Shown here piece by piece: positions 1 to 64,000 of a DNA stretch of 64,000 bases (positions are counted from its first letter, which is position 1; every line of letters starts with the position of its first letter). Source of the stretch: Ptiloglossa arizonensis (lineage: Eukaryota > Arthropoda > Insecta > Hymenoptera > Colletidae). The notes beneath the pieces are model-generated. The model made no database searches, was not told where the DNA came from, and saw only the letters and a list, made by a program, of their open reading frames with translations. Where the stretch lies: positions 310,001-374,000 of the forward strand of contig NW_027478902.1 of the NCBI RefSeq assembly GCF_051014685.1. The letters are read 5' to 3'. A program made the translations under genes and the position numbers.

Positions 1-497
1 TTATACGTTATACGTTATACGTTATACGTTATACGTTAAACGTTATACGTTATACGTTATACGTTATACGTTATACGATATACGTCATAGGTTACACGAT
101 ACACGTTATACGTTATACGTAATATGTCATACGTTATACGTTTTACGTTATTCGATATACGTTATACGTTATACGTTATACGTTATACGTTATACGTTAT
201 GCGTTATACGTTCTACGTTATACGTTATACGTTATACGTTATACGTTATACGTTATACGTTATGCGTTATACGTTCTACGTTATACGTTATACGTTATAC
301 GTTATACGTTATACGTTATACGTTATACGTTATACGTTATACGTTATAAGTTATACGTTATACGTTATACGTTATACGTTATACGTTATACGTTATACGT
401 TATACGTTATACGTTATACGGTGTACGTTATACGTTAAAACGTTATACGTAATACGTTATACGTTATACGGAATACGTTATACGTTATACGTTATAC

Positions 498-1260
498 GTC
501 ATACGTGATAAGTTATACGTTATACGTTATACGTTATACGTTATACGATATACGTTATACGTTATACGTTATACGTTATACGTTATACGTTATACGTTAT
601 ACGTTATACGTTATACGTTATACGTTATACGTTATACGTTATACGTTATAGGTTATACGTTATACGTTATACGTTATACGTTATACGTTATACGTTATAC
701 GTTATACGTTATACGTTATACGTTATACGTTATACGTTATACGTTATACGTTATACGATATACGTTATACGTTTTACGTTATACGTTATACGTTATACGT
801 TATACGTTATACGTTATACGTTATACGTTATACGTTATACGTTATGGGTTATACGTTATACGTTATACGTAATACGTTATACGTTATACGTTATACGTTA
901 TACGTTACAAGTTATACGTTATACGTTATACGATATACGTCATAGGTTACACGATACACGTTATACGTTACACGTAATATGTAATACGTTATACGTTTTA
1001 CGTTATTCGATATACGTTATACGTTATACGTTATACGTTATACGTTATACGTTATACGTTATACGATATACGTTATACGTTATACGATATACGTTATACG
1101 TTATACGTTATACGTTATACGTTATACGTCATAGCTTACACGATACACGTTAAACGTCATACGTTATACGTTACACGTTATACGTCACACGTTATACGTT
1201 ATACGTTACACGTTATACGTTATACGTTATACGTTATACGTTAAACGTTCTACGTTATAC
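498..1260. repeat. Higher-order segment, first of three copies
   Basis: The marker GTCATACGTGATAAG at 498 and the TTAAACG-TTCTACG marker at 1241 are repeated at 8938 and 9681 with one constant offset of 8440 bp. They occur again at 5246 and 5989 with offset 4748 bp. The same variant units lie in between, so these three segments derive from larger duplications and not from independent mutation. Confidence 0.8.
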
Positions 1261-2879
1261 GTTATACGTTATACGTTATACGTTATACGTTATACGTTAT
1301 ACGTTATACGATATACGTTATACGTTATACGTTATACGTTATACGTTATACGTTATACGTTATACGTTATACGTTATACGTTATACGTTATGGGTTATAC
1401 GTTATACGTTATACGTTATACGTTATACGTTATACGTTATACGTTATACGTTACAAGTTATACGTTATACGTTATACGTTATACGATATACGTCATAGGT
1501 TACACGATACACGTTATACGTTACACGTAATATGTAATACGTTATACGTTTTACGTTATTCGATATACGTTATACGTTATATGTTATACGTTATACGTTA
1601 CACGCTATACGTTTTACGTTATACGTTATACGTTATACGTTATACGTTATACGTTATACGTTATACGTTATACGTTATACGTTATACGTTATACGTTATA
1701 CGATATACGTTATACGTTATACGTTATACGTTATACGTTATACGTTATACGTTGTACGTTATACGTTATACGTTATACGTTATACGTTATACGTTATACG
1801 TTATGGGTTATACGTTATACGTTATACGTTATACGTTATACGTTATACGTTATACGTTATACGTTATACGTTATACGTTATACGTTATACGATATACGTT
1901 ATACGTTATACGTTATACGTTATACGTTATACGTTATACGTTATACGTTATACGTTATACGTTATACGTTATACGTTATGGGTTATACGTTATACGTTAT
2001 ACGTTATACGATATACGTCATAGGTTACACGATACACGTTATACGTTACACGTAATATGTAATACGTTATACGTTTTACGTTATTCGATATACGTTATAC
2101 GTTATACGTTATACGTTATACGTTACACGCTATACGTTTTACGTTATACGTTATACGTTATACGTTATACGTTATACGTTATACGTTATACGTTATACGT
2201 TATACGTTATACGTTATACGATATACGTTATACGTTATACGTTATACGTTATACGTTATACGTTATACGTTATACGTTATACGTTATACGTTATACGTTA
2301 TGGGTTATACGTTATACGTTATACGTTATACGTTATACGTTATACGTTATACGTTATACGTTATACGTTATACGTTATACGTTATACGATATACGTTATA
2401 CGTTATACGTTATACGTTATACGTTATACGTTATACGTTATACGTTATACGTTATACGTTATACGTTATACGTTATACGTTATGGGTTATACGTTATACG
2501 TTATACGTTATACGTTATACGTTATACGTTATACGTTATACGTTACAAGTTATACGTTATACGTTATACGTTATACGATATACGTCATAGGTTACACGAT
2601 ACACGTTATACGTTACACGTAATATGTAATACGTTATACGTTTTACGTTATTCGATATACGTTATACGTTATACGTTATACGTTATACGTTACACGCTAT
2701 ACGTTTTACGTTATACGTTATACGTTATACGTTATACGTTATACGTTATACGTTATACGTTATACGTTATACGTTATACGATATACGTTATACGTTATAC
2801 GTTATACGTTATACGTTATACGATATACGTTATACGTTATACGTTATACGTTATACGTTATACGTTATACGTTATACGT

Positions 2880-4040
2880 TATACGTCATACGTTATGGGT
2901 TATACGTTATACGTTATACGTTATACGTTATACGTTATACGTTATACGTTACAAGTTATACGTTATACGTTATACGATATACGTCATAGGTTACACGATA
3001 CACTTTATACGTTACACGTAATATGTAATACGTTATACGTTTTACGTTATTCGATATACGTTATACGTTATACGTTATACGTTATACGTTACACGCTATA
3101 CGTTATACGTTATACGTTATATGTTATACGTTATACGTTATACGTTATACGTTATACGTTATACGTTATACGTTATACGATATACGTTATACGTTATACG
3201 TTATACGTTATACGTTTTACGTTATACGTTATACGTTATACGTTATACGTTATACGTTATACGTTATACGTTTTACGTTATACGTCATAGGTTACACGAT
3301 ACACGTTATACGTTATACGTAATATGTAATGCGTTATACGTTTTACGTTATTCGTTATACGTTCTTCGTTACACGTTGTACGTTATACGTTATGCGTTAT
3401 ACGTTACACGTTATATGTTATTCCTTATACGTTATACGTTATACGTTATACGTTATACGTTATACGTTATACGTTGTACGTTATACGTTATACGTTATAC
3501 GTTATACGTTATACGTTATACGTTATACGTTATACGTTATACGTTATACGTTATACGTTATACGTTAAACGTTATACGTTATACGTTATACGTTATACGT
3601 TATACGATATACGTCATAGGTTACACGATACACGTTATACGTTATACGTAATATGTAATACGTTATACGTTTTACGTTATTCGATATACGTTATACGTTA
3701 TACGTTATACGTTATACGTTATACGTTATGCGTTATACGTTCTACGTTATACGTTATACGTTATACGTTATACGTTATACGTTATACGTTATGCGTTATA
3801 CGTTCTACGTTATACGTTATACGTTATACGTTATACGTTATACGTTATACGTTATACGTTATACGTTATACGTTATACGTTATACGTTATACGTTATACG
3901 TTATACGTTATACGTTATACGTTATACGTTATACGTTATACGTTATACGTTATACGGTGTACGTTATACGTTAAAACGTTATACGTAATACGTTATACGT
4001 TATACGGAATACGTTATACGTTATACGTTATACGTCATAC
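2880..4040. repeat. Higher-order segment duplicated at 11390-12545
   Basis: Markers at 2985, 3286, 3329 and 3728 recur at 11496, 11797, 11840 and 12239, all offset by 8511 bp. A private ACACTTTATACG variant near 3000 recurs near 11511. Near 4034 the offset becomes 8504 bp, a difference of exactly one 7-bp unit, which is typical of slippage inside a duplicated block. Confidence 0.8.
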
Positions 4041-7000
4041 GTGATAAGTTATACGTTATACGTTATACGTTATACGTTATACGTTATACGTTATACGTTA
4101 TACGTTATACGTTATACGTTATACGTTATACGTTATACGTTATACGTTATACGTTATAGGTTATACGTTATACGTTATACGTTATACGTTATACGTTATA
4201 CGTTATACGTTATACGTTATACGTTATACGTTATACGTTATACGTTATACGTTATACGTTATACGATATACGTTATACGTTTTACGTTATACGTTATACG
4301 TTATACGTTATACGATATACGTTATACGTTATACGTTATACGTTATACGTTATACGTTATACGTTATACGTTATACGTTATACGTTATACGTTACACGTA
4401 ATATGTAATACGTTATACGTTTTACGTTATTCGATATACGTTATACGTTATACGTTATACGTTATACGTTATACGTTATACGTTATACGATATACGTTAT
4501 ACGTTATACGATATACGTTATACGTTATACGTTATACGTTATACGTTATACGTCATACGTTATACGTTATACGTTATGGGTTATACGTTATACGTTATAC
4601 GTTATACGTTATACGTTATACGTTATACGTTATACGTTACAAGTTATACGTTATACGTTATACGTTATACGATATGCGTCATAGGTTACACGATACACGT
4701 TATACGTTACACGTAATATGTAATACGTTATACGTTTTACGTTATTCGATATACGTTATACGTTATATGTTATACGTTATACGTTACACGCTATACGTTT
4801 TACGTTATACGTTATACGTTATACGTTATACGTTATACGTTATACGTTATACGTTATACGTTATACGTTATACGTTATACGATATACGTTATACGTTATA
4901 CGTTATACGTTATACGTTATACGTTATACGTTATGGGTTATACGTTATACGTTATACGTTATACGTTATACGTTATACGTTATACGTTATACATTATACG
5001 TTATACGTTATACGTTATACGTTATACGTTATACGTTATACGTTATACGTTACAAGTTATACGTTATACGTTATACGTTATACGTTATACGTTATACGTT
5101 ATACGTTATACGTTATACGTTATACGTTATACGTTATACGTTATACGTTATACGTTATACGTTATACGGTGTACGTTATACGTTAAAACGTTATACGTAA
5201 TACGTTATACGTTATACGGAATACGTTATACGTTATACGTTATACGTCATACGTGATAAGTTATACGTTATACGTTATACGTTATACGTTATACGATATA
5301 CGTTATACGTTATACGTTATACGTTATACGTTATACGTTATACGTTATACGTTATACGTTATACGTTATACGTTATACGTTATACGTTATACGTTATAGG
5401 TTATACGTTATACGTTATACGTTATACGTTATACGTTATACGTTATACGTTATACGTTATACGTTATACGTTATACGTTATACGTTATACGTTATACGTT
5501 ATACGATATACGTTATACGTTTTACGTTATACGTTATACGTTATACGTTATACGTTATACGTTATACGTTATACGTTATACGTTATACGTTATGGGTTAT
5601 ACGTTATACGTTATACGTAATACGTTATACGTTATACGTTATACGTTATACGTTACAAGTTATACGTTATACGTTATACGATATACGTCATAGGTTACAC
5701 GATACACGTTATACGTTACACGTAATATGTAATACGTTATACGTTTTACGTTATTCGATATACGTTATACGTTATACGTTATACGTTATACGTTATACGT
5801 TATACGTTATACGATATACGTTATACGTTATACGATATACGTTATACGTTATACGTTATACGTTATACGTTATACGTCATAGCTTACACGATACACGTTA
5901 AACGTCATACGTTATACGTTACACGTTATACGTCACACGTTATACGTTATACGTTACACGTTATACGTTGTACGTTATACGTTATACGTTAAACGTTCTA
6001 CGTTATACGTTATACGTTATACGTTATACGTTATACGTTATACGTTATACGTTATACGATATACGTTATACGTTATACGTTATACGTTATACGTTATACG
6101 TTATACGTTATATTGTTATACGTTATACGTTATACGTTATGGGTTATACGTTATACGTTATACGTTATACGTTATACGTTATACGTTATACGTTATACGT
6201 TACAAGTTATACGTTATACGTTATACGTTATACGATATACGTCATAGGTTACACGATACACGTTATACGTTACACGTAATATGTAATACGTTATACGTTT
6301 TACGTTATTCGATATACGTTATACGTTATATGTTATACGTTATACGTTACACGCTATACGTTTTACGTTATACGTTATACGTTATACGTTATACGTTATA
6401 CGTTATACGTTATACGTTATACGTTATACGTTATACGTTATACGATATACGTTATACGTTATACGTTATACGTTATACGTTATACGTTATACGTTATACG
6501 TTATACGTTATACGTTATACGTTATACGTTATGGGTTATACGTTATACGTTATACGTTATACGTTATACGTTATACGTTATACGTTATACGTAATACGTT
6601 ATACGTTATACGTTATACGATATACGTTATACGTTATACGTTATACGTTATACGTTATACGTTATACGTTATACGTTATACGTTATACGTTATACGTTAT
6701 ACGTTATACGTTATACGTTATGGGTTATACGTTATACGTTATACGTTATACGTTATACGTTATACGTTATACGTTATACGTTATACGTTATACGTTATAC
6801 GTTATACGTTATACGTTATACGTTATACGTTATACGTTATACGTTACAAGTTATACGTTATACGTTATACGTTATACGATATACGTCATAGGTTACACGA
6901 TACACGTTATACGTTACACGTAATATGTAATACGTTATACGTTTTACGTTATTCGATATACGTTATACGTTATACGTTATACGTTATACGTTACACGCTA

Positions 7001-7164
7001 TACGTTTTACGTTATACGTTATACGTTATACGTTATACGTTATACGTTATACGTTATACGTTATACGTTATACGTTATACGTTATACGATATACGTTATA
7101 CGTTATACGTTATACGTTATACGTTATACGTTATACGTTATACGTTATACGTTATACGTTATAC

Positions 7165-8916
7165 GTTATACGTTATGGGTTATACGTTATACGTTATACG
7201 TTATACGTTATACGTTATACGTTATACGTTATACGTTATACGTTATACGTTATACGTTATACGATATACGTTATACGTTATACGTTATACGTTATACGTT
7301 ATACGTTATGGGTTATACGTTATACGTTATACGTTATACGTTATACGTTATACGTTATACGTTATACGTTATACGTTATACGTTATACGTTATACGTTAT
7401 ACGTTATACGTTATACGTTATACGTTACAAGTTATACGTTATACGTTATACGATATACGTCATAGGTTACACGATACACGTTATACGTTACACGTAATAT
7501 GTAATACGTTATACGTTTTACGTTATTCGATATACGTTATACGTTATACGTTATACGTTATACGTTATACGTTATACGTTATACGTTATACGTTATGGGT
7601 TATACGTTATACGTTATACGTTATACGTTATACGTTATACGTTATACGATATACGTTATACGTTATACGTTATACGTTATACGTTATACGTTATACGATA
7701 TACGTTATACGTTATACGTTATACGTTATACGTTATACGTTATACGTTATGGGTTATACGTTATACGTTATACGTTATACGTTATACGTTATACGTTATA
7801 CGTTATACATTATACGTTATACGTTATACGTTATACGTTATACGTTATACGTTATACGTTATACGTTACAAGTTATACGTTATACGTTATACGTTATACG
7901 TTATACGTTATACGTTATACGTTATACGTTATACGTTATACGTTATACGTTATACGTTATACGTTATACGTTATACGTTATACGGTGTACGTTATACGTT
8001 AAAACGTTATACGTAATACGTTATACGTTATACGGAATACGTTATACGTTATGGGTTATACGTTATACGTTATACGTTATACGTTATACGTTATACGTTA
8101 TACGTTATACGTTATACGTTATACGTTATACGTTATACGATATACGTTATACGTTATACGTTATACGTTATACGTTATACGTTATACGTTATGGGTTATA
8201 CGTTATACGTTATACGTTATACGTTATACGTTATACGTTATACGTTATACGTTATACGTTATACGTTATACGTTATACGTTATACGTTATACGTTATACG
8301 TTACAAGTTATACGTTATACGTTATACGATATACGTCATAGGTTACACGATACACGTTATACGTTACACGTAATATGTAATACGTTATACGTTTTACGTT
8401 ATTCGATATACGTTATACGTTATACGTTATACGTTATACGTTATACGTTATACGTTATACGTTATACGTTATGGGTTATACGTTATACGTTATACGTTAT
8501 ACGTTATACGTTATACGTTATACGATATACGTTATACGTTATACGTTATACGTTATACGTTATACGTTATACGATATACGTTATACGTTATACGTTATAC
8601 GTTATACGTTATACGTTATACGTTATGGGTTATACGTTATACGTTATACGTTATACGTTATACGTTATACGTTATACGTTATACATTATACGTTATACGT
8701 TATACGTTATACGTTATACGTTATACGTTATACGTTATACGTTACAAGTTATACGTTATACGTTATACGTTATACGTTATACGTTATACGTTATACGTTA
8801 TACGTTATACGTTATACGTTATACGTTATACGTTATACGTTATACGTTATACGTTATACGGTGTACGTTATACGTTAAAACGTTATACGTAATACGTTAT
8901 ACGTTATACGGAATAC
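7165..8916. repeat. Two tandem copies of an 876-bp higher-order unit
   Basis: Variant order from the TTATGGG unit at 7175 to the GGTGTACG unit near 7984 is reproduced from 8051 to near 8860, with an 876-bp offset. The module marker at 7461 recurs at 8337. One internal marker (7308 versus 8191) is offset by 883 bp, one extra 7-bp unit. The copies look near-identical, so the duplication is recent. Confidence 0.85.
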
Positions 8917-11089
8917 GTTATACGTTATACGTTATACGTCATACGTGATAAGTTATACGTTATACGTTATACGTTATACGTTATACGATATACGTTATAC
9001 GTTATACGTTATACGTTATACGTTATACGTTATACGTTATACGTTATACGTTATACGTTATACGTTATACGTTATACGTTATACGTTATAGGTTATACGT
9101 TATACGTTATACGTTATACGTTATACGTTATACGTTATACGTTATACGTTATACGTTATACGTTATACGTTATACGTTATACGTTATACGTTATACGATA
9201 TACGTTATACGTTTTACGTTATACGTTATACGTTATACGTTATACGTTATACGTTATACGTTATACGTTATACGTTATACGTTATGGGTTATACGTTATA
9301 CGTTATACGTAATACGTTATACGTTATACGTTATACGTTATACGTTACAAGTTATACGTTATACGTTATACGATATACGTCATAGGTTACACGATACACG
9401 TTATACGTTACACGTAATATGTAATACGTTATACGTTTTACGTTATTCGATATACGTTATACGTTATACGTTATACGTTATACGTTATACGTTATACGTT
9501 ATACGATATACGTTATACGTTATACGATATACGTTATACGTTATACGTTATACGTTATACGTTATACGTCATAGCTTACACGATACACGTTAAACGTCAT
9601 ACGTTATACGTTACACGTTATACGTCACACGTTATACGTTATACGTTACACGTTATACGTTATACGTTATACGTTATACGTTAAACGTTCTACGTTATAC
9701 GTTATACGTTATACGTTATACGTTATACGTTATACGTTATACGTTATACGTTATATTGTTATACGTTATACGTTATACGTTATGGGTTATACGTTATACG
9801 TTATACGTTATACGTTATACGTTATACGTTATACGTTATACGTTACAAGTTATACGTTATACGTTATACGTTATACGATATACGTCATAGGTTACACGAT
9901 ACACGTTATACGTTACACGTAATATGTAATACGTTATACGTTTTACGTTATTCGATATACGTTATACGTTATATGTTATACGTTATACGTTACACGCTAT
10001 ACGTTTTACGCTATACGTTATACGTTATACGTTATACGTTATACGTTATACGTTATACGTTATACGTTATACGTTATACGTTATACGTTATACGATATAC
10101 GTTATACGTTATACGTTATACGTTATACGTTATACGTTATACGTTATACGTTATACGTTATACGTTATACGTTATACGTTATGGGTTATACGTTATACGT
10201 TATACGTTATACGTTATACGTTATACGTTATACGTTATACGTAATACGTTATACGTTATACGTTATACGATATACGTTATACGTTATACGTTATACGTTA
10301 TACGTTATACGTTATACGTTATACGTTATACGTTATACGTTATACGTTATACGTTATACGTTATACGTTATGGGTTATACGTTATACGTTATACGTTATA
10401 CGTTATACGTTATACGTTATACGTTATACGTTATACGTTATACGTTATACGTTATACGTTATACGTTATACGTTATACGTTACAAGTTATACGTTATACG
10501 TTATACGTTATACGATATACGTCATAGGTTACACGATACACGTTATACGTTACACGTAATATGTAATACGTTATACGTTTTACGTTATTCGATATACGTT
10601 ATACGTTATACGTTATACGCTATACGTTACACGCTATACGTTTTACGTTATACGTTATACGTTATACGTTATACGTTATACGTTATACGTTATACGTTAT
10701 ACGTTATACGTTATACGTTATACGATATACGTTATACGTTATACGTTATACGTTATACGTTATACGTTATACGTTATACGTTATACGTTATACGTTATAC
10801 GTTATACGTTATGGGTTATACGTTATACGTTATACGTTATACGTTATACGTTATACGTTATACGTTATACGTTATACGTTATACGTTATACGTTATACGA
10901 TATACGTTATACGTTATACGTTATACGTTATACGTTATACGTTATACATTATACGTTATACGTTATACGTTATACGTTATACGTTATACGTTATGGGTTA
11001 TACGTTATACGTTATACGTTATACGTTATACGTTATACGTTATACGTTATACGTTACAAGTTATACGTTATACGTTATACGTTATACGA

Positions 11090-14000
11090 TATACGTCATA
11101 GGTTACACGATACACGTTATACGTTACACGTAATATGTAATACGTTATACGTTTTACGTTATTCGATATACGTTATACGTTATACGTTATACGTTATACG
11201 TTACACGCTATACGTTTTACGTTATACGTTATACGTTATACGTTATACGTTATACGTTATACGTTATACGTTATACGTTATACGTTATACGATATACGTT
11301 ATACGTTATACGTTATACGTTATACGTTATACGATATACGTTATACGTTATACGTTATACGTTATACGTTATACGTTATACGTTATACGTTATACGTCAT
11401 ACGTTATGGGTTATACGTTATACGTTATACGTTATACGTTATACGTTATACGTTATACGTTACAAGTTATACGTTATACGTTATACGATATACGTCATAG
11501 GTTACACGATACACTTTATACGTTACACGTAATATGTAATACGTTATACGTTTTACGTTATTCGATATACGTTATACGTTATACGTTATACGTTATACGT
11601 TACACGCTATACGTTATACGTTATACGTTATACGTTGTACGTTATACGTTATACGTTATACGTTATACGTTATACGTTATACGTTATACGATATACGTTA
11701 TACGTTATACGTTATACGTTATACGTTATACGTTATACGTTATACGTTATACGTTATACTTTATACGTTATACGTTATACGTTTTACGTTATACGTCATA
11801 GGTTACACGATACACGTTATACGTTATACGTAATATGTAATGCGTTATACGTTTTACGTTATTCGTTATACGTTCTTCGTTACACGTTGTACGTTATACG
11901 TTATGCGTTATACGTTACACGTTATATGTTATTCCTTATACGTTATACGTTATACGTTATACGTTATACGTTATACGTTATACGTTGTACGTTATACGTT
12001 ATACGTTATACGTTATACGTTATACGTTATACGTTATACGTTATACGTTATACGTTATACGTTATACGTTATACGTTAAACGTTATACGTTATACGTTAT
12101 ACGTTATACGTTATACGATACACGTCATAGGTTACACGATACACGTTATACGTTATACGTAATATGTAATACGTTATACGTTTTACGTTATTCGATATAC
12201 GTTATACGTTATACGTTATACGTTATACGTTATACGTTATGCGTTATACGTTCTACGTTATACGTTATACGTTATACGTTATACGTTATACGTTATACGT
12301 TATGCGTTATACGTTCTACGTTATACGTTATACGTTATACGTTATACGTTATACGTTATACGTTATACGTTATACGTTATACGTTATACGTTATACGTTA
12401 TACGTTATACGTTATACGTTATACGTTATACGTTATACGTTATACGTTATACGTTATACGGTGTACGTTATACGTTAAAACGTTATACGTAATACGTTAT
12501 ACGTTATACGGAATACGTTATACGTTATACGTTATACGTCATACGTGATAAGTTATACGTTATACGTTATACGTTATACGATATACGTTATACGTTATAC
12601 GTTATACGTTATACGTTATACGTTATACGTTATACGTTATACGTTATACGTTATACGTTATACGTTATACGTTATACGTTATAGGTTATACGTTATACGT
12701 TATACGTTATACGTTATACGTTATACGTTATACGTTATACGTTATACGTTATACGTTATACGTTATACGTTATACGTTATACGTTATACGTTATACGATA
12801 TACGTTATACGTTTTACGTTATACGTTATACGTTATACGTTATACGATATACGTTATACGTTATACGTTATACGTTATACGTTATACGTCATAGCTTACA
12901 CGATACACGTTAAACGTCATACGTTATACGTTATACGTTATACGTTATACGTTACAAGTTATACGTTATACGTTATACGATATACGTCATAGGTTACACG
13001 ATACACGTTATACGTTACACGTAATATGTAATACGTTATACGTTTTACGTTATTCGATATACGTTATACGTTATACGTTATACGTTATACGTTACACGCT
13101 ATACGTTTTACGTTATACGTTATACGTTATACGTTATACGTTATACGTTATACGTTATACGTTATACGTTATACGTTATACGATATACGTTATACGTTAT
13201 ACGTTATACGTTATACGTTATACGATATACGTTATACGTTATACGTTATACGTTATACGTTATACGTTATACGTTATACGTTATACGTCATACGTTATGG
13301 GTTATACGTTATACGTTATACGTTATACGTTATACGTTATACGTTATACGTTACAAGTTATACGTTATACGTTATACGATATACGTCATAGGTTACACGA
13401 TACACTTTATACGTTACACGTAATATGTAATACGTTATACGTTTTACGTTATTCGATATACGTTATACGTTATACGTTATACGTTATACGTTACACGCTA
13501 TACGTTATACGTTATACGTTATACGTTATACGTTATACGTTATACGTTATACGTTATACGTTATACGTTATACGTTATACGATATACGTTATACGTTATA
13601 CGTTATACGTTATACGTTATACGTTATACGTTATACGTTATACGTTATACGTTATACGTTATACGTTATACGTTTTACGTTATACGTCATAGGTTACATG
13701 ATACACGTTATACGTTATACGTAATATGTAATGCGTTATACGTTTTACGTTATTCGTTATACGTTCTTCGTTACACGTTGTACGTTATACGTTATGCGTT
13801 ATACGTTACACGTTATATGTTATTCCTTATACGTTATACGTTATACGTTATACGTTATACGTTATACGTTATACGTTGTACGTTATACGTTATACGTTAT
13901 ACGTTATACGTTATACGTTATACGTTATACGTTATACGTTATACGTTATACGTTATACGTTATACGTTAAACGTTATACGTTATACGTTATACGTTATAC

Positions 14001-14840
14001 GTTATACGATACACGTCATAGGTTACACGATACACGTTATACGTTATACGTAATATGTAATACGTTATACGTTTTACGTTATTCGATATACGTTATACGT
14101 TATACGTTATACGTTATACGTTATACGTTATGCGTTATACGTTCTACGTTATACGTTATACGTTATACGTTATACGTTATACGTTATACGTTATGCGTTA
14201 TACGTTCTACGTTATACGTTATACGTTATACGTTATACGTTATACGTTATACGTTATACGTTATACGTTATACGTTATACGTTATACGTTATACGTTATA
14301 CGTTATACGTTATACGTTATACGTTATACGTTATACGTTATACGTTATACGGTGTACGTTATACGTTAAAACGTTATACGTAATACGTTATACGTTATAC
14401 GGAATACGTTATACGTTATACGTTATACGTCATACGTGATAAGTTATACGTTATACGTTATACGTTATACGATATACGTTATACGTTATACGTTATACGT
14501 TATACGTTATACGTTATACGTTATACGTTATACGTTATACGTTATACGTTATACGTTATACGTTATACGTTATAGGTTATACGTTATACGTTATACGTTA
14601 TACGTTATACGTTATACGTTATACGTTATACGTTATACGTTATACGTTATACGTTATACGTTATACGTTATACGTTATACGTTATACGATATACGTTATA
14701 CGTTTTACGTTATACGTTATACGTTATACGTTATACGATATACGTTATACGTTATACGTTATACGTTATACGTTATACGTCATAGCTTACACGATACACG
14801 TTAAACGTCATACGTTATACGTTATACGTTATACGTTATA
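11090..14840. repeat. Two tandem copies of a 1,891-bp higher-order unit
   Basis: Module markers at 11097, 12988 and 14879 are spaced exactly 1891 bp apart. Internal markers at 11797/13688, 11840/13731, 12239/14130 and 12538/14429 keep the same spacing. Similarity ends near 14975, where the two sequences take different variant units. The unit length is 7 x 270 + 1, so non-7-bp variant units are fixed inside it. Few differences are visible, for example TTACACG versus TTACATG in the marker at 11797/13688. Confidence 0.88.
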
Positions 14841-17800
14841 CGTTACAAGTTATACGTTATACGTTATACGATATACGTCATAGGTTACACGATACACGTT
14901 ATACGTTACACGTAATATGTAATACGTTATACGTTTTACGTTATTCGATATACGTTATACGTTATACGTTATACGTTATACGTTATACGTTATACGTTAT
15001 ACGATATACGTTATACGTTATACGATATACGTTATACGTTATACGTTATACGTTATACGTTATACGTCATACGTTATACGTTATACGTTATGGGTTATAC
15101 GTTATACGTTATACGTTATACGTTATACGTTATACGTTATACGTTATACGTTACAAGTTATACGTTATACGTTATACGTTATACGATATGCGTCATAGGT
15201 TACACGATACACGTTATACGTTACACGTAATATGTAATACGTTATACGTTTTACGTTATTCGATATACGTTATACGTTATATGTTATACGTTATACGTTA
15301 CACGCTATACGTTTTACGTTATACGTTATACGTTATACGTTATACGTTATACGTTATACGTTATACGTTATACGTTATACGTTATACGTTATACGTTATA
15401 CGTTATACGATATACGTTATACGTTATACGTTATACGTTATACGTTATACGTTATACGTTATACGTTATACGTTATACGTTATACGTTATACGTTATACG
15501 TTATGGGTTATACGTTATACGTTATACGTTATACGTTATACGTTATACGTTATACGTTATACGTTATACGTTATACGTTATACGTTATACGATATACGTT
15601 ATACGTTATACGTTATACGTTATACGTTATACGTTATACGTTATACGTTATACGTTATACGTTATACGTTATACGTTATGGGTTATACGTTATACGTTAT
15701 ACGTTATACGTTATACGTTATACGTTATACGTTATACGTTATACGTTATACGTTATACGTTATACGTTATACGTTATACGTTATACGTTACAAGTTATAC
15801 GTTATACGTTATACGTTATACGTTATACGATATACGTCATAGGTTACACGATACACGTTATACGTTACACGTAATATGTAATACGTTATACGTTTTACGT
15901 TATTCGATATACGTTATACGTTATACGTTATACGTTATACGTTACACGCTATACGTTTTACGTTATACGTTATACGTTATACGTTATACGTTATACGTTA
16001 TACGTTATACGTTATACGTTATACGTTATACGTTATACGATATACGTTATACGTTATACGTTATACGTTATACGTTATACGTTATACGTTATACGTTATA
16101 CGTTATACGTTATACGTTATACGTTATGGGTTATACGTTATACGTTATACGTTATACGTTATACGTTATACGTTATACGTTATACGTTATACGTTATACG
16201 TTATACGTTATACGATATACGTTATACGTTATACGTTATACGTTATACGTTATACGTTATACGTTATACGTTATACGTTATACGTTATACGTTATACGTT
16301 ATACGTTATGGGTTATACGTTATACGTTATACGTTATACGTTATACGTTATACGTTATACGTTATACGTTACAAGTTATACGTTATACGTTATACGTTAT
16401 ACGATATACGTCATAGGTTACACGATACACGTTATACGTTACACGTAATATGTAATACGTTATACGTTTTACGTTATTCGATATACGTTATACGTTATAC
16501 GTTATACGTTATACGTTACACGCTATACGTTTTACGTTATACGTTATACGTTATACGTTATACGTTATACGTTATACGTTATACGTTATACGTTATACGT
16601 TATACGTTATACGTTATACGTTATACGTTATACGATATACGTTATACGTTATACGTTATACGTTATACGTTATACGTTATACGTTATACGTTATACGTTA
16701 TACGTTATACGTTATACGTTATGGGTTATACGTTATACGTTATACGTTATACGTTATACGTTATACGTTATACGTTATACGTTATACGTTATACGTTATA
16801 CGTTATACGATATACGTTATACGTTATACGTTATACGTTATACGTTATACGTTATACGTTATACGTTATACGTTATACGTTATACGTTATACGTTATACG
16901 TTATGGGTTATACGTTATACGTTATACGTTATACGTTATACGTTATACGTTATACGTTATACGTTATACGTTATACGTTATACGTTATACGTTATACGTT
17001 ATACGATATACGTTATACGTTATACGTTATACGTTATACGTTATACGTTATACGTTATACGTTATACGTTATACGTTATACGTTATACGTTATGGGTTAT
17101 ACGTTATACGTTATACGTTATACGTTATACGTTATACGATATACGTTATACGTTATACGTTATACGTTATACGTTATACGTTATACGTTATACGTTATAC
17201 GTTATACGTTATACGTTATGGGTTATACGTTATACGTTATACGTTATACGTTATACGTTATACGTTATACGTTATACGTTATACGTTATACGTTATACGT
17301 TATACGTTATACGATATACGTTATACGTTATACGTTATACGTTATACGTTATACGTTATACGTTATACGTTATACGTTATACGTTATACGTTATACGTTA
17401 TGGGTTATACGTTATACGTTATACGTTATACGTTATACGTTATACGTTATACGTTATACGTTACAAGTTATACGTTATACGTTATACGTTATACGATATA
17501 CGTCATAGGTTACACGATACACGTTATACGTTACACGTAATATGTAATACGTTATACGTTTTACGTTATTCGATATACGTTATACGTTATACGTTATACG
17601 TTATACGTTACACGCTATACGTTTTACGTTATACGTTATACGTTATACGTTATACGTTATACGTTATACGTTATACGTTATACGTTATACGTTATACGTT
17701 ATACGATATACGTTATACGTTATACGTTATACGTTATACGTTATACGTTATACGTTATACGTTATACGTTATACGTTATACGTTATGGGTTATACGTTAT

Positions 17801-19884
17801 ACGTTATACGTTATACGTTATACGTTATACGTTATACGTTATACGTTATACGTTATACGTTATACGTTATACGTTATACGTTATGGGTTATACGTTATAC
17901 GTTATACGTTATACGTTATACGTTATACGTTATACGTTATACGTTACAAGTTATACGTTATACGTTATACGTTATACGATATACGTCATAGGTTACACGA
18001 TACACGTTATACGTTACACGTAATATGTAATACGTTATACGTTTTACGTTATTCGATATACGTTATACGTTATACGTTATACGTTATACGTTACACGCTA
18101 TACGTTTTACGTTATACGTTATACGTTATACGTTATACGTTATACGTTATACGTTATACGTTATACGTTATACGTTATACGTTATACGATATACGTTATA
18201 CGTTATACGTTATACGTTATACGTTATACGTTATACGTTATACGTTATACGTTATACGTTATACGTTATACGTTATGGGTTATACGTTATACGTTATACG
18301 TTATACGTTATACGTTATACGTTATACGTTATACGTTATACGTTATACGTTATACGATATACGTTATACGTTATACGTTATACGTTATACGTTATACGTT
18401 ATACGTTATACGTTATACGTTATACGTTATGGGTTATACGTTATACGTTATACGTTATACGTTATACGTTATACGTTATACGTTATACGTTATACGTTAT
18501 ACGTTATACGTTATACGTTATACGTTATACGTTATACGTTATACGTTATACGTTATACGTTACAAGTTATACGTTATACGTTATACGTTATACGTTATAC
18601 GATATACGTCATAGGTTACACGATACACGTTGTACGTTACACGTAATATGTAATACGTTATACGTTTTACGTTATTCGATATACGTTATACGTTATACGT
18701 TATACGTTATACGTTACACGCTATACGTTTTACGTTATACGTTATACGTTATACGTTATACGTTATACGTTATACGTTATACGTTATACGTTATACGTTA
18801 TACGTTATACGATATACGTTATACGTTATACGTTATACGTTATACGTTATACGTTATACGTTATACGTTATACGTTATACGTTATACGTTATGGGTTATA
18901 CGTTATACGTTATACGTTATACGTTATACGTTATACGTTATACGTTATACGTTATACGTTATACGTTATACGTTATACGTTATACGATATACGTTATACG
19001 TTATACGTTATACGTTATACGTTATACGTTATACGTTATACGTTATACGTTATACGTTATACGTTATACGTTATGGGTTATACGTTATACGTTGTACGTT
19101 ATACGTTATACGTTATACGTTATACGTTATACGTTACAAGTTATACGTTATACGTTATACGTTATACGATATACGTCATAGGTTACACGATACACGTTAT
19201 ACGTTACACGTAATATGTAATACGTTATACGTTTTACGTTATTCGATATACGTTATACGTTATACGTTATACGTTATACGTTACACGCTATACGTTTTAC
19301 GTTATACGTTATACGTTATACGTTATACGTTATACGTTATACGTTATACGTTATACGTTATACGTTATACGTTATACGATATACGTTATACGTTATACGT
19401 TATACGTTGTACGTTATACGTTATACGTTATACGTTATACGTTATACGTTATACGTTATGGGTTATACGTTATACGTTATACGTTATACGTTATACGTTA
19501 TACGTTATACGTTATACGTTATACGTTATACGTTATACGTTATACGATATACGTTATACGTTATACGTTATACGTTATACGTTATACGTTATACGTTATA
19601 CGTTATACGTTATACGTTATACGTTATACGTTATACGTTATACGTTATACGTTATACGTTATACGTTATACGTTATACGTTATGCGTTATACGTTATGCG
19701 TTATACGTTATGCGTTATACGTTATACGTTATACGTTATACGTTATACGATATACGTTATACGTTATACGTTATACGTTATACGTTATACGTTATACGTC
19801 ATAGCTTACACAATACACGTTAAACGTCATACGTTATACGTTACACGTTATACGTCACACGTTATACGTTATACGTTACACGTT

Positions 19885-19898
19885 ATACGTTATACGTT
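19885..19898. repeat. Target-site duplication, left copy
   Basis: The 14 bases ATACGTTATACGTT directly precede the insertion and recur directly after its poly(A) at 27769-27782. A direct repeat inside a 7-bp satellite proves nothing alone. The support is the unit count: uninterrupted copies of this module have four TTATACG units between TTACACG and TTAAACG, whereas the two flanks here together hold six, an excess of 14 bp. Confidence 0.65.
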
Positions 19899-19950
19899 GG
19901 TGCGCCGGCAGCCGACGGAGACGGACGTGTGCGGCGTGTCGGGACGGCGG

Positions 19951-20255
19951 GACGTTGTGTTGACGTTGTGTTGTGTTGTTCGCATTGAAAAGGTAGGACC
20001 CGTACACGCGAATCGCACGCACGTGCGTACGAGGGTTTTGAGGGTTTTGATTCGTTGAACAATCGAGAGATCATCGGTGAACGGTGCTGTGACACGTTAA
20101 CTACGGGTGCACGCGGGTGTGTCTATAAATAGCTTCGTGTGATTCGGAGTGTCGCGTTCGATCCACGTGCTCTTTCGGAGCAGGTCACGGAGAAAAGATT
20201 GTCAACAAGAAACACGGACCGCGGGGCACGAGCGAACGGCGGAAAACAAGGACAG
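19951..20255 (+). repeat. Direct duplication of about 0.31 kb, copy 1
   Basis: Matches the next copy at 313-315 bp spacing, from the GTTGTGTTGTTCGCATTG stretch to GGAAAACAAGGACAG. Differences are scattered substitutions and small indels, for example TATAAATAG here against TATAATAG in copy 2, and AAAAGGTAGGA here against AAAAGGTAAGA. The divergence shows this duplication is older than some of the near-identical satellite duplications. Confidence 0.9.
20124..20132 (+). promoter_or_regulatory. TATA-like motif in duplicate copy 1
   Basis: TATAAATAG follows a GC-rich stretch and precedes GATTCGGAGTG about 20 bp downstream. The motif alone is weak evidence. If the whole block arrived as an RNA copy, this motif was inside the transcript and was not its promoter. 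Confidence 0.3.
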
Positions 20256-20264
20256 GAGAAGGAC

Positions 20265-20568
20265 GGTGTGGTGCGTATCGGGACGTTGTGTTGTTCGCAT
20301 TGAAAAGGTAAGACCCGTACACGCGAATCGCACGCACGTGCGTACGAGGGTTCGATTCGATTCGTTGAACAATCGAGAGTTCATCGGTGAACGGTGCTGC
20401 GACACGTTAACTACGGGTGCACGCGGGTGTGTCTATAATAGCTTCGTGTGATTCGGAGTGTCGCGTTCGATCCACGTGCTCTTTCGGAGCAGGTCACGGA
20501 GAAAAGATTGTCAACAAGAAACACGGACCGCGGGGCACGGGCGAACGAACGGCGGAAAACAAGGACAG
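20265..20568 (+). repeat. Direct duplication of about 0.31 kb, copy 2
   Basis: Second copy of the 19951-20255 segment. It contains TATAATAG at 20434-20441 and, near 20306, AAAAG followed by GTAAGA, a good match to an insect 5' splice site; the equivalent in copy 1 is GTAGGA. Noncoding first exons could lie here, but no acceptor or transcript evidence is available. Confidence 0.85.
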
Positions 20569-20825
20569 AGAACAGTCACCTGCTATCGGATTCGGAACGA
20601 TCGTTTCGCGAACGAATCGCGTCGATGTTGACAACAGCATCGTATACGCGCGTGTTTCCCTTCCGTCCTCGTGACATAAACGCATCGTAAACACGCGCGA
20701 CGCGCGACGCGCTCGCGTATTCATTACGTATTCATACGAAATTCCGACGAGTCCTTGTCTCGTATACTCGTCCCGGTCGTGTAAACAAAAAGCGGGACGG
20801 AACACGCTGGGCGGAAGTGCCCCGC

Positions 20826-20865
20826 GGATTATCGGATTATCGGATTATCGGATTATCGGATTATC
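20826..20865 (+). repeat. Five tandem copies of GGATTATC
   Basis: A perfect 8-bp microsatellite of five units in the host-like segment. It shares the TTAT core with the large satellite but differs in length and phase. No function can be inferred. Confidence 0.95.
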
Positions 20866-21278
20866 GCGATACGCGGTACTTTCGACAAATTGGCGCGTTC
20901 CATTCGATCGCGGTAGCGGGAATCGATATATCGCGAGATTCTCGCCGACGTCACCGAGTAAGAAGGAACGAATACCCGAAGTGTGATCCTTGCTCGGAAC
21001 GAGAATACGAAATCCTGTTAACTCGATCCGTTAATGTAACGGGCACGAAGACTGGCCGGCGACTACTCGGTGACGCGTCCGCGCGTATCATATGCGCGTA
21101 TCAACGGAACGAAATCGCGCGTAAATAAAACTTGTTGTTCCGGGACGGGCGCAACAGCGGAAGAAGAGGAATCGAACACGCGGAGAAGCTTGCCGTGGTT
21201 CGTAACGGCGGACGAAGGGAAGGGGACGAGAGGCGAACGATGCTGTCCGGTCGTCGCGGTTAATTCGCACGTGTCGCG

Positions 21279-21572
21279 ATGTCGGGCGGCACGGCGGGCG
21301 TCCGTGGCACCGGCGCCGAGTGCAGGAAGTTCGCGCCGAACATATTCAACAAGAGCAAGTGCAGCAGCTGCTTCAAGCAGAAGGAGGAGCACAGCGCGGA
21401 GGCTCTGGAATGTAACAGGGCCACGAGGAAGATTTCAAAATGCGGATACCTGTTCGTCGCCCCCGGCTGGGACTTCTCGAATCCCCTGAATCGGACCAAG
21501 AGGTGGCAGAGAAGATGGTTCGATCTGTACGACGACGGGGAGCTAACGTACTCGGTGGACGAACACACAAGG
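21279..21572 (+). pseudogene. osp: outspread/MPRIP-type first coding exon, PH-domain N-terminal fragment
   Basis: An open frame from ATG encodes 96 residues that I recognise as the start of insect outspread, the relative of vertebrate MPRIP, an actin- and Rho-signalling-linked cytoplasmic scaffold with a PH domain. Diagnostic parts are [18 protein letters not shown] near residues 15-32 and the beginning of a PH domain (GYLFVAP at 56-62, TKRWQRRWF at 73-81, [13 protein letters not shown] at 84-96). Recognisable similarity stops at H96 (21566), and ACAAGGGTTAGA follows, with a possible donor AGG|GTTAGA. The rest of the protein is absent. Asp at residue 82 sits where family members normally have a hydrophobic residue in this PH strand, hinting at relaxed constraint. 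It may be a transduced fragment (preferred) or the true first exon of osp. The frame itself could read on to a stop at 21665. Confidence 0.6.
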
Positions 21573-21674
21573 GTTAGAAGGAAGATAATGTGTTCTGGGA
21601 TTGGAGGTGTTTGTAGAAGAGAAGAAGAGAAGAAGGGAATCGTAGGTGGATTTTGTTCGATGTGAGTCTAAGTT
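21573..21674 (+). other. Intron-like sequence between the osp exon and the R1 element
   Basis: About 100 bp, purine-rich on the plus strand (repeated AGAAG), with lower GC than the R1 body. It begins with GTTAGA directly after the exon and so is probably the start of the following intron. The exact join to the retrotransposon is uncertain by about 20 bp. Composition changes to GC-rich around 21675-21690. Confidence 0.45.
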
Positions 21675-22065
21675 TCGAGGGGATCCCTCAGGGGCTGTAG
21701 CTTGTTGCTACAGTACGGGACTGGCAAACCCGAGGTGCCCGATGCCAAACCACACCGTAAGACTCCTGTTGGTCGTCGCAACGACCCACTCCCAATTCCT
21801 CTTTTGGCTTTGACAGTGGTACGTGACGGCAGGAGGGACGGGGGCCTTGGCTTTACCGCCCGGGCCGCGAGGATGGTAACTCTATAAATTGCCCTCCAAT
21901 CCTAAGCTGCGGTGCGCGGTGATGGGATGCGTGGTTGGGGGGGAGGCCCCAATCCCAAGCGGCCAACTCCGGGGTACCTGCCGACCCCCCGGAGTATTTA
22001 GGCCTGCCCGGGTATGGCGGCTCTGCCCGGGTCGACTTACTTTCCGACCTACGCGTGGGAACAGA
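21675..22065 (+). other. R1 element 5' UTR
   Basis: About 390 bp from the composition change to the preferred ORF1 start. It includes a short perfect stem-loop near its beginning and a TATAAAT-like string at 21883. The ORF1 frame is open back to 21889 but begins there only with TTG. An in-frame ATG at 21922 is an alternative start. Confidence 0.6.
21695..21713 (+). other. Stem-loop near the R1 5' end
   Basis: CTGTAGC and GCTACAG form a perfect 7-bp stem with loop TTGTT. It lies within about 20 bp of the inferred element start. Some non-LTR elements carry 5' structured RNAs, but the stem alone does not identify one. Confidence 0.5.
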
Positions 22066-24012
22066 ATGAATAATATTCAAAAGAAAAAAATAAAAGGGGG
22101 AGGGGTGACGGAGCGTGTGGCGCGAAGGGTGGCGACGGAGGGGGCACTCGTGCCCAACCCGGCGCCGTTCGAGGAGGGGGACGAGACGGCGTCGGTCTCG
22201 TCCCTGACGTCCGCGACCAGCGCCGCGGGCGTAAAGAGGCGCAGGACGGTGGAGGGGCGGAGGACGGAGGAAGCTCCGTCCACGTCCGCTGCTCCACCGT
22301 TGCTCACGGTGAGCGACGGGGAGGAGGACCTCAGGGACGAGGATACGGCCCATGTATCGGCCCGTATTGCCTCGTCCCTGAGGTCTATTGAGAAGGTGGC
22401 CACCACCTCGCGAGGGCTGACTACAGCCTCCGCGAGGTCGGTTGGCCAGGCCGCGACGGAGGCGCGGAGGGCTCTCCAGGAGCTGGGACGCCGTGTCCCA
22501 GCTGCCTTGGAGTACACGAACGCCCAACTGAGGCAGCGTGTGGAGGCGCTGCAAGACGAGCTTGAGTGCTCGCGGAGGGAGACGGACGCCCTTAGGAGGC
22601 GCCCTCATCCGGGGCCGACGGGCGACTGCACGTGTGGGAGGGGGAAGGCGGGAGCTCCCCCCACACCAGCGACGTCCATGAGGAGCATCGAGCTCCTCAT
22701 GGACGCCAAGATGGCGGCCATGATGGCCGTCATCCGCGGGGAAATCCGGGCGGCGCTTCGCCCCAAGGGCGGAGCGCCGGCGGGACCGAGGACCGGGCCC
22801 GGGAAACAACCGGGGGGCGGGGGACCGCAGGGGGGGACCATCGCGGTTCCGGGCCCTGCGGCAAAGACGAAGGGCAAGGGTGCCGCGGTGGGGGCGACGG
22901 CGGGGGCACAAATGCCTCCGCCGCCGCCCCCAACCGGTCCCTTGTGGACGGAGGTCCTGGGCCGAAAAGAAAAAAGGACGGCGAGGAGGGCGGCCCGGGT
23001 GCCGCCGCCTCCCCCGCCGGTTGCCCCGAAGAGGGACGGAAAGGCGGGGAAGGCGAAGCCCCGTCTGGGACGCCCCCCTTCAACGGCAGCAGTCATGCTG
23101 ACCGTCCCGGAGGGGGGGGGGGGCGTCTCCTACGGGGAGGTGATGGCGGCGGCCAAGGAGAAGATATCCTTGGCCGCACTCGCCATCGAATCGGTCCGCC
23201 CGAGATGGGCGGTGACGGGGGCGCTCATGCTGCGCGTGAGCGGCCCCGACAACGCAGCCAGGGCGGACCGACTGGCCGAAAAGCTGGGCGAGGCCTTGGC
23301 GCCCCGGGGTGTCAGGGTCGCCCGGCCCACAAAAAGCGCGGAGCTGCGCGTTTGTGGGCTGGACGACTCGGTTACCCGGGAGGAGGTGACCGGGGCGCTG
23401 GCCCAAGCCGGTGGCTGCTCTGAGGGGGACATCCGGACCGGGGAGGTCCGGCGGTCCTCCTCCGGCCTGGGAGCGGTGTGGGCACGGTGCCCTCTTCCGG
23501 CTGCCCGGAAGTTAGAAGCAGTCGGGAGGATCGTGGTGGGGTGGGTGTCGGCGAGGATCGAGGTCCTCGCCCAACGCCCACTCCAGTGCTACCGCTGCCT
23601 GGAGACGGGCCATGTCAGGCAGCGGTGCACCTCCGCGGTGGACCGCAGCGGTGCTTGTTACCGCTGCGGTGCCGAAGGCCACCGCGCGAGCCACTGCGCG
23701 GCGGCCCCCAAGTGCCCGTTGTGTGCGGACATGGGGAGACCCGCCGCGCACCGAATGGGGGGGAAGCAGTGTACCCCCCCATCCCGACGAGGGCAGAGGA
23801 GGGGGGCGCCGGGGCCGCTCCCGGCGCCGGTGAGAGTAGCCCCAGCTGCGAGCGCCGCGGCGCCCGCGGACCTGGCCGCGACCGCCGCGACGGCCGCAAA
23901 GAAGGGGTCGGAGGCGGCGGCGGCGTTGATGTCCGCGATGGAGGTGGACATTGGCCCCGCCGCCGTCCTCACGGAGGTGCCACCAGGAGGCGGTGAGGAG
24001 GCCATCAATTAA
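22066..24012 (+). CDS. R1-clade ORF1, gag-like RNA-binding protein
   Basis: 648 residues from the ATG at 22066, chosen because it has A at -3 and directly precedes the charged N-terminus; ATG 21922 would add 48 residues. It probably coats element RNA in a ribonucleoprotein and helps carry it to the nuclear target. Order: acidic/Ser-rich N-terminus, a Glu/Arg/Leu-rich likely coiled coil near 147-180, a long Pro/Gly/Lys/Arg-rich linker near 180-340, a region near 342-500 that may form RRM-like folds as in relatives, then three zinc knuckles. The first two are C-x2-C-x4-H-x4-C, starting at residues 508 and 531. The third is C-x2-C-x8-H-x6-C, residues 550-569. The tail is Ala-rich. The frame is intact and very GC-rich, like ORF2. 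It ends in TAA overlapping the ORF2 start. Confidence 0.9.
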   Translation: MNNIQKKKIKGGGVTERVARRVATEGALVPNPAPFEEGDETASVSSLTSATSAAGVKRRRTVEGRRTEEAPSTSAAPPLLTVSDGEEDLRDEDTAHVSARIASSLRSIEKVATTSRGLTTASARSVGQAATEARRALQELGRRVPAALEYTNAQLRQRVEALQDELECSRRETDALRRRPHPGPTGDCTCGRGKAGAPPTPATSMRSIELLMDAKMAAMMAVIRGEIRAALRPKGGAPAGPRTGPGKQPGGGGPQGGTIAVPGPAAKTKGKGAAVGATAGAQMPPPPPPTGPLWTEVLGRKEKRTARRAARVPPPPPPVAPKRDGKAGKAKPRLGRPPSTAAVMLTVPEGGGGVSYGEVMAAAKEKISLAALAIESVRPRWAVTGALMLRVSGPDNAARADRLAEKLGEALAPRGVRVARPTKSAELRVCGLDDSVTREEVTGALAQAGGCSEGDIRTGEVRRSSSGLGAVWARCPLPAARKLEAVGRIVVGWVSARIEVLAQRPLQCYRCLETGHVRQRCTSAVDRSGACYRCGAEGHRASHCAAAPKCPLCADMGRPAAHRMGGKQCTPPSRRGQRRGAPGPLPAPVRVAPAASAAAPADLAATAATAAKKGSEAAAALMSAMEVDIGPAAVLTEVPPGGGEEAIN

Positions 24013-24014
24013 TG
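24010..24014 (+). promoter_or_regulatory. UAAUG stop-start overlap coupling ORF1 and ORF2
   Basis: The TAA of ORF1 (24010-24012) and the ATG of ORF2 (24012-24014) share one A. The same arrangement in the R1-clade element SART1 supports ORF2 translation by termination-reinitiation. The overlap is seen in the sequence; the mechanism here is inferred by analogy. Confidence 0.85.
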
Positions 24015-27000
24015 GCTCCCCGCCTCCTCCTGCAGGCCAACCTCAACCACTGCCGCGCAGCGCAGGACCTAATGTGTCAGACGCTGGCGGACTGGGGGGG
24101 TGGTCTGGCAGTCGCTGCCGAGCCGTACCGCGTCCCCGACCATCCGCATTGGATGGGGGATGCGGACGGCTTGGTGGCGGCTGTGTGGCAGGGCGGTGAC
24201 GGGTCCCCTCCGTTCTCCTTACTGGAGAGCGGGGCGGGATTCGTCGCCGTCCAGTGGGGGGGAGTCGTCGTGGTGGGGTGCTACGTTTCGCCCAACTGCG
24301 GCCTTGCTGCCTTCGAGCAGTACTTGGCCGGGGTGGGGGCGTGCCTCACAAGGATTGCGCCCCGGCCGGTGCTGGTCCTGGGGGACTTCAATGCCTGGTC
24401 TGTGGCATGGGGGTCCCCCAGGACCAATCGAAGGGGCGAGGCTCTGGGCGACTGGGCGGCGGGCTTCGACCTCCGGTTGATTAACCGGGGGTCAGAGCTG
24501 ACGTGCGTGCGGCGCGGGGGAGGGTCCATAGTGGATTTGACGTTTGGATCCCCCGGCGCCGCGCGTATGGTGTCCGGGTGGGACGTGGTGGTGGGGGAGG
24601 AGACATTATCGGACCACCGGTATATCCGCGTGGTCCTGACCGCCCCCGAGGCCGCCGCGGCCCCACACCGACACCTCCGCCCGGGAGCGGGTAGCGCCCC
24701 ACCACGCAGATGGGCGCTTCGGCGCCTTGACAAGGACGTCCTGGTGGCAGCCGCTCTAGCCGAAACCTGGCCTCGACGGGAGACCAGGCTGCCCGACCTG
24801 GAGGAGGCCGTGGCTCGGCTCGGGAGCGCCGTCGCGCGCATTTGCGACGCGGCGATGCCCCGGGCCGGGCCGCGGTCTCCTCGTCGGGCGGTGTACTGGT
24901 GGTCGGGCGAAATCGGGGAATTGCGGACAGCATGCGTCCGGGCCCGACGCCAGTACACCCGCGCGCGTCGTCGGGCCGGACGGAACGGCGACGACGGCGC
25001 GCGGGCGGGGGCGGCGGAACTGTACGAGTCCTATCGGGCGGAAAAGAGGGCTCTGCAGGTCGCCATCAAACGGGCCAAGGCCCAGAGCTGGAAGGAGCTC
25101 CTCGAGACCCTCGAGCGGGATCCATGGGGGCGCCCATACCGGATAGTTCTAAATAAACTCCGGCCATGGGCTCCCCCGATCACCGAGAGTCTCGACCCCC
25201 AGCTCTTGAGGGACGTGGTCGACACGCTCTTCCCGATCGTGGGGGAGAGCGGGCCACGTCCCTCTGCGGACCCGACCACCTGGTCCGCGGAGCTGGGGGT
25301 CTCGGCTGGGGAGCTAGCCGCGGCCGTCCGAAGACTCGGGGCGAAGGATACTGCCCCGGGTCCTTCGGGAGTGCCCGGCCGAGTCTTGGTCTTGGCCGCG
25401 GACGTCCTGGGTGACGGCCTCCGGGAGCTATTCGACCGCTGCCTGGAGGCCGGGCGATTCCCCTCCGCATGGAAGGTGGCCCGAATGGTCCTCCTCCGGA
25501 AAGAGGGTAGGCCCGCGGACTCTCCGTCCGCGTACCGGCCGATTTGCCTGCTCGACGATGTGGGCAAGCTCCTAGAAAGAGTCGTGGCGGCCCGCATCGT
25601 CGGGCACCTGTCGCGGGGTGGGCCCGGGCTGGCGGAGTGCCAGTTCGGGTTCCGGGAGGGCCGGTCGACGATCGACGCGATTCGACGCGTCCGGTCCCTC
25701 TCGGCCTCGGCGGTCTCCCGGGGTGGGGTGGCATTGGCGGTGTCCTTGGACATCGCCAATGCGTTTAACACCCTACCCTGGGAGGCGATTAGGCGGGGGC
25801 TTGAGGAACATCGAGTCCCCGCCTACCTTAGGGCAGTCGTCGAGGACTACCTCCGCGACAGGTGGATCGAGTATCCGGGCCGGTGCGGGACGGAGAGGAG
25901 AGCGGTGTACTCCGGGGTTCCGCAGGGGTCGGTGTTAGGACCCCTGCTGTGGAACCTCGGGTACGACACCGTCCTGCGGGCCGAAGACCTCCCCGACGGC
26001 GTCAGTCTGACGTGTTACGCGGACGACACCTTGTTGTTGGCCGTCGGGGGCGACTGGAGGGGGGCTGTTCGGGCCGCCGAGGACGGTGCCCGGCGCGTCG
26101 TCTCCCGGATCAGGGGGATCGGTTTGGAGGTGGCTCTCCACAAAACCGAGGTACTCGGGATGTATAGACCCCGGGGAGAGCCGCCTCCCCCCCTGATCCG
26201 GGTGGGTGAGACAGACGTCAAGGTGAGGTCTCAGATGAAATATCTGGGACTTCACCTCGACAGCCACTGGCGCTTCGAGGGCCATTTCCGGGCCCTGGCC
26301 CCGCGGTTGGAGAGGATAGTTGGCGCTTTGGGCCGTATCCTCCCCAACCTGCGGGGCCCGAGTGACCGGGTTCGCCGCCTCTACGCGGGAATGGTCCACT
26401 CGGTGGCCCTATACGGGGCCCCCGTTTGGGCGGGCGACCTGGCCGCCTCCCGGCGCAGCAAGGTATTGCTGCGCCGGGTTCAAAGGCGGCTTGCACTGCG
26501 GATCGCCCGGGGGTACCGGACCGTTTCGTATGAGGCGGCGAGCGTCCTGTCAGGGCTACCCCCGGCGGACTTGATCGCGGGCGCGCATGCGGCTTCCTAC
26601 GAGGGCCGCATGCGCGCCCGCGAGGATGGGGTGGTCCTGGCGGGATGCGAGATGGAGGCCCTCAGGCGCCAGGCCCGGGAGTCCATGCTGCAGCTTTGGC
26701 AGCAGCGGCTGGCCGAGCCGTTGTTCGGCCAGAGGACTGTCCGGGCTATCCGGCCGGTCCTGTTTGAGTGGCTGGGTAGGCGCTTCGGCTCACTCACCTA
26801 CCGGTTGGTGCAGGTGCTGTCCGGGCACGGATGCTTCGGACAGTACCTGTGCCGGATCGGTGTGGAAGAGGCGGCGCGCTGCTGGCACTGTCCAGCGGAC
26901 GAGGACACGGCGCAACACACCCTCGAGGTGTGTCCGGCCTGGGGGGTGGAGCGCCGTGTCCTCACGGCCGTGATTGGGGCGGATCTATCGCTGCCGGGCG

Positions 27001-27179
27001 TGGTACGGGCCATGCTCGGCAGCGAGACGAGGTGGCGGGCCGTGGCCTCCTTCTGCGAGGAGGTAATCTCGCAGAAGGAGGCCGCGAGCCGCATTCGCGA
27101 GGGGGGGAGGCCGCGAGCGAGGCCTCGTCCGAGGCCGGGGGAGGGTGGGCCTCCGGAAGGGCCGTGGAGGCCACCCTGA
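24012..27179 (+). CDS. R1-clade ORF2, APE-type endonuclease and reverse transcriptase
   Basis: 1055 residues, intact. It nicks the chromosomal target and copies element RNA from the exposed 3' end (target-primed reverse transcription). Endonuclease, about residues 1-220: N10 in QANLNH, E37 in AEPYR, D125 in GDFNAWS, D175 in SIVDLTF, and D201-H202 in SDHRYI, the expected metal-binding and catalytic set. Reverse transcriptase, about 475-745: YRPICLLDDVGKLLERV, QFGFREGRSTIDAI, SLDIANAF (D580), GVPQGSVLGPLLWNL, catalytic YADD at 669-672, and MKYLGLHLD. The C-terminal zinc knuckle is C-x2-C-x8-H-x4-C at residues 957-974, followed by an Arg/Pro/Gly-rich tail. Length and layout are normal for the clade. 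The last codons also encode a strong RNA hairpin. No RNase H domain was seen. Confidence 0.95.
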   Translation: MAPRLLLQANLNHCRAAQDLMCQTLADWGGGLAVAAEPYRVPDHPHWMGDADGLVAAVWQGGDGSPPFSLLESGAGFVAVQWGGVVVVGCYVSPNCGLAAFEQYLAGVGACLTRIAPRPVLVLGDFNAWSVAWGSPRTNRRGEALGDWAAGFDLRLINRGSELTCVRRGGGSIVDLTFGSPGAARMVSGWDVVVGEETLSDHRYIRVVLTAPEAAAAPHRHLRPGAGSAPPRRWALRRLDKDVLVAAALAETWPRRETRLPDLEEAVARLGSAVARICDAAMPRAGPRSPRRAVYWWSGEIGELRTACVRARRQYTRARRRAGRNGDDGARAGAAELYESYRAEKRALQVAIKRAKAQSWKELLETLERDPWGRPYRIVLNKLRPWAPPITESLDPQLLRDVVDTLFPIVGESGPRPSADPTTWSAELGVSAGELAAAVRRLGAKDTAPGPSGVPGRVLVLAADVLGDGLRELFDRCLEAGRFPSAWKVARMVLLRKEGRPADSPSAYRPICLLDDVGKLLERVVAARIVGHLSRGGPGLAECQFGFREGRSTIDAIRRVRSLSASAVSRGGVALAVSLDIANAFNTLPWEAIRRGLEEHRVPAYLRAVVEDYLRDRWIEYPGRCGTERRAVYSGVPQGSVLGPLLWNLGYDTVLRAEDLPDGVSLTCYADDTLLLAVGGDWRGAVRAAEDGARRVVSRIRGIGLEVALHKTEVLGMYRPRGEPPPPLIRVGETDVKVRSQMKYLGLHLDSHWRFEGHFRALAPRLERIVGALGRILPNLRGPSDRVRRLYAGMVHSVALYGAPVWAGDLAASRRSKVLLRRVQRRLALRIARGYRTVSYEAASVLSGLPPADLIAGAHAASYEGRMRAREDGVVLAGCEMEALRRQARESMLQLWQQRLAEPLFGQRTVRAIRPVLFEWLGRRFGSLTYRLVQVLSGHGCFGQYLCRIGVEEAARCWHCPADEDTAQHTLEVCPAWGVERRVLTAVIGADLSLPGVVRAMLGSETRWRAVASFCEEVISQKEAASRIREGGRPRARPRPRPGEGGPPEGPWRPP
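27041..27086 (+). other. Strong hairpin inside the end of ORF2
   Basis: A perfect 16-bp stem (27044-27059 with 27068-27083) closes an 8-nt loop, and three outer pairs including one G-U extend it to 27041-27086. It lies in codons near residues 1010-1025, so the same bases serve coding and pairing. It is the first of a chain of hairpins continuing to the poly(A). Confidence 0.85.
27143..27176 (+). other. Hairpin directly before the ORF2 stop codon
   Basis: GGGTGG-CCTCC type stem of 11 pairs with one bulged G (27149) and an 11-nt loop. The TGA stop at 27177-27179 lies immediately after the 3' arm. It may be part of the 3' RNA structure. Confidence 0.65.
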
Positions 27180-27260
27180 GAGCGGCGGGCGGGGGTGCGT
27201 AGCCCTTGAGGCTCGTGCCACCGCCCGTCGTCTGAGGGGGGGGAGGAATGGGGGGCGGCG

Positions 27261-27303
27261 ACGCTCTCGAGGGCGGAGAGGCCAGAGCCGCCCTCGGGAG
27301 CGT
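27261..27303 (+). other. 3' UTR hairpin, 16 pairs
   Basis: Arms 27261-27276 and 27288-27303 pair throughout, with one G-U (T27267 with G27297) and an 11-nt loop. The G-U pair keeps an RNA stem where a DNA palindrome would be broken. Confidence 0.85.
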
Positions 27304-27318
27304 ACGAGCCGGGGTGCG

Positions 27319-27362
27319 GCCGCGCCGACGGCACGGTCCCGGGGCCGTGCCTCCGGCGCGGC
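27319..27362 (+). other. 3' UTR hairpin, two stacked stems
   Basis: GCCGCGCCG (27319-27327) pairs with CGGCGCGGC (27354-27362). After a 2x2 internal loop, GGCACGG (27330-27336) pairs with CCGTGCC (27345-27351) around an 8-nt loop. Confidence 0.85.
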
Positions 27363-27374
27363 TATGAGGGCCGT

Positions 27375-27407
27375 GGGCGGTCGCGAGTGTGGGACTCGCG
27401 GCCGCCC
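27375..27407 (+). other. 3' UTR hairpin, 14 pairs
   Basis: GGGCGGTCGCGAGT (27375-27388) pairs with ACTCGCGGCCGCCC (27394-27407). The only non-Watson-Crick pair is a G-U (T27381 with G27401). The loop is 5 nt, GTGGG. Confidence 0.88.
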
Positions 27408-27428
27408 TCGGGCGGCCCCCGGGAGTGG

Positions 27429-27461
27429 GACGTCGGAGCAGTGTGGCCCTGCTCCGACGTC
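27429..27461 (+). other. 3' UTR hairpin, 13 perfect pairs
   Basis: GACGTCGGAGCAG (27429-27441) and CTGCTCCGACGTC (27449-27461) are exact reverse complements around a 7-nt loop. Confidence 0.9.
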
Positions 27462-27486
27462 GGGTGCCAGAGCACCGAGGAGAAAA

Positions 27487-27523
27487 CAGGGAAGGGAGGG
27501 TGAAGTACCCCCTCCCTTCCCTG
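27487..27523 (+). other. 3' UTR hairpin, 14 perfect pairs
   Basis: CAGGGAAGGGAGGG (27487-27500) and CCCTCCCTTCCCTG (27510-27523) pair exactly around a 9-nt loop. Unlike its neighbours, the stem is purely purine on one side apart from the first base. Confidence 0.9.
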
Positions 27524-27551
27524 GAACGGGAGGACACGGGCGCGAGAGCCC

Positions 27552-27607
27552 TGCACGGGGGAGCACCTGATGTTATGATGTCTTCGGTCCCAGGTGCTCC
27601 CCCTGCA
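27552..27607 (+). other. 3' UTR hairpin, 17 pairs with one bulge
   Basis: GGGGGAGCACCTG (27557-27569) pairs exactly with CAGGTGCTCCCCC (27591-27603). Beyond a bulged C at 27556, TGCA at 27552-27555 pairs with TGCA at 27604-27607. The 21-nt loop contains a C(TTCG)G tetraloop-like string. Confidence 0.88.
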
Positions 27608-27649
27608 TAGTGCGAGGATGGCCACCGTGGTGGGTTTTAGTGGGTAGGT

Positions 27650-27682
27650 CCCGCGCCCGATGGGTTTCCTTCCGGGCGCGGG
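27650..27682 (+). other. 3' UTR hairpin, 10 pairs
   Basis: CCCGCGCCCG (27650-27659) pairs with CGGGCGCGGG (27673-27682) around a 13-nt loop. Confidence 0.8.
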
Positions 27683-27748
27683 GAATCCCACACTCCCCCC
27701 GCCCCTCCCCAGGCGGCGGGGGGGAATTTCGAAGATTTCCCCCACGTT

Positions 27749-27768
27749 AAAAAAAAAAAAAAAAAAAA
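27749..27768 (+). other. Poly(A) tail of the inserted element
   Basis: An A-run of 21 bases (27749-27769). Twenty are assigned to the tail and the last to the satellite, because the uninterrupted satellite would have an A there. It marks the 3' junction of target-primed reverse transcription. Confidence 0.9.
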
Positions 27769-27782
27769 ATACGTTATACGTT
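27769..27782. repeat. Target-site duplication, right copy
   Basis: ATACGTTATACGTT, identical to 19885-19898. The first A cannot be told apart from the poly(A), so the length is 14 only if this A belongs to the target; the module unit count favours that. Confidence 0.65.
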
Positions 27783-29390
27783 ATACGTTATACGTTAAAC
27801 GTTCTGCGTTATACGTTATACGTTATACGTTATACGTTAAACGTTCTGCGTTATACGTTATACGTTATACGTTATACGTTATACGTTATACGTTATACGT
27901 TATACGTTATACGTTATACGTTATACGTTATACGTTATACGTTAGACGTTTTACGTTATACGTTATACGTTATACGTTATACGTTATACGTTATACGTTA
28001 TACGTTATACGTTATACGTTATACGTTATACGTTATACGTTATACGTTATACGTTATACGTTATACGTTATACGTTATACGTTATACGTTATACGTTATA
28101 CGTTATACGTTATACGGTGTACGTTATACGTTAAAACGTTATACGTAATACGTTATACGTTATACGGAATACGTTATACGTTATACGTTATACGTCATAC
28201 GTGATAAGTTATACTTTATACGTTATACGTTATACGATATACGTTATACGTTATACGTTATACGTTATACGTTATACGTTATACGTTATACGTTATACGT
28301 TATGGGTTATACGTTATACGTTATACGTTATACGTTATACGTTATACGTTATACGTTATACGTTATACGTTATACGTTATACGTTATACGTTATACGTTA
28401 TACGTTATACGTTATACGATATACGTTATACGTTATACGTTATACGTTATACGTTATACGTCATAGCTTACACAATACACGTTAAACGTCATACGTTATA
28501 CGTTACACGTTATACGTCACACGTTATACGTTATACGTTACACGTTATACGTTATACGTTATACGTTATACGTTAAACGTTCTGCGTTATACGTTATACG
28601 TTATACGTTATACGTTATACGTTATACGTTATACGTTATACGTTATACGTTATACGCTTTACGTTATACGATATACGTTATACGTTATACGTTATACGTT
28701 ATACGTTATACGTTATACGTTATACGTTATACGTTATACGTTATACGTTATACGTTATGGGTTATACGTTATACGTTATACGTTATACGTTATACGTTAT
28801 ACGTTATACGTTACAAGTTATACGTTATACGTTATACGATATACGTCATAGGATACACGATACACGTTATACGTTACACGTAATATGTAATACGTTATAC
28901 GTTTTACGTTATTCGATATACGTTATACGTTATACGTTATACGTTATACGTTACACGCTATACGTTTTACGTTATACGTTATACGTTATACGTTATACGT
29001 TATACGTTATACGTTATACGTTATACGTTATACGTTATACGTTATACGATATACGTTATACGTTATACGTTATACGTTATACGTTATACGTTATACGTTA
29101 TACGTTATACGTTATACGTTATACGTTATACGTTATACGTTATACGTTATACGTTATACGTTATACGTTATACGTTATACGTTATACGTTATACGTTATA
29201 CGTTATACGTTATACGTTATACGTTATACGTTACAAGTTATACGTTATACGTTATACGATATACGTCATAGGTTACACGATACACGTTATACGTTACACG
29301 TAATATGTAATACGTTATACGTTTTACGTTATTCGATATACGTTATACGTTATACGTTATACGTTATACGTTACACGCTATACGTTATAC
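27783..29390. repeat. Right-array segment with left-array modules
   Basis: Contains the GTCATACGTGATAAG marker (28194), GGTGTACG, a TTATGGG unit, TTACAAG, and two copies of the ATAGG-TTACACG-ATACACG module (about 28850 and 29269), all typical of 1-19898. The array therefore looks continuous across the insertion, with the change of module type only at about 29.4 kb. Confidence 0.75.
28456..28580. repeat. Uninterrupted paralogue of the insertion site
   Basis: Shares with the left flank (19796-19898) the order TCATAGC, TTACACAATACACG, TTAAACG and later TTACACG, including the private CACAATA variant. It shares with the right flank (27795-27810) the TTAAACG-TTCTGCG variant. Four TTATACG units separate TTACACG from TTAAACG here, as in the copies near 1200, 5960 and 9640. 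It therefore serves as an empty site. Confidence 0.75.
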
Positions 29391-32300
29391 GTTATACGTT
29401 TTACGTTATACGTTATACGTTATACGTTATACGTTATACGTTATACGTTATACGTTATACGTTATTCGTTAGACGTTTTACGTTATACGTTATACGTTAT
29501 ACGTTATACGTTATACGTTATACGTTATACGTTATACGTTATACGTTATACGTTATACGTTATACGTTATACGTTATACGTTATACGTTATACGTTATAC
29601 GTTATACGTTTTACGTTATACGTTATACGTTATACGTTATACGTTATACGTTATACGTTATACGTTATATGTTATACGTTATACGTAATATGTGATACGT
29701 TATACGATTTACGTTATTCGTTATACGTTCTTCGTTATGCGTTGTACAGTATACGTTGTGCGCTATACGTTATACGTTATACGTGATACATTATACGTTA
29801 TACGTTATACGTTATACGTTATACGTTATACGTTATACGTTATACGTTATACGATATACGTTATACGTTATACGTTATACGTTAAACGTTATACGTTATA
29901 CGTTATACGTTATACGTTATACGTTATGCGTTATACGTTATACGTTATACGTTATACGTCATACGTTATACGTTATACGTTATACGTTATACGTTTTACG
30001 TTATACGTCATAGGTTACACGATACACGTTGTACGTTATACGTAATATGTAATACGTTATACGTTTTACGTTATTCGTTATACGTTCCTCGTTACACGTT
30101 GTACGTCATACGTTATGCGTTATACGTTACACGTTATATGTTATTCGTTATACGTTATACGTTATACGTTATACGTTATACGTTATACGTTATACGTTAT
30201 ACGTTATACGTTACACGTTATACGTTATACGTTATACGTTATACGTTATACGTTATACGTTATACGTTATACGTTATACGTTATACGTTATACGTTATAC
30301 GTTATACGTTATACGTTATACGTTATACGTTATACGTTATACGTTATACGTTATACGTTATACGTTATACGTTATACGTTATACGTTATACGTTATACGT
30401 TATACGTTATACGTTATACGTTATACGTTATACGTTATACGTTATACGTTATACGTTATACGTCATAGCTTACACGATACACGTTATACGTCATACGTTA
30501 TACGTTACAATTATACGTCACACGTTATGCGTTATACGTTACACGTTATACGTTATACCTTATACGTTATACGTTATACGTTATACGTTAAATGTTATAC
30601 GTTATACGTTACACGTTATACGTTATACGTTACACGTTATACGTTATACGTTACACGTTATACGTTATACGTTATACGTTATACGTTATACGTTATACGT
30701 TATACGTTACACGTTATACGTTACACGTTATACGTTGCACGTTATACGTTACACGTTATACGTAACACGTTATACGTTACACGTTATACGTTACACGTTA
30801 TACGTAACACGTTATACGTTATACGTTACACGTTATACGTTAAACGTTATACGTTACAAGTTATACGTTACACGTTATACGTTACACGTTATACGTTAAA
30901 CGTTATACGTTATACGTTATAAGTTATACGTTATACGTTATACGTTATACGTTACACGTTATACGTTATACGTTATACGTTATACGTTATACGTTATACG
31001 TTATACGTTATACGTTATATGTTATACGTTATACGTAATATGTGATACGTTATACGATTTACGTTATTCGTTATACGTTCTTCGTTATGCGTTGTACAGT
31101 ATACGTTGTGCGCTATACGTTATACGTTATACGTGATACATTATACGTTATACGTTATACGTTATACGTTATACGATATACGTTATACGTTATACGTTAT
31201 ACGTTATACGTTATACGTTATACGTTATACGTTATACGTTATACGTTATACGTTATACGTTATGCGTTATACGTTATACGTTATACGTTATACGTCATAC
31301 GTTATACGTTATACGTTATACGTTATACGTTATACGTTTTACGTTATACGTCATAGGTTACACGATACACGTTGTACGTTATACGTAATATGTAATACGT
31401 TATACGTTTTACGTTATTCGTTATACGTTCTTCGTTACACGTTGTACGTCATACGTTATGCGTTATACGTTACACGTTATATGTTATTCGTTATACGTTA
31501 TACGTTATACGTTATACGTTATACGTTATACGTTATACGTTATACGTTATACGTTATACGTTATACGTTATACGTTATACGTTATACGTTATACGTTATA
31601 CGTTATACGTTATACGTTATACGTTATACGTTATACGTTATACGTTATACGTTATACGTTATACGTTATACGTTATACGTTATACGTTATACGTTATACG
31701 TTATACGTTATACGTTATACGTTATACGTTATACGTTATACGTTATACGTCATAGCTTACACGATACACGTTATACGTCATACGTTATACGTTACAATTA
31801 TACGTCACACGTTATGCGTTATACGTTACACGTTATACGTTATACCTTATACGTTATACGTTATACGTTATACGTTAAAAGTTATACGTTATACGTTACA
31901 CGTTATACGTTATACGTTACACGTTATACGTTATACGTTACACGTTATACGTTATACGTTATACGTTATACGTTATACGTTATACGTTATACGTTATACG
32001 TTATACGTTATACGTTATACGTTATACGTTATACGGTACACGTTATACGTTATACGTCACACGTTATACGTTATACGTTACACGTTATACGTTATACGTT
32101 ATACGTTATACGTTATACGTTATACGTTATACGTTATACGTTATAGGTTATACGTTATACGTTATACGTTATACGTTATACGTTATACGTTATACGTTAT
32201 ACGTTATACGTTATACGTTATACGTTATACGTTATACGTTATACGTTATACGTTATTCGTTATACGTTATACGTTATACGTTATACGTTATACGTTATAC

Positions 32301-35300
32301 GTTATACGTTATACGTTATACGTTATATAATACTTTATACGTTATACGTTATACGTTATACGTTATACGTTATACGTTATACGTTATACGTTATACGTTA
32401 TACGTTATACGTTATACGTTACACGTTATACGTTATACGTCACACGTTATACGTTATACGTTATACGTTATACGTTATACGTTATACGTTATACGTTATA
32501 CGTTATGCGTTATACGTTATACGTTATACGTTACACGTTATACGTTATACGTCACACGTTATACGTTATACGTTACACGTTATACGTTATACGTTATACG
32601 TTATACGTTATACGTTATACGTTACACGTTATACGTTATACGTTATATGTTATATGTTATACGTAATATGTAATACGTTATTCGTTTTACGTTATTCGTT
32701 ATACGTTCTTCGTTACACGTTGTACGTTATACGTTATGCGTTATACGTTAAATGTTATACGTTATACGTTATAAGTTATACGTTATACGTTATACGTTTT
32801 ACGTTATACGTTATACGTTATACGTTATACTTTATACGTTCCACGTTATACGTTATACGTCACACGTTATACGTAATACGTTATACGTTATACGTTACAC
32901 GTTATACGTTATACGTCACACGTTATACGTCACACGTTATACGTTATACGTTACACGTTATACGTTATACGTTATACGTTATACGTTATACGTTATACGT
33001 TATACGTTATACGTTATACGTTATACGTTATACGTTATACGTTATACGTTATACGTTATACGTTATACGTTATACGTTATACGTTATACGTTATACGTTA
33101 TACGTTATACGTTACCCGTTATACGTTATACGTTACACGTTATACGTTATACGTTATACGTTATACGTTATACGTCATAGCTTACACGATACACGTTATA
33201 CGTCATACGTTATACGTTACAATTATACGTCACACGTTATACGTTATACGTTACACGTTATGCGTTATACCTTATACGTTATATTTATACGTTATACGTT
33301 AAAAGTTATACGTTATACGTTACACGTTATACGTTATACGTTACACGTTATACGTTATACGTTACACGTTATACGTTATACGTTATACGTTATACGTTAT
33401 ACGTTATTCGTTATACGTTATACGTTATACGTTATACGTTATACGTTACACGTTATACGTTACACGTTATACGTTACACGTTATACGTTACACGTTATAC
33501 GTTATACGTTATACGTTATACGTTATACGTTATACGTTATACGTTATACGTTATACGTTATACGTTATACGTTATACGTTATACGTTATACGTTATACGT
33601 TATACGTTATATGTTATACGTTATACGTAATATGTGATACGTTATACGATTTACGTTATTCGTTATACGTTCTTCGTTATGCGTTGTACAGTATACGTTG
33701 TGCGCTATACGTTATACGTTATACGTGATACATTATACGTTATACGTTATACGTTATACGTTATACGATATACGTTATACGTTATACGTTATACGTTATA
33801 CGTTATACGTTATACGTTATACGTTATACGTTATACGTTATACGTTATACGTTATACGTTATGCGTTATACGTTATACGTTATACGTTATACGTCATACG
33901 TTATACGTTATACGTTATACGTTATACGTTTTACGTTATACGTCATAGGTTACACGATACACGTTGTACGTTATACGTAATATGTAATACGTTATACGTT
34001 TTACGTTATTCGTTATACGTTCTTCGTTACACGTTGTACGTCATACGTTATGCGTTATACGTTACACGTTATATGTTATTCGTTATACGTTATACGTTAT
34101 ACGTTATACGTTATACGTTATACGTTATACGTTATACGTTATACGTTATACGTTATACGTTATACGTTACACGTTATACGTTACACGTTATACGTTACAC
34201 GTTATACGTTACACGTTATACGTTACACGTTATACGTTACACGTTATACGTTATACGTTATACGTTACACGTTATACGTTATACGTTATACGTTATACGT
34301 TATACGTTATACGTTATACGTTATACGTTATACGTTATATGTTATACGTTATACGTAATATGTGATACGTTATACGATTTACGTTATTCGTTATACGTTC
34401 TTCGTTATGCGTTGTACAGTATACGTTACGTTATACGTTCTTCGTTATGCGTTGTACAGTATACGTTATACGTTATACGTTATACGTTATACGTTATACG
34501 TTATACGTTATACGTTATACGTTATACGTTATACGTTATACGTTATACGTTTATACGTTATACGTTATACGTTTATACGTTATACGTTATACGTTATACG
34601 TTATACGTTATGCGTTATACGTTATACGTTATACGTTATACGTCATACGTTATACGTTATACGTTATACGTTATACGTTTTACGTTATACGTCATAGGTT
34701 ACACGATACACGTTGTACGTTATACGTAATATGTAATACGTTATACGTTTTACGTTATTCGTTATACGTTCCTCGTTACACGTTGTACGTCATACGTTAT
34801 GCGTTATACGTTACACGTTATATGTTATTCGTTATACGTTATACGTTATACGTTATACGTTATACGTTATACGTTATACGTTATACGTTATACGTTATAC
34901 GTTATGCGTTATACGTTATACGTTATACGTTATACGTCATACGTTATACGTTATACGTTATACGTTATACGTTATACGTTTTACGTTATACGTCATAGGT
35001 TACACGATACACGTTGTACGTTATACGTAATATGTAATACGTTATACGTTTTACGTTATTCGTTATACGTTCTTCGTTACACGTTGTACGTCATACGTTA
35101 TGCGTTATACGTTACACGTTATATGTTATTCGTTATACGTTATACGTTATACGTTATACGTTATACGTTATACGTTATACGTTATACGTTATACGTTATA
35201 CGTTATACGTTATACGTTATACGTTATACGTTATACGTTATACGTTATACGTTATACGTTATACGTTATACGTTATACGTTATACGTTATACGTTATACG

Positions 35301-36149
35301 TTATACGTTATACGTTATACGTTATACGTTATACGTTATACGTTATACGTTATACGTTATACGTTATACGTTATACGTTATACGTTATACGTTAAACGTT
35401 ATACGTTATACGTTATACGTTATACGTTAAACGTTATACGATATACGTTATACGTTATACGTTATACGTTATACGTTATACGTTATACGTTATACGTTAC
35501 ACGTTATACGTTATACGTCACACGTTATACGTTACACGTTACACGTTATACGTTATACGTTATACGTTATACGTTATACGTTATACGTTATACGTTATAC
35601 GTTATAGGTTATACGTTATACGTTATACGTTATACGTTATACGTTATACGTTATACGTTATACGTTATACGTTATACGTTATACGTTATACGTTATACGT
35701 TATACGTTATTCGTTATACGTTATACGTTATACGTTATACGTTATAAGTTATACGTTATACGTTATACGTTATACGTTATACGTTATATAATACTTTATA
35801 CGTTATACGTTACACGTTACACGTTATACGTTATACGTTATACGTTATACGTTACACGTTATACGTTATACGTTATACGTTATAGGTTATACGTTATACG
35901 TTATACGTTATACGTTATACGTTATACGTTATACGTTATAGGTTATACGTTATACGTTATACGTTATACGTTATACGTTATACGTTATACGTTAAACGTT
36001 ATACGTTATACGTTATACGTTATACGTTAAACGTTATACGATATACGTTATACGTTATACGTTATACGTTATACGTTATACGTTATACGTTATACGTTAT
36101 ACGTTATACGTTATACGTTATACGTTATACGTTATACGTTATACGTTCT

Positions 36150-37790
36150 TCGTTATGCGTTGTACGTTATACGTTGTGCGTTATACGTTACACGTTATAC
36201 GTTATACGTCACACGTTATACGTTATACGTTATACGTTATACGTTATACGTTATATGTTATACGTTATACGTAATATGTAATACGTTATACGTTATACGT
36301 TATACGTTATACGTTATACGTTATACGTTACACGTTATACGTTATACGTCACACGTTATACGTTATACGTTACACGTTATACGTTATACGTTATACGTTA
36401 TACGTTACACGTTATACGTTATACGTTATACGTTATACGTTATACGTTATACGTTATACGTTATACGTTATACGTTATACGTTATACGTTATACGTTATA
36501 TGTTATACGTTATACGTAATATGTAATACGTTATACGATTTACGTTATTCGTTATACGTTCTTCGTTATGCGTTGTACGTTATACGTTGTGCGTTATACG
36601 TTACACGTTATACGTTATACGTCACACGTTATACGTTATACGTTATACGTTATACGTTATATGTTATACGTTATGCGTAATATGTAATACGTTATACGTT
36701 TTACGTTATTCGTTATACGTTCTTCGTTACACGTTGTACGTTATACGTTATTCGTTATACGTTACGCGTTATACGTTATTCGTTATACGTTATACGTTAT
36801 ACGTTATACGTTATACGTTATACGTTATACGTTATTCGTTATACGTTATACGTTATACGTTATACGTTACCCGTTATACGTTATACGTTACACGTCATAC
36901 GTTATACGTTATACGTTATACGTTATACGTCATAGCTTACACGATACACGTTATACGTCATACGTTATACGTTACAATTATACGTCACACGTTATACGTT
37001 ATACGTTACACGTTATACGTTATACCTTATACGTTATACGTTATACGTTATACGTTAAAAGTAATACGTTATACGTTACACGTTATACGTTATACGTTAC
37101 ACGTTATACGTTATACGTTACACGTTATACGTTATACGTTATACGTTATACGTTATACGTTATACGTTATACGTTATAGGTTATACGTTATACGTTACAC
37201 GTTATACGTTATACGTCACACGTTATACGTTATACGTTACACGTTATACGTTATACGTTATACGTTATACGTTATACGTTATACGTTATACGTTATACGT
37301 TATACGTTATATGTTATACGTTATACGTAATATGTAATACGTTATACGATTTACGTTATTCGTTATACGTTCTTCGTTATGCGTTGTACGTTATACGTTG
37401 TGCGTTATACGTTACACGTTATACGTTATACGTCACACGTTATACGTTATACGTTATACGTTATACGTTATATGTTATACGTTATGCGTAATATGTAATA
37501 CGTTATACGTTTTACGTTATTCGTTATACGTTCTTCGTTACACGTTGTACGTTATACGTTATTCGTTATACGTTACGCGTTATACGTTATTCGTTATACG
37601 TTATACGTTATACGTTATACGTTATACGTTATACGTTATACGTTATTCGTTATACGTTATACGTTATACGTTATACGTTACCCGTTATACGTTATACGTT
37701 ACACGTCATACGTTATACGTTATACGTTATACGTTATACGTCATAGCTTACACGATACACGTTATACGTTATACGTCATAGCTTACACGA
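36150..37790. repeat. 811-bp tandem duplication with module C
   Basis: Variant order from 36587 recurs from 37398 at 811 bp offset for about 330 bp, including TTACGCG, TTACCCG and the TCATAGC module. Module C (GATTTACG, TTATTCG, TTCTTCG, TTATGCG, GTTGTACG, then GTTGTGCG) occurs here and again near 51320, 52303, 52938, 55275, 55765, 59227 and 59863. Confidence 0.8.
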
Positions 37791-38040
37791 TACACGTTAT
37801 ACGTCATACGTTATACGTTACAATTATACGTCACACGTTATACGTTATACGTTACACGTTATACGTTATACCTTATACGTTATACGTTATACGTTATACG
37901 TTAAAAGTTATACGTTATACGTTACACGTTATACGTTATACGTTACACGTTATACGTTATACGTTACACGTTATACGTTATACGTTATACGTTATACGTT
38001 ATACGTTATACGTTATACGTTATACGTTATACGTTATACG

Positions 38041-39190
38041 TTACACGTTATACGTTACACGTTATACGTTACACGTTATACGTTACACGTTATACGTTAC
38101 ACGTTATACGTTATACGTTATACGTTATACGTTACACGTTATACGTTACACGTTATACGTTACACGTTATACGTTACACGTTATACGTTACACGTTATAC
38201 GTTACACGTTATACGTTACACGTTATACGTTACACGTTATACGTTACACGTTATACGTTATACGTTACACGTTATACGTTACACGTTATACGTTACACGT
38301 TATACGTTACACGTTACACGTTATACGTTATACGTTAAACGTTATACGTTATACGTTATACGTTATACGTTATACGTTAAACGTTCTACGTTATACGTTA
38401 TACGTTATACGTTATACGTTATACGTTATACGTTATACGTTATACGTTATACGTTATACGTTATACGTTATACGTTATACGTTATAAGTTATACGTTATA
38501 CGTTATACGTTATACGTTATACGTTATACGTTATACGTTACATGTTATACGTTATACGTTATACGATATACGTCATAGGTTACACGATACACGTTATACG
38601 TTACACGTAATATGTAATACGTTATACGTTTTACGTTATTCGATATACGTTATACGTTATACGTTATACGTTATACGTTACACGCTATACGTTATACGTT
38701 ATACGTTATACGTTATACGTTATACGTTATACGTTATACGTTATACGTTATACGTTATACGTTATACGTTATACGTTATACGTTATACGTTATACGTTAT
38801 ACGTTATACGTTTTACGTTATACGTTATACGTTATACGTTATACGTTATACGTTATACGTTATACGTTACACGTTATACGTTACACGTTATACGTTACAC
38901 GTTATACGTTACACGTTATACGTTACACGTTATACGTTACACGTTATACGTTACACGTTATACGTTACACGTTATACGTTATACGTTATACGTTATACGT
39001 TATACGTTACACGTTATACGTTACACGTTATACGTTGCACGTTATACGTTACACGTTATACGTTACACGTTATACGTTACACGTTATACGTTACACGTTA
39101 TACGTTATACGTTACACGTCATACGTTAAACGTTATACGTTAAACGTTATACGTTACACGTTATACGTTACACGTTATACGTTACACGTT
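38041..39190. repeat. 14-bp dimer blocks TTATACG-TTACACG
   Basis: At about 38041-38310 and 38868-39110 the units alternate strictly TTATACG/TTACACG, so the true repeat is 14 bp. A TTGCACG unit interrupts near 39032, and a similar one recurs near 56802. Ordinary TTATACG runs separate the blocks. Confidence 0.9.
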
Positions 39191-42100
39191 ATACGTTAAA
39201 CGTTATACGTTATACGTTATAAGTTATACGTTATACGTTATACGTTATACGTTACACGTTATACGTTATACGTTATACGTTATACGTTATACGTTATACG
39301 TTATACGTTATACGTTATATGTTATACGTTATACGTAATATGTGATACGTTATACGACTTACGTTATTCGTTATACGTTCTTCGTTATGCGTTGTACAGT
39401 ATACGTTGTGCGCTATACGTTATACGTTCAACGTGATACATTATACGTTAAACGTTATACGTTATACGTTATACGATATACGTTATACGTTATACGTTAT
39501 ACGTTATACGTTATACGTTATACGTTATACGTTATACGTTATACGTTATACGTTATACGTTATGCGTTATACGTTATACGTTATACGTTATACGTCATAC
39601 GTTATACGTTATACGTTATACGTTATACGTTTTACGTTATACGTCATAGGTTACACGATACACGTTGTACGTTATACGTAATATGTAATACGTTATACGT
39701 TTTACGTTATTCGTTATACGTTCTTCGTTACACGTTGTACGTCATACGTTATGCGTTATACGTTACACGTTATATGTTATTCGTTATACGTTATACGTTA
39801 TACGTTATACGTTATACGTTATACGTTATACGTTATACGTTATACGTTATACGTTATACGTTATACGTTATACGTTATACGTTATACGTTATACGTTATA
39901 CGTTATACGTTATACGTTATACGTTATACGTTATACGTTATACGTTATACGTTATACGTTATACGTTATACGTTATACGTTATACGTTATACGTTATACG
40001 TTATACGTTATACGTTATACGTTATACGTTATACGTTATACGTTATACGTTATACGTTATACGTTATACGTCATAGCTTACACGATACACGTTATACGTC
40101 ATACGTTATACGTTACAATTATACGTCACACGTTATGCGTTATACGTTACACGTTATAGGGTATACCTTATACGTTATACGTTATATGTTATACGTTAAA
40201 AGTTATACGTTATACGTTACACGTTATACGTTATACGTTACACGTTATACGTTATACGTTACACGTTATACGTTATACGTTATACGTTATACGTTATACG
40301 TTATACGTTATACGTTATACGTTATACGTTATACGTTATACGTTATACGTTACACGTTATACATTAAACGTTATACGTTAAACGTTATACGTTATATGTT
40401 ATACGTTATACGTAATATGTGATACGTTATACGATTTACGTTATTCGTTATACGTTCTTCGTTATGCGTTGTACAGTATACGTTGTGCGCTATACGTTAT
40501 ACGTTAAACGTGATACATTATACGTTATACGTTATACGTTATACGTTATACGATATACGTTATACGTTATACGTTATACGTTATACGTTATACGTTATAC
40601 GTTATACGTTATACGTTATACGTTATACGTTATGCGTTATACGTTATACGTTATACGTTATACGTCATACGTTATACGTTATACGTTATACGTTATACGT
40701 TCTACGTTATACGTCATAGGTTACACGATACACGTTGTACGTTATACGTAATATGTAATACGTTATACGTTTTACGTTATTCGTTATACGTTCTTCGTTA
40801 CACGTTGTACGTTATACGTTATGCGTTATACGTTACACGTTATATGTTATTCGTTATACGTTATACGTTATACGTTATGCGTTATACGTTATACGTTATA
40901 CGTTATACGTTATAAGTTATACGTTATACGTTATACGTTATACGTTACACGTTATACGTTATACGTTATACGTTATACGTTATACGTTATACGTTATACG
41001 TTATACGTTATATGTTATACGTTATACGTAATATGTGATACGTTATACGATTTACGTTATTCGTTATACGTTCTTCGTTATGCGTTGTACAGTATACGTT
41101 GTGCGCTATACGTTATACGTTAAACGTGATACATTATACGTTATACGTTATACGTTATACGTTATACGATATACGTTATACGTTATACGTTATACGTTAT
41201 ACGTTATACGTTATACGTTATACGTTATACGTTATACGTTATACGTTATGCGTTATACGTTATACGTTATACGTTATACGTCATACGTTATACGTTATAC
41301 GTTACACGTCATAGGTTATACGATACACGTTATTCGTTCTACGTAATATGTAATACTTTATACGTTTTACGTATATTCGTTATACGTTCTTCGTTACACT
41401 TTATACGTATATTCGTTATACGTTCTTCGTTACACGTTATACGTTATACGTTATGCGTTATACGTTATACGTTATACATTATACGTTATACGTTATACGT
41501 TATACGTTATACGTTATACGTTATACGTTATACGTTATACGTTATACGTTATACGTTATACGTTATACGTTATACGTTATACGTTATACGTTATGCGTTA
41601 TACGTTATACGTTATACGTTATACGTTATACGTTATACGTTATACATCGTAGGTTACACGATACACGTTATACGTTATACGTAATATGTAATACGTTATA
41701 CGTTTTACGTTATTCGTAATACGTTCTCCGTTACACGTTATGCGTTACACGTTATGCGTTATACGTCATACGTTATACGTTACACGTTACACGTTATACG
41801 TTATACGTTATACGTTATACGTTATACGTTATACGTTATACGTTATACGTCATACGTTATACGTTATACGTTATACGTTATACGTTATAAGTTATACGTT
41901 ATACGTTATACGTTATACGTTATACGTTATACGTTATACGTTATACGTTATACGTTATACGCTATACGTTATACGTTATACGTTATACGTTATACGTTAT
42001 ACGTAATACGTTATACGTTATACGTTATACGTTATACGTTATACGTTATACGTTATACGTTATACGTTATACGTTATACGTTATACGTTATACGTTATAC

Positions 42101-43470
42101 GTTATACGTTATACGTTATACGTTATACGTTATACGTTATTCGTTATACGTTATACGTTATACGTAATATGAAATATGTCATACGTTTTACGTTATTCGT
42201 TAATACGTTATACGTTATACGTTATACGTTATACGTTATACGTTATACGTTATACGTTATACGTTATACGTTATACGTCATAGGTTATACGATACACGTT
42301 ATTCGTTCTACGTAATATGTAATACTTTATACGTTTTACGTATATTCGATATACGTTCTTCGTTACACTTTATACGTATATTCGTTATACGTTCTTCGTT
42401 ACACGTTATACGTTATACGTTATGCGTTATACGTTATACGTTATACATTATACGTTATACGTTATACGTTATACGTTATACGTTATACGTTATACGTTAT
42501 ACGTTATACGTTATACGTTATACGTTATACGTTATACGTTATACGTTATACGTTATACGTTATACGTTATACGTTATACGTTATACGGTATACGTTATAC
42601 GTTTTACGTTATTCGTAATACGTTCTTCGTTACACGTTATGCGTTATACGTTATGCGTTATACGTTATACGTTATACGTTATACGTTATACGTTATACGT
42701 TATACGTTATACGTTATACGTTATACGTTATACGTTATATGTTATACGTTATACGTTATACGTTATACGTGATACGTTTTAGGTTATACGTTATTGGTTA
42801 TACGTTATTCGTTATACGTTCTTCGTTACACGCTAGACGTTATACGTTATGGGTTATACGTTATACGTCATACGTTATACGTTATACGTTATACGTTATA
42901 CGTCATACGTTATACGTTATACGTTATACGTTATACGTTATACGTTATAGATTATACGTTATACGTTATACGTTATACGTTACACGTCATACGTTATACG
43001 TTATACGTTATACGTTATACGTTATACGTTATACGTTATACGTTATACGTTATACGTTATGCGTTATACGCTATACGTTATACGTTATGCGTTATACGTT
43101 ATACGTTATACGTAATATGTAATACGTCATACGTTTTACGTCAATCGTTATACGTTCTTCGTTACACGTTATACGTTATACGTTATACGTTATACGTCAT
43201 AGGTTATACGGTGTACGATATACGTTAAAACGTTATACGTAATACGTTATACGTTATACGGAATACGTTATACGTTATACGTTATACGTCATACGTGATA
43301 AGTTATACGTTATACGTTATACGTTATACGATGTACGTTATACGTTATACGTTATACGTTATACGTTATACGTTATACGTTATACGTTATACGTTATACG
43401 TTATGGGTTATACGTTATACGTTATACGTTATACGTTATACGTTATACGTTATACGTTATACGTTATACG

Positions 43471-43740
43471 TTACACGTTATACGTTACACGTTATACGTT
43501 ACACGTTATACGTTACACGTTATACGTTACACGTTATACGTTACACGTTATACGTTACACGTTATACGTTACACGTTATACGTTACACGTTATACGTTAC
43601 ACGTTGTACGTTACACGTTATACGTTACACGTTGTACGTTACACGTTATACGTTACACGTTATACGTTACACTTTATACGTTATACGTTACACGTTATAC
43701 GTTACACGTTATACGTTACACGTTACACGTTATACGTTAT
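43471..43740. repeat. 14-bp dimer block in duplication copy 1
   Basis: Alternating TTATACG/TTACACG with two TTGTACG variants (one near 43604). The same variants in the same order appear in the downstream copy near 48776-49030, so the block was duplicated after it formed. Confidence 0.88.
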
Positions 43741-44239
43741 ACGTTAAACGTTATACGTTATACGTTATACGTTATACGTTATACGTTAAACGTTCTACGT
43801 TATACGTTATACGTTATACGTTATACGTTATACGTTATACGTTATACGTTATACGTTATACGTTATACGTTATACGTTATACGTTATACGTTATACGTTA
43901 TACGTTATACGTTATACGTTATACGTTATACGTTATACGTTATACGATATACGTCATAGGTTACACGATACACGTTATACGTTACACGTAATATGTAATA
44001 CGTTATACGTTACACGTTATACGTTATACGTTATACGTTATACGTTATACGTTATACGTTATACGTTATACGTTATACGTTATACGTTATACGTTATACG
44101 ATATACGTCATAGGTTACACGATACACGTTATACGTTACACGTAATATGTAATACGTTATACGTTTTACGTTATTCGATATACGTTATACGTTATACGTT
44201 ATACGTTATACGTTATACGTTATACGTTATACGTTATAC

Positions 44240-44600
44240 GTTACACGTTATACGTTACACGTTATACGTTACACGTTATACGTTACACGTTATACGTTAC
44301 ACGTTATACGTTACACGTTATACGTTACACGTTATACGTTACACGTTATACGTTACACGTTATACGTTACACGTTATACGTTACACGTTATACGTTACAC
44401 GTTATACGTTACACGTTATACGTTATACGTTATACGTTATACGTTATACGTTATACGTTATACGATATACGATATACGTTATACGTTATACGTTATACGT
44501 TATACGTTATACGTTATACGTTATACGTTATACGTTATACGTTACACGTTATACGTTACACGTTATACGTTACACGTTATACGTTACACGTTATACGTTA
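44240..44600. repeat. 14-bp dimer blocks, paired
   Basis: Two alternating TTATACG/TTACACG blocks (about 44240-44415 and 44540-44595) separated by plain units. Their counterparts are at 49407-49595 and 49709-49770, with slightly different dimer counts, consistent with slippage after duplication. Confidence 0.85.
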
Positions 44601-47289
44601 TACGTTATACGTTATACGTTATACGTTATACGTTATACGTTATACGTTATACGTTATACGTTATACGTTATACGTTATACGATATACGTCATAGGTTACA
44701 CGATACACGTTATACGTTACACGTAATATGTAATACGTTATACGTTTTACGTTATTCGATATACGTTATACGTTATACGTTATACGTTATACGTTATACG
44801 TTATACGTTATACGTTATACGTTATACGTTATACGTTATACGTTATACGTTATACGTTATACGTTATACGTTATACGTTATACGTTATACGTTATACGTT
44901 ATACGTTATACGTTACACGTTATACGTTACACGTTATACGTTACACGTTATACGTTACACGTTATACGTTATACGTTATACGTTATACGTTATACGTTAT
45001 ACGTTATACGTTATACGTTATACGTTATACGTTATACGTTATACGTTATACGTTATACGATATACGTCATAGGTCACACGATACACGTTATACGTTACAC
45101 GTAATATGTAATACGTTATACGTTTTACGTTATTCGATATACGTTATACGTTATACGTTATACGTTATACGTTACACGCTATACGTTATACGTTATACGT
45201 TATACGTTATACGTTATACGTTACACGTTATACGTTATACGTTATACGTTATACGTTATACGTTATACGTTATACGTTATACGTTATACGTTATACGTTA
45301 TACGTTATACGTTATACGTTATACGTTATGCGTTATACGTTATACATTATATGTTATACGTTATGCGTAATATGTAATACGTTATACGTTTTACGTTATT
45401 CGTTATACGTTCTTCGTTACACGTTGTACGTTATACGTTATTCGTTATACGTTACGCGTTATACGTTATTCGTTATACGTTATACGTTATACGTTATACG
45501 TTATACGTTATACGTTATACGTTATTCGTTATACGTTATACGTTATACGTTATACGTTACCCGTTATACGTTATACGTTACACGTCATACGTTATACGTT
45601 ATACGTTATACGTTATACGTTATACGTCATAGCTTACACGATACACGTTATACGTCATACGTTATACGTTACAATTACACGTCACACGTTATACGTTATA
45701 CGTTACACGTTATACGTTATACCTTATACGTTATACGTTATACGTTATACGTTAAAAGTTATACGTTATACGTTACACGTTATACGTTATACGTTACACG
45801 TTATACGTTATACGTTACACGTTATACGTTATACGTTATACGTTATACGTTATACGTTATACGTTATACGTTATACGTTATACGTTACACGTTATACGTT
45901 ACACGTTATACGTTACACGTTATACGTTACACGTTATACGTTACACGTTATACGTTATACGTTATACGTTATACGTTACACGTTATACGTTACACGTTAT
46001 ACGTTACACGTTATACGTTACACGTTATACGTTACACGTTACACGTTATACGTTACACGTTATACGTGACACGTTATACGTTATACGTTATACGTTAAAC
46101 GTTCTACGTTATACGTTATACGTTATACGTTATACGTTATACGTTATACGTTATACGTTATACGTTATACGTTATACGTTATACGTTATACGTTATACGT
46201 TATACGTTATACGTTATACGTTATACGTTATACGTTATACGTTATACGTTATACGTTATACGTTATACGTTACACGTTATACGTTATACGTCACACGTTA
46301 TACGTTACACGTTACACGTTATACGTTACACGTTATACGTTATACGTTATACGTTATACGTTATACGTTATACGTTATAGGTTATACGTTATACGTTATA
46401 CGTTATACGTTATACGTTATACGTTATACGTTATACGTTATACGTTATACGTTATACGTTATACGTTATACGTTATACGTTATTCGTTATACGTTATACG
46501 TTATACGTTATACGTTATAAGTTATACGTTATACGTTATACGTTATACGTTATACGTTATACGTTATATAATACTTTATACGTTATACGTTACACGTTAC
46601 ACGTTATACGTTATACGTCACACGTAATATGTTATACGTTATACGTTATACGTTATACGTTATACGTTATACGTTATACGTTATACGTTATACGTTATAC
46701 GTTATACGTTAAACGTTATACGTTATACGTTATACGTTATACGTTATACGTTATACGTTATACGTTATACGTTATACGTTACACGTTATACGTTATACGT
46801 CACACGTTATACGTTACACGTTTCACGTTACACGTTATACGTTATACGTTATACGTTATACGTTATACGTTATACGTTATACGTTATACGTTATACGTTA
46901 TACGTTATACGTTATACGTTATACGTTATACGTTATACGTTATACGTTATACGTTATACGTTATACGTTATACGTTATACGTTATACGTTATACGTTATA
47001 CGTTATACGTTATACGTTATACGTTATACGTTATACGTTATACGATATACGTTATACGTTATACGTTATACGTTATACGTTATACGTTATACGTTATACG
47101 TTATACGTTATACGTTATACGTTACACGTTATACGTTATACGTCACACGTTATACGTTACACGTTACACGTTATACGTTACACGTTATACGTTATACGTT
47201 ATACGTTATACGTTATACGTTATACGTTATAGGTTATACGTTATACGTTATACGTTATACGTTATACGTTATACGTTATACGTTATACG

Positions 47290-50200
47290 TTATGCGTTAT
47301 ACGTTATACGTTATACGTTATACGTTATACGTTATACGTTATACATCGTAGGTTACACGATACACGTTATACGTTATACGTAATATGTAATACGTTATAC
47401 GTTTTACGTTATTCGTAATACGTTCTCCGTTACACGTTATGCGTTACACGTTATGCGTTATACGTCATACGTTATACGTTACACGTTACACGTTATACGT
47501 TATACGTTATACGTTATACGTTATACGTTATACGTTATACGTTATACGTCATACGTTATACGTTATACGTTATACGTTATACGTTATAAGTTATACGTTA
47601 TACGTTATACGTTATACGTTATACGTTATACGTTATACGTTATACGTTATACGTTATACGCTATACGTTATACGTTATACGTTATACGTTATACGTTATA
47701 CGTAATACGTTATACGTTATACGTTATACGTTATACGTTATACGTTATACGTTATACGTTATACGTTATACGTTATACGTTATACGTTATACGTTATACG
47801 TTATACGTTATACGTTATACGTTATACGTTATACGTTATTCGTTATACGTTATACGTTATACGTAATATGAAATATGTCATACGTTTTACGTTATTCGTT
47901 AATACGTTATACGTTATACGTTATACGTTATACGTTATACGTTATACGTTATACGTTATACGTTATACGTTATACGTTATACGTCATAGGTTATACGATA
48001 CACGTTATTCGTTCTACGTAATATGTAATACTTTATACGTTTTACGTATATTCGTTATACGTTCTTCGTTACACTTTATACGTATATTCGTTATACGTTC
48101 TTCGTTACACGTTATACGTTATACGTTATGCGTTATACGTTATACGTTATACATTATACGTTATACGTTATACGTTATACGTTATACGTTATACGTTATA
48201 CGTTATACGTTATACGTTATACGTTATACGTTATACGTTATACGTTATACGTTATACGTTATACGTTATACGTTATACGTTATACGGTATACGTTATACG
48301 TTTTACGTTATTCGTAATACGTTCTTCGTTACACGTTATGCGTTATACGTTATGCGTTATACGTTATACGTTATACGTTATACGTTATACGTTATACGTT
48401 ATACGTTATACGTTATACGTTATACGTTATACGTTATATGTTATACGTTATACGTTATACGTTATACGTGATACGTTTTAGGTTATACGTTATTGGTTAT
48501 ACGTTATTCGTTATACGTTCTTCGTTACACGCTAGACGTTATACGTTATGGGTTATACGTTATACGTCATACGTTATACGTTATACGTTATACGTTATAC
48601 GTCATACGTTATACGTTATACGTTATACGTTATACGTTATACGTTATAGATTATACGTTATACGTTATACGTTATACGTTATACGTTATACGTTATACGT
48701 TATACGTTATGGGTTATACGTTATACGTTATACGTTATACGTTATACGTTATACGTTATACGTTATACGTTATACGTTACACGTTATACGTTACACGTTA
48801 TACGTTACACGTTATACGTTACACGTTATACGTTACACGTTATACGTTACACGTTATACGTTACACGTTATACGTTACACGTTATACGTTACACGTTATA
48901 CGTTACACGTTGTACGTTACACGTTATACGTTACACGTTGTACGTTACACGTTATACGTTACACGTTATACGTTACACTTTATACGTTATACGTTACACG
49001 TTATACGTTACACGTTATACGTTACACGTTATACGTTATACGTTATACGTTATACGTTATACGTTATACGTTATACGTTATACGTTATACGTTATACGTT
49101 ATACGTTATACGATATACGTCATAGGTTACACGATACACGTTATACGTTACACGTAATATGTAATACGTTATACGTTACACGTTATACGTTATACGTTAT
49201 ACGTTATACGTTATACGTTATACGTTATACGTTATACGTTATACGTTATACGTTATACGTTATACGATATACGTCATAGGTTACACGATACACGTTATAC
49301 GTTACACGTAATATGTAATACGTTATACGTTTTACGTTATTCGATATACGTTATACGTTATACGTTATACGTTATACGTTATACGTTATACGTTATACGT
49401 TATACGTTACACGTTATACGTTACACGTTATACGTTACACGTTATACGTTACACGTTATACGTTACACGTTATACGTTACACGTTATACGTTACACGTTA
49501 TACGTTACACGTTATACGTTACACGTTATACGTTACACGTTATACGTTACACGTTATACGTTACACGTTATACGTTACACGTTATACGTTACACGTTATA
49601 CGTTATACGTTATACGTTATACGTTATACGTTATACGTTATACGTTATACGATATACGTTATACGTTATACGTTATACGTTATACGTTATACGTTATACG
49701 TTATACGTTACACGTTATACGTTACACGTTATACGTTACACGTTATACGTTACACGTTATACGTTACACGTTATACGTTATACGTTATACGTTATACGTT
49801 ATACGTTATACGTTATACGTTATACGTTATACGTTATACGTTATACGTTATACGTTATACGATATACGTCATAGGTTACACGATACACGTTATACGTTAC
49901 ACGTAATATGTAATACGTTATACGTTTTACGTTATTCGATATACGTTATACGTTATACGTTATACGTTATACGTTATACGTTATACGTTATACGTTATAC
50001 GTTATACGTTATACGTTATACGTTATACGTTATACGTTATACGTTATACGTTATACGTTATACGTTATACGTTATACGTTATACGTTATACGTTACACGT
50101 TATACGTTACACGTTATACGTTACACGTTATACGTTACACGTTATACGTTATACGTTATACGTTATACGTTATACGTTATACGTTATACGTTATACGTTA

Positions 50201-50365
50201 TACGTTATACGTTATACGTTATACGTTATACGTTATACGATATACGTCATAGGTCACACGATACACGTTATACGTTACACGTAATATGTAATACGTTATA
50301 CGTTTTACGTTATTCGATATACGTTATACGTTATACGTTATACGTTATACGTTACACGCTATACG
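47290..50365. repeat. Large segmental duplication, copy 2
   Basis: Counterpart of 41590-45185, shorter because the 42980-43400 segment is missing. Local offsets of 5699 and 5706 differ by one unit. Dimer blocks at 48776-49030, 49407-49595 and 49709-49770 lie inside it. A following piece, 50520-50880, matches 46265-46625 at about 4254 bp offset, so the true repeated unit may extend beyond this segment. Confidence 0.85.
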
Positions 50366-51766
50366 TTATACGTTATACGTTATACGTTATACGTTATACG
50401 TTATACGTTATACGTTATACGTTATACGTTATACGTTATACGTTATACGATATACGTTATACGTTATACGTTATACGTTATACGTTATACGTTATACGTT
50501 ATACGTTATACGTTATACGTTATACGTTACACGTTATACGTTATACGTCACACGTTATACGTTACACGTTACACGTTATACGTTACACGTTATACGTTAT
50601 ACGTTATACGTTATACGTTATACGTTATACGTTATAGGTTATACGTTATACGTTATACGTTATACGTTATACGTTATACGTTATACGTTATACGTTATAC
50701 GTTATACGTTATACGTTATACGTTATACGTTATTCGTTATACGTTATACGTTATACGTTATACGTTATAAGTTATACGTTATACGTTATACGTTATACGT
50801 TATACGTTATACGTTATATAATACTTTATACGTTATACGTTACACGTTACACGTTATACGTTATACGTCACACGTAATACGTTATACGTTATACGTTATA
50901 CGTTATACGTTATACGTTATACGTTATACGTTATACGTTATACGTTATACGTTATACGTTATACGTTATACGTTATACGTTACACGTTATACGTTATACG
51001 TCACACGTTATACGTTATACGTTTCACGTTATACGTTATACTTTATACGTTATACGTTATACGTTATACGTTATACGTTATACGTTATACGTTATACGTT
51101 ATACGTTATACGTTATACGTTATACGTTATACGTTACACGTTATACGTTATACGTTATACGATATACGTTATACGTTATACGTTATACGTTATACGTTAT
51201 ACGTTATACGTTATACGTTATACGTTATACGTTATACGTTATACGTTATACGTTATACGTTATACGTTATACGTTATACGTTATATGTTATACGTTATAC
51301 GTAATATGTAATACGTTATACGATTTACGTTATTCGTTATACGTTCTTCGTTATGCGTTGTACGTTATACGTTGTGCGTTATACGTTACACGTTATACGT
51401 TATACGTCACACGTTATACGTTATACGTTATACGTTATACGTTATATGTTATACGTTATGCGTAATATGTAATACGTTATACGTTTTACGTTATTCGTTA
51501 TACGTTCTTCGTTACACGTTGTACGTTATACGTTATTCGTTATACGTTACGCGTTATACGTTATTCGTTATACGTTATACGTTATACGTTATACGTTATA
51601 CGTTATACGTTATACGTTATACGTTATTCGTTATACGTTATACGTTATACGTTATACGTTACCCGTTATACGTTATACGTTACACGTCATACGTTATACG
51701 TTATACGTTATACGTTACACGTTATACGTTATACGTTATACGTTATACGTTATACGTTATACGTTA

Positions 51767-51955
51767 CACGTTATACGTTACACGTTATACGTTACACGTT
51801 ATACGTTACACGTTATACGTTACACGTTATACGCTACACGTTATACGTTATACGTTACACGTTATACGTTACACGTTATACGTTACACGTTATACGTTAC
51901 ACGTTATACGTTACACGTTATACGTTACACGTTATACGTTACACGTTATACGTTA
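51767..51955. repeat. 14-bp dimer block
   Basis: Alternating TTATACG/TTACACG with one CTACACG unit near 51832. It sits between a module-C copy and an ATAGG-TTACACG module near 52060. The same neighbour order recurs at 56210-56520. Confidence 0.85.
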
Positions 51956-53624
51956 TACGTTATACGTTATATGTTATACGTTATACGTTATACGTTATAC
52001 GTTATACGTTATACGTTATACGTTACATGTTATACGTTATACGTTATACGATATACGTCATAGGTTACACGATACACGTTATACGTTACACGTAATATGT
52101 AATACGTTATACGTTTTACGTTATTCGATATACGTTATACGTTATACGTTATACGTTATACGTTATACGTTACACGTTATACGTTACACGTTATACGTTA
52201 CACGTTATACGTTATACGTTATACGTTATACGTTATACGTTATACGTTATACGTTATACGTTATATGTTATACGTTATACGTAATATGTAATACGTTATA
52301 CGATTTACGTTATTCGTTATACGTTCTTCGTTATGCGTTGTACGTTATACGTTGTGCGTTATACGTTACACGTTATACGTTATACGTCACACGTTATACG
52401 TTATACGTTATACGTTATATGTTATACGTTATGCGTAATATGTAATACGTTATACGTTTTACGTTATTCGTTATACGTTCTTCGTTACACGTTGTACGTT
52501 ATACGTTATTCGTTATACGTTACGCGTTATACGTTATTCGTTATACGTTATACGTTATACGTTATACGTTATACGTTATACGTTATACGTTATTCGTTAT
52601 ACGTTATACGTTATACGTTATACGTTACCCGTTATACGTTATACGTTACACGTTATACGTTATACGTTATACGTTATACGTTATACGTCATAGCTTACAC
52701 GATACACGTTATACGTCATACGTTATACGTTACAATTATACGTCACACGTTATACGTTATACGTTACACGTTATACGTTATACCTTATACGTTATACGTT
52801 ATACGTTATACGTTAAAAGTTATACGTTATACGTTACACGTTATACGTTATACGTTATACGTTATACGTTATACGTTATACGTTATACGTTATACGTTAT
52901 ACGTTATACGTTATACGTTATACGTTATACGTTATACGATTTACGTTATTCGTTATACGTTCTTCGTTATGCGTTGTACGTTATACGTTGTGCGTTATAC
53001 GTTACACGTTATACGTTATACGTCACACGTTATACGTTATACGTTATACGTTATACGTTATATGTTATACGTTATGCGTAATATGTAATACGTTATACGT
53101 TTTACGTTATTCGTTATACGTTCTTCGTTACACGTTGTACGTTATACGTTATTCGTTATACGTTACGCGTTATACGTTATTCGTTATACGTTATACGTTA
53201 TACGTTATACGTTATACGTTATACGTTATACGTTATTCGTTATACGTTATACGTTATACGTTATACGTTACCCGTTATACGTTATACGTTACACGTTATA
53301 CGTTATACGTTATACGTTATACGTTATACGTTATACGTCATAGCTTACACGATACACGTTATACGTCATACGTTATACGTTACAATTATACGTCACACGT
53401 TATACGTTATACGTTACACGTTATACGTTATACCTTATACGTTATACGTTATACGTTATACGTTAAAAGTTATACGTTATACGTTACACGTTATACGTTA
53501 TACGTTACACGTTATACGTTATACGTTACACGTTATACGTTATACGTTATACGTTATACGTTATACGTTATACGTTATACGTTATACGTTATACGTTATA
53601 CGTTATACGTTATACGTTATACGT

Positions 53625-53855
53625 TACACGTTATACGTTACACGTTATACGTTACACGTTATACGTTACACGTTATACGTTACACGTTATACGTTATACG
53701 TTATACGTTATACGTTATACGTTATACGTTACACGTTATACGTTACACGTTATACGTTACACGTTATACGTTACACGTTATACGTTACACGTTATACGTT
53801 ACACGTTATACGTTACACGTTATACGTTACACGTTATACGTTACACGTTATACGT
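53625..53855. repeat. 14-bp dimer blocks
   Basis: Two runs of alternating TTATACG/TTACACG, about 53625-53690 and 53730-53850, separated by plain TTATACG units. Confidence 0.85.
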
Positions 53856-54853
53856 TATACGTTATACGTTATACGTTATACGTTATACGTTATACGTTCT
53901 ACGTTATACGTTATACGTTATACGTTATACGTTATACGTTATACGTTATACGTTATACGTTCTACTTTATACGTTATACGTTACACGTTACACGTTATAC
54001 GTTATACGTTAAACGTTATACGTCATAGCTTACACGATACACGTTATACGTCATACGTTATACGTTACACGTTATACGTCACACGTTATACGTTATACGT
54101 TACACGTTATACGTTATACGTTATACGTTATACGTTAAAAGTTATACGTTATACGTTAAACGTTCTACGTTATACGTTACACGTTATACGTTATACGTTA
54201 CACGTTATACGTTATACGTTATACGTTATACGTTATACGTTAAACGTTCTACGTTATACGTTATACGTTATACGTTATACGTTATACGTTATACGTTATA
54301 CGTTATACGTTATACGTTATACGTTATACGTTATACGTTATACGTTATACGTTATACGTTATACGTTATACGTTATACGTTATACGTTATACGTTATACG
54401 TTATACGTTATACGTTATACGTTATACGTTATACGTTATACGTTATACGTTATACGTTATACGTTATTCGTTATACGTTATACGTTATACGTTATACGTC
54501 ATAGCTTACACGATACACGTTATACGTCATACGTTATACGTTACAATTATACGTCACACGTTATGCGTTATACGTTACACGTTATAGGTTATACCTTATA
54601 CGTTATACGTTATACGTTATACGTTAAAAGTTATACGTTATACGTTACACGTTATACGTTATACGTTACACGTTATACGTTATACGTTACACGTTATACG
54701 TTATACGTTATACGTTATACGTTATACGTTATACGTTATACGTTATACGTTATACGTTATACGTTATACGTTATACGTTATACGTGACACGTTATACGTT
54801 AAACGTTATACGTTAAACGTTATACGTTATATGTTATACGTTATACGTAATAT

Positions 54854-57800
54854 GTGATACGTTATACGATTTACGTTATTCGTTATACGTTCTTCGTTAT
54901 GCGTTGTACAGTATACGTTGTGCGCTATACGTTATACGTTAAACGTGATACATTATACGTTATACGTTATACGTTATACGTTATACGATATACGTTATAC
55001 GTTATACGTTATACGTTATACGTTATACGTTATACGTTATACGTTATACGTTATACGTTATACGTTATACGTTATACGTTATGCGTTATACGTTATACGT
55101 TATACGTTATACGTCATACGTTATACGTTATACGTTATACGTTATACGTTATACGTTATACGTTACACGTTATATGTTATTCGTTATACGTTATACGTTA
55201 TAAGTTATACGTTACACGTTATAGGTTATACGTTATATGTTATACGTTATACGTAATATGTAATACGTTATACGATTTACGTTATTCGTTATACGTTCTT
55301 CGTTATGCGTTGTACGTTATACGTTGTGCGTTATACGTTACACGTTATACGTTATACGTCACACGTTATACGTTATACGTTATACGTTATACGTTATATG
55401 TTATACGTTATACGTAATATGTAATACGTTATACGTTTTACGTTATTCGTTATACGTTCTTCGTTACACGTTGTACGTTATATGTTATTCGTTATACGTT
55501 ACACGTTATACGTTATTCGTTATACGTTATACGTTATACGTTATACGTTATACGTTATACGTTATACGTTATACGTTATACGTTATACGTTATACGTTAT
55601 ACGTTATACGTTACACGTTATACGTTATACGTCACACGTTATACGTTATACGTTACACGTTATACGTTATACGTTATACGTTATACGTTATACGTTATAC
55701 GTTATACGTTATACGTTATACGTTATATGTTATACGTTATACGTAATATGTAATACGTTATACGATTTACGTTATTCGTTATACGTTCTTCGTTATGCGT
55801 TGTACGTTATACGTTGTGCGTTATACGTTACACGTTATACGTTATACGTCACACGTTATACGTTATACGTTATACGTTATACGTTATATGTTATACGTTA
55901 TGCGTAATATGTAATACGTTATACGTTTTACGTTATTCGTTATACGTTCTTCGTTACACGTTGTACGTTATACGTTATTCGTTATACGTTACGCGTTATA
56001 CGTTATTCGTTATACGTTATACGTTATACGTTATACGTTATACGTTATACGTTATACGTTATACGTTATACGTTATTCGTTATACGTTATACGTTATACG
56101 TTATACGTTACCCGTTATACGTTATACGTTACACGTCATACGTTATACGTTATACGTTATACGTTACACGTTATACGTTATACGTTATACGTTATACGTT
56201 ATACGTTATACGTTACACGTTATACGTTACACGTTATACGTTACACGTTATACGTTACACGTTATACGTTACACGTTATACGTTACACGTTATACGTTAT
56301 ACGTTACACGTTATACGTTACACGTTATACGTTACACGTTATACGTTACACGTTATACGTTACACGTTATACGTTACACGTTATACGTTACACGTTATAC
56401 GTTACACGTTATACGTTATACGTTATACGTTATATGTTATACGTTATACGTTATACGTTATACGTTATACGTTATACGTTATACGTTACATGTTATACGT
56501 TATACGTTATACGATATACGTCATAGGTTACACGATACACGTTATACGTTACACGTAATATGTAATACGTTATACGTTTTACGTTATTCGATATACGTTA
56601 TACGTTATACGTTATACGTTATACGTTATACGTTACACGTTATACGTTACACGTTATACGTTACACGTTATACGTTACACGTTATACGTTACACGTTATA
56701 CGTTACACGTTATACGTTACACGTTATACGTTATACGTTATACGTTATACGTTATACGTTATACGTTATACGTTACACGTTATACGTTACACGTTATACG
56801 TTGCACGTTATACGTTACACGTTATACGTTACACGTTATACGTTACACGTTATACGTTACACGTTATACGTTATACGTTACACGTTATACGTTAAACGTT
56901 ATACGTTAAACGTTATACGTTACACGTTATACGTTACACGTTATACGTTACACGTTATACGTTATACGTTATACGTTATACGTTATAAGTTATACGTTAT
57001 ACGTTATACGTTATACGTTGCACGTTATACGTTATACGTTATACGTTATACGTTATACGTTATACGTTATACGTTATACGTTATACGTTATACGTTATAC
57101 GTTATACGTTATATGTTATACGTTATACGTAATATGTGATACGTAATATGTGATACGTTATACGATTTACGTTATTCGTTATACGTTCTTCGTTATGCGT
57201 TGTACAGTATACGTTGTGCGCTATACGTTATACGTTAAACGTGATACATTATACGTTATACGTTATACGTTATACGTTATACGATATACGTTATACGTTA
57301 TACGTTATACGTTATACGTTATACGTTATACGTTATACGTTATACGTTATACGTTATACGTTATGCGTTATACGTTATACGTTATACGTTATACGTCATA
57401 CGTTATACGTTATACGTTATACGTTATACGTTTTACGTTATACGTCATAGGTTACACGATACACGTTGTACGTTATACGTAATATGTAATACGTTATACG
57501 TTTTACGTTATTCGTTATACGTTCTTCGTTACACGTTGTACGTCATACGTTATGCGTTATACGTTACACGTTATATGTTATTCGTTATACGTTATACGTC
57601 ATACGTTATACGTTATACGTTATACGTTATACGTTATACGTTATACGTTATACGTTATACGTTATACGTTATACGTTATACGTTATACGTTATACGTTAT
57701 ACGTTATACGTTATACGTTATACGTTATACGTTATACGTTATACGTTATACGTTATACGTTATACGTTATACGTTATACGTTATACGTTATACGTTATAC

Positions 57801-60800
57801 GTTATACGTTATACGTCATAGCTTACACGATACACGTTATACGTCATACGTTATACGTTACAATTATACGTCACACGTTATGCGTTATACGTTACACGTT
57901 ATAGGTTATACCTTATACGTTATACGTTATACGTTATACGTTAAAAGTTATACGTTATACGTTACACGTTATACGTTATACGTTACACGTTATACGTTAT
58001 ACGTTACACGTTATACGTTATACGTTATACGTTATACGTTATACGTTATACGTTATACGTTATACGTTATACGTTATACGTTATACGTTACACGTTATAC
58101 GTTAAACGTTATACGTTAAACGTTATACGTTATATGTTATACGTTATACGTAATATGTGATACGTTATACGATTTACGTTATTCGTTATACGTTCTTCGT
58201 TATGCGTTGTACAGTATACGTTGTGCGCTATACGTTATACGTTAAACGTGATACATTATACGTTATACGTTATACGTTATACGTTATACGATATACGTTA
58301 TACGTTATACGTTATACGTTATACGTTATACGTTATACGTTATACGTTATACGTTATACGTTATACGTTATACGTTATACGTTATGCGTTATACGTTATA
58401 CGTTATACGTTATACGTCATACGTTATACGTTATACGTTATACGTTATACGTTTTACGTTATACGTCATAGGTTACACGATACACGTTGTACGTTATACG
58501 TAATATGTAATACGTTATACGTTTTACGTTATTCGTTATACGTTCTTCGTTACACGTTGTACGTCATACGTTATGCGTTATACGTTACACGTTATATGTT
58601 ATTCGTTATACGTTATACGTTATACGTTATACGTTATACGTTATACGTTATACGTTATACGTTATACGTTATACGTTATACGTTATACGTTATACGTTAT
58701 ACGTTATACGTTATACGTTATACGTTATACGTTATACGTTATACGTTATACGTTATACGTTATACGTTATACGTTATACGTTATACGTTATACGTTATAC
58801 GTTATACGTTATACGTTATACGTTATACGTTATACGTTATACGTTATACGTTATACGTTATACGTTATACGTTATACGTTATACGTTATACGTTATACGT
58901 TATACGTTATACGTTATACGTTATACGTTATACGTTATACGTTATACGTTATACGTTATACGTTATACGTTATACGTTATACGTTATACGTTATACGTTA
59001 TAGGTTATACGTTATACGTTATACGTTATATAATACTTTATACGTTATACGTTACACGTTACACGTTATACGTTATACGTCACACGTAATACGTTATACG
59101 TTATACGTTATACGTTATACGTTATACGTTATACGTTATACGTTATACGTTATACGTTATACGTTATACGTTATACGTTATACGTTATACGTTATACGTT
59201 ATACGTTATACGTTATACGTTATACGATTTACGTTATTCGTTATACGTTCTTCGTTATGCGTTGTACGTTATACGTTGTGCGTTATACGTTATACGTTGT
59301 GCGTTATACGTTACACGTTATACGTTATACGTCACACGTTATACGTTATACGTTATACGTTATACGTTATATGTAATACGTTATACGTTTTACGTTATTC
59401 GTTATACGTTCTTCGTTACACGTTGTACGTTATACGTTATTCGTTATACGTTACGCGTTATACGTTATTCGTTATACGTTATACGTTATACGTTATACGT
59501 TATACGTTATACGTTATACGTTATTCGTTATACGTTATACGTTATACGTTATACGTTACCCGTTATACGTTATACGTTACACGTTATACGTTATACGTTA
59601 TACGTTATACGTTATACGTCATAGCTTACACGATACACGTTATACGTCATACGTTATACGTTACAATAATACGTCACACGTTATACGTTATACGTTACAC
59701 GTTATACGTTATACCTTATACGTTATACGTTATACGTTATACGTTAAAAGTTATACGTTATACGTTACACGTTATACGTTATACGTTATACGTTATACGT
59801 TATACGTTATACGTTATACGTTATACGTTATACGTTATACGTTATACGTTATACGTTATACGATTTACGTTATTCGTTATACGTTCTTCGTTATGCGTTG
59901 TACGTTATACGTTGTGCGTTATACGTTACACGTTATACGTTATACGTCACACGTTATACGTTATACGTTATACGTTATACGTTATATGTTATACGTTATG
60001 CGTAATATGTAATACGTTATACGTTTTACGTTATTCGTTATACGTTCTTCGTTACACGTTGTACGTTATACGTTATTCGTTATACGTTACGCGTTATACG
60101 TTATTCGTTATACGTTATACGTTATACGTTATACGTTATACGTTATACGTTATACGTTATTCGTTATACGTTATACGTTATACGTTATACGTTACCCGTT
60201 ATACGTTATACGTTACACGTTATACGTTATACGTTATACGTTATACGTTATACGTCATAGCTTACACGATACACGCTATACGTCATACGTTATACGTTAC
60301 AATTATACGTCACACGTTATACGTTATACGTTACACGTTATACGTTATACCTTATACGTTATACGTTATACGTTATACGTTAAAAGTTATACGTTATACG
60401 TTACACGTTATACGTTATACGTTACACGTTATACGTTATACGTTACACGTTATACGTTATACGTTATACGTTATACGTTATACGTTGTACGTTATACGTT
60501 ATACGTTATACGTTATACGTTATACGTTATACGTTATACGTTACACGTTATACGTTACACGTTATACGTTATACGTTATACGTTATACGTTATACGTTAT
60601 ACGTTATACGTTATACGTTATACGTTATACGTTATACGTTATACGTTATACGTTATACGTTATACGTTATACGTTATTCGTTATACGTTATACGTTATAC
60701 GTTATTCGTTATACGTTATACGTTATACGTTATACGTCATAGCTTACACGATACACGTTATACGTCATACGTTATACGTTACAATTATACGTCACACGTT

Positions 60801-61440
60801 ATGCGTTATACGTTACACGTTATAGGTTATACCTTATACGTTATACGTTATACGTTATACGTTAAAAGTTATACGTTATACGTTACACGTTATACGTTAT
60901 ACGTTACACGTTATACGTTATACGTTACACGTTATACGTTATACGTTATACGTTATACGTTATACGTTATACGTTATACGTTATACGTTATACGTTATAC
61001 GTTATACGTTATACGTTATACGTTATACGTTACACGTTATACGTTAAACGTTATACGTTAAACGTTATACGTTATATGTTATACGTTATACGTAATATGT
61101 GATACGTTATACGATTTACGTTATTCGTTATACGTTCTTCGTTATGCGTTGTACAGTATACGTTGTGCGCTATACGTTATACGTTAAACGTGATACATTA
61201 TACGTTGTACGTTATACGTTATACGTTATACGATATACGTTATACGTTATACGTTATACGTTATACGTTATACGTTATACGTTATACGTTATACGTTATA
61301 CGTTATACGTTATACGTTATGCGTTATACGTTATACGTTATACGTTATACGTCATACGTTATACGTTATACGTTATACGTTATACGTTTTACGTTATACG
61401 TCATAGGTTACACGATACACGTTGTACGTTATACGTAATA
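54854..61440. repeat. Right-array module B copies, second cluster
   Basis: Module B restarts at 54854, 57150, 58157 and 61099 after a gap of about 13.8 kb occupied by module C and dimer blocks. These copies share a TTAAACG unit before TGATACATTATACG, also present at 40419 and 41035 but not at 29692, 31042 or 33634, which defines a subfamily. Confidence 0.8.
56210..56880. repeat. 14-bp dimer blocks
   Basis: Alternating TTATACG/TTACACG at about 56210-56410 and 56630-56880. An ATAGG-TTACACG module lies between them near 56520. A TTGCACG unit near 56802 matches the one near 39032. Confidence 0.87.
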
Positions 61441-62109
61441 TGTAATACGTTATACGTTTTACGTTATTCGTTATACGTTCTTCGATACACGTTGTACGTC
61501 ATACGTTATGCGTTATACGTTACACGTTATATGTTATTCGTTATACGTTATACGTTATACGTTATACGTTATACGTTATACGTTATACGTTATACGTTAT
61601 ACGTTATACGTTATACGTTATACGTTATACGTTATACGTTATACGTTATACGTTATACGTTATACGTTATACGTTATACGTTATACGTTATACGTTATAC
61701 GTTATACGTTATACGTTATACGTTATACTTTATACGTTATACGTTATACGTTATACGTTATACGTTATACATCATAGCTTACACGATACACGTTATACGT
61801 CATACGTTATACGTTACAATTATACGTCACACGTTATGCGTTATACGTTACACGTTATAGGTTATACCTTATACGTTATACGTTATACGTTATACGTTAA
61901 AAGTTATACGTTATACGTTACACGTTATACGTTATACGTTACACGTTATACGTTATACGTTACACGTTATACGTTATACGTTACACGTTACACGTTATAC
62001 GTTATACGTTAAACGTTATACGTTATACGTTATACGTTATACGTTATACGTTAAACGTTCTACGTTATACGTTATACGTTATACGTTATACGTTATACGT
62101 TATACGTTA

Positions 62110-62430
62110 TACGTTACACGTTATACGTTACACGTTATACGTTATACGTTATACGTTATACGTTATACGTTATACGTTATACGTTATACGTTACACGTTA
62201 TACGTTACACGTTATACGTTACATGTTATACGTTACACGTTATACGTTACACGTTATACGTTACACGTTACACGTTATACGTTACACGTTATACGTTACA
62301 CGTTATACGTTACACGTTATACGTTACACGTTATACTTTACACGTTATACGTTATACGTTACACGTTATACGTTACACGTTATACGTTACACGTTATACG
62401 TTACACGTTACACGTTATACGTTATACGTT
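62110..62430. repeat. 14-bp dimer blocks
   Basis: Alternating TTATACG/TTACACG with single-base variants TTACATG (62220) and TTATACT (62334). It is followed by TTAAACG-TTCTACG, the same unit pair that follows dimer blocks near 38380 and 43790. Confidence 0.87.
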
Positions 62431-62999
62431 AAACGTTATACGTTATACGTTATACGTTATACGTTATACGTTAAACGTTCTACGTTATACGTTATACGTT
62501 ATACGTTATACGTTATACGTTATACGTTATTCGTTATACGTTACGCGTTATACGTTATTCGTTATACGTTATACGTTATACGTTATACGTTATACGTTAT
62601 ACGTTATACGTTATTCGTTATACGTTATACGTTATACGTTATACGTTACCCGTTATACGTTATACGTTACACGTTATACGTTATACGTTATACGTTATAC
62701 GTTATACGTTATACGTCATAGCTTACACGATACACGTTATACGTCATACGTTATACGTTACAATTATACGTCACACGTTATACGTTATACGTTACACGTT
62801 ATACGTTATACCTTATACGTTATACGTTATACGTTATACGTTAAAAGTTATACGTTATACGTTACACGTTATACGTTATACGTTACACGTTATACGTTAT
62901 ACGTTACACGTTATACGTTATACGTTATACGTTATACGTTATACGTTATACGTTATACGTTATACGTTATACGTTATACGTTATACGTTATACGTTACA

Positions 63000-63265
63000 C
63001 GTTATACGTTACACGTTATACGTTACACGTTGTACGTTACACGTTATACGTTATACGTTATACGTTATACGTTATACGTTATACGTTATACGTTACACGT
63101 TATACGTTACACGTTATACGTTACACGTTATACGTTACACGTTATGCGTTACACGTTATGCGTTACACATTATACGTTACACGTTATACGTTACACGTTA
63201 TACGTTATACGTTACACGTTATACGTTACACGTTATACGTTACACGTTATACGTTACACGTTACA
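63000..63265. repeat. 14-bp dimer blocks
   Basis: Alternating TTATACG/TTACACG with two TTATGCG variants near 63145-63165. It leads into TTAAAAG and TTAAACG-TTCTACG units near 63285-63335. Confidence 0.87.
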
Positions 63266-64000
63266 CGTTATACGTTATACGTTAAAAGTTATACGTTATA
63301 CGTTATACGTTATACGTTATACGTTAAACGTTCTACGTTATACGTTATACGTTATACGTTATACGTTATACGTTATACGTTATACGTTATACGTTCTACT
63401 TTATACGTTATACGTTACACGTTACACGTTATACGTTATACGTTAAACGTTATACGTCATAGCTTACACGATACACGTTATACGTCATACGTTATACGTT
63501 AACGTTAAAAGTTATACGTTATACGTTAAACGTTATACGTTATACGTTATACGTTATACGTTATACGTTATACGTTATACGTTATTCGTTATACGTTATA
63601 CGTTATACGTTATACGTCATAGCTTACACGATACACGTTATACGTCATACGTTATACGTTACAATTATACGTCACACGTTATGCGTTATACGTTACACGT
63701 TATAGGTTATACCTTATACGTTATACGTTATACGTTATACGTTAAAAGTTATACGTTATACGTTACACGTTATACGTTATACGTTACACGTTATACGTTA
63801 TACGTTACACGTTATACGTTATACGTTATACGTTATACGTTAAAAGTTATACGTTATACGTTAAACGTTCTACGTTATACGTTACACGTTATACGTTATA
63901 CGTTACACGTTATACGTTATACGTTATACGTTATACGTTATACGTTAAACGTTCTACGTTATACGTTATACGTTATACGTTATACGTTATACGTTATACG

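What the first reader, a model, noticed from the sequence alone, without database searches (positions are those of the whole stretch)
19899..22065. Probable 5' transduction of a host gene's first exon by an R1-clade element
Seen: same-strand order of osp-like upstream DNA, first coding exon, about 100 bp of intron-like sequence, then an R1 element with poly(A), all inside one target duplication. Inference: an R1 copy in osp intron 1 was co-transcribed from upstream, and the R1 machinery reverse transcribed the chimeric RNA through its 3' UTR. 5' transductions are known for L1 but would be unusual for an R1-clade element, and this one would disperse a host exon into a satellite.
Basis: inference. 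Interest (0 to 1): 0.85.

Follow-up and report, generated by a model that had tools for sequence, protein, structure and literature searches.

The report
Jumping gene carrying host gene exons
In this probable bee genome a retrotransposon picked up the spliced front end of a host gene (outspread), and the hybrid has since copied itself to dozens of places, showing that an insect retrotransposon can capture and spread host gene parts through RNA.

Summary
The insert (19899-27769) is osp (outspread) sequence fused in sense to an R1-clade element with poly(A), in a TTATACG satellite. The osp part is not genomic DNA. Native osp exons 1, 2 and 3 lie on contig C2, separated by introns of 97.4 and 91.4 kb. 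In the insert they are joined exactly at the native splice sites, and osp sequence stops exactly at the exon-3 donor. The chimera therefore passed through spliced RNA.

It is not a one-off. A 26-letter scan finds 93 places with the joint letters, control 0; 40 of them were confirmed over the whole coding part. The 20 other copies fetched all carry four internal junctions; most flanks differ, with short target duplications and variable 5' truncation. Best reading: one founding capture inherited by a young LINE family, of which the window holds one member.

Open: no source R1 behind the same 113 nt was found; the first 112 nt and those 113 nt have unknown origin; cis- versus trans-splicing is unresolved. 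Human L1 5' transductions are the closest precedent (PMC13174262).

The parts
19885..19898 (+). left copy of inferred 13-14-bp target duplication (ATACGTTATACGTT) in the TTATACG satellite
   Evidence: higher-order-repeat unit count against intact sites
19899..20010 (+). segment X: 5' terminal 112 nt of the element, origin unknown; full-length copies begin (A)GTCGTGCGCC
   Evidence: no match in 2 kb upstream of native exon 1; 5' ends of 11 of 20 copies
20011..20260 (+). first copy of native osp exon-1 5'UTR start (tandem duplication not in the native exon)
   Evidence: 93.2% to C2:29382834-29383072
20261..20325 (+). second, partial copy of X-like sequence within the ~310-bp duplicated unit
20326..21278 (+). 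osp exon 1, 5'UTR
   Evidence: collinear with C2:29382834 onward; 1012 identities in 1096 columns to 21420, 65 of the columns gaps
21279..21419 (+). osp exon 1 coding part (MSGGT...ECNR)
   Evidence: native exon ends AACAGG|GTGAG at C2:29383864
21420..21500 (+). osp exon 2 ([12 protein letters not shown]...NRTK)
   Evidence: native exon C2:29481314-29481394, TTCCAG acceptor and GTGAGC donor
21501..21566 (+). osp exon 3 (RWQRRWF...SVDEH), with V>D
   Evidence: native exon C2:29572776-29572841, TTTCCAG acceptor and GTGAGT donor
21567..21679 (+). 113-nt segment of unknown origin joined to the exon-3 end; read as an exonised flank of the source R1
   Evidence: not in the 60 kb of C2 tested; in 93 genome hits preceded by AC as in the chimera, in none by AG
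21680..27748 (+). R1-clade non-LTR retrotransposon (5' limit approximate)
22066..24012 (+). ORF1 with CCHC zinc knuckle
24012..27179 (+). ORF2: APE-type endonuclease and reverse transcriptase, 1055 aa
   Evidence: PF14529, PF03372, PF00078; homologues named R1DM
27749..27769 (+). poly(A), 21 nt
27769..27782 (+). right copy of inferred target duplication

Best explanation
An R1-clade LINE acquired the spliced 5' end of the host gene osp through a chimeric RNA. Transcription from the osp side ran through exons 1-3. The exon-3 donor was then spliced to an acceptor about 113 nt upstream of an R1 copy, and the R1 machinery inserted the chimeric RNA by target-primed reverse transcription. The product founded a LINE family with osp exons as its fixed 5' region, gained a tandem 5'UTR duplication, and amplified. 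The window holds one later copy. Shown: spliced structure, chimera multicopy, retrotransposition marks. Inferred: a single founding event, splicing in cis, and where the family's promoter lies.
For: Native exons 1, 2, 3 lie in order on the + strand of C2, ending at 29383864, 29481394 and 29572841, so introns of 97.4 and 91.4 kb are missing from the insert; the borders coincide with AG/GT sites. The insert leaves osp exactly at the exon-3 donor. The four internal junctions are in 20 of 20 fetched copies, allowing one mismatch each. 93 genome matches to the start of the 113-nt segment, control 0, all preceded by AC as in the chimera; 40 of these are full 296-base matches at 99-100%. Marks in the 20 fetched copies: 11 begin at the same 5' end; 8 are 5' truncated at 7 points (22, 106, 301, 378, 713, 1004 twice, 1037); 1 is cut by a contig end; 15 have target duplications of 11-14 bp, not counting A's shared with poly(A). 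A stop-free stretch of 1060 or more codons at ORF2 is in 19 of 21 copies, window included. Pairwise identity 97.9-100% among the window and 19 copies; mostly short, unresolved branches in the tree. R1 of the ancestral type makes 14-bp target duplications and also inserts outside 28S genes (PMC2718515, passages).
Against: No 113-nt segment behind an AG was found, up to 2 mismatches, so the acceptor and source are inferred. Segment X is not native exon-1 upstream sequence, and native has no AG at the break, so the 5'-most part needs a second event or a lost allele. Of the 17 fetched copies with both ends readable, two (L018, L029) lack a recognisable target duplication. L022 and L023 share truncation point, flank and sequence, so they are probably one insertion duplicated. 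L015 may be the window locus assembled twice. 53 of the 93 places rest on 26 letters only. No tree shows that the capture happened once.
Confidence: 0.87

Rival explanations
1. Trans-splicing: osp pre-mRNA was spliced in trans to an R1-containing transcript from another locus; no R1 ever lay in osp.
For: No 113-nt segment in the parts of the osp locus read, nor behind an AG anywhere at up to 2 mismatches. For human L1 the authors offer cis- or trans-splicing and note long introns after the last captured exon (PMC13174262, section 13). Here no next exon was recognised in the 9.2 kb read after exon 3.
Against: Cis-splicing needs no special process, and a source copy may be lost or unassembled. 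The intron after exon 3 was read for only 9.2 kb.
Confidence: 0.22
2. Template jumping: the reverse transcriptase ran off the R1 RNA 5' end and jumped to a spliced osp RNA during integration.
For: R2-type polymerases are known to jump templates (recalled; the term occurs twice in PMC2718515, but those passages were not shown to me). It could explain the segments of unknown origin.
Against: The osp part ends exactly at a splice donor, which a jump would not choose; 113 nt of non-osp sequence lie between; no osp poly(A) at the joint.
Confidence: 0.07
3. Ordinary gene: the window is the native osp locus, with R1 and satellite in its intron.
For: Open frame of 128 aa; 95 of 96 osp residues identical to native.
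Against: Native exons with donors and acceptors lie on C2; the window copy has no GT after exon 3; many other copies exist.
Confidence: 0.01
4. Satellite or segmental duplication, not retrotransposition, multiplied the chimera.
For: Many copies lie in tandem repeats; L022/L023 look duplicated with their flanks; L015 shares the window's right flank at 100%.
Against: Flanks, target duplications, poly(A) length (20-37 nt) and 5' truncation differ among copies.
Confidence: 0.03

Closest known systems
Human LINE-1 5' transductions with host mRNA (Law and Burns 2026, PMC13174262; abstract and section 13 read)
   Same: Host first exons, in sense, fused 5' of a near full-length LINE, ending exactly at a splice donor in six of 17 cases; target duplication and poly(A); in the two cases where it is told, no source element in the gene.
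   Different: There 17 insertions in one reference genome, in the L1 clade. Here R1 clade, probably a bee, and the chimera itself became a family (93 places with the joint letters, 40 confirmed).
R1 elements of arthropods (PMC2718515, passages read)
   Same: R1-like proteins; target duplications near 14 bp; extra untemplated nucleotides at some full-length 5' junctions; insertions outside 28S also reported.
   Different: Here the copies read lie in several unrelated repeats, have poly(A), and carry osp exons.
TRAS/SART telomeric R1-clade elements (recalled; PMC5563155 seen in a listing only)
   Same: R1-clade elements living in tandem repeats; ORF1 stop overlapping ORF2 start (TAATG).
   Different: No single target repeat; no TTAGG array in the 70-nt flanks printed.
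Mouse L1 tandem 5' monomers (recalled)
   Same: Tandem duplication in the 5'UTR.
   Different: Here the unit is largely host gene sequence; promoter role untested.

Membership tests
R1-clade non-LTR retrotransposon | APE-type endonuclease plus reverse transcriptase in ORF2; CCHC ORF1 | tested here: met
R1-clade non-LTR retrotransposon | closest relatives are R1-type proteins | tested here: met
   best named hits called R1DM-type, 57% identity over 98%; no tree of clades was built
R1 proper (28S-specific) | insertion into the 28S R1 site | tested here: not met
   window copy is in a TTATACG satellite; flanks of the other copies differ from one another; they were not compared with a 28S sequence
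5' transduction | non-element sequence 5' of the element inside one target duplication | tested here: met
   (inferred for the window, read directly in 15 of 20 other copies)
5' transduction | extra sequence derives from RNA of an identifiable source locus | tested here: met
   spliced exons of osp on C2; true for exons 1-3, not for 19899-20010 or 21567-21679
5' transduction in cis | source element located downstream of the captured exons | tested here: inconclusive
   not found up to 2 mismatches; only 9.2 kb after exon 3 was read
Processed pseudogene | complete mRNA with own poly(A) | tested here: not met
   ends at the exon-3 donor, no poly(A) at the joint

The most novel reading that the evidence does not exclude
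The captured host leader is what made the family succeed: osp-derived 5'UTR and coding exons, partly duplicated in tandem, work as the element's own promoter or translation leader, and the osp peptide is kept for a function. Leads only: the 96 osp codons are open in all 21 copies read (but copies were chosen by their match to that part); against the native gene 8 synonymous and 1 amino-acid change (dS 0.146, dN 0.0044; not polarised); an RGWYVT motif lies at +28 if the A of the 5' AGTC is +1 (motif recalled).
Probability: 0.25. Interest if true: 0.88.

Novelty: new variant of a known kind. Interest (0 to 1): 0.74.

Why it matters
As far as I recall, exon and promoter capture by LINEs is known mostly from L1 in mammals, as single insertions. 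Here an insect R1-clade element carries three correctly spliced host exons, and the hybrid has become a young, multicopy lineage. This gives a natural test of whether a captured host 5' end can become a LINE's own leader, and a way by which non-LTR elements could renew their 5' regions. It also scatters host-gene sequence through repeat arrays, where it could feed small-RNA silencing of the parent gene (inference).

Tried and rejected
Rejected: native-locus reading. Rejected: read-through of unspliced intron 1. Rejected: a TTATACG-specific element. Rejected as evidence: low diversity of the osp coding part among copies (0.0007 against 0.0022-0.0136 elsewhere), because the copies were the top matches to that very part. 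Not claimed: purifying selection on the osp peptide; the nine differences cannot be assigned to a lineage, and the exon-1 5'UTR differs by only about 17 substitutions. One search's codon table was wrong by an offset and is replaced. The pattern found nothing because I had placed the exon-1 border one base too early; corrected. No paper holds TTATACG with 'satellite'. Paper searches listed no R1-clade or insect case of 5' transduction; they are listings only.

Full report
What is there. Tandem Repeats Finder reports the window as one TTATACG array, interrupted at 19899-27769. The insert reads, on one strand: segment X (19899-20010); osp 5' sequence with a ~310-bp tandem duplication; an osp coding frame (21279-21566, running on to a stop at 21665); 113 nt of unknown origin; an R1-clade element with ORF1 (CCHC) and ORF2 (APE-type endonuclease, reverse transcriptase); and poly(A) 27749-27769. 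The closest named relatives of ORF2 are R1DM-type proteins of Anthophora bees, 57% identical over 98%; the best unnamed hit is 72% identical.

Target duplication. In a 7-bp satellite a duplication cannot be read by eye, but this satellite has a higher-order pattern. Of 20 other sites in the window that match the 29-nt left-flank anchor, four (1183, 5931, 9623, 28515) continue with four 7-bp units (one a variant at 5931) and then GTTAAACGTTCT; only 28515 has exactly the insert's right context. At the insert there are six units counting the split one. That implies a duplication of 13-14 bp, if the empty site had four units. R1 of the ancestral type makes 14-bp duplications (PMC2718515, passages).

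The osp part is spliced. Native exon 3 was found once in the genome by its end plus donor, on contig C2. It matches the window from its AG acceptor to its GT donor, and nothing else of the insert was found in the 60.1 kb of C2 then read (blastn, E 0.01). Exon 2 was found once, 91.4 kb upstream, and exon 1 once, a further 97.4 kb upstream, all on the same strand. In corrected coordinates exon 1 ends at 21419, exon 2 is 21420-21500, exon 3 is 21501-21566. The three native coding pieces (141, 81, 66 bp) sum to the window's 288 bp with 9 differences, 8 synonymous and 1 not (V to D). The insert leaves osp exactly where the native donor GTGAGTTT begins. Genomic DNA would not give this; a spliced RNA does.

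Not a single event. A DNA search with the coding part gave 97 candidates, of which the best 40 were scored, all at 99-100% over 296 of 296 bases. All 20 carry the four internal junctions, allowing one mismatch each. Eleven begin at the same 5' end; in the ten of these with a readable target duplication, 0-4 extra nucleotides precede GTCGTGCGCC. Eight are truncated, at positions 22, 106, 301, 378, 713, 1004 (twice) and 1037 of the insert. One (L015) begins at a contig end; it is 100% identical over 7370 bp and shares the window's right flank, so it may be the same locus assembled twice. In 15 of 20 a target duplication is seen; L013 and L026 have assembly gaps, L015 the contig end, and L018 and L029 show none. 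Flanks include a GTCCCAGCGGCGTG repeat (10 of 20) and others, so the family is not tied to TTATACG. Among the window and 19 copies (L015 left out) identity is 97.9-100%; the tree has mostly short, poorly resolved branches, with the window and L026 as a separate, well supported pair. A stop-free stretch of 1060 codons or more at ORF2 is in 19 of 21 copies; L013 is cut by a gap and L025 has 1021.

An exact-pattern scan for the start of the 113-nt segment, with AG put before it and up to 2 mismatches, gave 93 places (55 with 1 mismatch, 38 with 2) and 0 for the reversed control. In all 93 the two letters before the segment are AC, as at the end of exon 3; in none AG. The 40 scored places are all among the 93; the other 53 rest on these 26 letters. 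So the unjoined source is not in the assembly at that stringency. The 55/38 split follows one G/A site and may mark two subfamilies.

What remains unknown. Native exon 1 holds one copy of the ~310-bp unit, so the duplication belongs to the element, unless the native allele lost a copy. Upstream of native position 29382834 the native sequence differs from the insert, without an AG at the break, so X came from elsewhere: a lost osp allele, another RNA, or a later gain. The 113-nt segment is absent from the parts of C2 read.

How it most likely works. Shown: an RNA with osp exons 1-3 spliced and joined to sequence ahead of an R1 was reverse transcribed and inserted, and the chimera multiplied with the marks of target-primed reverse transcription. 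Inferred: splicing in cis from osp to an acceptor just ahead of an R1 in the following intron, one founding event, and a promoter within the 5' region. A downstream-promoter-like RGWYVT lies at +28 if A of AGTC is +1; the motif is recalled, six such motifs occur in the 1380-bp leader, and no strict TCAKTY lies inside it.

Age. Exon 1 (5'UTR and coding) differs from native by 19 substitutions in 1031 aligned bases plus 65 gap columns; the coding parts of exons 1-3 by 9 in 288. Copies differ from each other by at most about 2%. The capture is therefore about as old as, or somewhat older than, the oldest split among the copies read. Rates were not calibrated.

Compared with what is known. Human L1 shows the same anatomy: first exons, mostly sense strand, six of 17 ending exactly at splice donors, and no source element found in the genes of the two cases where this is told (PMC13174262, abstract and section 13). 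The clade, the host, and the growth of the chimera into a family differ. Searches listed no R1-clade or insect case; the library lacks most subscription journals.

Noticed in passing
window 27626-27746: The 3'UTR matches Rfam R2_retro_el (RF00524), 46.8 bits against a gathering score of 38, although the element is R1-like; a shared 3' structure or convergence.
   Followed up: no
window 24008-24016: ORF1 stop and ORF2 start overlap (TAATG), as recalled for SART-type elements with coupled translation.
   Followed up: no
L010, L013, L018, L022-L028: Ten of 20 fetched copies adjoin the same GTCCCAGCGGCGTG repeat, most at the same point, which suggests a preferred target inside one repeat.
   Followed up: partly
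L022 and L023 (contig C23): Two 5'-truncated copies with the same flank and 100% identity about 18 kb apart; probably one insertion later duplicated. C23 alone holds 10 of the 40 scored copies.
   Followed up: no
window 20825-20866: Five copies of CGGATTAT in the element's 5'UTR against one in native osp exon 1: a microsatellite that grew in the element or shrank in the gene.
   Followed up: no
protein hit P0055: A 50% identical R1-type protein is filed under Piscirickettsia salmonis in a public set; probably contamination by insect or other animal DNA.
   Followed up: no
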